DNA of 64,000 bases. Origin: Haliclona indistincta. Its lineage: Eukaryota > Porifera > Demospongiae > Haplosclerida > Chalinidae. Location of the stretch: positions 5,752,737-5,816,736 of the forward strand of contig OZ024790.1 of NCBI GenBank assembly GCA_964017065.1, read 5' to 3'. The notes beneath the pieces are model-generated. The model did no database searches. It was not told the origin of the DNA and saw only the letters and a list, made by a program, of their open reading frames with translations. Shown one piece after another: positions 1 through 64,000 of this stretch. Positions within the stretch are counted from its first letter, which is position 1. The number at the start of each line of letters is the position of its first letter. The translations under genes and the position numbers were made by a program.

Positions 1-126
1 AAAGTGCATGTATGGTTTGTTACTCCCAATATCAGGAGAACCAGCCCACACTGAGACCTATCAGTCACGTACAGCCAGCCTAAACTACATGTATCTAGTG
101 AGCTTCAAGTCTACTATAGCTGCTTT

Positions 127-303
127 CCCGTATAGCCGGTTATTTTCATGTGGATTTAATTTTCGAACGGCTGGTGCAGGTCGAAAATTAGATTTCGAAT
201 TTTTTTTTGCCTATTTAAAAAGTTCTGTGACGAAAATTAGACCCAGCCAAAATTTGGCTAACGAAATATTTGACCAGCGAAAAAACCCGGCTATACGGTA
301 TCT
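127..303. mobile_element. Short TIR element (MITE-like)
   Basis: A 180-bp AT-rich segment begins with CCGTATAGCCGGTTATTTTC and ends with its approximate reverse complement, GCGAAAAAACCCGGCTATACGG. The interior has no credible coding potential. The paired ends and small size fit a non-autonomous DNA transposon. The superfamily is not known. Confidence 0.6.
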
Positions 304-406
304 TTCCACGGCCGCTATCATGCCCGAAACCAGCAGAGAAGTTTGTAGAATTAGTGGGCTTTGTTCCTGTTAGGTATTGTTTACATAGCTGCCTATTATG
401 CAACAT

Positions 407-457
407 CTGCTAGACCCTCTGCATTTCTGAATTCAAACTCCAAGGAGGGTCTAGCAG
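407..457. repeat. Small hairpin (13-bp stem)
   Basis: CTGCTAGACCCTC at 407-419 pairs with GAGGGTCTAGCAG at 445-457 across a 25-base loop. It lies in what should be the P450 intron before the exon at 670. It could be a terminator-like or transposon-end hairpin. I see no further support for a function. Confidence 0.45.
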
Positions 458-669
458 CTAGATGAGTAGGGTTCTGTTCTTTTTTAGTAGCGGCGGCTCT
501 AGTCTTGTACTCCAGGCACTAGTGAGGAGAAGTTTCACCTCTTCTAGCGGCTGGGTGAAACTCAGATGTGTTTGTACTTACACTTGTGCTTTATGAGAAT
601 AGTCTTTTTGATGTTTTGACAACAAAATAATGGTATTCTGTATTTTGATGATATTATTATTTTCCGTAG

Positions 670-3472
670 AATTCTAGTCTGTACGATGCTGCCATGAGTA
701 TTGAGTATCTAGACTGGGTAATACAAGAGTCCCTCAGGATATACCCTCCTGGTGCATTGTGAGTATTGAACCTCTTAGTGTGTATTATTACTAACCTTCA
801 GCACATGTATGTACCAGATGATTTACTGACTTTGATGCCTTGGTGGGTAGTTGTTAATTTTAAATGAGTTTAGGTCTGGGTCACACTACGATAGCAATAA
901 CGACAAATCACAACGATTATGGTCATGACAGCAAGCTCATGCGGTCACACTACCAAAGATGAACGCCTAGTTGCTGTCAAACGTCTCGGGTGACTAGTCG
1001 GCTACCGCTTGCTACTCGCCTTTTCCAGCATTCTAGAATGTACCGTTCACTGTATTTCTAAGCACAGTCCGTTTAGTTGAAGCCAGCAAGCTGATTGTCA
1101 GTCCTTCACATGGATAGAGATATTCTGCTCATTCCGTGATGCCTTGGTGCTTGTTGTGTTTTCCCCCGTTTTGCTCGTTGATTTGGCAGCTCATCGGTCT
1201 CGGATAGAGATGTTAGATCGATACTTGGATCTCTTTAGATTGTAATTAAACCTCATTGTACTCTAATAAAGCTTCCCATTGTTCTGCTGTGAGGTTCTTC
1301 TGGTCATGCTTGCTCACTGTTTCACTTTGCATGCAGCTATATGCTTAACGTTACTGTAACATGTATACATGCATTCCACCGAGGCACGTAGTGTAACTCT
1401 ATGTGCACATGCTTTTTGATTTCAATATCACTCTGACTTTTCAACTACATGGTATTTGCCTCATTTTTAAAATGCAGCATTATTCGTTACTGCCAGAAGA
1501 CATGTACAATTGAAAATATCACTTTTCTGGAAGGAAGTGATGTATTAATACCTATCTACGCCATTCATCATTCATCTGAGTACTGGAAGGAGCCTGATCA
1601 GTTTATACCAGAACGGTCAGTACTACCCGAGTCTTATGATTGCTTGCTCATTACAATTCAGGTTCCATCCTGATGAGAATGCTAAGCGTCATCCATTAGC
1701 ACATATGCCGTTTGGCATGGGTCCTCGTAATTGTATTGGAATGAGATTTGCTCTGATGGAGGCTAAGATGGCTCTGCTCTCTATGCTGACAAAGTTTAAA
1801 TTTGAAAGATCACCAGATACAGAAGTATGTTATGTGAATTATTATTTGAGTACATAATTTGGATTGTGCTAGCCCAAGAGACTGTGTCAAACAATAAAAC
1901 TAGTTTATATAAAAAAAGTGAAAACTTTGTATCACAAACATAGTCTCCATGATACAATGAACAGTATGTCTGTCTTCGTCTGCACTGTGCTTCTCAATAG
2001 TTCTCATGCCCCATGTAGTACCATCTATGCACAATAGTAGCCCACTATAATTCGGCCAGCCTGACTGAGCCACACATTGATGGTGATGTGTGTCCCAAGT
2101 TGCGCAGAAGCGTTGTCTATCTCATACTGCATTGCAAATTGCTTGCTGCTGATACTGGTGTTCATAAATCAGCTCAGGCTTGCCCTATCCTCGTACCCAG
2201 GCTCTCAGCGTGGGTGGCTATTAGAGAGAGCCTGGTACGCATTGCATGCGCATGCACGAAAAATGACGTAATGTAACCATCTGATGGTTACATCGTATAC
2301 TACAGTAAACTACTGTCCATGCACTCTTGCTTATTATCAGGATACTCATTGTTAGTTTTGAAAAAAAAAACACAGAAGCAGCAGTGTTTAGGCCGGCTAA
2401 GCATGCCACGATGAAGCATTGTACTGCTACGATCCATATTGAACGCCACGAGCGGCAAATATTCTTGATTTTGGCCTGATTTCGACAAAGTAAGTGTTCT
2501 ATGTCTATGCAGATCTCCAACTGCTCACAATTTGGTCGTGTGTACCTGGACAAGCGGCCAAGTAGATGCAGCAGTTTGCCTGAGCGTGGTTGCATGGATC
2601 CCAAACAATATTTCCAGCGTTGTTTGCATTAATGCATAAATTTATCAAGGCGGGGCGAGGGCGGTGTCTTTCGATTATTCACCCGCGCTTTTAAAAATCT
2701 GACGCATGCGCATGCAATGCGTACCAGGCTCTCTAATAGCCACCCATGCAGCCCACATGAGAGTCTGGGTACAAGGCTAGGCTTGCCCCTGAACTCATTG
2801 AATGTACTAGTTAATATTACCCGTGCGCAGTATGCGCGAGGGTTATGCGTTTGTGTCCATCTGTGTACGTACGACGGTATAATTATGTGTGTGTGTTGTC
2901 AAAAAACACGCTTGTTTACGTCTTACCGCTCGAAACTCTCCACGAAAAAACTCTCTGCCGCTTCTTCACTGAATTTATAGTCCTATGAAGATGTTTTCTG
3001 TGCTGGCAAGCCTTGCTCGAGCGGCTAATCCATGGCTTTCTAAAGCTACGTGTCCTTGAAAGAGCACTTTACGGTATTGTGGGTGTGTCACCCAACCTCC
3101 TGTCCATGTCGATGTCCTCAGTCTCACATGTACCGTACATCAGAGCTTCTTGAGACCTATAGCTACGGTATCAGTCCGCTTTCTTGAGGCCTTCTGTGAT
3201 GTGCCAATCAACTGTTAGTGCATGTATGCTGCCATCTATTTTTCTGGAGCTGTCTATGGGCTAGCTGTAACGTGCGTGTTGCATAATGCTGGAGTGGTTC
3301 GTGTTTAGCTCCTAGCTCAGTGCACGGGTATGTGTTCATTAGAACTCTAGTTATTATTATTAACTACCAGTGAGTACTTTATCTCATGCAATCACAGGTT
3401 CCTCTCAAGACCAGACAGGGAATCACACTCAGTGCTGTCAATGGAATTCATCTCATTGCAGTGAAGCGCTGA
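670..3472 (+). CDS. Cytochrome P450 (CYP3-clan-like), 3' exons only
   Basis: Four exons are visible: 670-758, 1478-1615, 1662-1824 and 3398-3472, with matching phases (2, 2, 0) and GT-AG borders. They encode the K-helix ExxR motif (ESLR), the PxRF-like region (PDQFIPERS) and the haem-binding loop [10 protein letters not shown] with the proximal cysteine. The last exon ends AVNGIHLIAVKR and stop. The exons match those of the two complete P450 genes at 52-64 kb almost position for position, and P450s of this type are membrane-bound haem monooxygenases. The N-terminal half, including the I-helix exon, is absent from 1-669 and presumably lies before the window. The last intron (1825-3397) is enlarged by two transposons. 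Whether the gene is functional cannot be judged. Confidence 0.85.
2186..2779. mobile_element. hAT-like non-autonomous TIR element in P450 intron
   Basis: The ends are TATCCTCGTACCCAG and, reversed, TAGCCTTGTACCCAG, within longer inverted repeats of about 70 bp that contain GCATGCGCATGCAATGCG. A direct repeat GGCTTGCCC flanks both sides (2177-2185 and 2780-2788), which fits the 8-bp target duplication of hAT elements. A related sequence at about 5951-5975 has the same flanks joined without the element, so it serves as an empty site. No transposase is encoded. Confidence 0.75.
2817..3350. mobile_element. Dispersed repeat family H, copy 1 (Helentron/HINE-like)
   Basis: It starts TTACCCGTGCGCAGTATGCGC and ends CTCAGTGCACGGGTATGTG followed by TTCATTAGAACTCTAG. 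The left end is inverted about 20 bp inside the right end, so the inverted repeats are asymmetric. A GT-rich stretch lies near the left end. Closely similar copies are at 30035-30441 and 57484-58007, with a coding relative at 55562-56432 and a fragment at 26215. Asymmetric terminal inverted repeats, an internal microsatellite and a CTAG 3' end suggest a non-autonomous Helentron-type rolling-circle element. That class assignment is inference. Confidence 0.6.
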
Positions 3473-3754
3473 ATACATTCACTTTTCTTTAAACTTGTTA
3501 TAAACTCTTCATTGTTAAGTGCACAATACACATTATTATTTGTAATAAAGTGGTTTTATTACTTCTTGCAACGATAAAGCGTAAACCGTAGAGCATAGAC
3601 CATAAAGCGTGGAGCACTAATGCATTAAAATGCCATCAAATCTTTGATCATGCTCCATCGTGTGAATAAATACCAGTGACTTCACGCATGAGTGACGCAA
3701 GGTAACGCTTTATATTCAAATCATAACTGCTGTACTACAAGAGTCGATCAATAT

Positions 3755-5606
3755 CTAATTGTTCTTTTCTCTTCTTATTCTGGTCATAAAACGGATCATC
3801 TTTGGCTGTATCTGTACCTGATATGGACCATATTCGATCTGCTCACCATCGATTGCTATATAACCGGGAGGTGATAGAGGCTCCAATCGATATGCCTTGG
3901 TCTGTATTTTACGAGCTTTCTCCATTTTAAGATAGCTAGCTTCCTTGTAAGTGAGAACAGCATGGAGTAAATCTGATCTAGTGCAGTCTTCAGTGAAGTA
4001 AGTTATCAACATTTTGCCTGACCCAAATGGTAGACTAAGATCTCCTTGTCCATAAAATGGCCCCAATTCTGTGTGGAAAGTGGTGAACTGTTCTTCGATG
4101 CATTTCCAATTGGTGGGTACTGGATCAGAAAGAGATGGAAGGAGATCTGTGTTGATTTTTTGATTTGTTGATTTCGACTTTTCTTGAGTTACAAGCCTGT
4201 TTGAGGATGCCCCATGTATTGCCTCATCGTTTGCTGCTGTTGGCTTCATTTGTTCATCATCTTCTGGAAGATAGAAGAGTCTTCCATGATATAACTTTTT
4301 TTGAGCAAGAGACTTAATACTTCCAATCAGATATCTCCGTTCTCCCAAACTCCTGAGCCATTCTGTTCCAATCTCAATATCGCTAACCATGGCCCAGCTT
4401 GATGCAAGACTCATGTGAACTGTTCCATTGCTCATCTGTACAGTGGCAATATCAGAAGATGTTAATCCTCCTCTTATGATCGCAAAGGTTGCATTTGTGA
4501 TGTTCACCTCTTCTCTACAAACCAAATAATTGTGTATAAGGTCATTAACACCAACACTGTGTCTAGCTACCAGTCTGATTTGGCATGTAGTGCATGTACA
4601 CTGCGAGTTAACATGTACACCGAACATGCATGTGTAGTGTACATGTTAACTGTAGAAGTCACTTACAGTGCATAATAGAGAGTAGATGTTGCAAGACTAT
4701 TGCCTGATCCTGCAGGCACTACTCCAATAGGAGTTTTTATTGATTCTTGCCAGTCCACACGCTCCATCAGTCCGTTGACCACCTGTTAAATCAACATAAT
4801 ATTGATGATATGATCAAACACATTGTACCTCATACACTAGACCATCTCCTGACACAACAACGATACCATCAATTGAAGATAAATCAAATTTCTTCACCAC
4901 ATCATGAGCATGGTTACGATAGCCTATGCAAGAAGACTCAATTCAAAAAATTAGACTCTAGAGTTCTTTATACCTGTAACTATCACGGTAAGATTGATTT
5001 CTGCCATATTAAACAATGGCTGGACATGCTTTTTGAACAGATTTTCTGCTCTTCCTTTGCCTGACTTTGGGCATACAAACACCAGCAGATGATGTCGTAA
5101 AAATAACTTGGTATCACCTGCCGCGGCATTCGCATTATAGTTATTTACATAATGCAGTAGCTCTAACCTGCAGATTCAAAGATTTTATTAACTGCTTTGT
5201 TGCACTCTGATAAAACAGCATCTTTCCACTCCAGTGCGACGCGATGATTGTCGTCAAAGCTTTCCTCAGAGTCAAAATCAATGCCAATGCGAGTCAGTGA
5301 TCGGTCGCTACCGGTTCGTTTTTCGCATGAGTCGCTTAGAGTTTTTGCAGGCGAGTATTCATTTAATATCAAGTGACAGCCGGACTCATTTTTGTTAAGT
5401 GGTTCTGGAAGCACAGAGACTCCAATCAGATCTTCCAGCAATATTCTACGAGTTTCTCCCGGCTCCTTGTTGTCACAGATGCAAAGCTCATATTCCTTTA
5501 GAACTAAATCCTTTCGAAAAGATCCTTTCGAAACAGTAACCTGACAGCGCCTGATTCCAAGACTAGAACTCTCCAGCTCGATTGCAGACTGCTGCGGAGT
5601 CGCCAT
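3755..5606 (-). CDS. SPHK: Sphingosine kinase, copy 1
   Basis: Five exons (5168-5606, 4974-5117, 4829-4923, 4667-4782, 3755-4514) join in frame to 517 aa. An in-frame ATG at 5618 would add four residues, but copy 2 supports starting at MATPQQ. Residues 1-146 form an N-terminal PH-like lipid-kinase region. The catalytic core carries VFVCPKSGKGRAEN, the nucleotide loop SGDG (about 219-222) and PAGSGN (about 249-254). The C-terminal part has SDIEIGTEWLRSLGERRYL and the late acidic motif IAIDGEQIEYGPYQ, typical of sphingosine rather than ceramide kinases. The enzyme phosphorylates sphingosine to sphingosine-1-phosphate. It would be transcribed away from the SMC6 side. The region between core and C-terminus (about 340-400) is a low-conservation linker. 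Confidence 0.9.
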
Positions 5607-5650
5607 GTTCCCGTTCAATTTTCTCGCCTAGAGTTCACATGACTCGTGTG

Positions 5651-5681
5651 GCACGTGCGATCCGAGATTTACTGCACGTGC
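5651..5681. promoter_or_regulatory. Paired CACGTG motifs upstream of SPHK copy 1
   Basis: Two E-box-type hexamers CACGTG (5652-5657 and 5675-5680) lie within 75 bp of the kinase start codon. They are conserved in the second copy. This is the divergent promoter of the SPHK/SMC6 pair, but here the SMC6 side leads only into a truncated exon. Confidence 0.4.
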
Positions 5682-5725
5682 GTATGCTAGAATGGCGGCA
5701 TGCAAGTCGAGATCAGGAGGACGCT

Positions 5726-5780
5726 ATGGAGACAGACGACCGTGTCGGACTTGAACAGAAACGTTTCAGCTGCTTGGCTG
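5726..5780 (+). pseudogene. Truncated SMC6 exon 1 at duplication edge
   Basis: The sequence up to and including ATGGAGACAGA matches the SMC6 start at 9707. A short deletion and loss of homology follow within about 15 bp, so the frame never reaches the SMC6 body. It is a by-product of the segmental duplication. A transcript from this promoter side would be non-functional. Confidence 0.75.
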
Positions 5781-5982
5781 CTCTGTGAGGCAGCTACTTG
5801 TTCAGTTGCACGAGAGGGTTGTAAATTGAGAGGGCTCTCGGTAAATAAGAAGCTTGCAGATGTCGTAGGGCATGTACATGTATGTTGTTATTGTGCATTG
5901 CAAGTTGCTTGCTACTGGCACTGGTGTTCACGGGTGTTCATAAATCAGCTCAGGCTTGCCCCTGCACTCATTGAATGTACTA

Positions 5983-7330
5983 GTTATGCCTCGGTGGGCG
6001 GAGCCACGTGGCATACCGTAATCGCGTTGTCTGTCTGTCTGTCGTTCTGTCTGTCTGTTACACCATTTTCGCGGCGCACGCTGAAAGGTAAGCTCTGAAA
6101 CTTGCAATGCAGGTAGAAATCGATATTATCTCGGTTGTGAACTAGCGAAAGTTCCATGCAAAGCTTTTTTCTAGAGTTATAGCGCGGTTTGCTTACTTTG
6201 TTTACCGTTGCTGGCGATCTGGACTTCTCCAAAGGCAAAGCTGTCCACAGTTGACTGCCTAGAAGCTGATAGGTTAGAATTTTACTACAGGATAGCAGCG
6301 CAGGTCCAGAGAAATTGTGTAAGCAAGCTATGGAAGCTATCTCGCTCGTGGTATGCGTGTGCTGTACTAAACACTGTAGACACGCCCAGTTGAATTGTGG
6401 TCAGCACTGATTGGCTTCTGATTGCATAACTAAAGCACTACTGTACAGAAATCCTGTATACATGCATCTGCAGTTGCTGTGTTTGTAGAATGGTGGATAG
6501 TTGTGTTTGTTGATATTTGTAGCAGTATTCTCACAGCAATGAGTGCAATAGTCTTGTTGCAGTATACTTTAACTTGTTTCTACTGCAGCTTACATTGCAT
6601 GCTTCCATGATACTGTTTTGATCCTTCCGTGTATCTACTGCATGCATATGTAATGTACGTGCTGTCATAATTATGCATCTTTGCTTCTGCTTGTGCTATA
6701 TTCGAATGCTGGCAGCTGAATATGAATCCTACTCTGTTATAGCATTACATGCTCAAATTTTAACATCCACCGAGGCATAACCCGCACCAATGGTGCATTT
6801 TCCGTCTGTTACTCGAGTTTTGCAGCACACGCTGAAAAATAAGGTCTGAAACTTGCAAAGCAAGTCGAACACGACATTATCTCGCTATTGAACATGTAAA
6901 AATTGTATACGAGCTTCGTTCTTGAGTTACGGCGTGATTTGCCTACTTTGTTTACCGTTGCTGGCGATCTGGACTTCTCCAAAGGCAAAGCTGTCCACAG
7001 TTGACTGCCTAGAAGCTGATAGGTTCGAATTTTACTACAGGATAGCAGCGCAGGTCCAGAGAAATCGTGTAAGCAAGCTATGGAAGCTACTCGCTCGTGG
7101 TATGCTGAACACTGTAGACACGCCCAGTTAAATTGTGGTCAGCACTGATTGGCTTCTGATTGCATAACTAAAGCACTGTGCTGTACAGAAATCCTGTATA
7201 CATGCATCTGCATCTGCAGTTGCTGTGTTTGTGGAATTGCTGTCAGGAATTGTGCTGTTGCTTAATTGTATAGTTTATTGTCGGTTGTCCCTCTGTGTGC
7301 TCCACCGAGGCATCAGCACCTTCGGTGCCT
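5983..7330. mobile_element. Repeat family G (TATGCCTCGGTG ends), two half-elements
   Basis: It opens TATGCCTCGGTGGGCGGAGC and contains inward repeats ending CACCGAGGCAT at about 6771 and 7312. Two related blocks (about 6080-6420 and 6830-7145) share most of their sequence, including GGCGATCTGGACTTCTCCAA. Short TCTG/GTCT tracts follow the left end. Related copies sit at 39874-41140 and 59999-60937. The roughly 60-codon open frames inside are probably not genes, because they are not conserved beyond the repeat. The symmetric ends indicate a non-autonomous DNA transposon. Confidence 0.6.
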
Positions 7331-7382
7331 AGTTATTATTATTATTAACTACCAGTGAGTACTTTATCTCATGCAATCACAG

Positions 7383-7457
7383 GTTCCTCTCAAGACCAGA
7401 CAGGGAATCACACTCAGTGCTGTCAATGGAATTCATCTCATTGCAGTGAAGCGCTGA
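7383..7457 (+). pseudogene. Orphan last exon of cytochrome P450
   Basis: The 75-nt exon (VPLKTRQGITLSAVNGIHL through the stop) matches the one at 3398-3472, including its acceptor site. No other P450 exons lie between it and position 3472. It was carried along by the duplication. It could still be used by the upstream gene as an alternative terminal exon. Confidence 0.8.
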
Positions 7458-7731
7458 ATACATTCACTTTTCTTTAGACTTGTTATAAACTCTTCATTGT
7501 TAAGTGCACAATACACATGTAATACAGTGGTTTTATTACTTCTTGCAACGATAAAGCGTAAACCGTAGAGCATAGACCATAAAGCGTGGAGCACTAATGC
7601 ATTAAAATGCCATCAAATCTTTGATCATGCTCCATCGTGTGAATAAATACCAGTGACTTCACGCATGAGTGACGCAAGGTAACGCTTTATATTCAAATCA
7701 TAACTGCTGTACTACAAGAGTCGATCAATAT

Positions 7732-9593
7732 CTAATTGTTCTTTTCTCTTCTTATTCTGGTCATAAAACGGATCATCTTTGGCTGTATCTGTACCTGATA
7801 TGGACCATATTCGATCTGCTCACCATCGATTGCTATATAACCGGGAGGTGATAGAGGCTCCAATCGATATGCCTTGGTCTGTATTTTATGAACTTTCTCC
7901 ATTTTAAGATAGCCAGCTTCCTTGTAAGTGAGAACAGCATGGAGTAAATCTGATCTAGTGCAGTCTTCAGTGAAGTAAGTTATCAACATTTTGCCTGACC
8001 CAAATGGTAGACTAAGATCTCCTTGTCCATAAAATGGCCCCAATTCTGTGTGGAAAGTGGTGAACTGTTCTTCGATGCATTTCCAATTGGTGGGTACTGG
8101 ATCAGAAAGAGATGGAAGGAGATCTGTGTTGATTTTTTGATTTGTTGATTTCGACTTTTCTTGAGCTACAAGCCTGTTTGAGGATGCCCCGTGTATTCCC
8201 TCATCGTTTGCTGCTGCTGGCTTCATTTGTTCATCATCTTCTGGAAGATAGAAGAGTCTTCCATGATATAACTTTTTCTGAACAAGAGGCTTAATACTTC
8301 CAATCAGAAATCTCAGTTCTCCCAAACTCCTGAGCCATTCTGATCCAATATCAATATCGCTAACCATGGCCCAGCTTGATAAAAGACTCATGTGAACTGT
8401 TCTATTGCTCATCTGTACAGTGGCAATATCAGAAGATGTTAATCCTCCTCTTATGATCGCAAAGGTTGCATTTGTGATGTTCACCTCTTCTCTACAAACC
8501 AAATAATTTGTGTATTATAAGGTCATTAACACCAACACTGTGTCTAGCTACAAGTCTGATTTGGCATGTAGTGCATGTACACTGCGAGTTAACATGTACA
8601 CCGAACATGCATGTGTAGTGTACATGTTAACTGTAGAAGTCATTGATAATGACTTACAGTGCATAATGGAGAGTAGATGTTGCAAGACTATTGCCTGATC
8701 CTGCAGGCACTACTCCAATAGGAGTTTTTATTGATTCTTGCCAGTCCACACGCTCCATCAGTCCGTTGACCACCTGTTAAATCAACATAATATTGATGAT
8801 GTGATCAAACACATTGTACCTCATAGACTAGACCATCTCCTGACACAACAACGATACCATCAATTGAAGATAAATCAAATTTCTTCACCACATCACGAGC
8901 ATGGTTACGATAGCCTATGCAAGAAGACTCAATTCAAAAAATTAGACTCTAGAGTTCTTTATACCTGTAACTATCACGGTAAGATTGATTTCTGCCATAT
9001 CAAACAATGGCTGGACATGCTTTTTGAATAGTTTTTCTGCTCTTCCTTTGCCTGACTTTGGGCATACAAACACCAGCAGATGATGTCGTAAAAATAACTT
9101 AGTATCACCTGCGCAGCATTCGCATTATAGTTATTTGCATAATGCAGTAGCTCTAACCTGCAGATTCAAAGATTTTATTAACTGCTTTGTTGCACTCTGA
9201 TAAAACAGCATCTTTCCACTCCAGTGCGACGCGATGATTGTCGTCAAAGCTTTCCTCAGAGTCAAAATCAATGCCAATGCGAGTCAATGATCGGTCGCTA
9301 CCGGTTCGTTTTTCGCACGAGTCGCTTAGAGTTTTTGCAGGCGAGTATTCATTTAATATCAAGTGACAGCTGGACTCATTTTTGTTAAGTGGTTCTGGAA
9401 GCACAGAGACTCCAATCAGATCTTCCAACAATATTCTACGAGTTTCTCCCTCCTTGTTGTCACAGATACAAAGCTCATATTCCTTTAGAACTAAATCTTT
9501 TCGCAAAGATCCTTTCGAAACAGTAACCTGACAGCGTCTGATTCCAAGACTAGAACTCTCCAGCTCGATTGCAGACTGCTGCGGAGTCGCCAT
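7732..9593 (-). CDS. SPHK: Sphingosine kinase, copy 2
   Basis: The five exons (9158-9593, 8965-9108, 8820-8914, 8658-8773, 7732-8491) are the same as in copy 1 and join to 516 aa. One codon is missing after ICDNKE, and there are scattered substitutions (for example EIGTEW to DIGSEW and ERRYL to ELRFL). All catalytic signatures (SGKGRAEN, SGDG, PAGSGN, IDGEQ) are kept, so both copies look functional. The gene is head to head with SMC6, with only 113 bp between start codons. Which copy is older is not shown by the sequence, but this one keeps the intact gene neighbourhood. Confidence 0.9.
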
Positions 9594-9706
9594 GTTCCTT
9601 CAATTTTCACGCCTAGAGTTCACATGACTCGTGTGGCACGTGCGATCCGAGATTTACTGCACGTGCGTATGCTGGAATGGCGGCAAGTCGAGATCAGGAG
9701 GACGCT
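9594..9706. promoter_or_regulatory. Bidirectional promoter SPHK / SMC6
   Basis: Only 113 bp separate the two divergent start codons. The interval has two CACGTG boxes (9637-9642 and 9660-9665) and an AATGGCGGC motif just before SMC6, resembling downstream YY1-type elements of TATA-less metazoan promoters. No TATA box is seen. The function is inferred from position. Confidence 0.5.
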
Positions 9707-12700
9707 ATGGAGACAGAGGAGCCAGACGACGGAGGGATAGGCCCATCGACTCAAGAAGTTTTAGACGCTTCTCAAGTGTCTCTATCGCCAGTTGAGTCTC
9801 GCCACCGCGATGCAGCTATGGACCTATGTGTGAGTCATTGATCTCATGATTTTTCTATTCATTATCGTCTTCACTTCTTCTTAGCAACATCAAGCGGATG
9901 TTGGCGTGGTAGAGGAGGTGACATTGGTAGATTTCATGTGTCACAAGAAGCTAACAGTTTCTCTCAGCCCTAATGTCAACTTTATATTAGGACAAAATGG
10001 AAGTGAGTTGTGGGCTTTAGGATACGTTGTGAATCTGGGGATTCTTACCTTGAAATCATGAAATCTCTTTCTTATTGAGATTGTGTGTTATACTAGCGAG
10101 TGGGTACACCACAAGGCTGATTGAAATATGATTATAGCACGAGGCAGACAAAATCATGTGATACATACAATAAAATATACTGCCGAAATAATATAATAAG
10201 TCAAGAAGTCAAAAAATGAGTGAAGTGAACACAATTATTTGAGCACTCCTCACTTATGCTTCAATGTTTAACGGTCCGATTCTAATCTTGTCACGAAGTG
10301 TGCAGAGAAACTTTCCTGTTTAAGTCCTTTCGTGAATATGTCAGCTAACACCTCCTGGGTAAGACAATACTTAGCACAACCACACTATTCTGGACTTGCT
10401 CTCAGATGAAATGATGTCGAATGTCAATGTGTTTCGCTCGCTCGTGAAATTGTGCATCTTTAGACATCGAGATAGCTGCTTGGTTGTCTTCTTGAACTAT
10501 TGTAGGTTGATTTCCTAGATCGGAATTGAGCTTTCTCATCCTCATGACCTCTTGAGTAGCACTAGACAGTGCCAGATACTCCGCCTGCAATCTGGAAAAC
10601 AAATCCTGAGGTTTATCTCCTGTCATCTTTGCTTCCTGCCCAGTCAGCATCTGAAAAGCACACACAGTTTCTGCACTCCTCTCTATGAAAGGTGATACTA
10701 TAATTCATCATTCCTTTCAAGTACCTCAGAACTCGCTTTAGGGCAGTCCAGTGGCTCTTGTTCGCCTTGCTTTAAAACCTGGCTAGTATTCTGATAGCAA
10801 AAGCAATGTCTGGTCTCGTAGTCATGGCTAGGTACATCAGAACTGCCGAGCTGTACTGATGCTGATTCAGTGACGGCTCCTTCTCGTCTGCTTTTACCAA
10901 ATGATTGCCAGTCTCAACAGGCTTCTTGGCTGAGTTGCAATCAAGTTCCTTGTAGGCCGGTTATCCCATCCATACCATTTTCTTCTCACTGTTCTGAACA
11001 CCCAATTGAAATCCCTAAGAAATAACTCGGTTCTCCTTGATGTCAGCTAGAATCACGTGATACAATAAAACTAGTACATTTATAAAATACTGGGGGCGAG
11101 CCTGAGCTGATTTATATCCTGCACAATTCAAGAACAATCCATTTTTCTAATGCATGACGGTAAGCCCTCTGCTCTTGTATTTCCGTTGTCGCTCCAGTCA
11201 TAGAGCTCTATGATCAGGCGACTCTGCTGCTTGTTGTCGCTTCCTGGCAGTACTCTTACCTTGTAGAAGTTGATCCAGGCGTCTCCAATGCACTGCCTTG
11301 TTTTGAATCGCGCCACGTGAGGATTACATCATGGGGCGCGGTCAATGTGTACGCGCACGTGACTTCTCGGGAACATGGGAGGACAAACGCACCACGCGGC
11401 CAGATACATACATATATACAAACATTCCCCGCGATGTGGGACGCACATCACCATCAATGTGGGGCTCGCTCAGGCTCGCCCCAATAATATTATACCGAAA
11501 AGTAATGATATATAATAAGTCAGCAACATGCAAGAAGTCAACGAGTGAAGTGAACACAATTATTTCAACAGTTCTTGATCATGTCAGATCCCTCATTCTT
11601 TTACAGGGATCATAAAGTACTGTTGGGTGTTTTGTATCATACAGGTTGAATCACAAAAATTCAAATTGTGAAATTAATTGGTAGCAGCTAGGTATGTATA
11701 GTAGGTGTGACTCATCATACAGACAAGGGTATGATGTTGTGAAAATTGTACACCACTGAAAAAATTGCCCAACACCATGTAGTTTATAGACTGTTTGAGT
11801 TGAGGAGTCACGATGAAAGTTCATTTCATCATTGGAATGTAAACCAATCTACATTGCACCTAAAGTACAGGCGCATATGGTACAACAGATATACTTTATG
11901 ATATCAGTAAATGGTGCATATCACTATACTCCCGTCGTGATGACGAATGCAACGGTTTAAATTTCACACAAATACACTAAAGTTATGACAGCTAACTTTT
12001 GTGACTCCTCAACTCAAACGGACTATAGTGAGGTACTGGATCTTGATGGTCAGTTTTCTCTAGATCCATCTGGTTTAGAGTTCATGCAATCCACCTGTGA
12101 GCATTAGGTTAAGTAGGTGTTTACACTGCGGACAGGTATTCATGATGTGATGTACATGCTGTGGTCATGGTACTCAGGAGGCACCATTTGACTTCTTGTT
12201 ATTTACAGCGGTTTCACTACTCCTTAAAACAGCCACAAAAGCGCAAAGCGTGATCCGTGCCTTATTTGGAAGGTTTATTACATTGCGTGATCACGGTTGA
12301 CCACGGTTTACGCTCTACGGTTGACGCTTTTACATTGCAAGAAGTAGTGAAACCGCTGTACTTTCGATTATCTGTCATCCATTTTAGGTGGTAAGAGTGC
12401 TATAATGACAGCCATTGTAGTAGCGCTGGGTGGTAAAGCTGCATCTACTCAACGTGGCTCCTCTCTCAAGCAATTTATTAGAACATCTTGTCGGTTAGTT
12501 TCATCATTGTTCTGTGCTGCTACAGTCATTGTCTGATAGACAAGCAGAGATCACTCTCAAGCTACGCAATCGAGGAACTGATGCATACAAGCCGGCAGAG
12601 TATGGCTCTACCATTATAGTGGTACGACAAATCAGAAGTGATGGCACTACTTCTTACAAACTAAAGAGCAACAAAGGTACTATTAATTCTCTCTGTTTCA

Positions 12701-15700
12701 TGTTATGGCGTTTACAGTGGCACTTGAAACTGTGCCAGCAGCAAGGGACATCATGATATTATTGAACACTACCTCCCCCCAGGTCATACTGTATCTACCA
12801 CCAAAGACGAACTCATTCGTATGTTAGAGTGCTTTAACATACAGGTGAGTCTAGTAGGTGTGGTTAACCCACTTTAACCACACCCAATGCACATGTAGAT
12901 CAACAATCCTGTTTCGATGCTTAACCAAGATACCAGTCGTAACTTCTTACACTCGTCAAACCCAGCAGCCAAGTTCAAGCTCTTTATGAGAGGCACTCAC
13001 CTTGAACAGATAGCTCATGATTACGCACGGTCCGAGGAACACCAGCAGATCATGAGAAATGAGATAGCCAGAAAGAAAGAAATGCTCTCTGATCTGCAGC
13101 TTGAAGCTAAGAAGTGGGAGGAAGAAGTGCGTACTATTGACCAGCTAGTAAAGGCCGAGGAAAGAGTTAAACAGCTAAGTGAGGAGCTGATGTGGGCTGC
13201 AGTAAGCAAGCTGCAACAGTCAGTTGACAAGTCTGAACAGGATGTTAATACTTCTCGCAAGAAAGTATCCAAGGATGAGGAGAGATTGGAAAAAGCTCAG
13301 GTCAGTAATTTACAATAATATCATACTTGCTTACTATAATATTTTGCAGACTAAGGTGAATGAGAAGAAGGATCATCTTGGTGTTGTCAGGAGCGAGTTA
13401 GAGGAAGCAACAAATTCAGTGAAACAAGTGGACCAGCAATTGACTAAGCAACTTGAAGAGAAGAGAGGGATGGAGAAGAGTGTGCGAGACACTAAGGTGA
13501 GTGACATTCTTCATGTGCCTCGACTTAGAAATGTTTTCTCTCCACAGACCAAGTTGCTGTCCACTAGGAAGGAAATTGGTAAAGTGGAGAGAGAAAAGAT
13601 AGCATACATAGAGAAGCTTGATGAGCTCCGCCTAAAGTAAGTGGTATTATACAGTGTTCCATGGTCGTAGGACACTTGGTTCCTAAGAAATGAAGCAAAA
13701 TATCAAAATCATAGTTTTGCTTCTCTTCGTGTGATACACTGTGTATCATTATTCTGTCTTTGTTCAGGAGTCAGCGTGACATAGCTGGCGAAAAGGAGGC
13801 AGTAAAAGAGCAGATGGAACAAGCTGAACAGCAGCTAGTGAATGTTGAACAGAGGCTGAGTACTGCTGAGAGAGATAAAAGAAACAAAGAAGAGGAGTTG
13901 AATACTGTGTCTGAGGAACATAGACGCCATCGGTTAGTGCTGAGTATACTAATAATTTATTGTGCATTTTGGTATTTGTATTGAATTTTGTGGGTTTTTT
14001 TTAGGTTTAAATTGGATGACCTTCGCCAGCAGTTGTCAGAGTGTGATGATATAGTTGCCAGGTTGCAAGGCAATCAAAACCAGTCAAGACTCCAGGGATA
14101 TCCACGTTGGATGATAGATCTTGTCAATTTCCTCCAGCAGAACCAGCGTCAGTTCCGCCGACCTCCAAAGGGTCCTCTCGGAGCGGCCATTAGCCTTAGA
14201 GAGCAGAAGTGGAGCACTGCTGTTGAGTCAGTCATCGGTTTCAGCCTCTATTCATTTATAGTCGACAACCGTCAAGATGAGTTCACTTTTAATCGCCTAG
14301 TGCGCCAGTGGATGAGTCATGGAGGAGGAGCTCGTCGTCCACCAAGCTGTATCTGTTCTGCATTTGAGGTAATCAGAGATTTATACACAGTACCCTGGTA
14401 AAGGAGGATTTCCTCTAGTTCTAGTGTCCCATGGTCAAAGAGTTAATTTTGTGCTGCTTTAGTGTCCAAAAATTGCCTTGAAGGCCTCAAAATGCAAAAA
14501 AAAATCCTGGGGTATTTGGAAAATTCATGAAAAATTCTTCCCGATAAAAATTGTATGAAACAGAGTGTAGTGAAGTTTCTTATGTAGTAGACATAATTAT
14601 ACAGTTTACACTTTTTCTTTCTTCAGGGAAGAGTTTTTGATACATCACAAACTGTAAGTACTCTATAATCAGAAATACAACAAATTGTTATCTTTGTCTT
14701 CATAGCGTTCTCATGGTCCCTATCCGACTGTGTTTGATCAGATTGTTGTAGATGATCCTGACGTGATGAACACACTGATTGATCTGAACAATGTTGACAC
14801 AGTACTACTGATTGCTGACAAAGCTGAAGCACGACGTGTTATGTATGGAAATCCTCCTACTAATTCAACCTCAGTGAGTGATTGCAGTGGTAATAAAATT
14901 TTGTCTGATTATTTTCCGACATTTACAACAGTCTTGCAGCTGTTACTAGTCTAGTGCACTTTGTCTCTCTCCGTCTATCCCACAAACGAAAGAGGCTAAA
15001 TGCAGGAGTTAGAGAGTTACTTGCTGAAAACTCAATCATCATTTTAGCCATCGTGCAGAATTTTCTTGACACTCTTTTCCTGGGCCTAACACGTCACAAC
15101 CAAGTGCATTAGCAGCAACTAAATTGTTATAGAGAAACACTTGAAACTTACCTACTCTATTAGCACAGATGTAGACCAGATTTCAGCTTATAACAATGAC
15201 AAGGAACCTAGTTTTGCATTAAAAAATCATTGCTAACCACGAAACACCATAATCACGTCTTGATTTAAATTGATTCAAATCCGAGCAAATATCAATTTTT
15301 CCAGCTTGAGCGAGAAAATATCTCTGAATATCCAACAGCAGACAGACAACACAACTACTGCACACAGTATGCCTCTCACCGAGGCATATAATGATGTTCA
15401 TATGACTACAAATAATCCTGTTTGCATTCATTGTGTGTTTCTTTACTAGGCGTATACAATAGAAGGAGACCAGGTTATGGCTGGTGGACGATATTACTCC
15501 AACAAGAGCCGTTCACAAGGGATTGTGAGAGCTAGCGTAAAGGAGAGTCTTGTATATGAGCGAAATAAACGCGAGGGAATTGCACAACATGTTCGTTCTG
15601 CTGAGGAAGAAGACCGCCTGATCGGTCGAAAATTGTCTGATGGGAAGGTGGGTGTGGTTTGTGTCTGTGTATACTTTGTATTGGTGCTGTAGGCTTTAAT

Positions 15701-17895
15701 ACGAAAAATGGTGACGTGCATCCAGCAAGCACAGAGCGGCAGGCATAAATGGAGAATGGAGTTAGACAAACTGAAATCAAAGTTGGAGGAAATGGATCAA
15801 AATGCTGAAGAGGACATTATTACCTGGGTGGGTGAGAAGGGAACAGTTAGAGTAGAGCAATGACTCGCTACTGAGATCTTCATGTGGGGTCAGGAGCTCT
15901 TAGATAAGTACCCATCGAAGGAGCATGTAACTCTGTAAACGACGAAATCCTGATGCTAAACATAGTGACATTCCATATAAGGTGTTTACTGTCCTAATAG
16001 GGAGAAAATGCGTTGACCATACCCAGCGTTTAGTCTGCCAAGGTGCCTTTCAGATCACAGTGCTTGCTTTAGGATACTTTTCGATGTATACCCTAGCAGT
16101 TGTAGACAGTAGAAAGCGATTCTGATGGCAGCCATGTTTGGATTTTGTCATTGTATTTTGAGAATACGCTCCCTTGCTCACTTCGTGGGCTCAATATGCT
16201 CCCGTTAGAATGTACAGTGTTTGACTTATAATGTGATGTTGTACTGTGTAGGAAAGTGAAGTTCAGGAGTGTGAAGACAAGTTGCGGGAACTTGCCAGGA
16301 AGAGGGAGATGGAAAATGATGAATTGAAGCAATCTGAACAGCTGCTTGCTAACCACAAGGAAGAGATGGATCGATACAAGAGGAACGTAGAGGATGTTCA
16401 CGGTCGAGTTGAGAGAATGAAAACTAGACTGAGAGCGGCAGTTGAGGACAAGGACAAGGCAGAACGGTTTAAGATGCAATGTGAAGAAAGAATAGCAACT
16501 CACACTGCTACGCTCCAAAGAGAAGAGAATCAACTGAATGAGGCCCAGCGACAGCTGGACGATGCTAAGGAACAGGCTGAACAACATTGCCCTGAGATAG
16601 TAACCTCGAGAGCACCTGATAGTATCCGATCTGAGATCAGGAAGTTAGAGTCACATCTTCACTCTCAGCAAGAAAGGTGAGCAGGTGTATTACCAATGTT
16701 GACTTAGCTTTGACTAGTACATGTGTTTGATTCAGGAGACAAAACCAGCTTGAGATCAGACAGAAGTATGTAGCAGCTATGGACAAGTACGAAAAGACTG
16801 TTGATGAGATTAGACTTGAGAAAAAGACATTGACGGTATTCTAGACACATACTTAACACATAAACAGTACCAGGAGCTTATTATTCTAAGGACTGGAGCA
16901 TACAACTGTGGACCAACGAAAAATATATGGACCATTTTATGCAACCCTAGTACAGTGTGCATTCATATGTGGTTGTACGGCTCGTTTTTGCACACCGAGC
17001 GCCAGAAATATTTGTCCCCATTGCACTATTAGATGCTACTTGGAATGATAAGCTCGTGACGGTACTTATTGTATGCACTGTTGTGTCTGTGACTACTTGT
17101 TATAATACTCTTCATTCTCTTATTTATAGGGCTTACAATCTGGTCTTGATCGGCGTAAAAATGACTATGCTGAAATGCAGCGCCGCATTGCACAACGCTG
17201 CGTTTTGTACTTTAACAACTATGTTCGTCGACGTGGTTACCAGGGAGCTCTCAAGTTTGACATTCCTAACAAACAGTTGGAGATAATCGTATGTTGATTT
17301 CAAAATTAATTTTAATTATGATGATTTATTGTTCACACGTTGTTTTTATCAAACTGTACGTTTGACTTTAGTTTATAATTGTTTTTAATCAGGTGAAGGT
17401 GAGTGGAGACAATCAAGTGACAAAGAATACAAGGTCACTCTCTGGTGGTGAGCGGTCATTCGCTACTGTCTCCTTCATTATGGCTCTTTGGGAAGCCATT
17501 GAGTGTCCATTTCGCTGTCTGGATGAATTTGATGTTTTCATGGTATGTGCTTCACGAAAATCATATTGTTTTGTGTGTTTTACTAGTAGTTTTCTTGCTG
17601 TACAGGATCTGATGAATAGAAGGATCAGTATGCAGCTGATGATCGAGAGTGCCGATCAACAAAAGAACAGACAATTTATTTTCTTCACTCCTCAAGACAT
17701 GAGGTAAATCTTGTGTGAGTGCGTGTGTCTGTGTGCGTGCGTGTGTGTGTGTGTGTGTGCGTGTGTGTGTATGTACAATCACTTCACTGCTCTTATGTTT
17801 CTTTTCTTAGTTCCTTGGGCATCAAGTATGGTCCATCTACCAAGGTGCTACGTCTAGACGCTCCTGATCGCAGACAATCCACACTAAACATCTAA
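9707..17895 (+). CDS. SMC6: Structural maintenance of chromosomes protein 6
   Basis: Twenty exons (first 9707-9829, last 17811-17895) join without phase conflict to 1085 aa, close to the 1091 aa of human SMC6. The N-terminal head has DFMCHKKL and the Walker A loop GQNGSGKS (residues 77-84). Two long coiled coils flank a hinge, which includes [13 protein letters not shown] in exon 13. The C-terminal head has the ABC signature LSGGERS (about 991-997) and Walker [12 protein letters not shown] (about 1015-1025). SMC6 pairs with SMC5 in the SMC5/6 complex, which acts in recombination repair and chromosome segregation. Most introns are 45-300 bp. Intron 2 (10003-12387) is enlarged by a Copia relic and two MITEs, and introns 12 and 14 are also long. 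Exon 4 is placed at 12540, after GATAG, because only this acceptor keeps the frame. Confidence 0.95.
10390..11000 (-). mobile_element. Ty1/Copia retrotransposon relic (RT end and RNase H)
   Basis: Read on the minus strand, the segment gives [20 protein letters not shown], then [19 protein letters not shown], then an RNase H stretch with [19 protein letters not shown] and [14 protein letters not shown]. This is the characteristic C-terminal part of Copia polyprotein. Frame breaks occur between the pieces, and the integrase and protease parts are missing. Short related sequences at about 10190-10260 and 11510-11570 (sharing GAGTGAAGTGAACACAATTA) may be remains of long terminal repeats. It lies antisense in SMC6 intron 2. 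Confidence 0.85.
11785..12027. mobile_element. MITE in SMC6 intron 2
   Basis: About 240 bp bounded by an inverted repeat containing GTTTGAGTTGAGGAGTCAC at the left and GTGACTCCTCAACTCAAAC at the right, with TATAG/CTATA edges. There is no coding potential. Confidence 0.65.
12204..12360. mobile_element. Short palindromic MITE in SMC6 intron 2
   Basis: It begins TACAGCGGTTTCACTACT and ends AGTAGTGAAACCGCTGTA, and is 157 bp long. The centre carries GTGATCACGG-type palindromes. A related half is present downstream of both sphingosine kinase genes (about 3553-3610 and 7525-7580; GCGTAAACCGTAGAGC). Confidence 0.65.
17715..17775. repeat. GT microsatellite in last SMC6 intron
   Basis: An imperfect (GT)n tract with GC interruptions lies between exons 19 and 20 of SMC6. 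No function is evident. Confidence 0.8.
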
Positions 17896-18281
17896 CCACT
17901 GCATCATTTATTACTCCTTTACTCTTATTATATCATCTGCTGTATACATGATTGTAACTGTTGATATGAACATATCTATCTTCAATAGCAAGTTGATGTG
18001 TTTGTGAACCGGCAGCCATGTTCGAGTGAAATTTCTGCCAAACCATAGATCTTCAGGTAAAACCATAGAGCAGTACAATGGAGTCAACAAATTAAGACAC
18101 AGTAACTTTTGCAGCAAAAGTTTAAATATGTCAATTTTGAAAAAGAAAATACAAATTTACAATATGAAAATACAAGCAGTATTATATAGGTACAATACAT
18201 ATCAATACAAAATACAACAAAGTATAAGATACAACAAAGTATAAGCACCTGGTACAATACAAAATACTTGCAACTATTGTT
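17896..18281. other. Convergent 3' intergenic spacer
   Basis: About 390 bp separate the stop codons of SMC6 (+) and the Death-GTPase-peptidase gene (-). The spacer is A-rich, with several imperfect ACAATACAAAATAC / AACAAAGTATAAG repeats at 18185-18270. No gene is seen. Confidence 0.7.
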
Positions 18282-21200
18282 TCAAATAGTTCCGTTCATG
18301 TTCAAGCGTTCAATGAAGTGTTTGGGGTTTGCAAAGAAGTCGCCGAGCTTTTTGGGACTAATACAGTTGTTTTCACCTCTTGCTGTTGTTAGTTCCAGCA
18401 GAAGTTGCTTCATGACACGATTGTTCTTCATTTGATAATACACTTCTACGTTGTTTTCTTTCATGCATATTTCTTGAATTGCTTCAAGAATCAGGCATAT
18501 TAACCCACCAACTGCTGGAGCTGCAAAAGACGTGCCACTTGACTGTGTCAAAGAATTGTTGAGGTTTGGACCAATGACATCTTCACCTAGTGCCAGACAA
18601 TCTAATTCTTTTCCGACAGATGAAAAACGACATCGATTGCCAAATCGATCATGAGCGCCAACAGATATTGTTGCTTGGTAACGAGCTGGATATGTGACAT
18701 TCTCCTTGTCGATTCCTCCAGAATTGCTGGCCGAACAGATCACGATAATCCCTTTCTGATCAAGAGCCTTGATTGCATCCTCCATGTGTGGCTTAGGTGA
18801 CTTAGTGCCACTGGATATGACTATCACATCACCATCATATTCCTCTACAAGTTGTTCTAATTCTTCTACCCAAGGCTCAGCATCAATATCGTCTGTTGCC
18901 TCTTTGTATGCCTTCCAAATTGCTAGTTGAGCACCAGGAGCTACCCCACGACATTTGACTGTTTTTCCATTGAGTTTGTCTTCGATTGGGTTGCCACATG
19001 CTATTCCTGAACAAAGAGTACCATGACCATCTTCATCATCACAAGGGGAGTTTATAAAGTCTAGCTCTTTTGAACCAAACGATCGAAGGCTCTCCTTGAT
19101 ACCAGTATCAAACATTAGGAGAGTGGTTCCTTTGCCAGTGTACTTGCGGATGCTTTCGTCATCAAGTTTCCAATAAGTGGCTGGATCTGGAACATCCACA
19201 ATCGCCTTTTTCAAATCGTAAGGTGTAATACTGTGACCGAAAACTCTGTCAATGGGCGGCTTTTTTAAATCTATAGAACATAGAAAACAAACTCCATCTA
19301 ATCATAATTAATAATTAATTGTGACAATAAATGAATCTGAACAAGAGTACATATCTATTGAACACTCAGAAGATTGTTAAGACGCATTCCAAGTCTAAGT
19401 GGCAGCAAGCTCTTTGCATGGGTGGTGGAATGAAACCAGGTTAGAGAGAGCTAAAATATCACGAGGAGGACATTTTGGAATATTCATGAGGGCATATTTG
19501 GCCTTACACGACTCGTTGTTTTGGCCATCACTATAGTACTTTCGTTTGCAGTTCCATACTTAGATCTGCTTTAGCCATCTTTGCATGTGTGTCCAAGTTG
19601 TAAACTTATTAGTACTCATAATCAAATAGCAGACCCCTCGATGATTTTTGGGGGGCCTGAGGCCTCCAGCCCTATTGGTTCCGCCGCCTATGTTTTGCAC
19701 CATTATCTCCTCTCATGTCAAGCAGTAAATGTAACAGTTGTGTACCTGCACATGGGTGAGGTGGATTAGCTACACTGCTGGTCTGTGCTGGAGTCACAGG
19801 TGGTAGATATGCTACACCGTCAGTTGGTAAAGACATATAAGATGCACTGCTAGACGTCAGTACAGCGAACTTCATTTATTAGAGAGTTTTAGTTACACGT
19901 TTATTTGCACTAACGGTAAACGTCTGGCAATGCTGACGTCACAAATTAGCACGTGATCCACCGTTAACCCCAGCCTCGCGTTCAATTTTCCCGTTTACAA
20001 CGGCTGGCACCTGGTTTTCCCGTATGGTTTTCAAAGACTTCTCGCTTCTCTCGTCAAGCTTTCCTGCACGTTAGTTATAAGCTACCTTAAAACCACTATT
20101 ATTAGCGACCACTAATTTTAGCATTTTTAGCGAGTGAGGCCATAAACGCTAAATTTAGCAAGCGCAATTTTAATGAGATTCATTCTGCATAGGCTGTGGT
20201 TTTGCAGTAATAATGACTGTTAACGAGCATGAATCTCATTATAATAGCAGCCAAACGATAAAATTAGTACACGCTAAATGTCTTCAATCGCAAAACGCTA
20301 AATTAAGTGGTCGCTAAAATTACTGGTTTTAAGGTAGTACAAAGGCACATGCTTTAGGTTTCTGTTTTTGTGTTTTACGTGTGCCTACAAAATACTGTGC
20401 GCGCTACAATGTTGTGTACGTACACGACTAGATTGCCTTCTTCGTGTGTACACAAATTACAAGATAAGCGATGACTATAAATTCCTCTCAGGCATGCTTT
20501 TACAGAGTGTGGACCCATTGACATTCACCAAACTATAGGGAGAGTGCTATACGCTACACTAGCCAATGCAAGCTCACAGAAACCTGGTTCTGAAACCTAG
20601 TGTGCACAGCTTATATTACATGCACATACCTGGCACAGAGCGGTGACTATCTGCTGCTTGAGATTTAGTGTCATTAGAAATAGATGAGCTACCTGTAGCA
20701 GGAGAAAATAGTGTAACTCCTTGCATCATTAATTTTGCTGTACCAGTTATAAAGTATACGATGAACTAGTGAGTGCTAAGCACATACCTAGCCAGAGCAT
20801 GTGGCTGGAATCCAGTTTACAGCTCTCTCCTATCTCCTTCTCCTCGCATTCCAGAATCCCTGAGAGAGGGTTGTAGGCACAGGTGTGGTGAGCGCTGCCC
20901 TTGCCACACGAGCATAGAAAGGAGTCCACCTTGGTGATGGCACCTTGAATGATGTGGAGCTTTTCTTCAGTCAACTTTATCGACTTCAGAACAAGATCTC
21001 GGATAGTCATGCAATCTTGTGAAAGTTGCTTGAAACCAGAAAAATAGATTTCTAGTTGAAGATGTCGCTCGATCAAGTACACATCTCCTAAACGCTTGTA
21101 TCGCAATGTAATTAGATTCCGATATTGTCGTTTGCACCGATCTGTTGAAAAATGTGATGAGAACTCCGTGAGAAGGAAGACTACTATAGCAGGTAGATAA

Positions 21201-24131
21201 CCCACTGGGATTGGAATGGCAATCTCTTTATCATTTCGTTGCAGTCTGATCACCCACGGGGGAGATGATTCAGACACACTTGGTTCAGGAGCATAAGAAA
21301 GAGCACAAGGCATGAAATACTCTTTGTCAGTTGCGACATGTAAAATTATCTTGACATGCTCCAGGATATCTAGAAAGAATGACAGCGTGATATGCTTATT
21401 CAACTTAACATCACACTTCTTCAATGTGTCTACACTAAAGCGTCCATGAAATTGCAACAGTTCCTTGGCTCCATTAGGTAGCACAATGTCATAGTGGTCA
21501 AAAAGGAACAATTCTTCTAGAAACGATGCACTAATCAATCGAGAGAGCTTGCAGAGCACTGGTTTGGTGTCAATGATGACAGAATCTCTGAGCTTTGGAG
21601 TATCAAAATACATGATCAGGCTAATATCGTGAAAGAACTGGATGGCTTGCTTTGTCTCTGATTGGCCCATACCCAAAGTGTTGCCAAGCTTATAGCACTG
21701 ATCTAGTGTAAGTACAGCTTTTTTTTCTTTCTCAGCTATCATGAGTATGTTGAGAAGAAGCCCAAACCTCCGTAGATTCATTTTGACTTTCAAGCTGACA
21801 TCTGCCTTTTTAAAGAGTAGTCTAAGCCTCTTAGCTAACTTTGCTCTCTCCTCTATGACCACAGCATCTACGACCTCGGTGTCATCAGCTTTTTTGCCCA
21901 AAGCAGCATTGACAGGCAGAATGACCTTCTTACCCAGCTGTACTCGAAATGGCTCATATGGTTTAAGGACTTGCTTGAGAATCGATTCTTTTTCTTCAAT
22001 AGTTTCATCTCTGCATTCATGAGCCTTGTCTTCAAATGTGCCCACTATAGTGAATTTAGCTCCCTTTGGATAATTTGTTGCTGACGGTGTGTGTGGCGGC
22101 TGAATAGAAGCTACTGACTTGGCCAGTGTCTCGATTATCTGCTTGTGTGTCAAAGGGACACAGTCTTCATCAAAAGAAGCACGCTCATTTTTTACAAAAT
22201 AAGTCAAATCTGGTGTTTTGTCCAAACGCTCGTTCAATTTGACAGGAAAGATTTGAAGGCAGCTGTTGCGATGAAAGAGAGCAGCTGCATCTAGAAATGG
22301 TGGTTGGCCGCCACAATCAGTGACCATCATCCAGTGCGAGTCAAAGATTACTCCTGACTTTTCTGTGTTAGAAAGCTCCTTGAGCAGGTCAGGAAACACA
22401 GAAGAGGTAGGTTCATCAAGTGGCGCTGTAGTAGAGTTGTTTGTTTGAGAAAGCAGTTGATCATCTTCTGTGTCACTGGTAGATTGGTCGGTTGTTATTA
22501 CTGTCGTGCCTATTCGTTCTTTTTCGATAGCCTCCTTCATTGCTTTGCACAACAGTTCAAACATCTTGTCTCTAGTGACATGCTCCCACTCGACTCCTTC
22601 TTTTGCACTGTCAATCATCAAGTAGCGAGAGGGTGGATCAATACAGTCTGTACTAGTTCTCGTGGGAGCAGGAACTTTCCCCGTAGCGAGATCAAGAACA
22701 GATGTCTTGCCAACACCAGGATAGCCCCGAGTACCAACATTGGTGATTTCCATCTTAACAATAGCTCCCATTGAGGCCTTGGCAACATCCGGGTCTATGT
22801 CATCTGGGTCTATCTCTACAAATTAATGAGACAAAACTATAAAATTGCACATATCATGCATCATACCATATAGCATGAAATTTTCTCGGGAGAAAATTTT
22901 GTGAATGCGCGAGATAGAGCATTTCGCGAATAATATTTTCGCGAATTAGCTCTATTGTCCTATCTTTGTCGATAAAAACAAGACATTCGCGGATAACATT
23001 TTCGCGAATAGCCTGTAATTCGCGAAATTCGCAAAAATTTCCCGCTATACAGTATACCTTTGGGTATGTGTATTAGATAAAACAGAATTATACTATTGCA
23101 GTCAAACCAGCGAGATTGTGTATACAAAATTCAAACATGGCGTAAAACACGAAGAATGTATAGCACTGTGTGTGTATGATACCAACATAAGACGCATTCC
23201 AAGTCTAAGTGGCAGCAAGCTCTTTTTGCATGGGTGGTGGAAAGAAACCAGGTTAGAGAGAGCTAAAATATCACGACGAGGACATTTTTGAACATTTTGG
23301 AATATTCATGAGGGCATATTTGGCCTTACACGACTTGTTGTTTTGGCCATCACTAGTACTTTCGTTTGCAGTTCCATACTTAGATCTGCTTTAGCCATCT
23401 TTGCATGTGTGTCCAAGTTGTGAACTTATTAGTACTCATAATTAAAATAGCAGACCCTTCAATGATCTTTGGGGGGCCTGAAGCCTCCAGCCCTATTGGT
23501 TCCACCGCCTATATAGCAGTTGTGTACTTACCTACACTTGGGTGAGGTGGATTAGCTACACTGCTGGTCAGTACTGGAGTCACAGGTTGTAGATATGCTA
23601 TACCTGACATAAAAGATGGACTGCTAGACGTCACAGGTGGCAGACCACTACTTGGACCTGCAATGACAGTAATATTAGTCACACTCTCCTGAAATTTTTC
23701 TATATTATAATGCCAATAGTTGCAATCTTGAGCGACTTACAACCCACCTGGTGAAGTACAAGCCTTTCTGATGGATTTGGCGAGGGTTCGATCTAGACCT
23801 GCATCTTTAACACACCGTTCAAGTTCACCCAAAGTAGATGTGTCTCGACTAACCCATTCTCTCAAGACTTTGTATACAAAGTCATCATCATCACTGGCTC
23901 TGTTTTCACATTTTCTCACTAATTGGTCGTTATTAAGAAGGACGTATGCAAAGTCGACACATTGATAATGCTTATGTGAGGTTATGTGCTCGACTATCTT
24001 GTGACCATTGAGATTTACCAGCTGAGCGTATGTGGGCTTGGTGGCTACAGAGAAAAAGATTTCACAAGTCACGACACAGACTAGCAATTCAGATACTCAC
24101 ATAATGTTACAGGCCAGCTGGATCTCGACAT
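18282..24131 (-). CDS. Death domain - Roc-COR GTPase - S8 subtilisin-like peptidase fusion
   Basis: Seven exons (24101-24131, 23748-24044, 23532-23657, 20788-22815, 20630-20719, 19746-19811, 18282-19270) join in one frame to 1208 aa, and all six introns are phase 1. Residues about 20-108 look like a Death domain (FAYVLLNNDQLVRKC, VLREWVSRDTSTLGELER). The 2-kb exon is a Roc-COR GTPase: P-loop GYPGVGKTS (182-190), G3-type DCGGQPPF (from 318), a degenerate G4 (GTFEDKA) and a COR-like tail. After Ser/Thr/Pro-rich linkers, residues about 880-1208 form an S8 peptidase with Asp934 (MFDTGI), His962 (DGHGT), Asn1062 (ASNSGG) and Ser1127 (SSGTSFAAP), so the catalytic triad is complete. There is no signal peptide, so a cytosolic role is expected. 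I infer GTP-controlled, Death-mediated assembly activating a protease. The exact start of exon 6 is uncertain. Two adjacent genes, Death-Roc-COR and S8, remain an alternative. Confidence 0.75.
19379..19875. repeat. Intragenic duplication, copy A (pairs with 23185-23657)
   Basis: The intron segment at 19379-19690 and the adjoining linker exon are repeated at 23185-23657 with high similarity. The copies share GACGCATTCCAAGTCTAAG and the exon-coded residues TSSVANPPHP. Both copies sit in the same gene and orientation. They explain why exons 3 and 6 encode similar Pro/Ser-rich linkers. Confidence 0.8.
20082..20337. mobile_element. MITE in intron 5 of the Death-Roc-COR gene
   Basis: Termini CTACCTTAAAACCACTATTA and, reversed, CTACCTTAAAACCAGTAATT extend into a roughly 40-bp inverted repeat containing GCGACCACT. 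The element is 256 bp, AT-rich and non-coding. Confidence 0.75.
22865..23055. mobile_element. MITE in intron 3 of the Death-Roc-COR gene
   Basis: A 190-bp segment rich in TTCGCGAAT-type palindromes. Its ends, CCATATAGCATGAAATTTTC and reversed CTGTATAGCGGGAAATTTTT, are imperfect inverted repeats. There is no coding potential. Confidence 0.6.
23185..23657. repeat. Intragenic duplication, copy B (with linker exon 3)
   Basis: Counterpart of 19379-19875. It contains the intron block with GGGGGGCCTGAAGCCTCCAG and the 126-nt linker exon (23532-23657), which encodes PSSGLPPVTSSSPSFM and the shared TSSVANPPHP. Confidence 0.8.
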
Positions 24132-24828
24132 TGTTACGATCCCGATCGGACCAAGTAAATTCAACAAGGGTAGCGCTAGGTACAGTGTCTATGTCGCATT
24201 ACATCACCATTACGTATGGTAATGTGACGTTGTGTATAACCCCGCCCCCAAACGTGACGTTGAGATTTAAGCCCGCCCCTAAACCACACCTTTTGTCAAG
24301 AAAGAAACTAATAAGGTGCGACGTGCAGCGCCAGGCTCTAAGAGTCTGAGATCAAGTCAACTGCCAATGGAGGCACCTAGGATTACTGGAGCTTGGAAAG
24401 GAAAGGTGGTGCCTGGTCCCTGTACGGTACAATGCTGTCATGGTGATCTCTTGTGCTGCTATGATCTGAGCGCGGATCTCGAGTGTCTGAATCGGCCGCA
24501 GACCTGACAAAGGTAAAGCTATGTTAGGGCTGCTGTTGTTGGTAGACTGCTATACATACTAAGAGTAGGATTATACACTCTGGTCTAGCCAGTATGTCTC
24601 ATACTTAGAGTAGTTGTCTTGAATTTATTGTTGTAGTAACTGCCGTAGCCTCTGTGTGGTGGGTGTCAGTCAGGGGGCTGCGACTCCAATGTATCCAATA
24701 CTATTTTGATCATGCTAAATCAGTTCTTGATCGGCTCATCTGCACCAAAATGCGCTTTTGATTTCTTGACTCTTACTGTGTACCCCTGTCAGTAGATGGG
24801 AACATGCTCTGTAGAAGCAGTTCCCAGA

Positions 24829-24968
24829 CACCACCAGCATCTTGGATGATTTCTTGTATTATCAGTTACGCAAGTGTCACAAAGTGACTGGTGACGGGAA
24901 CATGCTAAGACACTTTGTGACACTTGCGTGACTGATAATACAAGCAATCATTCAAGATGCTGGTGGTG
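24829..24968. repeat. Long near-perfect hairpin (58-bp arms)
   Basis: Arm 24829-24886 and arm 24911-24968 are reverse complements with only three mismatches, and the loop is 24 nt. The arms start with CACCACCAGCATCTTGGATG. RNA from either strand would fold into a long duplex that Dicer could process. It could equally be the two arms of a small foldback transposon. Confidence 0.85.
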
Positions 24969-25774
24969 TATAAGCAATCAAATGTATGGGGAGGCAAGAG
25001 AAATTTGCCACTGCCTATTTCCTGTAAACATTTAGAATCACTATTGTTATTGTTACAAACAAAGACCTGTCTATCTGTAGTATCTCCTCTTTTGATAACT
25101 TTTTGGGCTACTCGGTCATGCGACATGTGTCTTGGGTTACTTGGTCATGTGTCATAATGACATTATTATTAACCGAATGATTCTCTAGCATTGGTGAAGG
25201 CACCAAGGCAATGCTGTTTTGATATTTTGCCAACCAATTCTCTATCTTCAGCTCTCTGTACTGCAAAAACTAAAAGAGGTACGGATGGGGTACGGTAGCT
25301 TAAACGAAAGGTCTTGGGCAGTAGAATCTATTTAGCAACATACTTACCGGTCAAATTGTCCTCTAAAGGCATAGCAGACCAGGAAAGACTCAATGTATTC
25401 TGGTTTACTAAATCATTGCCTACGTGAAGGTATGTCAGCATTATGTCAGAATAAATTAGCTTGTCGTACCCCCCTGTGTGCTACCTGTCTTAGGTTAGCC
25501 TCCTCCCCAGGCCCCACCTTCTAATTAATTTACAATTACTGAGAGGGCCTGGTAACACTGATGACAAAAACCTGTCCCGAGTACCTCACAAAATCGTGAG
25601 CAGGTTTCAGCGCACGAAATCTATCGCACTACACTTTTGTTTGACATACAACGTAACTGTTCTCATACGTAAGTTCACCAAGGCTGCTCTGCTGCATAAA
25701 TCTTTGTTTCATTCCATTGTGGCTTGTCTCAGTAGTACTAGGATGACAGCACAGTAAAAACTCAATAAGTGACA

Positions 25775-26024
25775 TCAGGAGCGCATATAAACAAGGGAGC
25801 ATGTAACTCTGTAAACGGCGAAATCCTAAAATGGCGGCTGTTCTAAAAATAATAGTTTCCTTATAAGAACTATAATCCATATAAGGTCTATAATTTCAAC
25901 CGCGCCTCCACCCGGTATACTTTATATGGAAGTAACTAAAATAGCAAGTCAGCCATATTAGGATTTCGCCGTTATATGGGGTAGTGTTCAGAGTTACATG
26001 CTCCCTTGTTTATATGCGCTCCTG
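25775..26024. mobile_element. MITE with about 55-bp TIRs
   Basis: The left arm AGGAGCGCATATAAACAAGG, running into AGCATGTAACTCTG, is repeated inverted at about 25970-26024. The direct repeat GTGACAT lies on both flanks. A partial relative is at about 15890-15985 in an SMC6 intron (GGAGCATGTAACTCTGTAAA). Confidence 0.75.
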
Positions 26025-26035
26025 GTGACATAATA

Positions 26036-26214
26036 ATGTTGAAGTGTTACTTTCATCAGCAAAGTCTCACAAAAACTCTTTTCCTCATTGACATCATCAA
26101 CAAATGGAACTGTATTCCCAATCACATTGTCTCCATCTCCACAACTCCTTCGTTTAACTCGTTATTAAAGCGCTTCTTGCTTTTATCTGTCTTGTCATGT
26201 TCCTTTTTATTTTA
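26036..26214 (+). mobile_element. LINE ORF2 C-terminal remnant
   Basis: The translation includes LFLIDIINKWNCIPNHIVSI and SFNSLLKRFLL, a pattern common at the very end of non-LTR retrotransposon reverse-transcriptase ORFs. Family H repeat sequence begins directly after it at 26215. Confidence 0.5.
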
Positions 26215-26345
26215 TTACCCTGGGCGCGTAGGCGCCAGAGGGTTAAGCGTTTGGCTATGTCCGTATTACATGTATGCGTGTGTGTGTGTGTGTGTACAAA
26301 AAACGTGGCTGTTTACTGCGAAAGTTGTAATGAATTTAAATAGCT
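26215..26345. mobile_element. Family H fragment (5' part)
   Basis: It begins TTACCCTGGGCGCGTAGGCG and continues with GGGTTAAGCGTTTG and a GT microsatellite, as in the element at 55562. The characteristic 3' end is missing. Confidence 0.55.
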
Positions 26346-26880
26346 CTCAACAGCTTGGTTGTTGAATATTTATTCTTTGAAAGACGCCTGCGAAGTCGAG
26401 ATAGTCTCCTGTCAAGTGCTATGGCAAAATTCACTTCCGGCGCAACGCAGAGAGTACACGGTGTCCAATCCCAGTCTGTAGGCAATATAATATCAATGGT
26501 CTTACGTATACTTGCTGTATTTGTGATTTGACCTTCTCCTCAATCTCAGGAAGTGGGCAAAGATCTTGAAAGTCAACAACTGAGGAAGGGACATGTTGCT
26601 ATGAAGTGACAAACGAGGTATCTTGACTTCTGCTATCTCGCTGCCATTCTCAAGCAAAAGAAAACTGACGATGCAGGTGAATTTTGGCAGGGCATCCCAT
26701 ACATTTACCCAGAGCACTTCAACACTTCAGTGGATCTCTATTTTCACCCCCCTTACCGCCATGATGTGGTAAGGTGGGACTCAAAGTCTCCCCTTACCAC
26801 CACGATGGCAGTGGTACGTCTGGCTGTACTGAACTTGGTAGCCAAGTACCTTGTCATGATAATTAATCAGGCCGTGATTC

Positions 26881-27190
26881 CTATTTGACTGTTGTTTGTT
26901 TACCTTGCCTAATGGAGTACCGTGTTGATGTTTGTAGCTGAAAAGTGTTCAGCCACGTATCCCACGCAATTGGTGTGTAGTGATCTAAGTACCCAGTAGC
27001 ATACATGTTATCTTCTCTACTCTCTTCCTCCTGTACAGGTTGTTCTACTGTAAGACCACTCAACTGTTCAGAGCATTCGGAAATTTCATGTGCCAGGCAC
27101 TTTGTTTTAACACAAGAGGCCTCATCTTGGATGATGAAAACATTTCTTTTGTTAATACCATTAGGTTGCTTGTGCTGTAGTTCTCTTCTG
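26881..27190 (-). CDS. Exon-like open frame of unknown function inside the TIR element
   Basis: An uninterrupted frame on the minus strand (about 100 codons) contains VFIIQDEASCVKTKCLAHEI and YATGYLDHYTPIAWDTWLNT, ending in SIRQ before a possible donor AGGCAAG/GTAAAC. Composition and length favour a real exon, perhaps of a transposon gene. Another open stretch on the same strand (26502-26717) may belong with it. I do not recognise either, and no complete protein can be built. Confidence 0.35.
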
Positions 27191-27565
27191 TAATTTTACT
27201 GACTGTGTTCTCCTTAGTCTAGCCTCGTACCTAAATCTGCAAACCTATTATCTCTTTGATGTTGTTGTTGTTGTACACGACACTTGTCTCTATTGATCAC
27301 TTAGTGCCAAAATGCACTTGTTAAGGATTTAACACTGTACATCATTCATAATAATCATTACCTGAAGGACTTGCTTGCTCATGGTAACCAGAAGGCATTA
27401 TTAACTATTATACTATGCACTAAGAATAGCCTATCGCGCGCAAAATCAAATCATCACGTGCGCCTAACGACGTCATTGAACGTCACGTTATCACACGTAA
27501 TGGTGATGTAATGCGACATAGACACTGTACCATCATAGATACAATCATAGATACAGTATACTCAC

Positions 27566-28376
27566 AGGGATTAGCAACGGACAGGAATTTCAACTACATC
27601 CGCGTTACGGGTTAAATTTCCAACGTGTTAGAGCACAGCGTGCGAAGAGTAAGGCCCGCCAAATAGCATGGCTTGACTAATCGCGTGTGTGGGTAGGACT
27701 GCTGTAGCGCGAAGGCAGGAAAATTGTCAGTGCAACGAAGGATTCAAAGCACGAGAAAAACAATGTTAAAAGCGAGATCTTCTTTCAGCACAGTTGTTTC
27801 CATAGAACGGCCTTTCTTCTCGAGGATAAACTGAAAACAAGATAAGCCAATGTGTATCTATTGTCAGAAGAGGTACACAAAGACCCGTACCGTAGGGCTG
27901 AACGGCTTAGTTTGTCTAGTGTGATAGCGCTGCACCGTGTGAGATCGAGAATAGAAAATGCGCTATTTCCACGAGGACATGTACGAACCAACATGTTATC
28001 AGCAAAGAATGGACCGAAGCACAACTAAAAACTAGTAACAGGTACACAACCACTTTTCAGCAGAGTAAACAAACTGTTTGTTAGCGTTTTACACTCGATT
28101 GTCCTGCAACCTACAACCGATTCGCCGGTTAGCGATCAAAACGAAACAGTACTCAAGTCGCCTTTACTATCACAGTGTATGCAGAACGCACTAGTCAATC
28201 ACAAGAGCTCGACAACGTGCCATGCCAGTGACTCTTCTTAGCACGGTCGTCAAGAGCTAGCTTAGCAACGAGCTCGTTGCAAGGCAACGTTTAATTTTTA
28301 ACCCGTAACGAGGATGTAAATTCAGCTCGTAATACAAAATGTATTGGAATGTGCACGCGTTGCTAATCCCTGTTGG
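27566..28376. repeat. Tandem TIR element, unit 1
   Basis: It begins CAGGGATTAGCAACGGACAG and ends with GCGTTGCTAATCCCTG, with inner inverted repeats around GTTACGGGTTAAA / TTTAACCCGTAACG. It is about 810 bp. A minus-strand frame of about 79 codons (27785-28024) is shared with unit 2 but looks incidental. Confidence 0.75.
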
Positions 28377-28407
28377 TATACTGTATCTATGATACAATAT
28401 ACTCACA

Positions 28408-29264
28408 GGGATTAGCAACGGACAGGAATTTCAACTACATCCGTGTTACGGGTTAAATTTCCAACGTGTTAGAGCACAGCGTGCGAAGAGTAGTGCCCGC
28501 CAAATAGCATGGCTTGACAAATCGCGTGTGTGGGTAGGACTGCTGTAACGCGAAGGCAGGAAAATTTTCAGTACAACGAAGGATTCAAAGCACGAGAAAA
28601 CCAATGTTAAAAGCAAGATCTTCTTTCAGCACAGTTATTCTCATAGAACGGCCTTTCTTCTCGAGGATAAACTGAAAACAAGATCAGCCAGAGTGTTTCT
28701 ATTGTCAGAAGAGGTACAGAAAGACCCGTACCGTAGGGCTGAACGCCTTAGTTTGCATAGTGCGACAGCGCTACACTGTGTGAGATCGAGAATAGAAAAT
28801 GCGCTATTCTCACGAGGACATGTACGAACTAACATGTTATCAGCAAAGAATGGACTGAAGCACAACTAAAAACTAGTAACGGGTACAGAACCACTTTTCA
28901 GCAGAGTAAACAAACTGTTTGTTAGCGTTTTACAACGCTCGTCCTGCAACCAACAACCGCTTCGCCGGTTAGCGATCAAAACGAAACAGTACTCAAGTCG
29001 CCTTTACTATCAAAGTGTAGGCAGAACGTACTAGTCAATCACCAGAGCTCGACAATGTGCCGAGCCTGTGACTCTTTTTAGCACGGTCGTCAAGAGCTAG
29101 CCTAGCCTCGTGACCAGCCTGGTCTGGTCACGAGCCTGGTCACGAGGCTAGAGCTAGCCTAGCAACGAGCTCGTTGCAAGGCAACGGTTAATATTTAACC
29201 CGTAACGAGGATGTAAATCACCTCGTAATACAAAATGTATTGGCGTTGCTAATCCCTGTTGGTA
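28408..29264. repeat. Tandem TIR element, unit 2
   Basis: A second head-to-tail copy of the preceding unit, highly similar along its length. It differs by an extra palindromic block at about 29100-29155 (CCTCGTGACCAGCCTGG and its inverse). ATAGATACAGTATAC-type sequences lie on the outer flanks of the pair. Confidence 0.75.
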
Positions 29265-29304
29265 CATGGTATACTGTATCTATGACTGTACCTAGCGCTA
29301 CCCA

Positions 29305-29909
29305 TTAACCCTTTAATTACTAAATTATCCAGCTGAAATTTTAACCTCGTAAATGCTGACCGCTTCTCTCGTGAATATCTCGTGTGTCTTTTGTGCTAGT
29401 GCTACTGGTCTCAAATTTGCGTCCTTTTACCCCAGTGAGTAGCCGCAATTGCCCACACTCAAGTCGGTCAATATGCCCCTCCCACTTCGAAAGTGAAGCC
29501 GATAAAGTGCGACGACCTCGTCAAATTTTGCTCAAAGTTAGTACTTTGGGGCTGGCTGCTGAAAAGTACACACAAATAGCAGTGGTTTAGGTGAGTGCAA
29601 AATGTAGCCCAGATCATAGAGAATGCACAAAAATGTGTTTGCGAGCACCCTGAAGCCATAAAATGTCCCAATTTTCTTGGCAGCCATTTTGTTTTTCCTA
29701 AAATGTTGTGAAATTTGCACTGAAGCCATAGAAATGCCGAAGCCAATACGTTTAGCGCAGGGGGCGCGCCGAAAACCGGTCAATTTTTTGCGGTTATTTG
29801 TATTCTTCAATTTGGCTTAATTTTGGGATATTTTAACACTTTTTGATAAAGTTATGGTGTCTGAAGTATGTATGTCGCCAAAAGGCAACAATAGGGGTTA
29901 AAGGGTTAA
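29305..29909. mobile_element. TIR element with TTAACCCTTTAA ends
   Basis: It starts TTAACCCTTTAA and ends TTAAAGGGTTAA, about 605 bp in all. Internal open frames on both strands overlap each other and are not convincing genes. The ends resemble those of the element at 53296-53779 (TTAACCCTTCA). Confidence 0.6.
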
Positions 29910-30034
29910 ACAAAGACAAGTTAACGGCGATTGGGCGTGGGGCGGGGGCGGAGTTCGCTAAAGCGTAATCGTATGCTATACAAACTGCAGGCTCCATCAT
30001 TCTATTCTTGCTTCATTGAGCTCCAAAATGATAT

Positions 30035-30441
30035 TTACCCGTGCGCAGTATGCGCCAGGGTTATGCGTTTGTGTCCGTCTGTATGTGTGTGTGTGTCGTC
30101 AAAAACATGCCTGTTTGCATCTTACAGCTCGAAAATCTCCACGAAAACACTCTGCAGCTTCTTCACTGAATTTATAGTCCTATGAAGACGTTTTCTGTGC
30201 TGGCAGGCCTTGTTCGAGCGGCTAATCCATGGCTATCTAAAGCTACGTGTCCTTGTAAGAGCACTTACGGTATTGTGGGTGTGTCACCCAACCTCCTATC
30301 AATGTCGATGCCCTCACTCAGTCTCACATGTACCGTACGTCAGAGCCATTACGTAATGTGCGTGTTGCAGTACAGTAAAGCAGGAGTAGTCGGGTTTAGC
30401 TCCTAGCTCAGCGCACGGGTATGTGTTCATTAGAACTCTAG
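30035..30441. mobile_element. Family H copy 2
   Basis: It has the same start (TTACCCGTGCGCAGTATGCG), GT tract, middle (GGTATTGTGGGTGTGTCACC) and end (GTTCATTAGAACTCTAG) as the copy at 2817, with an internal deletion near the 3' end. Confidence 0.7.
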
Positions 30442-30901
30442 TTATCTTGTGGAACAATGGTCTGATGACAATAGGCCATTCCCAATAAGAGCCTAAAGAA
30501 TTTCATTAGCGTTAATGACTGGCAAATTGGCTTCCGGGCTAGCCTGGAGTGCGAGATGATTACGTAATGGCTGGCGTTTATACACGAATTTATATGGCGC
30601 TTATGAGAAATATAGCGATACTTTTAGCGTCTGTGTAGCGATCTCTGTATACCGCACAACCGCGTGGCCTTGCTTGTCGTCTTCGTCCAAGCACGCTCTG
30701 TGGAAAGATAAAGATTCCAAGAGGATAGGCACCGGCGTTGGCGAGCTACAGACGCACAAGCAAGGGCTACTTAGCCTAAAAGCAGCAACTTGAAGGGTAC
30801 GTTATAAAGTAGATCTATACAGCGCACAGACAGGATTTTAGCTGGGCACTACATATCAGCTAGCGGTACCTTATACTGTACCACCCTGTTTCTTTGCATA
30901 G

Positions 30902-33163
30902 ATGCCTGACAACTGCATCGTTTGTGGACTGACAAAAGAACAGAATCCTGAAATATCTTTGTTCCGCATTCCCAAAAACACACAAATCCGAAATGCCTGG
31001 CTCAAGGGACTATGTTTGATACCTCAAGACATTAAAAATGTATCCCGTGTTTGCTCTTTACATTTTCGAGATGGCAACTCCAAAAATATTCCTTCTGCTT
31101 GCTTGGGGAAACGTTTTTGTCAGCTTCCTTCTAAGTGTACTCCAAGAGGCAAGCGTCAAACATCACGTGATTTACGTAAGCAGTTAGACTCTCTGTCAAG
31201 TACTAACCCATCAGAGCCTTATCATTCCTCCTCCTCACTCTTACCACCAAATACAGTTGCAGGTTCTTCCAACTCTCACTCACCACCAGATACCGAACAA
31301 CCTGGTGTAGATACTTCCAACTCTCACTCACCACCAGATACCGAACAACCTGGTGTACATACTTCCAACTCTCACTCACCACCAGATACCGAACAACCTG
31401 GTGTACATACTTCCAACTCTCACTCACCACCAGATACCGAACAACCTGGTGTACACACTTCCAACTCTCACTCACCATCAGATACCGAACAACCTGGTGT
31501 ACATACTTCCAACTCTCACTCACCACCAGATACCGAACAACCTGATGTACATACTTCCAACTCTCACTCACCATCAGATACCGAACAACCTGGTGTACAT
31601 ACTTCCAACTCTCACTCACCACCAGATACCGAACAACCTGATGTACATACTTCCAACTCTCACTCACCACCAGATACCGAACAACCTGGTGTAGATACTT
31701 CCAACTCTCACTCACCACCAGATACCGAACAACCTGGTGTAGATACTTCCAACTCTCACTCACCACCAGATACCGAACAACCTGGTGTAGATACTTCTAG
31801 CGTCTCTGTTTCACTACTAAGTGCTGAACCTTCAATCGCAGGTTCTTCCAGCTTCCCATTACCACCAGACACAGGCTCTAGCTCAACAGTGCTCACACCA
31901 GCCAGTCTTTCTTTCTATTCTTTACCAGGACCATCCCGATCAACTTATTACGCAGACACTGATTCTAGCTTCACAATGAGTGAGAATGAATCTGCTTGTA
32001 GTTCATATTTTGGCTGTGATACACCACATTCGTTGCAGTCACAGCCTTTATCTCCAATGGATTTTCAAGTTAGTGTAAATGTAGCTTTGATTTCTCAGAT
32101 AGAGATGCTTAAAGCCGATAATAAAAAACTAAAGCAACAACTGGCAGAGGCAAAACAAGCACCATTTAGACTGGAGTGTATTGCTACAAGTGATTCTCTC
32201 ATATCACTTTATACTGGTTTTTCTTCTTATGAAGTTCTACTGACCTTCTTTAAGTTTCTAGGCCCTGCTGTAAATAACCTGCAATACTGGGGTACAAAGC
32301 CTAAAACCCGAGTGAGACGGCGAATGAAGCTAAATCCATTGAATCAACTATTCATGACTCTAGTGAAGCTCAGGTTAGATTTAAACACACGAGACCTAGC
32401 AGTTCGATTTCAGATCTCGAAGAGTACAATATCACGTTACTTCATTACCTGGGTGTGTTTTTTGTATCATGAGCTTAAAGAAATTCCATGGTTTCCCTCA
32501 AAGGAGCAAGTTGCTGGTACACTTCCATATGCATTCAGAGAACGGTATCCTACCACAATCGCAATAATTGATGCTAGCGAGATATTCGTAGAGACACCAT
32601 CTGATCTAATGCTTCAATCTACAGCTTGGAGTAACTATAAGCATCATAACACTTTTAAGTTTCTAGTTGCTTGTACACCCAATGGTGCCATATCCTTTAT
32701 CTCTTCTCTCTATCTTGGCTCTGTGTCAGATCCAATGCTAACTCAAGAATGTGGCTTTATAAAGAAACTTGACAACATGTCTGGTGTAGCAGTCATGGCA
32801 GACAGAGGATTCACTATTAAAGAAACTCTGAGTAAAATAGGTGTTGATCTAAATCTACCACCTTTCATGGAAGGACGTGGCCAACTACCAGTAGACGAAA
32901 TGCAGCGTGGTCGTTCAATTGCAGCTCTTAGAATACATGTAGAAAGGGCTATTGGGCGGATTAAACAACACAAAATCCTCACAGGTGTTTTCCCCTTGAA
33001 AATGGCCAGGATTGCTAATCAGATAGTGACCATTTGTGCTTATTTATCAAACTTTCATCCTGCTCTAGTTCCTGTCCCTACTACCCCCTCAGAGTCTGAA
33101 GATGGAATGAGTGAAACCAGTGAGATCAAGAGAGAATTATCAGACAGTGATGACTCAGAATAG
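30902..33163 (+). CDS. THAP-domain DDE transposase (ISL2EU)
   Basis: A single 753-aa open frame. Residues 1-90 form a THAP C2CH zinc finger (CIVCGL, ending CSLHFRDG). A Ser/Pro-rich segment contains eleven 16-residue repeats, followed by a short coiled coil (MLKADNKKLKQQLAEAKQ). A helix-turn-helix follows (DLAVRFQISKSTISRYF), then a DDE_Tnp_4-type catalytic core with IIDASEI, VMADRGF and HVERAIGRIK, which supply the D, D and E. It would bind the element's ends and catalyse its excision and integration. No stop codons or frameshifts are seen. Confidence 0.9.
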   Translation: MPDNCIVCGLTKEQNPEISLFRIPKNTQIRNAWLKGLCLIPQDIKNVSRVCSLHFRDGNSKNIPSACLGKRFCQLPSKCTPRGKRQTSRDLRKQLDSLSSTNPSEPYHSSSSLLPPNTVAGSSNSHSPPDTEQPGVDTSNSHSPPDTEQPGVHTSNSHSPPDTEQPGVHTSNSHSPPDTEQPGVHTSNSHSPSDTEQPGVHTSNSHSPPDTEQPDVHTSNSHSPSDTEQPGVHTSNSHSPPDTEQPDVHTSNSHSPPDTEQPGVDTSNSHSPPDTEQPGVDTSNSHSPPDTEQPGVDTSSVSVSLLSAEPSIAGSSSFPLPPDTGSSSTVLTPASLSFYSLPGPSRSTYYADTDSSFTMSENESACSSYFGCDTPHSLQSQPLSPMDFQVSVNVALISQIEMLKADNKKLKQQLAEAKQAPFRLECIATSDSLISLYTGFSSYEVLLTFFKFLGPAVNNLQYWGTKPKTRVRRRMKLNPLNQLFMTLVKLRLDLNTRDLAVRFQISKSTISRYFITWVCFLYHELKEIPWFPSKEQVAGTLPYAFRERYPTTIAIIDASEIFVETPSDLMLQSTAWSNYKHHNTFKFLVACTPNGAISFISSLYLGSVSDPMLTQECGFIKKLDNMSGVAVMADRGFTIKETLSKIGVDLNLPPFMEGRGQLPVDEMQRGRSIAALRIHVERAIGRIKQHKILTGVFPLKMARIANQIVTICAYLSNFHPALVPVPTTPSESEDGMSETSEIKRELSDSDDSE
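31268..31795. repeat. 48-bp minisatellite, eleven units, within the transposase ORF
   Basis: In-frame units encode SNSHSPPDTEQPGVHT with small variations (P/S, G/D and H/D). Because 48 is a multiple of three, the opposite strand and another forward frame are also open across the array, which creates spurious ORFs. Confidence 0.95.
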
Positions 33164-33228
33164 TTTTGAATTCAGAATGTACAGTAAACAGTAGTTATAA
33201 TAGTATTATTTATTTAAGTTTGTTATAA

Positions 33229-35170
33229 TTATTCATGGCGAAGATCTCTGATAGGTAGACCAAAAGGATGCTGAGGAGAGACTATTTCTGGTCCAATGCA
33301 TAGGTCATAAAAGCTGCACAGTTTCGGTAATAGATCATTATCCCAGAAATCTTGATCAAACCCTAAACGTTCCACATTTATGCCTTTCTTAGTGTACACA
33401 ATAAAATCACACCATTTGCGTCTGCCAATAGCCATCTGGCCCTGAACTTGGGAAAAGTACATGTGTGTTCTCTTGAGGATCAAATTACCATTTTGCTCTC
33501 GAAGCATGAAGTCAGAGTTTTTTGCAGCTTCAGCAGGTGTCATATTTTGATACTTGTAGGAGCACTTAATCTCAGCAAATCTGAATGGCTCTGATGTACA
33601 TGATGGATCATACACATTAGCATCTGGTGACGCTCCAAGAAAAGGGTGAGTATGAGAAATGTGTACACCTGAGGAAGTAGCATACAGGTCACAGTGGCCA
33701 TTATCATGTTGGTACTTGACGTATTCATCTAGTGCAGTCTTCTCCATTGTTCTTCCATAATCCAATTGAGGCCCCCAAATTTTTTTAACACCCAAGATGG
33801 ACAAAACCAAGCTGTCAGGGGCAGTTGATGATTTCAAACGTCTCACACGACCAAAATATGATGAAGTAAGGCGAAATTTTCGTGCTTCAAACCATGATTG
33901 TGAGTTAGATTGCTCTCTTGTGCTTTCTTCTATACTTCTAATTTCTTGATCAGAAACAACAAGCTTTTCTTTGAATGATTCCACCTTTTTAAGAAGCTCC
34001 GTCTTGGCTAGCACTAGCCCTTGTCTTTCTGCTGTCTCAACACAAACTGATGGATCCAGTAACAACGAAACACATATGCCCTTCCCTTTCAAATCTGTCA
34101 ACAACTGAGGTATTCTTTCACCCACTGTGCCTCGCATTTCAGGTGGACGGGGATCATAGTTGTCAAGAGCTTCTATGTTGTATTTCTTTGGTTTACCATA
34201 CTCGTGCTTCTTAAACTCTGCAACTGACACCTCCATTGATGCCGCCTTGCGCTTTTTCGGCTGTTTCCACTGACAAGGTAGTGAAGTGACAGGAGCATTT
34301 TCGTCATCACTATCCTCTTCTCCAGATAAACAGTTTGACGTTGCAGGCTTCAGTGCTACCAGGGCATGAAGCAATGCAGACACATGTACACAGCTAGCAG
34401 ATAACCTGCAATATCAAGACTGTAATCACGAATTAAGTGTATTATACAAACTTACCCTGCAGCACAATCACATGAAGCTTGTTCAATCTTGCCGATGACA
34501 CTGTCTAAGACACTCTGTTTCTTAAGCATAACCTTAACTGTATAGGTCCCAGAACGCATAGATGGTATCATTGTACAACGGACGAATGCATAATTAGGAT
34601 TGCGTGTTTGTATTTCAATCTTCTTCACACGACCAGAAGCCCAGTGTATATACCCGCGTTTTAAAGAACGAAAAGACAATGAACCCTTGGCGTTTCCCAC
34701 CCCTTCAGCAAGGTAAGTGTACATCGTTGACTGTGTGATTATTGGCATCTCCTTTGTCACCTCTTCAGAACTTTTCTCGTCCACAGTCAGCCACCCAGTC
34801 AGAGGAAATGCAGGTCTAGGTAGTGATGCAACTCGTACATTTGACGATAAAAGCTTCTGGCGCTTTCGCTCCAAGTACGTGCCATCGATATCTAGTACAC
34901 TAGCCTTATCAATTTTTGACTGCCTCACCCTGAAACATAGACAAATAATACACATACTCATGCACTGCAGTACTTATTTACTTACCTCTCAATCAAACCA
35001 GGCTTCTTTAAGCTGGAAGGAGCCTCTCTCCCGTGACACACAAGCCACCAGCGTAGTTGTGGGATTGTCTTGGCTTCCAAGGGTTCCTCCAAAGTAGCTC
35101 CTTCAATATCTCCGTCTTCCAGATTCACAGCAACTGCATCCTGAGAGCAGCTTGCACTAGTAGTGGCCAT
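33229..35170 (-). CDS. SAP - SWIM - YqaJ nuclease of the ISL2EU transposon
   Basis: Three exons (34986-35170, 34456-34929, 33229-34405) join to 611 aa starting MATTSASC. Starting at 35278 would add 36 residues from the terminal repeat. Near the N-terminus is a SAP-like helix pair (TIPQLRWWLVCHGREAPSSL). The exon 2/3 junction completes a SWIM zinc finger, CDCAAGLSASCVH. The C-terminal half is a YqaJ-type exonuclease fold of the PD-(D/E)XK class, with SWFEARKFRLTSS, GRTMEKTALDEY, GASPDANV, AEIKCSY and QVQGQMAIG. YqaJ proteins resemble phage lambda exonuclease and may process DNA ends during transposition. Confidence 0.85.
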
Positions 35171-35490
35171 CTTTCGGCGAAGTAGCCCTTGCTTGTGCGT
35201 CTGTAGCTCGCCAACGCTGGTGCCTATCCTCGCGGAATCTTTATCCTTCCAAAGAGCGTGCTTGGACGAAGACGGCAAGCAAGGCCACGCGGTTGTGCGG
35301 TATACGGAGATCGCTACACAGACGCTAAAAGTATCGCTATATTTCTCATAAGCGCCATATAAATTCGTGTATAAACGCCAGCCATTACGTAATCATCTCG
35401 CACTCCAGTGCTGGCCCAGCCCAGGTAGGCAAGAGCTGTACGCCCACGCATACATTCCACGCATACTTTGCTCTTACTGGGAATGGCCTA

Positions 35491-36180
35491 TTACTTAACA
35501 CTCAATCCTAAAAATGCAAAGTCATGCTTATTAGCAGGAAGAGGTCTTGCTCTTTTGAACCTGTCTCACTCTTGCTAAATGGTAGTGCTCTTGAAAAGGT
35601 GAACTCTTTTAAGTATCTTGGAGTTACAATCTCTAACAATCTCACTTGGTCAAATCACGTAGACATTGTCTGCAGCAAGGCTCGTAGAACGCTGGGTCTT
35701 ATTTATAGACGCTTTTATGCCAACTGCAATCCTGATACGCTTCTTAAACTTTATCTTTCCCTAGTTCGACCACGTTTGGAATATGCCTGTCCTGTGTGGT
35801 CTCCTCACACAGTTACTTTGACTGTCCAAATCGAGCGTGTTCAGAAACTTGCTCTTAAGATCGTGTCTGGGGAATGGAATACTGGATACGTTGCTCTTTT
35901 AACTAAGTTTCAAATTCCTACACTACAGAGGAGGCGGTCTGAACTGTCCCTGTGTCTCTTGTTCAAAATCCTAACATCAGAATGTTTCTTTCCAGAGGGC
36001 CTCATTGTGAAGAAGCCTCCCTCATCCTATGACACTCGTTCATCACTCCGCCTTCAACTTATCCAAACCCTTTGTTAAAACCTCTTCTCATCTGAACTCT
36101 TTCATTCCTAGTACTGTTTCTCTCTGGACCTCTCTCCCTTCTCATGTCACTCACTGTTCTACTCTCTTCTTTTAAATTAA
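35491..36180 (+). mobile_element. Non-LTR retrotransposon (LINE) fragment
   Basis: An open frame (35524-36078) encodes SFKYLGVTISNNLTWSNHVD, ARRTLGLIYRRFY and LVRPRLEYACPVWSPH, the standard end of a LINE reverse transcriptase. The preceding YLTLNPK motif is in another frame, so the piece is frameshifted. It starts exactly at the ISL2EU right end, and a possible continuation (WNNGLMT) lies at the left end. The ISL2EU element may therefore have jumped into this LINE. Confidence 0.75.
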
Positions 36181-36370
36181 GTTACTCTTATCTTCTTGTA
36201 ATTTTTAGTTTAACTTTATCTTTAGGGTTCACTTAAAATTAGCATTACTGGCTATTGTGTTTTCCTGCTATTGCAAATTATTATATAAAAAAGCACTGCA
36301 TGCAGCTCAGTATGTAAACATTAATTATTATTTTGCGTGCCAAATAAAGGGCTGGTAAATAATGATGGCG

Positions 36371-38621
36371 CTAATGACACTGTTTCAGGAAGTCTCTCAT
36401 GTACTGGTTGACTAGCTCAGGTCTGTCTTGCTGGATCCAGTGACTGCAATCAGGAATGTGCCTGCATGGTGCAAGCAACAGATCATTGCTAAAGACAGAG
36501 CAGTTGAACTGACCTAACAGTAACATTGATACAGATTGTAGCACGAAGGTCAGCCATTGCACAGTCCAGGTACTCATCATCGTCGCCCTAGTATAGCAAT
36601 AATACATATTGCACATAATGCACACTACAAAAGCTGCTAGTCTCGTCCCCAGACCCTTCAATGGATCGAGGAGGCAAGACTTCGCATTTCTCCCTCGCCA
36701 TGCCCCTAATTTCTGCTCTGAGGGACTGGGAATGAGGTTAACAGCTGCTGACCCATAGTATGAGTGTTGGTGTTTGAATCATTGCATCACTGATAAACTC
36801 CAGTTCATCCATACTGCGATAGTAGTTGATGGGCGGAGTCAGAGCACCTGGTTGAGAAAATGTATACTTGTATGCCTCAATCACATCGTCAGAAAAAGCA
36901 TGTTTGTTACGAGCATTCTGAACCAAAATTGACAACAAAGGAGCAAATATGGTATGAACCGTATTAGTATGTAGTTGCTTACTTTTTGGTACAGAGCTTC
37001 AAGTTGACTAAAATCATTTAGAGACAAAGCTATCTCTGGTAACCATGGCACTTGAAACATTAGCATATACTACAACAGGAATGAAATAACATGCAGCTAT
37101 TTAACGTCATGTACCCATGACATGAAGACTTGTTTCCATGACTTTGCGATATGCTTCTGAAATACTCTACAAATTTTTTATTTTACAGTTATTTTCATAC
37201 TTTGGATGAGGACAGTTCATCACGATGTGATTGTTGACTATACCGGGATTGTTTTGAACCAAATTCCTGAAAATACATGAACAGAGAGATGACAGTTTCT
37301 TGAAACTTGTGTATACCATGCAATGGCTCCTCCCCAGTCATGTGACACAAGAGTGCACTTATCGTAACCTAGAGCACTGACCTGCATACACACAATAGCC
37401 AATAGCATGTTATGCAAGGCTAATTTGATATTATTTACTCTAGATAGATGCAGTTATAACAACCAGCCTGGGGGTACAAGCTCGTATCCAAGGGAGTCAC
37501 CATAATTATGAGTCCATATAAATTATTGCAGTCTACTGACTCAGTAAGATAACTATTTCAAAGACACCTGTTATGCTTTGGGGACTGCTATAGATACAAT
37601 TCCAAGCTCAAAATTGAATAGTAATTAGCAAGCTAAGTAACTATATGGCCCTAAAGTATGATTGGCTTGACAAGGTCCCTGCACACCTAATAGACACATC
37701 ATGCATCGCTTTCACTTACCAGCTCAACAATATCTTGTGTTAACTTTGAAGGAGTATAGTCTGATTTTTTAGATGGTTTTTCTGTATCTCCATAACCTCT
37801 GTGTTCATTCTGACAATGGTGCATGGTAGTAGTGCAGTTTTGTTTACCTCAAGTCGACAGCAACCACGTAATGATCTTTACTAAACTCCTTCAATTGATA
37901 ACGCCATGAAAACCAAAACTGTACAAATGTTGTAGTCTCAGAAGAGTAGGAAGGTAGTTAGTGTCAAACAGTAAGTTATCAGCATAGACCTCAGGAAGTT
38001 TTATACTGTCAGGTACGTATCTGGTTATGCTACCACAATTAGTACTGTTGAAAACTGCATACTTTAAAACCAGATTAGTGCTTTGTTTTTTTACTAACTA
38101 AAATGGATGTGGCTGGTTTAATTAAGCACCCTCATTAAAATCAATGTGCAAATCATGCCATTTGCGCTGCATTATATTAGATGTTACTAGCTAGTAGCAG
38201 CATGATGTAGTGATCGATACCTCTGGGAAACCATGCAGACATAGCATGAGCTGTTTGGATTGATCACCAGCTGCCACGATATGGAACTTGATGCCATTGG
38301 CAGTCACGTATTTGTGTGTACCTAGTGACGAAACTAGTACAGCTGCTGGAGGTACTGCAATGTATAAAAGTGAAGTAATCTCTATCATCAGAGGTAGTAC
38401 AAGTTACCTTGCCGAACTTTCTTTTTCAGTGAAGTGAGCGGATTCCTTAACACTGTAAACACGACATAGATTGCTGTCTGTGAGACGAACAAGATCAGCA
38501 AGACCAGATCTAGCAGAAATGCAGCGAACGAACTCAGCATCTCCATTGAAAAGCGCAAGAGGAACAGACTGTAGCCCCTCCCACACAGTCGCAAACAACA
38601 CCGCCATGGCCCTTGGACCAT
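36371..38621 (-). CDS. EPHX4: Epoxide hydrolase 4-like alpha/beta hydrolase
   Basis: Eleven exons (first ending 38408, last 36371-36461) join in frame to 340 aa from the ATG at 38546, or 365 aa from 38621 (human EPHX4 is 362 aa). A hydrophobic N-terminal anchor (LDLVLLILFVSQTAIYVVF) is followed by the lid-and-core fold. Key motifs are the oxyanion loop HGFPEFW, the nucleophile SHDWGGAIAW, the cap tyrosine region TPPINYYRSM, the acid GDDDEY and the base CSHWIQQD. All catalytic residues are present. It likely hydrolyses lipid or xenobiotic epoxides at a membrane. The acceptor of the last exon (36461) was chosen because it restores family length. Its close pairing with the UBF-like gene is a divergent arrangement. 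Confidence 0.9.
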
Positions 38622-38976
38622 AGACTAGCCACTATAGCCAGAACAATGCCACTAATATGCTACAGTTTCTGTATTAAAGTTCTCTTCCGACATCGAGTTG
38701 TAAATACTGGCATTAATTCTGATAAGTGCTGCCGCCTCGGTTTTGCACTCGGTTTTGCATGCACGTGGTTTACTTCACACAAAATACCGCTAAATGCCCA
38801 GGGAAATCTGTCGCCTGTAGACACGCCTCCTCCGTACCTGTCCGCTGAATTGGTGCTTGAACCGGATTTCCCGACGGCGACCATCGACACCAAAATACGC
38901 GCCAGAGCTTTCTTTCAGGTGTTGAGGATCACAGAGACAGTGTAGATCTACTAGTGTGACAACGACAGAGACAACG
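38622..38976. promoter_or_regulatory. Divergent promoter region, EPHX4-like / UBF-like
   Basis: A 355-bp gap lies between divergent start codons. No TATA box or strong motif is obvious. Use as a shared promoter is inferred from position only. Confidence 0.4.
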
Positions 38977-41900
38977 ATGGAAGAAGGCAAGAAGACTACA
39001 GTCAAACGACGAGCGGCAGATCCCGGAACAAGTGAGTTCATCACTGGCGGCGACATTGGTCGTCCACGGACACACATAGCTAGCACGCCAACACAGATCA
39101 TTTGACCATTCCTGTCTAGCTTGTTACTCGTCATGCACACAGCTTGCCCTGTATCAACAATCTACTGACCGGCTTGATCTGCTGTAATTGATGGTTTGTA
39201 TGTAAATTTCGTTCTGTCCTTGTCCAACAATAATACACTTATGAGCAGGGACGGGTGGACAGCTTTTCGTCACATTTTTAATGATAATGAACGTATAATC
39301 CAGAAAGATAGTGCCATAATTTGTTTCAACATTATCGAGTATGTCGTAATTATTGAATACTTTGCACAGTACCCTTGGATAGTGCATTTTCTTGCCAACT
39401 GACACTCGAGCAGTGCTAGGTAAGGACCAGCTTAAGCTCAAGACTTATTACTGCTGCATAAGTGTCGCCTTCATGTATTAATCATTAGTGTGTTCGGCTT
39501 CTAATCGTGCTACTCTCTATACTTTTCACTTCAGCATTTACCGTTACTGTGCAAATTATTACAGTTGTACAGCTCATACCATAGAACTGACTTCTTCCAA
39601 GTGATTTCAAATACATGTTATTGCATCCATTAGAATTGTGATATTTTGTTTCTGTCAAGTCAAATTGTGCAAAAACTGACTCCATAGATTTTCGAATCTT
39701 TTTTTGTGGAATTCATTGCTAGCTTGCGATTCCCATTTACTACTCATTTGCTTTAGCTGTTAGTTGCATAAAGTTCATCATTTTTACTGAAGCGATGATA
39801 CCAGTAGCTGAGGAGCTTTTTGTACAAGAATGGTCTGAGACAAAAAGACGAATTAAAAATAGCACCACAGGTGCAGATGCCTCGGTAGAATTACTGCACA
39901 CTGAACATGCTTTGACAGCACACAGCAACTAAAGCTACAACACTGTATGATTCTCCAGACACAATGCCAGCATTTGGTAGAAGCCAAACAGTGCTGACCA
40001 CATGGTGTGACTATTTTACTAGGCGTGTCTACAATCTACTCGTGTGAACAGCTTGCCATAGCCTGCTAAGCTTTCTCGTGCAGTTTCTAGACCAGCGCTG
40101 CTATCCTGTAGTATAAATCTAACCTACAAGCTACTAGGCAGTTTGTTTGTTTTCGGATCCGGAGAAGTCCTGTTCGTCACCAAAAACCATAGAGCATACC
40201 ACGCCTTGTATCGAACTTTTGCTAGTTCAAAATCGAGATAATATCGAGTTCTATCTATATTGCAAGTTTCAGAGCTCACTGTTCAGCATGTGCCGCAAAA
40301 ATAGTGGAACAGACAGAATGAAAAATGCACCATTGGTGCTGGTTATGCCTCGGTGGATGTTAAAATTTGAGCATGTAATGCTATAACAGAGTAATATTCA
40401 TATTCAGCTGACAGCATTCGAATATAGTGACCGTGTCTGCAAAAACCGACCCAATCGCGCAAAATAATTATCAAACTGAGATATCTATTAGCATTCAGTT
40501 TAGTACGCTCGACTGAATTTTGTGGGAAATCAAGTTATGTGCTCCGGAAGATAGTTCCATCATTCCTGCATGTTATTATAGCATGCACGAGCAGATCTAA
40601 GCAATATAGCAAACTTGCAGAAGCCAAACAGTGCTGAGTAATTATTATTAATATTATTTTAATTAACTGGGCGTGCCTATGCATTGAATGGCAGTAACCT
40701 GCCGGGTTCTGGTTACAAGTAGCTTTCTCACGCAGTTTCTACGGACCTGCACTGCCATCATGTAGTATAAATTTAACCTACAAGCTACTAGGCAGTCTGC
40801 TGTGAGTAGTTTTGTTTTCTGAGAAGTCCTGATCGTCAGCAAAGCCATCTATAGGTGAGCAAACCGCGCCATAACTCTAGAACAAAGCTTTGCATCGAAC
40901 TTTCGCTAATACACAACCGAGATAATGTCGAGTTATACCTGCATTGCAAGTTTCAGAGGTCACCGTTCAGCGTGCGCAGCAAAAATGGTGTAACAGACAG
41001 ACTGACAGAATGACAGACAACACGATTACAGTATGCCTCGTGGCTCCGCCCACCGAGGCATAATGAATGAATGACAGACAGACAGACAGACAACGTGATT
41101 ACACTATGCCTCGTGGCTCCGCCCACCGAGGCATACTGTATAGCATGGTACAATAATACATAGTGGTAGCTCCTACACAGTGGTAGCTCCTAGTGCGCTC
41201 CTACATAGTGGTAGCTCCTAGTGTAGTGTAATCAATTACACTACACTACCTAGCTCTAGACTTTTTATTTTTTTTACGCTAGGTTCTCCTGAGAAGAAAC
41301 TAAAGTTGGAGTCACCAAGAAGCAGCCCACCAGTTGATTCACCTCCAGAAGCAGCTGTACCGCTTCGTAGCAAGGCAAAGACAGCTTGTAAGTGATAGCT
41401 TCCTTGCATGTATATGGTTAGTGTGTTGTTAACTTTCTCTCATTACAGCTAAGAAATCTTCTCTTCTCCATTCCAAGACTAAAGTAAACGCTCTTAAACC
41501 CAAAGCTGGCTGTAAGTCATACCTCAGACATGTAGGTTGTCAGTAACTATTAAATCTCTATCTCCAGCATGGCTACCACATATAGCTGCATCAGTGATCA
41601 ATCGTGTAGTCACTCAAGCTATGAACAATGCTATTGATCCTCGTGAACACATGGATCACATCAATTTTGATAGTTTAGGATCACAACTACTGAGTGGAGA
41701 TGATATGGAGAAGATATGGCTATACATTAGTCGTGAGGTAAATTGAATATTTATGTAGGAGTACTGTGTACCTACAAAAATCTGTACTACAACCTGTGTA
41801 CCTACTGTGCACCCACAAAAATTTTACTAAAACACGAGAGCTAGTTTTTAATTTCTCGTGACGGAAAGATAGTCACAAAAATTAAACAGTGTGCCAAAAT

Positions 41901-42521
41901 TTGTTTTGTGCTCGTTAAAATCGCAAAGATTGTCCAGCCAAATAAAAATGTTATGCTGCAAAATAACCGGCCTTACGGCTTGCTGAATGTCTTACAAAAT
42001 CAACTTACCCATGCAGCACGCGATGTTCCAGTGCTTATAGACTTGACCATGACCCTTTGAGTACCAATTCAGAGAATTTTTCTAGGAGGGTGCGTTAAAA
42101 TAGTCATCTTTATTGGGGATCTGGGGATTTAAAAAATTCATTATACACAAATTTCGTGTAATTTATTTTTGTAGCTTTGGGCCACTACAAAAAGTTTTAC
42201 ATGGTGAAACTTTTTCCAAACTACAGTAGATAAATTTAATGTATGTATGAGGGGTTAAATACCATGTACTTGTATCTACTTTCAAATAATAATTTTGTGT
42301 AAATACTCGTTTATCGTCTGTACATCTGAGTATACTGGTATTTTGCTTCAGTATCCACCTAGTGTTCCACTGATTAAAGTATTAGAAGAGATGCAGCCAT
42401 ATTCTAAAGTCACTGCTACTGACATTCGCAAAGAAGAGCTGAAGACCAAGGTAATCTTAATCATATCTCCGCTACACTGTAGTTACTATGTCTCTCTCTC
42501 CTTCCTTCCTTCCCTCCCCTC

Positions 42522-42587
<66 letters not shown>

Positions 42588-45500
42588 ATTTAGTACAAAG
42601 ATTTGTTGCCTAAGCCGCCCTACTCGCCATACTTTCTTTTTACGAATTCAAAGTTGCCTAAATTCAGAGCAAAACATCCCGAGCTATCACAGACTGAAAT
42701 TGCTGTAAAGCTTGGTCAAAAATGGAAAGCCCTCGAACCAGAACAACAGAAGAGATATCAAGCAAGATATGTGGAACTCAAAGAGGAGTACTTGAAGGAT
42801 ATGGTGAGATTTTATGAAGAACACCCAGATGCTAAACTGCTGGCTGATTCACCCAAGTGAGTGTTGTTAGTACATTGTATGTATAGAGGTAGCGATGTGG
42901 TTAATACACTTTGTATGGTAAAAAAGAGATTGATGGGAGCTTTTCAGGACTGCAAATTTATCTTAAAAGCCAAATCACAGTTGTGCAAAAATCTTTAAAA
43001 TTCTATCAAGAGGTCCTTTTATTGTGGTTAGGCCTGGGTTTGCAGAATACTTTCTAAAATAATATTTGTACTGAGGATGGGCTTCCCAAGAGTATAGCCT
43101 TTTAGCGAGCTTCCAACTAACACCCCGTTCACACTATAGATCGATCCAGGGTTATTCGACTCGGTTCGAATTCAGTTCGATCTGTGGCTGCGTTCACACT
43201 CAAATCGCTATCAGCGCCAGTACATTGAAAAGTGGGTGTGTATAAGAGGTGTGACAGTGGGCGTAACGTAAAAATGGCGTGTCGAAGAGAACACCGTGTA
43301 ATGTTTGCCCAATATCTGATTATGCAGTCGCGTAGACGACTAGAAGGCCATAGAAGAAGATGTATTGAGATGAGAAAAAGAATTTCAAAGAGGAAAATGA
43401 TGCTTCTAGTTGCTATAATGACTGCTCTGAGCTTGTTTGGAAGTGAGATGTTTGCTATCTCTCCAAGGAGTGTTTGGACGTACCCAAGATCTTCTCGTTG
43501 GTGGGAAGACATTGTGTTGAATTCCTTTAGCCACTATGACTGGATGGAAAATTTTAGGATGAGTAAAGCAACATTTACATATCTTTGCGACCAACTGAGG
43601 CCAATCATTAAGAAAAAGAATACTCGAATGAGAAGGCCCATAGCAGTTGAACACAGGGTAGCCATCACACTCTGGGTTTTGGCAACAACATCTGAGTACA
43701 GAAGCATTGCCCATCTTTTTGGAATAGCCAGAAATACAGTCTGCGTAATTGTTCACGAAACATGCTTGGCAATTGTAAAGAAGCTCCTCCCATTGTATGT
43801 GCAGTTTCCAACTGGAGATGGCTTGAAACATGTCATAGATGGCTTCCAAGAGAAGTGGGCGCTTCCTCAATGTGGTGGTTCTATAAACGGCTCTCACATT
43901 TCGATAACTCCTCCGAAGATGAATCACACTGACTATTACAACCGCAAAGGATTTTATTCTATGTTGGTTCAAGCGGTGGTAGATCATGACTACTTATTTA
44001 GAAATCTTTGCATTGGATGGCCGGGAAGCGTTCATGACGCTCGAGTATTTGCTAATTCGTCATTACATACAAAGGTCATGAATGGTGAGCTACTTCAAGG
44101 TGATCACATTAATGTAAATGGCCAGAAACTACTACCATATTTAGTTGGAGATTCAGCATATCCCCTCTTACCATGGTTGATAAAGCCCTTTTCCTTTACT
44201 ACTGCTCTAACCAATCAGGAAAAGGAATTTAACTATAGGATTTCGCGTGGACGAGTAGTAGTGGAAATTGCATTTTGACGACTAAAGGGCCGTTGGCGCA
44301 GGTTGTGTAAACAGATTGATATGAACATCGACCAATGTACCATACATCATAGCAGCTTGCTGTGTGTTACATAACATTTGTGAAATACACCAAGACCACT
44401 TCAACGAGGAATGGCTCCAGGAAACTCCACCCAACACTGATACTAGTACTACTCCTCCTAACGCATCAGCACAGAGCTTATCTCATGATGAAGGAGAGGA
44501 AGTATGTAAACTACTTATGCAGTACTTTCAGTTAAATCCAATTTGAACTAAAGTGCAGCTTTGATTATACATGTATATACATTGTACTCGCACATTTTGG
44601 GTTTTTTGTTTGTTCATGCTAAACTATTCATCTTGAGAATTTGGTTGTGAGTAGAAGTGATGATAGTTTGGAGGGCAGGGAGGGTAATACTGCTGTTGAT
44701 TTGCCGACCCATTGAACAATTGTGCTAGTTGCAGCTGAAACTGTCGCTCTTCCCTTTTTTGTTGAGCATCAATCTCCATCCTCTTCTCCTCCAGTTTGAA
44801 GTACATTTTGTCACTTTCTCTTTGCATTTCTGTTACTATCTTCATCGTCTTGGTCATTACTCCTTCAAACACATCAGCCTTAGCTAACGCACGTTTTGTT
44901 CCTTTGCTAATCGGTGGTTTTGTCGGTGTTTTTGTGTTACTACCTTCAACTGCGTCCTTGGGCTGTTTGCTTACAGTTCCGCTATCAGAACTATCACCAT
45001 CGTTACCTCCTTCTGACTGTTCTTCATCCTCATCTGACAATCGAGAAATCTCTGACTCGGCTTCTGTGGTGGGACTATCTTCTGAAGTACTGTCGATAAC
45101 TAGAGGTGGTCTGGTGGCTGGTCTGGGTCCCAGAACTTCATCCAGAGCATCATAATATTTCCACTTTGTCCTGCCCCTTCCAGTATTCCCATTCTTATCT
45201 TTAATTTTTTATAATCTTGCCGAAGTTTCTTCATCTTGGACCTACATTGCTCTCCGGTCTTGTTTATCCCTGCCTTGTTTAGACCAGCAGCTATCTTGCA
45301 GTAAACATGTTTATTTATCGTTCTAATTGCGTCTGTATTCCGTCTTCTTTCCATATATCGATTAGTTTAAAGACCTCAGCGTCGCTCCATGCAGCTCCCA
45401 TGACTCGTCAAGTCCACCACGTGTGCATATGCCACGCCCTTTCGTTTCAACACAATTCGAAAAGCGTTCACACGAGCACATCGGATCGCTCTGATTCGCA

Positions 45501-48500
45501 ACAGACCGCCATCCTGAGGTAGTCCAACTTGGATCAATCCGGTTCGATTCAGCTTGTGTTCATACTACGTGCAAATTCGAACTGGTTCGAACCAGATCGA
45601 GCCCAAGCGCCAGTGTGAACGGGGTGTAACTTTGGGTATACAATATGATTAGTTGATCTCGTTTTGATCTCTTCACTGCATTCTCTCTTGTCTTCAAATT
45701 AAGTAACACAGGACATGTGTGAACTGATAGAAGTTGATAGTCCTAGTAGAAGTACAGAAATACAAACAAGATACTTGAACCATAGTATCTATGCTTGAAC
45801 CAAGGTCTAGAGTGGTCATTCATGCTGAAGAAAATGACAGTCTTTCTCTTTCTTTAGCTTGAGTTTCCTTCTAATGGATCTGCACTTAGCATTCAAGCTG
45901 TTGGTAACTATTTTATGCCATCTGATAGCTTCTTCACATGCTGATGCTGCAATTGGAAACTTGTAATTCGTATGATCTAAGTGAGACAAATAAACAGTAT
46001 TCGCATAATTATTATTATCAGAAACAAGCTTACATTTAATACCAAGGAGTATCTTCTGGTCAATAAGCTTCCTTCCCTCAGCCCAGGTACAGTTAGACTG
46101 ACCCAGTTCCTCTTCACTGATAAATAAGGTTAGTAGTTTTAAAGCAAATTTTGCTGGATCTTTGGGAGGATTATAGTTTAACTGACGAAGTGCGATCAGG
46201 GCATCTTCAGAAGGTAAAGTCAAATAAACATGCTTGTCCTTCTGCTCAGCATCACCGCAACAAACCATCAGAGGATCTATAGAAACAATGGTGTAAAAAC
46301 TGTTCACAAACTGCTAGCAATATTTACCCTGAATAACTATCTTTTTCTATCTCGTGTTCCTCCTCACTTATCTCACTTGACTCTTGAACAAATGATTCCT
46401 AACAAAGAGACATCGTTTCAAAGAGATACTCTATAATTTTAAAGTTACAAACCTCTACAGTCTGCTTGGTGATCATCGCCTTTATTTGAACTAGTTCACT
46501 AAAATTTCTGTCAATCTTGTCGTGTAGATTTGCGAATTGTATTTCCAGCCAATCTCTAAAGGAACTAGTAATTAGAAAGAATAATTACCCTCTCACACTG
46601 AATTTTTTACTGTGTGTTATAGTTTCTTCTCAACTAAGAGAGACAAGATTCAAGACACGTACACAATACTAGGTCTCTTGCAACACATCCTTTTAAATGT
46701 GCAGCCTTCATGGCACACTGTTTTAAGAAAATATAACTAGATTTAACTGTGAGCTCACCGCTGGTTAACATTATGTGGCTAAAATATGCTGTGATCAATG
46801 TCTCTTGGTAGACAACTGCACCATTGTGCAATCTCTTGATAGAAAAATGCACCATTGTGCAATCTCTTGATAGACAAATGCACCATTGCGCAATACTGGC
46901 TACATCATAACGATTGGTGCATAATGACATACTGTTCTATTGTGTTTTATAGGAGGACAAAGGCAGCTAAGTCATCTAAGAAAGTGCCTGTGCCTCTCAC
47001 TGCAGAAGAAGAAAAACTCAAACATGTAGGACACTCCACCATTATTGTTCTCCGTCAACTCTTTCTGCTCTTTCAGCTTAGGTCCATAGCTCCAAAGCCT
47101 CCAGTATCTGCGTATATCTCTTTCTGTAACAAAAAGCGAGACAAGGTCCATACTCGTCATCCTGAGCTCAGTCCTACAGAGGTCACTGTCAAGTTAGGGA
47201 AGAAGTGGAAGTCATTGGGACAAGATGAACGGGTTAGTCATTCCTGTGCAAAAAAATACTGCTTTTGCTGTAAGTGCATTAAGTACGCTGTCAAAATAAG
47301 TGTATAATACTTTTCAATATTGTTGTTTCACATGCCTGCCCAGTAGACCCTAGACCTATCAATTATTTTTATAGACCTACCAACTCTCACTTGAGGTATC
47401 ATGGAATTTCCATGCTGCCTCATAGTATTTTCTCTATCATGTGGTTATGTACATGTGTTGCTTTTTTACTCGTTCTACTTTATTTTGTTGTAGTCAAAGT
47501 ATCAGCGTCATTATGAAGACTCACAAGCAGATTATAAGAAGAGACTACTCGAATTTTATTCAATACATCCTGAAGCCAAGGACTTGTTAAAGTGAGCAAA
47601 AAGTGATTGTGTAATTACATGTATAGTGAAAGAGATTATGCATGTTTCACAAAATGACTGGTATGGTCAGGATTTTTAGCTTTAATTTTCTCTTTCTAAA
47701 AATACGTAATTGTTTTTATTGCTTGGTATTTTATGTGTAAGTGAAGTGCTGTTATATATTTTTGTTTTTGTACAGGAGAAAGTCCAGGACAAAAGCATCC
47801 AAAACGTAAGCAATCCAAGTACACACGTGTGACTAATTCTACTTTGTACATTGCTTCTACCATCTAGTGCATTAGCTGTTAGTGCCTTGTTATCTTCATG
47901 ATTGAGAAATTTTATAGTGTGTCATCATAGTGCTTAAGGTGGCGGGTACCCTTTTGCCCACGCGTTGTGAATATCATTATAAGGGCGGGGCTCACAGTAC
48001 AACGCAATACATGTCAATGGAGGAGATAAAATTCAGAATTTTCTCACAAGATTTTTCATGTTGTGTAGCAAACTGATTTTAGTCACTAGTGCCTACTTGT
48101 AGCTGAACAACTTGCGGAGGGCTGGAGAGCTTTTTGAAGATTTGCTCCTATACTGAGGAATTCTATGACTGTTAAAATGCGGGTCGCTACACAAAAAATT
48201 CCGTTCATCAATGAAAGCTCGCGACTCGAGGATAATAACCAAAAATTGCTCGGTCCAGCCCTCGGTAACGTCCTTGGCTTGAAGCTTCTTGTTTTTATAG
48301 ACCTGCTATCGCTACACGTCGAGAAATCTGGTGAGAAAAATTGCTACATCGTTTCGGGTTTCGCGTGCACTTCGCGCTTTGTAGATTTTGCTGAAAGTCG
48401 CTGACAAAGCAGGGACGCACGTCAACATGCTTCACAGCAAGTTTCGCGCTACATGGGCGTCTCTGTGAAAAGTTTTGGGCGAAAGAATTTGGCTCATTAA

Positions 48501-48928
48501 TATTCATATCAAAAGGGTACCCGCCACCTTAAAGTTAAAAATTTGTCTCGCGCTTTCTGCCTGACTACAGTAGTCATGTCAGTAGTGCTCGTGGTATTTG
48601 TTCATTAGAACTAAACATTTGTCACATACTAAAGCACAAGCATTTCCCCGGTCCAGTCCGGTGTTATTATTGTACTCATTATTTTGTTATCTCTTGCAGT
48701 ACCACCAATCATACTTTACTGCCCACATCATCTACCCCATCACCAAGCGACCAAGTCTCGAGTACTGTAGAGCAGAACGGAAAAGACACATCAGAAGACC
48801 ATGAACCAGTGGAGGAAGTAGAAGATGTAAATGTACAAGAGGAGGGAGAGGAAGAAGCAGAAGAAGAGGAAACGGAAGGGGAAGAAGAAGAGGAAGTGGA
48901 TTCAGGAGAAGACGATGCCTCTGATTAA
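38977..48928 (+). CDS. UBTF: UBF-like nucleolar transcription factor with two HMG boxes
   Basis: Eleven exons (38977-39031, 41283-41387, 41449-41511, 41568-41737, 42352-42450, 42594-42856, 46953-47025, 47077-47232, 47494-47591, 47776-47805, 48700-48928) join to 446 aa. A basic N-terminal segment precedes a region matching the UBF dimerisation part (REHMDHINFDSL, IWLYISREYPP). HMG box 1 is at about 168-240 (KPPYSPYFLFTNSKLPKF, ending FYEEHPDA) and box 2 at about 279-345 (PKPPVSAYISFCNKKRDKV). A Glu-rich acidic tail ends the protein. UBF organises rDNA chromatin and promotes RNA polymerase I transcription. Human UBF has six boxes, so this is a short form. Its introns host several transposons. 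Confidence 0.88.
39874..41140. mobile_element. Repeat family G, minus-oriented compound copy in UBF intron 1
   Basis: Two blocks related to 5983-7330 lie in reverse orientation, bounded by ATGCCTCGGT at about 39882 and by CCACCGAGGCATA at about 41135. The inner junction at about 40345 repeats AATGCACCATTGGTGCTGG plus the flank shared with 6730-6800. Short CAGACAGA tracts mark the ends. Confidence 0.6.
42522..42582. repeat. CT microsatellite before UBF exon 6
   Basis: An almost pure (TC)n run of about 60 bp ends 12 bp before the acceptor of the HMG box 1 exon. It extends the polypyrimidine tract, so its length could affect splicing. Confidence 0.95.
43232..44546 (+). pseudogene. Harbinger DDE transposase, inactivated
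   Basis: The frame encodes the Harbinger core (RPIAVEHRVAITLWVLATT; WPGSVHDARVF; VGDSAYPLLPWL; VVVEIAF). The first catalytic Asp, normally in IDGTHI, reads SINGSHI. A stop at 44276-44278 replaces a conserved Gly of AFGRLKGRW. A frameshift follows before ACCVLHNICEIH. These three lesions make it non-autonomous. Confidence 0.88.
44624..45402 (-). pseudogene. Harbinger Myb/SANT-like accessory gene, frameshifted
   Basis: The minus strand reads MGAAWSDAEVFKLIDIWKED, then after a frame break INKHVYCKIAAGLNKAG and GEQCRSKMKKLRQDYKKLK, a Myb/SANT-like DNA-binding domain. After a second break it reads an acidic segment and a Gln-rich coiled tail (EEKRMEIDAQQKREERQFQL). Such proteins help Harbinger transposases bind DNA. 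At least two frameshifts disrupt it. Confidence 0.8.
45816..46307 (-). CDS. BEN-domain-like protein, antisense in UBF intron 6
   Basis: A 163-aa open frame includes LPSEDALIALRQLNYNPPKD, KFALKLLTLFISEEELGQSN and GRKLIDQKILLGIK, a BEN-like pattern of the kind found in DNA-binding and chromatin proteins. It ends in a basic tail (RSIRRKLKLKKEK). A 61-nt stretch after GIK could be an in-frame intron. Upstream open segments at 46330-46398 (ESFVQESSEISEEEHEIEKD) and 46454-46560 may be earlier exons, but I could not join them in phase, so the true start is unknown. It could be an independent nested gene or part of a decayed transposon. Confidence 0.5.
   Translation of the reverse strand: MNSFYTIVSIDPLMVCCGDAEQKDKHVYLTLPSEDALIALRQLNYNPPKDPAKFALKLLTLFISEEELGQSNCTWAEGRKLIDQKILLGIKCKLVSDNNNYANTVYLSHLDHTNYKFPIAASACEEAIRWHKIVTNSLNAKCRSIRRKLKLKKEKDCHFLQHE
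46795..46900. repeat. 33-bp tandem repeat, three units
   Basis: Imperfect units contain TGCACCATTGTGCAATCTCT, each with a small palindrome TGCACCATTGTGCA. They lie in UBF intron 6, just before exon 7. Confidence 0.8.
47935..48531. mobile_element. 0.6-kb TIR element in UBF intron 10
   Basis: The left end TAAGGTGGCGGGTACCCTTT is exactly inverted at the right end (48512-48531). The element is about 597 bp, possibly with a TTAA target. Its internal frames are not convincing genes. Confidence 0.8.
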
Positions 48929-49191
48929 TCTGCTTATAATGACATCATTTCTAATATCTCTGCCAGCCATTCTAATTGTTTATACTGCTCTTCATGTTAT
49001 CGTCACTGTGTAATACACTTTTGACAAGCGTAGTCATTGTTAGTTGGGCGTTGGATACAGACAGAGAGACACCGCAAATCATTACAGCTGGGAGCCCCCA
49101 CCTCAGTGGATGAGGGCGGGGCTGCAGATATGGTAGAAATAGTAGTAGATAGTATGATTCTACAGTTAGCTTACGCAAGTTGCAGAGAGCT

Positions 49192-51830
49192 ATGTCGATC
49201 GCCGTTTGTGTTTTGCTGTGTATATCACTTCACGCGTTGAAAGGTAAGTGCATAGTAGTATGATTGTCAAACTACTGCTCACAGCCACAGCTGATTCTAA
49301 TTCTTGCACCAGCGGATTCATGGAGTTGGATTTAATCATGAAGAGAGCTGAGAAAATTCCCGACGGAGAAGAATCTCCAAACGAATTGAAGGATGGGTTG
49401 AGATTTGTTCCAGGCTGGAATTTCACCTGCAGTAGTAATATCACTAGCCTTCTGCTAGGAGTGGAGATTGAGGAAGAGGAAGACCATGCACCACAGTATC
49501 CTGAAGTACAGATATGGAGAAAAGTTGCTGAAGGAGATCAATACCGATTGATAGACAGTAGAATGATAGTGATGAACGCAGGAAGCTACAACCCAGGAGG
49601 TGTGCTGCGATATGAGATAAATCCACCTCTTTCAGTGGAAGCAAACGATGTGCTGGGAGTGTATCAACCTAGTGATGCCGTGGTGGAATTGTACTTCAGA
49701 AATAATGATCTAGAGGCTCCAATTGCATATGTAATAAGTGGGCGCCCCACCATCATCTCTACTACAATTGCAACCATACTTTCACAACAATACGTTCTGC
49801 TATCAGTAATTACAGGTACACTAGCTCTCCAAATTTTGTACTATTGTACTTATTTTTACCATCAATAGATGATCCTCAGTGCAGTAACGGTTTTCTAGAT
49901 TTTGAAGCACTCAGATCTAAAGTGCTTGATGTAAACATCAATGAAGTGACCAGAAGGGAGAGGGAACTTAGAATATTTCCTGACATTCGCTTTACTTGCA
50001 ATGGCAGCCTTACAAAATGGATGTTAGGAGGAGAAACTAATATCAATGCTGGAGCTGAGCTGCAAATATGGAGGAACATGGGACAAGATAAATATTCTTT
50101 GGTAGGTACCACTGTACTATCAGTTGGCACACACTCAGTTGGTCTATTGGAAGAGTTGCCTGACACTCCACTAGAGTTTATGGAAGGTGATATACTAGGC
50201 GTGTACCAGCAACAAGGTGTGGCTATCAACAGAGTATATTACCAAGAATCAACAGGCCCGGCTAACTATCAATACCCTGCTAATGTTAACTCTAATCCAC
50301 CACTGAATCTTCAGGAAATCAGCAGAGCAGTGCTAAACAGTGATTATGACTATCCTCTGGTTACCGTAGAGATTGGTGAGTTCATATACACATAAAATTA
50401 GCATTCTATGTGGCTATTAACCGGTCCCTGTAAATAATCTAAGTGTACGAGTGCGTGAGTGAGTATTTTCTTCTTCCAGTAGCTAGCTTGGAGCTAACAC
50501 ATAGTAGAGCAGTTCCTATTCATTTCTGTGGTGCTCTAGCTTCCCGGAACAACTGCCAAATTCAGATTCAAAACATTTCCAGAATTTTCAATGTTTCTTT
50601 ATGTACAAGTCTTAGCTGTGTATTTTACAAACCGCACAAGAGGAGTGAGCAAAAATGGTAAAGTGAGGAGGCGTGATAGCTATTCATACTAATAAGATTA
50701 ATTACACCAAGAATGTTACATGTTTAGTGAATTCCCCTAATTCATAAAATTATAATTTCTCATTTCAGTGCAAGTATCTGGTGATGCAGTTGCAGTCAGT
50801 CCAACCAAGACTTCGAATTCAGAAACACCATCAATGTCTTCAGAAATACCATCAATGTCACTGCTAACAATGCCAATGTCATCAATGACCACACCTAACG
50901 TCGTCATCATTATTACAGCTATGTTACTGATCATTGTATCAGTGATTGTGGTCACTGTGGTTATCTTGATTTTTTGGTGGAGAAGAAAGCGTCAAAAGGA
51001 TAACATAGTTCAGCAATCACAAGATGCCAGTACTGATTGTATTGAGCTGCACTACAATGCAAGCTATTCAGCTGCACAGTGAGTCAACTCAACATGTGTC
51101 ATTACATGCATATATTCGTCATGCAGAAACACTACTATACCAGCAGACACTGAATCACAGATACAGCACAATGATTCCAATGCTACTTATGATGAGAACA
51201 TGCAATCTAATGAGTGAGATAGCTAATGAGCTGACACTAAAAAGACATGCATGATATCTGTTTGTAAGATTTTCTCTCAACGATTAGTATCTGTTCGTCA
51301 TTTTTCAGGCCAGAATACGCTACTATCAAACCGCTGAATGATATTGATGATATAGAGTACTTGCAACACAATGTGTCCTACGTACCATCATTACCCATTG
51401 ATAACAATCAACAACGGTTAAAAAACGCACTTAGACATGCATTGGAATTATTTTCATACTTTTCTGTCATCATAGTTGTGTTGTGTACATACATCTACCA
51501 GTAGCAGCTGTGGATGGTAACCTAACAATGCTGCATACACAGCTACAACAGAGCATACTTCATGAAACAATCACTCGTGCTCAACTGCAGCACACTCAAC
51601 AATCAGTGCAATCAGTGTAAGTGATAACAATATTATTTTATTGACCATAACATCAATCAATTCACTATTATAGTTCACCAGCAGCTGGTAAGGATATCAC
51701 AGTACAGCTGGATCCTAATAACATCCCAGCTGCTACAGAACCAGCTGACCAGGAGTAAGTATTTAATCATGGTAGTTTCTGTTCATTACTTAGTAACCCT
51801 CGCTGTAGGAGTGACACAAGTGCAGATTAG
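49192..51830 (+). CDS. Type I membrane receptor with two repeats of an unknown ectodomain
   Basis: Exon 1 (49192-49243) encodes a signal peptide (MSIAVCVLLCISLHALK). Exons 49291-49815 and 49869-50375 each encode a roughly 170-aa domain with a shared plan: CxxGFxxxDxxxxxxK, FTCxxxxxxxLLGxE, PEVQIWRK/AELQIWRN, VLGVYQ. An exon at 50769-51078 gives a Ser/Thr/Pro-rich stalk, a transmembrane helix (IIITAMLLIIVSVIVVTVVI) and the stop-transfer WWRRKRQK. The cytoplasmic exons 51127-51213 and 51309 onward contain Tyr motifs (ATYDEN, PEYATI, VSYVPSL). Phases agree through exon 7. Further in-frame exons at about 51500-51618, 51673-51754 and 51809-51830 probably form the tail. A segment at 50480-50655 may be an optional or dead exon. 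The family is not recognised. Confidence 0.7.
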
Positions 51831-52426
51831 ACATTGAGCCGTATTATTTCGATGCTCCATTCAATAGCATTTATAACTCACTCATCCACACCCACTCTCT
51901 CCCTCTCCACCTCCTTCTCACCAACTACCCCACCCCTCATCTACTATATTTGTGTCCCTAGAGCTTTGTTACTTTATGATCTGTTAGACAAATGTCACTG
52001 TAAAACACCGACAGATATTGACTGCAATGATGACTGAAGTAGTACCATTATACATGTAGTAGCAAGCCCATAATAACTGACCTACCAGCATGCTTTGAAT
52101 TTCACTTTTATGAGTCACAGTTTACAAAGGACTTCTTGCAAGGAAAATTTGAGTGTAAAGTGTCCCTTTGCAGTCACTAATGTGTCAAGTCACCTAAACA
52201 CCTACCATGCTCTAGGCACTACAAAAAGCAAAGCCTGAATTTATGCAAAGCTACAACTTCGTGATATTCAGCAAAATTTTCTTATTACTGGTGTTCTGAC
52301 CCTTCCCTTCTTGAAGCTGGCTACATGGATGGAGTAGTAGATACAATGACAGTCAACATGTTAGTTATGACAACTACACACAACATGAATTAATATCAAA
52401 GTCTATCAAGCTAGCAGAGAAATTGG
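51831..52426. other. Intergenic region between receptor and P450 gene
   Basis: This is the 600-bp gap between the convergent 3' ends of the receptor and P450 gene. A short stretch at 52130-52215 translates as VKCPFAVTNVSSHLNTYH, reminiscent of a C2H2-type finger, possibly a transposon remnant. Nothing else is supported. Confidence 0.4.
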
Positions 52427-55400
52427 TTAGACCACACTGCTTCGCTGTGCTACATTGAGATGAATTCCATTGACAGGACCAAGAGTGACTCCCAGTTTGG
52501 TCTTGAGAGGAACCTGTGGTCAGGTAAAAGTGGTTATGCTAACATACCTGACTAGTAACATTAAAATAATAATGGAATAAAAATGTGTATAACAAGGCAG
52601 TTTCAATTTAATATTGCGACATGATGTACCTCAGTATCTGGTGATCTCTCATATTTGAATCTCCTAAGGATTGAGAGCAGAGCCATCTTAGCCTCCATCA
52701 GAGCAAATCTCATTCCAATACAATTACGAGGACCCATGCCAAATGGTATGTGTACTGAAGGATGGCGCTTAGCCTTTTCATCAAGATGGAACCTATAGGT
52801 ACAGCAAGAGAACAAAGATGAGTATACTGTTTACTAGCTAACCTTTCTGGTCTAAATTGATCAGGTTCATCCCAGTATTCAGATGAACGATGAAGAGCAT
52901 AGATAGGAATTAGTAAATCAGATCCTTTTAGAAAAGTCACTCCATTAATAGTACAGGTCTTCTGACAATGACGAATGGCACTATAGAATAAGAATACATA
53001 TAATATATGTAACAGCTCTATACATATACACTAATTTTGGCATAGCAAAGACTGAACACATTATAGTATGCGGAGGTGAAATCCACTGTGTGTTGACTCA
53101 CAGTGCACCAGGAGGGTATATCCTGAGGGACTCTTGTATTACCCAGTCTAGATACTCAATATTCATAGCAGCATCGTACAGGCTAGACTCCTGTAGGGAA
53201 AAAAACCAAGAAGAATTACTCAGTTAATTAATCGCCTGGGAATATTTACCCAGAACTTCTACACAATGCATTTGCACACGATTGCAATACAAAGCTTAAC
53301 CCTTCACAAGCGACGGGCGACTATAGTCGCCTAGCAAGTTTGACGTCACCGGAAGTGGGCGTTAAAATTCGAAGATAGTTTATTTCACCTATAGACCAAA
53401 TACAGCTATGTGGGGTGTGATGGCGAGCCATTGGCATGGCGGGGCTATGGCGGGATTACCTAGCACCACTGGGTCTACAGGGGCTTCTTGACATAAAAAG
53501 CAGCCATACATGCACTAACTTTGTCTAACACGTGCTTTTTTGACCAAAGAAGCGGCGTTTTTTGCTCCAGTGAGAGTGATTCTAGCACACGACAGTTGGT
53601 AGATCGTCAAGTGGGCGTAGTTAACTGCAATTGTCATTGACAACAAGCCCGCACGTTGTGCAAGTTGATTTTGCATATTAACGGTGATCACAGCGCTAGT
53701 TTGCCTGTCTAATGGTTGCAAAGGTTAGTGAAATTCACAAAATAGAGGCTAGAATTGCTGTCCGCACTTGAAGGGTTAACTTCACACCCAAAGTTTATTG
53801 GAACCCAGTGCTTAATATGGCATCACTATTCTTACAAATAACTATGCATGAGCAGTTGGACAACATTAATTATATCATGTCATTATTTCGTACCTCATTC
53901 TTCTCATAGTAAGCATCAATTTCTGCACAAAGCTTGTCTTGTTTGTCAGTATTGAGTGCCAGCAGGTAAGATGTGAAGCCGAGTGTGTTGCTGGTAGTCT
54001 CATAACCAGCCAGCATGAAGTCAGTAGCAACAGCCACAATGTCCTCATCAGTGAGCTTCTTCTTGGTCTGTGAGGAAGTGTCTGGTGTGTCCTGACTCTC
54101 ATCATCATCCATTCCAGCATCTATTACTAGTTGAAGCATATCCTTTTTCTACAAAAAATGGGCTGAAAAGTTTATCTTAAGTGTATGTATGACATACACA
54201 CTTTGGTGGTTGGGCTATTCTTCCGGGCTTGTACGAATGATAATGCTGTTTTTCTTACAGTCAAAAATTTCGAACGCATAGGTAAACGAGTACCTAGGAA
54301 TCTCAAGAGAGGTGTCAACCAATGAAAGTGAGCTGGTGAGAACAGTATAAATTTGAATGAAATTATTTGTAAGCAGCTCTTACAATTCAGACTCATTAAG
54401 GTAACTCCAATTATTCCACCGCCATTAGGAACATTGAATATATCCTGAGCTGTTTTTATTAACTCATCTCCTCCATCCACCTTCCCTCTCAGTAGTTCAA
54501 CCTTGTAGCCAAATGCTGTAGCCAGTATGGTCTCCATTGTGAACTCACCATACAACCTGGAGATACATGTGCATAGCAAGTTCACATGCAATAATGCGCA
54601 TCCAAATACCTCCAAATGTCTTCACTTGTGTGGGCTTCAGATATTTTCTGAACTCTTTCAGTAAGTGCTGAACAGCTTTCTTCTACCAGATTGGCCATCT
54701 AGAGATCACAAAAAATGGTGTAAATTAACATTGTGAAACACTGTTCATTTTGTACCATTTTCAGTTTTCGTGAAGTGAAGGTCGGAGTGACAATGCGACG
54801 TGTTTGCTGCCAGTCCTCTCCCATTCTAACCACCAAACCTGACTTACCACCTGTAATACACTCGTTAAACTCTTTTTCAAAAGACTAAAATAATATAATT
54901 TACAGAATAAAAACAAATAAATAATACTTACCGGAATTCGATCAACAAAATGACTAAAATCCTTCACCATGATGTGCTTGAGTATGTCAGGATCGGCTAC
55001 TAGATACATAGGCACTCCTCCTTTGTATAATCTAATAGTAGAGAGTGCCACATATATAACATGTACTCATCAGATAGGCCCATAGATTTAATTTGTATAA
55101 TAATTCAGTGAGTGTAGTACAGAGTACTAGTGTTATCAACAGTGTAGTACAGTTCTGTTATCATTACAATCTTACCCGCACACTTTCCCATAATCTTGCA
55201 CTAGCTGAACTATGATGTCAACACCACCCTGTAACAGAAAGCAGCTGTAGTACTATCTAGTTGAGATAATATTTACCTTACTAGTCTCGATGGAGTTTCC
55301 AAAGAATGCTTTGGGTCGTGGTCCAGGTATTCCCAGCTTAGTGAAGACAGTATAAGGCATGTAAGCTATTTATCCTGCAGTGAGGAGATGATGATATTGT

Positions 55401-55521
55401 TCACTCAGTGTCGATCACTCACTCACCTGTACCACAAATAGGCTGCCACTAGAACAGCTAACAAAATCAGAGCGCAAATTGGACACGAAAGGACGCTTTT
55501 AGCAACAGATAACCAGTCCAT
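52427..55521 (-). CDS. Cytochrome P450 (CYP3-clan-like), copy 2, with an N-terminal frameshift
   Basis: About twelve exons give a complete P450: membrane anchor ([16 protein letters not shown]), [13 protein letters not shown], an I-helix with [12 protein letters not shown]-helix [18 protein letters not shown], the haem loop [10 protein letters not shown] and the end VAQRSSVV. The exon layout matches copy 3. Exon 2 (55277-55374) is 98 nt against 94 in copy 3, because four extra bases (TTTA near 55370) follow the acceptor. This breaks the frame between the anchor and the catalytic part. Translation could restart at the ATG of [10 protein letters not shown], giving a soluble form. Otherwise it is a recent pseudogene or a sequence error. 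It lies tandem with copy 3, in the same orientation. Confidence 0.85.
53296..53779. mobile_element. TIR element with TTAACCCTTCA ends in a P450 intron
   Basis: It starts TTAACCCTTCACAAGCG and ends CGCACTTGAAGGGTTAA, about 484 bp. It lies between the I-helix and K-helix exons of P450 copy 2. No credible gene is inside. Confidence 0.7.
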
Positions 55522-55561
55522 GTTGGCTTGTCGAATTATTGTTGTTGCCACTCCCACCTAA

Positions 55562-56432
55562 TTACCCTGGGCGCGTAGGCGCCGGAGGGTTAAGCGTTTG
55601 TCCATGTCCGTATGTATGTATGTATGTATGTATATATGTGTGTGTACAAAAAACAGGGCAGTTTGGTGTTTGTCGATTGGGACTTACCATACAATACTTC
55701 TCTACGGCTGTGTTGAGAGATTCTTACTCCTCTAAAGTGGTCTACAAAGTCGGCAGACTCTTCTGCGGCGTGCTATGGCCATAGTATCTAATAATACAGC
55801 GCTAATAATTATGAACATTATACGGTAACTCACTAGAGGTACGGTACGGTACGGGTGTGTCGCCCAACCTTCCCGCATGAGCGTTGAAACTTATGTCAAA
55901 GAGACAAAGAATGCCTTCATGGAAGGCTGTAGAGGCTATGGAAGCAGAGGAATTTTTGCGGTGAGTATTGCTTCTCGTATGTCAGTACTTAGTTTTTGCT
56001 CAGAGAAACAAAACGGATGGCTCGTAACAGGAAAAACACCTGTGCTGTTGCCAGTTGGAAATGTCAGCACGCCAAACAGATCCGATCGCCTTGCCTCTGA
56101 GACACCAGAGCAGCGGCAGATTCGGTTGCAAAGTATGTCAGCAAGCAATGCAGTTCGCCTTGCCTCTGAGACACCAGAGCAGCGGCAGATTCGGTTGCAA
56201 AGTATGTCAGCACGCAATGCAGTTCGTGTTGCCTTGATTCAGAGAAAAATTATTCTCCGCCACAAAAGGAGCTCAGAACTTCATGAACACTATAATTATG
56301 TCTACAGTAGTGAAAATATTCTTTTGTTCTAATGGGCGATACAATAGATCACAGTACACAATACAACTAGCATTCACAACAATTTCTGCACATTTGCATA
56401 GCGCACAGGGTATGTGTTCCATTGAACTCTTG
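55562..56432 (+). mobile_element. Family H relative carrying a repeat-containing ORF
   Basis: It begins TTACCCTGGGCGCGTAGGCG with a GTAT microsatellite and ends GCGCACAGGGTATGTGTTCC followed by ATTGAACTCTTG, the diverged family H termini. Inside, a 151-aa frame (55877-56332) includes two copies of RLASETPEQRQIRLQSMSA, a type of repeat that I associate with proteins encoded by Helitron-like elements. This supports a rolling-circle origin, although no Rep or helicase domain is present. Confidence 0.55.
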
Positions 56433-56882
56433 TTAATATCTTGTACACGGTGCAATCAAAAAAATTAATAAGCATGAAATAAGCCAATGGAATGTATGGG
56501 TGGAGTTAATTAAACGTGACGTCACTTCCGGAGTCTCGCTGCCTCATCCTGCTGTAGTGATTGAGAAATTGGACAAACTTTGAGCTCAAGGTGCTAAAAT
56601 CGGGTAACTGAGTAAAATTTATGAGAGAAAATAAACCTCTGATGAGCTATTATTGGTTTTAATATCATGCACGCTTATAAGTTGATTAAAGGTATTGATT
56701 ATGTGTGGTAATAAATTATGCAACTGACATGATGGATGTGACGAAGTACTAGCCGGAGTCTAGCCCCTCCCACTTTTGTTTGTACTTCATAATTATAATT
56801 TTATTTAGTAGACAATGAAAATACTTAAACAGACAGTAAATCATCAAAAAACTATCTCAATTAAGCCAAGTGGAGTTATTGG

Positions 56883-59800
56883 TTAGACCACACTGCTTCG
56901 CTGTACTACATTGAGATGAATTCCATTGACAGGACCAAGAGTGATTCCTAGTCTGGTCTTGAGAGGAACCTGTAGTTTATGTACAGGTAAAAGACAGACA
57001 AATACCCACTGGCACTGATTATGCTACCATTCTTGACTACATGGTTAGATGCATAACAATAATGTCCACCATGTACCTCAGTATCTGGTGATCTCTCATA
57101 TTTGAATCTCCTAAGGATTGAGAGCAGAGCCATCTTAGCCTCCATCAGAGCAAATCTCATTCCAATACAATTACGAGGACCCATGCCAAATGGCATGTGT
57201 ACTGAAGGATGACGCTTAGCCTTCTCATCAGGATGGAACCTAGATACAGCAAGAGAAACCTATAGAGACGAGTGTATCAGTAGCTAACCTTTCTGGTCTA
57301 AATTGATCAGGTTCATCCCAGTATTCAGATGAACGATGAAGAGCATAGATAGGAATTAGTAATTGAGATCCTTTTACAAAAGTCACTCCATTAATAGTAC
57401 AGGTCTTCTGACAGTAACGGATGGCACTATAGAATACATGTATGTTAGCAACACTATACTATTATCAGTCCTGTACGCAATAGTTACCCGTGCGCAGTAT
57501 GCGCCAGGGTTATGCGTTTGTGTCCGTCGGTATGTGTGTGTGTGTGTGTGTTTGTGTGTGGACAAAAAACACGCTTGTTTACGTCTCACCGCTCGAAAAT
57601 CTCCACAAAAACTCTCTCTGCAGCTTCTTCACTGAATTTATAGTCACAAGAAGACGCTTTCTGTGCTGGCAAGCCTTGTTCGAGCGGCTAATTCATGGCT
57701 ATCTAAAGCTACGTGTCCTTGTAAGAGCACTTTACGGTATTGTGGGTGTGTCACCCAACCTCCTATCCATGTCGATGTCCTCACTCAGTCTCACATGTAC
57801 AGTACGTCAGAGATGCGTGCGCAAAATCTTATTATAGCTACGGTGTATCAGCCTTTCTTGAGGCCTTCTGTGATGTGCCAATCAATTGTTAGTGCATGTA
57901 TGCTATCATCTATTATTCTGGAGCTGTCTATGGGCTAGGTCTGTTGCAGTAATGCAGGTGTTTAGCTCCTAGCTCAGCGCACGGGTATGTGTTCATTAGA
58001 ACTCTAGTTAAAGCATGAAATTAAAGCTTTATGCTAGGTACCTAAATGGATAAATTTTACATGAACACTAACTGGTGACGTACAGGATAGCATGTACAGG
58101 ATAGCTAAAGATCATGCATGTGGCTTGTGCAATGGCAAGGAGTGAAACAAGGGTAAACCTATTATTGCTTTTACTTCTTGCTAATTGTTAGCAGTAATAC
58201 TCACAATGCACCAGGAGGGTATATCCTGAGGGACTCTTGTATTACCCAGTCTAGATACTCAATACTCATGGCAGCATCGTATAGACTAGACTCCTGTTAG
58301 AAAAAAATATTACTTTACCTACAAGCAGTGACTTTTGTACCTCATTCTTCTCATAGTAAGCATCAATTTCTGCACAAAGCTCGTCTTGTTTGTTAGTATT
58401 GAGTGCCAGCAAGTAAGATGTGAAGCCGAGTGTGTTGCTGGTAGTCTCATAACCAGCCAGCATAAAGCCAGTGGCAAAACCCACAATGTCCTCATCAGTG
58501 AGCTTCTTCTTGGTCTGTGAGGAAGTGTCTGGTGTATCCTGACTCTCATCATCATCCATTCCAGCATCTATTACCAGCTGAAGAAAATCCTTTTTCTGCA
58601 AAAGTTGTCTAAAATAATTAATAATAATACATTACTTTTACAAACTTTTTCGGCTGGGTTAGCTCTCCGGGCTTGCACAAATGACAGTGCCGTCTTTCTT
58701 AAGTATACAAATTTTGAACTCACAGGTAAACAAGTGCCGAGGAATCGCATGAGAGGTGTCAACCAATGAATGTGAGCTGGAGGGCATGTAGAAAGTAATG
58801 AATGAAATGGACGAAAGAAAATTTTTACAATTCAAACTAAATAAGATTACAGACACCATTCCACCGCCATTAGGAATACTGAATATATCCTGAGCTGTTT
58901 TTATCAACTCATCTCCTCCATCCACCTTCCCTCTCAGTAGTTCCACCTTGTAGCCAAATGCTGTAGCCAGTATGGTCTCCATTGTGAATTCACCATACAA
59001 CCTAGAATCAGTAAACATTATATACATGTAATAATACGCATCCAAATACCTCCAAATATCTTCACTTGTGTGGGCTTCAGATATTTTCTGAACTCTCTCA
59101 GTAAGTGCTGAGCAGCTTTCTTCTACCAGATGGACCATCTAGAGATACAATTACGTTATTCTACAAAATTAATCAGCGCAGATGAAGATTGACATGAAAA
59201 GTAGCAAAACACATAAAGTTTGTTTCATACATACTGATTCTGCCCAAGGAACAGCATTTTACTTAATGTTCGCCTTGTGTTGTATCAGCCACTCGACCAC
59301 ACCCCTCATGCCATAAATCACGTAGAGCACGACTTACCTACATTAAGTGGTTTAAAGTATAATGCATATCGTGCGCACCGAGCGAATTTTTTGGGACGTA
59401 ATTTCAACTTAGTCTCTCTAGCAATGTGATAACCACACCTACTCTTGGGCTATGTACTGAACCCTAAACCCTAAAGAACCTTCTCCTAACTGTGCAAAGT
59501 CGGGAGGGTTGTCCTAAAACAGGGCCTTTGGCCCTAGCTAAGCCTAAGGATCGTCAGGAGGGTCGTCCTAAACCAGGCCTTCGACCCTTGCTAAGCCTAA
59601 GGATCGTCAGGAGGGTCTGGCTTTTGGCCTTAGCTAAGAATCGTCAAGCAATTGCTAAAAAATTAAGTTTTCTCAGCGAGTTTTCTGCTAAAAAATGCAT
59701 ACAGTAAGAAACAAACCTTGAACGATTGCATTACAAGTACATGTAACAGTACTAAACCACCGAGCCACCGGAACCTGCTGACCAGTTAATGCTACAAAAA

Positions 59801-62800
59801 AGCCTTTATAGTGCTTCTGTATGTGTGGGCATGTTTTGTGGTTAACTATGAATATTAATTAGTCTGAAAGTGCGTCCAAAAAAATCGCGCAACGATTGTT
59901 TTTGTCCATTCAATATAGACTTATTGTAAATACGTGATGTACAGTAGCACTGATCTCACCCGCGCATTTACTTTAAGAATAAAGCACCAAAGATGCAGAT
60001 GCCTCGGTGCAGTAGCATGTATGCTAGCCTGCAATTAGCAGATGCATATGACACTGAGCACGTATGCATGCAGTAGATCAATGGAAGCATCAAACAGTTC
60101 CATGGAAGCACGCAATGTGCACTGAAGCTGCAGTAGAAGTGACCAGCAGATCCATGGAACATTCAGGCAAGCAGCAGATCATAGCAACAGTGCTATGGAA
60201 GCACAGGCTATAGTGGCAGCTATCCAGCAGCAGCAGATCATAGCAACAGTGCCATGGAAGCACAGGCTAGTGACAGCTATCCAGCAGCAGCAGATCATAG
60301 CAACAGTGCTATGGAAGCACAGGCTAGTGACAGCTATCCAGCAGCAGCAGATCATAGCAACAGTGCTATGGAAGCACAGGCTAGTGACAGCTATCCAGCA
60401 GCAGATCATATAGCAACAGTGCTATGGAAGTGCAGGCTAGTAGCAGCTATCCAGCAACTGTACAAGCTGTCGTACAAAAGTTGTATTGAAGCCAAACAGA
60501 ATAATGCTCAAGTGTAGCTGGGCGTGACTGTAACTGCTCTGCTCGCTCCGGCTCACCTGTCGAGCAGCTAAGTGAACTCAAACACGCTATCGCTCGCTAG
60601 TTTCACTGCTGCCAATGGAGTCGCGCGAGCTGTACTGTCACAGATCAAGCCTTCAAGTTGCACTGTAGCCATCTGTAGACAGTTTTGTCTATGAAGGAGG
60701 CCCGAGCGCTCAAGACGGCTGTTTAGGTTAGCAAATCACGCCATAACTTCAAAACAAAGGCTTTAATAGCAAATCTGTCAAATTTGATTTTCATAAACTA
60801 TCGAGATCTACCTGTAGTGCAAGTTTCAGCGCTTAGTAGCAAGCGGTTGCTGAGTTACGCATTGCGAACACACACACACACACACAAACGAACAGACTAC
60901 TGTATGCCTCGTGGCTCCGCCCACACCTCGGCATAATAAACATTAAACATCAAAGCAGTAGAGTATTATTTCATGGTGATCTTTGGAGTTTGAGCAGTAA
61001 GATCAAGTTTTTGATAATGCACACATATAAACAGAGCCAAGCTCTTAACCTTCCGGTGCCACACTCCCAGGACAAAGATGTCAAAATCGTATACTAGTCT
61101 ACAAATGCAATGCAACGACTGACCGTAAACAAGGACTGTGCATGCGTATTATGATCTCAATAAGCAGCTCTCAGAGCTCTTGTGACAGCCAGGCAGGTCA
61201 TATCACAATAGAAGGAAGTAGTAGACATCTACTCTACAAGTGTACACAGCTGTTATCTTCTCACAAATAAGGTGTGTGTGACGTTTGAGGTGTAGTATTG
61301 GAATACTGCTGTATAGACCGGTTGGGCGCTAATACTTGACCGCAATAATTCTATGGAAAAAAATTTCATAATCGCCATTTTTGAGTCCTACTAGTACACT
61401 TTTGCTACAAAGACCGTCAAGAAAAGCGTGGAACACAATTATTATGAGTTCTTTTGTGATGCCAAGCGGAAACAAGCTCGGAAAAGCACTGACAAGCGCA
61501 ACTTGATTGGAGTCAAAACTCACAATTGTGACTTCCAGCGCCCGTTTTATCAACGGTAAGCCTCAGAAACAGCGAAATGTAGCACATTACCTTCGATAAA
61601 ATGTCGAGCTATCTGTTTCTCAGTCTGAAATCACTCCAAAGATCCTAGAACTGTCGAATACACTTTACTACCAGGTATTTGCTATGGCCCTGGAGCGTTT
61701 AGAACCATCTTTTTCAACCCTTTCCATATATCTACGTTTGTCTATGATAGAGAGCCCCCAAGAGATGAGTAACACCCAAGAGTATCGGCGAATTGCTCCT
61801 GTTTGTTCGATATTCACTACTTTCTAGGCCTTGAAAATGGCGGACTAAGGCGTGGCACGATGACGTTTTTTAGAAATTATTGCGGTCAGCTGTTAGCGCC
61901 CAAGGGGTCTATAATGTGCTGTTACTGGCATCTTGTGCACCTGATTGAGTGGTACAACAATGATATTAGTCGAAATTGGTATTTTTCTGTGCATATGGGA
62001 ATTTTTGGTGTCTATGTTCAAATAAATTTATGGCTAATCAATCAGATTATAGCATTGGACTTAGTTATTTTTGTCTAAATTCTCTTGTAGCCCAGGCAAC
62101 CGTAATATCAAAAGAGTCGCTCAGTGGCTATATCTTGTATACCATGGGCAATAAGAGTATTTTTCAGGAAGTGATGTCACATAGCAACACTGTAGCAACA
62201 AGATAGCATCGGCAAAAAACGCACGCAAGATTATATTGATGCCTTTTAGTAACGTGCTGTCATTCGCCCCTGATGGCTTCTATGGAGGCTCTACTACCTT
62301 GAGTACTTTGTTTAGAGCAGTATTTTCAAGCTTCCTGGACTACAAAATGGTTAACCCATGGCACCTTGGCAGTACGTGATAACCTTTGGGTTAATTTTAC
62401 TGCCCTCAGTTATTTGTGTACCGCCTAGGTAGCCATCTCGGTTTATAACCATCACTAAAAATTATTTTGCATACCAACATACCATTTTCAGTTTTCCTGA
62501 AGTGAAGGTCGGAGAAATAATGCGACGTGTCTGCTGCCATTCCTCTCCTGTTCTCAATAGCAAGCCTGACTTACCAGCAGTAATACCGCGCCTTATTCCG
62601 TTATTGTCAAATGACTACAATGATTAGAATTAGTTAAATTTAATAGCCAGAACGATTTTATACTTACTGGCAGTCGATCGACAAAACTACTAAACTCTTT
62701 TATCATAATGAGTTTGAGCAAGTCAGGATCAGCTACTACATACATAGGCACTCCTCCTTTGTATATTCTAAAAGTAGAGATGAATAATTTTTATAAATTT

Positions 62801-63932
62801 ATGGTACCAATAATGAGTGACACAGCAGATTCACCAGGCGCATGCGTTTGCCTTCATTTGTACGTCCTGAGATGCAGCAGATACGATTAGTTGTAGTTGT
62901 ACAGAGTACTTGTGTTATTACTAATCTGTCATCCTTAAAATCTTACCCGCACACCTTCCCATATTTTTGTACGAGCTGAAAATAGATCTCGATGCCACCC
63001 TGCAACAAGGAAGGAAATTAAAGTGAAATTGATGGGCTACATTTATAACTAGTACAGTAGAACCTGTCCATAGTTATTTCTGAGGTTTTTACACTCAGGT
63101 GATCGCCACTTTCTCGATCTGTAGCAGCAGACATGTTCTATAGTTGCAGTAGGCAGAGCATTGACCTAATGTCATTTTTGGCGGCCATGTTGGATTACAA
63201 CTGTAATACATTAATTTAGTATTGATGATACACAAAGGCTAAATGCTTTATGCTCAGATACAATATTTGGTACCTGCTAACTATGCAGAGGAGCAGCTCT
63301 TAGCTCTGTCCAGCATAATATAGAAACAATTTCGTGAATCCGAAGATCGATCAATCGATTGACAAGTAATTCAACAAGGCTGCTGTTTCCCGCATATTTC
63401 TGTTCTAATTCTGTCTGTACACCAGCTGTACACTAGCTTATTAATGCATTACGGATTACATCACTGCAACCCTTCTATAACTTATATTTTTTGCATGTTG
63501 TTATCTTGCTCTTTAAATAGTTTTTATTTACTACATTCGGTGTTTTTACTGTAGTTATAAGCCGGCCCAACCTTCCAATTACCAATGCACACTGTATCCC
63601 AGACGAGATCGCAGAACTGCTTCGGTTACCTGGTTTACTTTATAGACCACTGGTTGACTCATATACTTTCATTATTTGTCGGGAAATTTACCTTTCTAGT
63701 CTCGATGGAGTTTCCAAAGAATGCTTTGGGTCGTGGTCCAGGTATTCCCAGCTTAGTGAAGACAGTATAAGGCATGTAAGCTATCCTGCAGTGAGGAGAT
63801 GATGATATTGTTCACTCAGTGTCGATCACTCACTCACCTGTACCACAAATAGGCTGCCACTAGAACAGCTAACAAAACCAGAGCGCAACTTGGACACGAA
63901 AGGACGCTTTTAGCAACAGATAACCAGTCCAT
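56883..63932 (-). CDS. Cytochrome P450 (CYP3-clan-like), copy 3
   Basis: The exon set parallels copy 2. Exon 1 is 63838-63932 ([10 protein letters not shown] and anchor; an ATG nine bases upstream is possible) and exon 2 is 63692-63785 ([20 protein letters not shown]). Later exons lie at about 62948-63000, 62668-62766, 62480-62610, 59052-59138 and 58341-58596 (AGYETT). The K-helix exon is at about 58205-58290. The haem exon is at about 57079-57240 ([19 protein letters not shown]) and the last exon is 56883-56969 (NGIHLNVVQRSSVV, stop). No frame break was seen in the exons I checked. The intron 59140-62480 is swollen by repeats, and a family H element sits between the K-helix and PERF exons. 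Three related P450s in the window show a local family expansion. The substrate cannot be told. Confidence 0.87.
57484..58007. mobile_element. Family H copy 3, in P450 copy 3 intron
   Basis: A full-length copy starting TTACCCGTGCGCAGTATGCG, with a GTGTGT tract and ending GCGCACGGGTATGTGTTCAT through ACTCTAG. It is closest to the copy at 2817. Confidence 0.75.
59495..59660. repeat. Degenerate tandem repeat of about 60 bp, three units
   Basis: The units share GCTAAGCCTAAGGATCGTCA and GGAGGGTCGTCCTAAAC. They lie in the large intron of P450 copy 3. Confidence 0.75.
59999..60937. mobile_element. Repeat family G copy with internal minisatellite
   Basis: It starts GATGCCTCGGTGCAG and ends GTGGCTCCGCCCACACCTCGGCATA in two overlapping blocks. 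The part at 60720-60940 resembles the family G left end in reverse. Inside (60173-60460) are five tandem units of about 57 bp containing ATCATAGCAACAGTGCTATG. Confidence 0.6.
60173..60460. repeat. 57-bp minisatellite, five units
   Basis: The units contain GAAGCACAGGCTAGTGACAG and CTATCCAGCAGCAGCAGATC. The first and last units are more diverged. Being a multiple of three, the unit opens frames on both strands, which are not genes. Confidence 0.9.
61324..61901. mobile_element. TIR element in the large P450 intron
   Basis: GGGCGCTAATACTTGACCGC at the left and reversed GGGCGCTAACAGCTGACCGC at the right continue into a 70-bp imperfect inverted repeat with CAATAATT and GCCATTTT. The element is 578 bp and non-coding. 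Confidence 0.75.
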
Positions 63933-64000
63933 GTTGGCCATGGCTTGTCCAATTATTACCACGCCCACACTTGCAATAACTGACAGATAATAATTATAAT

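Follow-up and report, generated by a model that had tools for sequence, protein, structure and literature searches.

Does the minus strand between positions 24131 and 18282 of a 64,000-nt stretch of Haliclona indistincta DNA (the window; C8:5752737-5816736) encode one protein that combines a Death-like domain, a Roc-COR GTPase and a subtilisin (S8) peptidase, or do two neighboring genes lie there? A preliminary description had proposed the former, with seven exons and a product of 1,208 aa. This locus was analyzed together with its relatives in the genome of the sponge (144 Mb, 46 contigs). We assign a probability of roughly 0.6 to the reading that it encodes one intracellular Death-like-Roc-COR-S8 protein, belonging to a ROCO receptor family that gained a built-in subtilisin through phase-1 exon shuffling.

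Gene model of the locus

Six exons on the minus strand (24131 to 18282) join into a single open frame of 1,177 aa, along which a Death-like domain, a Roc-COR GTPase and an S8 peptidase follow each other. All five introns of this predicted join have GT-AG borders and lie in phase 1 (Table 1). The coordinates, domain order, P-loop and catalytic residues given in the preliminary description were all recovered, as was its phase 1 at every intron. Its exon count was not: six of the seven exons were reproduced. A 93-nt piece ending at the donor of the duplicated segment at 19859-19378, the obvious site for the seventh, was rejected because its start is not preceded by AG. The start of exon 1, which lacks homology support, is the least certain part of the model. 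When exon 5 is left out, the join stays open at 1,156 aa. At the level of sequence, the observation of one predicted fused protein is thus confirmed, and a single transcript probably spans all six exons.

Table 1 Predicted features of the locus, in window coordinates
Feature	Position	Strand	Remarks
Exon 1: ATG and MSRSSWPVTL, phase 1	24101..24131	-	Donor GTGAGT; ATG in frame, A at -3
Exon 2: Death-like domain	23748..24044	-	Pfam Death 20.3 bits on exon, cut-off 22.6
Exon 3: linker rich in Ser/Pro	23532..23657	-	GT-AG, phase 1
Exon 4: Roc-COR GTPase, single 2,028-nt exon	20788..22815	-	P-loop GYPGVGKTS; COR-A below cut-off
Exon 5: short linker rich in Ser, possibly optional	20630..20692	-	GT-AG, phase 1
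Exon 6: S8 (subtilisin) peptidase and stop, stop ending at 18282	18282..19270	-	PF00082, 97.4 bits
Recent duplicate of 23188-23633 (exon 3 and start of intron 3), within intron 5	19378..19859	-	Sequence comparison
Possible optional 66-nt phase-1 exon in the duplicate	19811-19746	-	Join open, 1,199 aa
Rival first exon: ATG 19875 to phase-1 donor	19746..19875	-	Open when joined to S8 exon
Inverted repeats, MITE-like, within intron 5	20082..20337	.	Sequence comparison

Elsewhere in the window, two near-identical ORFs about 4 kb apart on the minus strand (3755-4645 and 7732-8514) form a tandem duplicate. An IAIDGE motif, as found in sphingosine kinases, is present, and the ORFs have no Pfam match at an E value of ≤0.001. 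Further ORFs encode a THAP and DDE_Tnp_4 transposase with an internal repeat (30902-33163), a YqaJ-like exonuclease (33229-34413) and a second DDE_Tnp_4 protein (43229-44278).

Domain assignments

A Pfam scan of the 1,177-aa join bore out the peptidase assignment, with PF00082 scoring 97.4 bits (cut-off, 21.8). The other assignments fared less well: COR-A (25.3 bits; cut-off, 35.3) and Death (15.0 bits on the join, and below the cut-off on the exon as well) remained under their thresholds, and Roc was absent from the listing. LRR, kinase, NACHT and NB-ARC domains were not found in the same scan.

The S8 exon of the window was aligned with 33 relatives picked from 114 matches. Counting from the first whole codon of the exon, the catalytic residues are D54, H82, N182 and S247; these are conserved in 33 (with one gap), 34, 34 and 34 of the 34 sequences, respectively. 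We read exon 6 as an S8 domain with a complete D/H/N/S set and as a putative protease. Methionine first occurs at residue 52, two residues before the catalytic D54, so the exon cannot start on its own. The nearest solved chain is 7y6m, an intracellular serine protease, and Pfam lists no S8 pro-domain on the join, which together suggest that the window protein is intracellular. Before the S8 core, the window sequence ITPYDLKK aligns with LIPYEVK of 7y6m. According to the accessible part of one report, LIPY/F segments inhibit intracellular subtilisins and follow the pattern [LVI]-[IFLV]-P-[YFH] (PMC6220982). An ISP-like LIPY/F pro-peptide was rejected, since the window's ITPY has no I, F, L or V at position 2 and fails the strict pattern; self-inhibition by this segment is therefore only a lead. 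The PY pair is also present at this place in P0131-P0133, P0135, P0137, P0139 and P0146 (19 sequences read).

Proteins 61 to 77% identical to the window S8 exon occur in other records (P0131-P0133). No Roc-COR linked to these three was seen among the 120 listed of 143 Roc-COR matches, which is a weak comparison. COR was likewise found in none of nine matches to longer proteins with a window-type S8 domain; these records look like unspliced ORFs and hence cannot show a spliced fusion.

As COR-A and Death scored below their cut-offs and Roc was absent from the Pfam listing, the structure of the Roc-COR exon was modeled. The alignment used comprised 40 sequences (the window and 39 picked from the 120 listed of 143 protein matches), in which the P-loop residues G30, P32, G35, K36, T37 and S38 are invariant. 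The resulting AlphaFold2 model has a mean pLDDT of 68.5 and a pTM of 0.68, and is weak around the P-loop. When it was compared to the PDB with Foldseek, all nine matches at an E value of ≤1e-3 were Roco proteins (CtRoco, LRRK1, LRRK2 and MbRoco2), the best being 6hlu (E value, 4e-10), although the query-normalized TM-scores are low (0.29 to 0.49). Small GTPases rank after the Roco proteins. Sequence and model together indicate that exon 4 encodes a ROCO module, with a P-loop-bearing Roc domain directly followed by COR and the usual LRRs absent.

The Death-like exon has 75 match rows in the genome, itself included. Among 13 aligned exons (the window, nine near relatives and three more distant ones), PF00531 is detected in five at an E value of ≤0.01. 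A single-sequence AlphaFold2 model folds into six helices (mean pLDDT, 61). In a PDB fold search with this model, no match reached an E value of ≤0.001 (best, 2.7); the Death domains of RAIDD, DR3 and FADD are in the top seven rows, which are not significant. Because its PF00531 score stays below the cut-off, we call exon 2 Death-like.

One gene or two at the locus

The open six-exon frame has to be weighed against a pair of neighboring genes. In that case, a Death-Roc-COR gene would terminate with the COR exon (read-through stop, 20749-20747), and S8 would belong to a gene of its own, the first exon of which starts at ATG 19875 and is spliced at 19746 to the S8 exon. The S8 frame from this ATG is open and has a phase-1 donor that fits, the 100 nt or so upstream of the ATG contain TGACGTCA and CACGTG motifs, and some S8 exons elsewhere in the genome stand without Roc-COR. 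However, the proposed first exon consists mostly of the recent duplicate, its ATG lying just outside. Compared to the original (23633-23188), the duplicate (19859-19378) has 9 mismatches in 102 positions of the exon part and 13 in 331 of the intron part, gaps aside. This divergence of about 4 to 9% contrasts with the ≥22% by which the nearest S8 relatives of the window differ in protein, so the S8 exon probably needed another upstream exon earlier. In addition, the copied exon-3 piece appears free of coding constraint (3, 5 and 1 mismatches at codon positions 1, 2 and 3), ATG 19875 has a T at -3, and seven other Roc-COR/S8 units in the genome have compatible exon phases. We consider two separate genes unlikely and proceed with the single fused gene.

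Recurrence of Roc-COR/S8 units in the genome

The S8 exon yielded 23 match rows in its own genome, 14 of them close loci (≥35% identity, window included). Same-strand Roc-COR exons are located about 0.55 to 3.8 kb upstream of eight of these 14 S8 exons, namely in the window (C8), at L015 (C6:12.04 Mb) and L011 (C7:0.234 Mb), and in a tandem cluster on C9 (L014, L016, L018, L019 and L020). A Death or Death-like exon is also part of seven of the eight units. On C9, all five genes have a Death exon above the Pfam cut-off (26.3 to 38.1 bits) before Roc-COR; at L015, a Death-like exon below the cut-off (21.5 bits) sits between COR and S8; at L011, none was found. In the C9 genes, another exon located before Death was taken by eye for Death-like and then dismissed, as Pfam Death matched it in none of the five. 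In related copies, this exon has weak tblastn similarity to the Death-like exon of L015 (E values of 4.5e-4 and 0.002).

No Roc-COR was found at the other six close S8 loci (L010, L012, L013, L017, L021 and L022); for the first three, about 7 kb was read upstream. At L017 (C3:12.68 Mb, with L049), S8 is preceded by a Death exon below the cut-off (18.9 bits) and a Pro-rich exon with a long SSELPPxTP repeat. L021 and L022 carry S8 within one ORF of 731 or 734 aa with a different N terminus, and for L021 Pfam lists S8 alone. Single ORFs of 668 to 734 aa with S8 are found in L021, L022 and P0121-P0125. A further S8 copy (L023/L030) is broken.

The exon borders of these units are compatible with splicing in phase 1. 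In all 12 S8 exons examined, L009 to L020 (a set without L021 and L022), the peptidase is preceded by one or more phase-1 acceptors with a pyrimidine tract, and each of the eight COR exons upstream of S8 has a phase-1 GT donor. Further GT and AG sites exist around these borders, and phase alone is no proof of fusion because the family uses phase 1 throughout. Assuming an even spread of 430 candidates, the chance of a same-strand Roc-COR within 2 kb upstream of a random S8 exon is about 0.003. For four of an assumed 11 independent lineages, this gives about 3e-8, a rough guide that ignores the clustering of such genes. We rejected the idea that the fusion is a gene-model artifact, which its recurrence at eight loci makes unlikely. 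The open six-exon join and the repeated architecture uphold the earlier view that, in one predicted chain, a protease is attached to a Roc-COR switch.

The S8 domain could still be an optional C terminus of one alternatively spliced gene, with most of the protein being Death-Roc-COR without a protease. An in-frame stop lies 41 nt beyond the end of the COR exon, and both exon 5 and the copied exon-3 piece are symmetric and could be skipped. Set against this, no stop interrupts the S8 frame at any of the 14 close loci, and we regard a mostly protease-free product as improbable, somewhat more so than two genes.

The Roc-COR family is much larger than the S8 set, with at least 109 match rows (66 of 430 candidates were scored), which implies that S8 is one of several partners. 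A coordinate proximity scan over 66 Roc-COR, 43 caspase, 75 Death and 14 S8 places, with second-fragment rows dropped, recovered two of the eight Roc-COR/S8 units, since the divergent Roc-COR exons fall outside the 66 scored. Another shuffled ROCO was observed at L053 (C5:364300-372300), where one ORF combines a Death-like exon, a RING finger and Roc-COR and is followed by a Death domain above the cut-off.

Exon shuffling and selection

The S8 exon of L015 is 60 to 67% identical to those of the C9 cluster and 42% identical to that of the window. Its Roc-COR exon shows the opposite affinity, with 61% identity to the window and 34 to 36% to C9. Trees agree with these values, as L015 groups with C9 for S8 and with the window type for Roc-COR. 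Alternative placements of its S8 with the window group (p-AU, 4e-88) or a wider group (7e-39) were rejected, as was placement of its Roc-COR with C9 (p-AU, 4.5e-4); the groups were picked after the identities had been seen, and three C9 Roc-COR rows are partial. The conflict between the trees indicates that the parts were shuffled. With 26% identity to that of the window, the Roc-COR of L011 is of a third type, so that S8 is carried by three divergent Roc-COR types. Together with the conflicting trees, this argues for more than one union or exchange of S8 and Roc-COR. The uniform phase 1, which the preliminary description had taken as the mark of exon shuffling, is therefore joined by recurrence at eight loci and by the tree conflict, and we retain this explanation.

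Within the C9 cluster, dN/dS of the S8 exons ranges from 1.37 to 3.14 over the 10 pairs among five genes, with a bootstrap p of <0.05 in eight. These pairs are not independent, as they have genes in common, and the values take no account of gene conversion. For the C-terminal half of Roc-COR (four genes), dN/dS is 0.83 to 1.62, with p<0.05 in one of six pairs, and for full Roc-COR it is 0.87 (L016-L020 pair). One pair each gave 0.60 for the Pfam-supported Death exon and 1.36 for the exon beside it. The older S8 pairs L014-L015 and L010-L012 have values of 0.46 and 0.60. Among the C9 S8 domains, D, H, N and S are invariant and 146 of 321 gap-free columns vary. The C9 comparisons show fast evolution of the protease in this sister cluster. 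Variable positions of the tandem S8 domains at C9:7.69-7.75 Mb include part of the strand with the IPSG/IPRG motif, which lines the substrate cleft of subtilisins.

These values also bear on a chance fusion that is decaying or unexpressed and has no function. The family is large and shuffled and includes the broken copy L023/L030, as such decay would predict. Yet the catalytic and P-loop residues are intact, the 1,177-aa frame is open, the architecture is repeated, and the C9 sisters combine dN/dS above 1 with conserved catalytic residues. A functionless fusion is thus very improbable.

Proposed function

With a single fused protein as the preferred reading, members of this family most likely act inside the cell as ROCO receptors for immunity or self-recognition that carry a protease of their own. 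Roc-COR modules dimerize, according to the accessible part of one report (PMC6337361). In the mechanism that we propose, the Death-like part would bind partners of its own kind, and the Roc-COR GTPase would control dimer formation. Clustering or GTP turnover may then bring the S8 domains together and free them, upon which they could cut themselves and subsequently a target protein in immune or self-recognition signaling. In this scheme, it is conjectural that clustering activates the protease, and so are its substrate and the outcome.

The preliminary description had suggested a self-contained, caspase-independent signaling or cell-death module. That the module is self-contained or causes cell death is conjectural, and independence from caspases is not supported: there are 45 caspase match rows in the genome, some of them no more than 5 kb from exons of the window's Death-like family (three rows with Death first, three with caspase first). 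At C2:3860871-3862453 and C2:2317297-2321457, caspase exons lie 0.2 to 0.7 kb from window-type Death-like exons. A search for gasdermin (PF04598) gave no match, but its control likewise matched nowhere, which leaves this negative without weight.

More speculatively, these genes might represent an animal receptor class in which a ROCO GTPase carries its own executioner protease, akin to inflammasome and caspase in one chain, built repeatedly by exon shuffling and with the protease in an arms race with a changing target or inhibitor. We hold this wider view tentatively and think it may well prove wrong. If the fusion is borne out, the switch and the scissors of an immune-type response would reside in a single chain, and the fast-evolving C9 S8 exons point to a definable conflict partner. 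ROCO GTPases have been studied chiefly through LRRK2, whose switch is difficult to disentangle from its kinase. With a protease as its output, a ROCO protein would offer an independent test of how Roc-COR dimerization gates an enzyme.

Comparison with known systems

Several components of this architecture are known already. DAPK1-type animal ROCOs hold Roc-COR and Death in one chain without LRR, as described in the accessible part of PMC6337361. In DAPK1, a kinase precedes Roc-COR and Death is C-terminal, whereas in the window no kinase is listed by Pfam, the Death-like domain comes first and S8 last. A peptidase of another type, the trypsin-like IPR009003 (PA clan), is also found on ROCOs. 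It forms the C-terminal peptidase domain of brown algal ROCO "group 3" in the portion consulted of PMC11378527. This amends the earlier premise that ROCO proteins usually end in a kinase or lack an effector. The algal and the window proteins both have a C-terminal peptidase, but the algal ones have no Death domain, unlike the window protein with its S8 and Death-like parts.

The same source reports Trichoplax ROCOs with Death or CARD (PMC11378527), and Amphimedon proteins carry one to three Death-like domains with variable C termini, including caspase (PMC8195603). In the portions consulted of these two papers, the Death-bearing receptors of placozoans and sponges do not include a Roc-COR-S8 combination, and the word "subtilisin" is absent from the text of PMC8195603. 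Within our partial literature survey, Death domains and C-terminal peptidases on ROCO proteins, as well as S8 on NLRs of fungi, are thus on record, while a Roc-COR/S8 fusion is not named in the titles and abstract openings covered.

For the peptidase itself, bacterial ISPs provide the nearest solved structure, from whose published LIPY/F pattern the window's ITPY departs. Fungal NLRs have a NACHT or NB-ARC switch, and their S8 domain is N-terminal. Peptidase S8 is listed among the effector domains of these receptors (PMC4986451), and the subtilisin-like HET-Q2 is tied to gasdermin cleavage and cell death (PMC12881547), as far as the accessible parts of these reports describe. In the fungal systems, S8 is thus placed on an NLR or forms a separate protein, HET-Q2, whereas in the window it is predicted at the C terminus of a ROCO GTPase. 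If this prediction is true, subtilisin would be a further protease coupled to Death-type adaptors in animals, in parallel to the fungal S8 systems.
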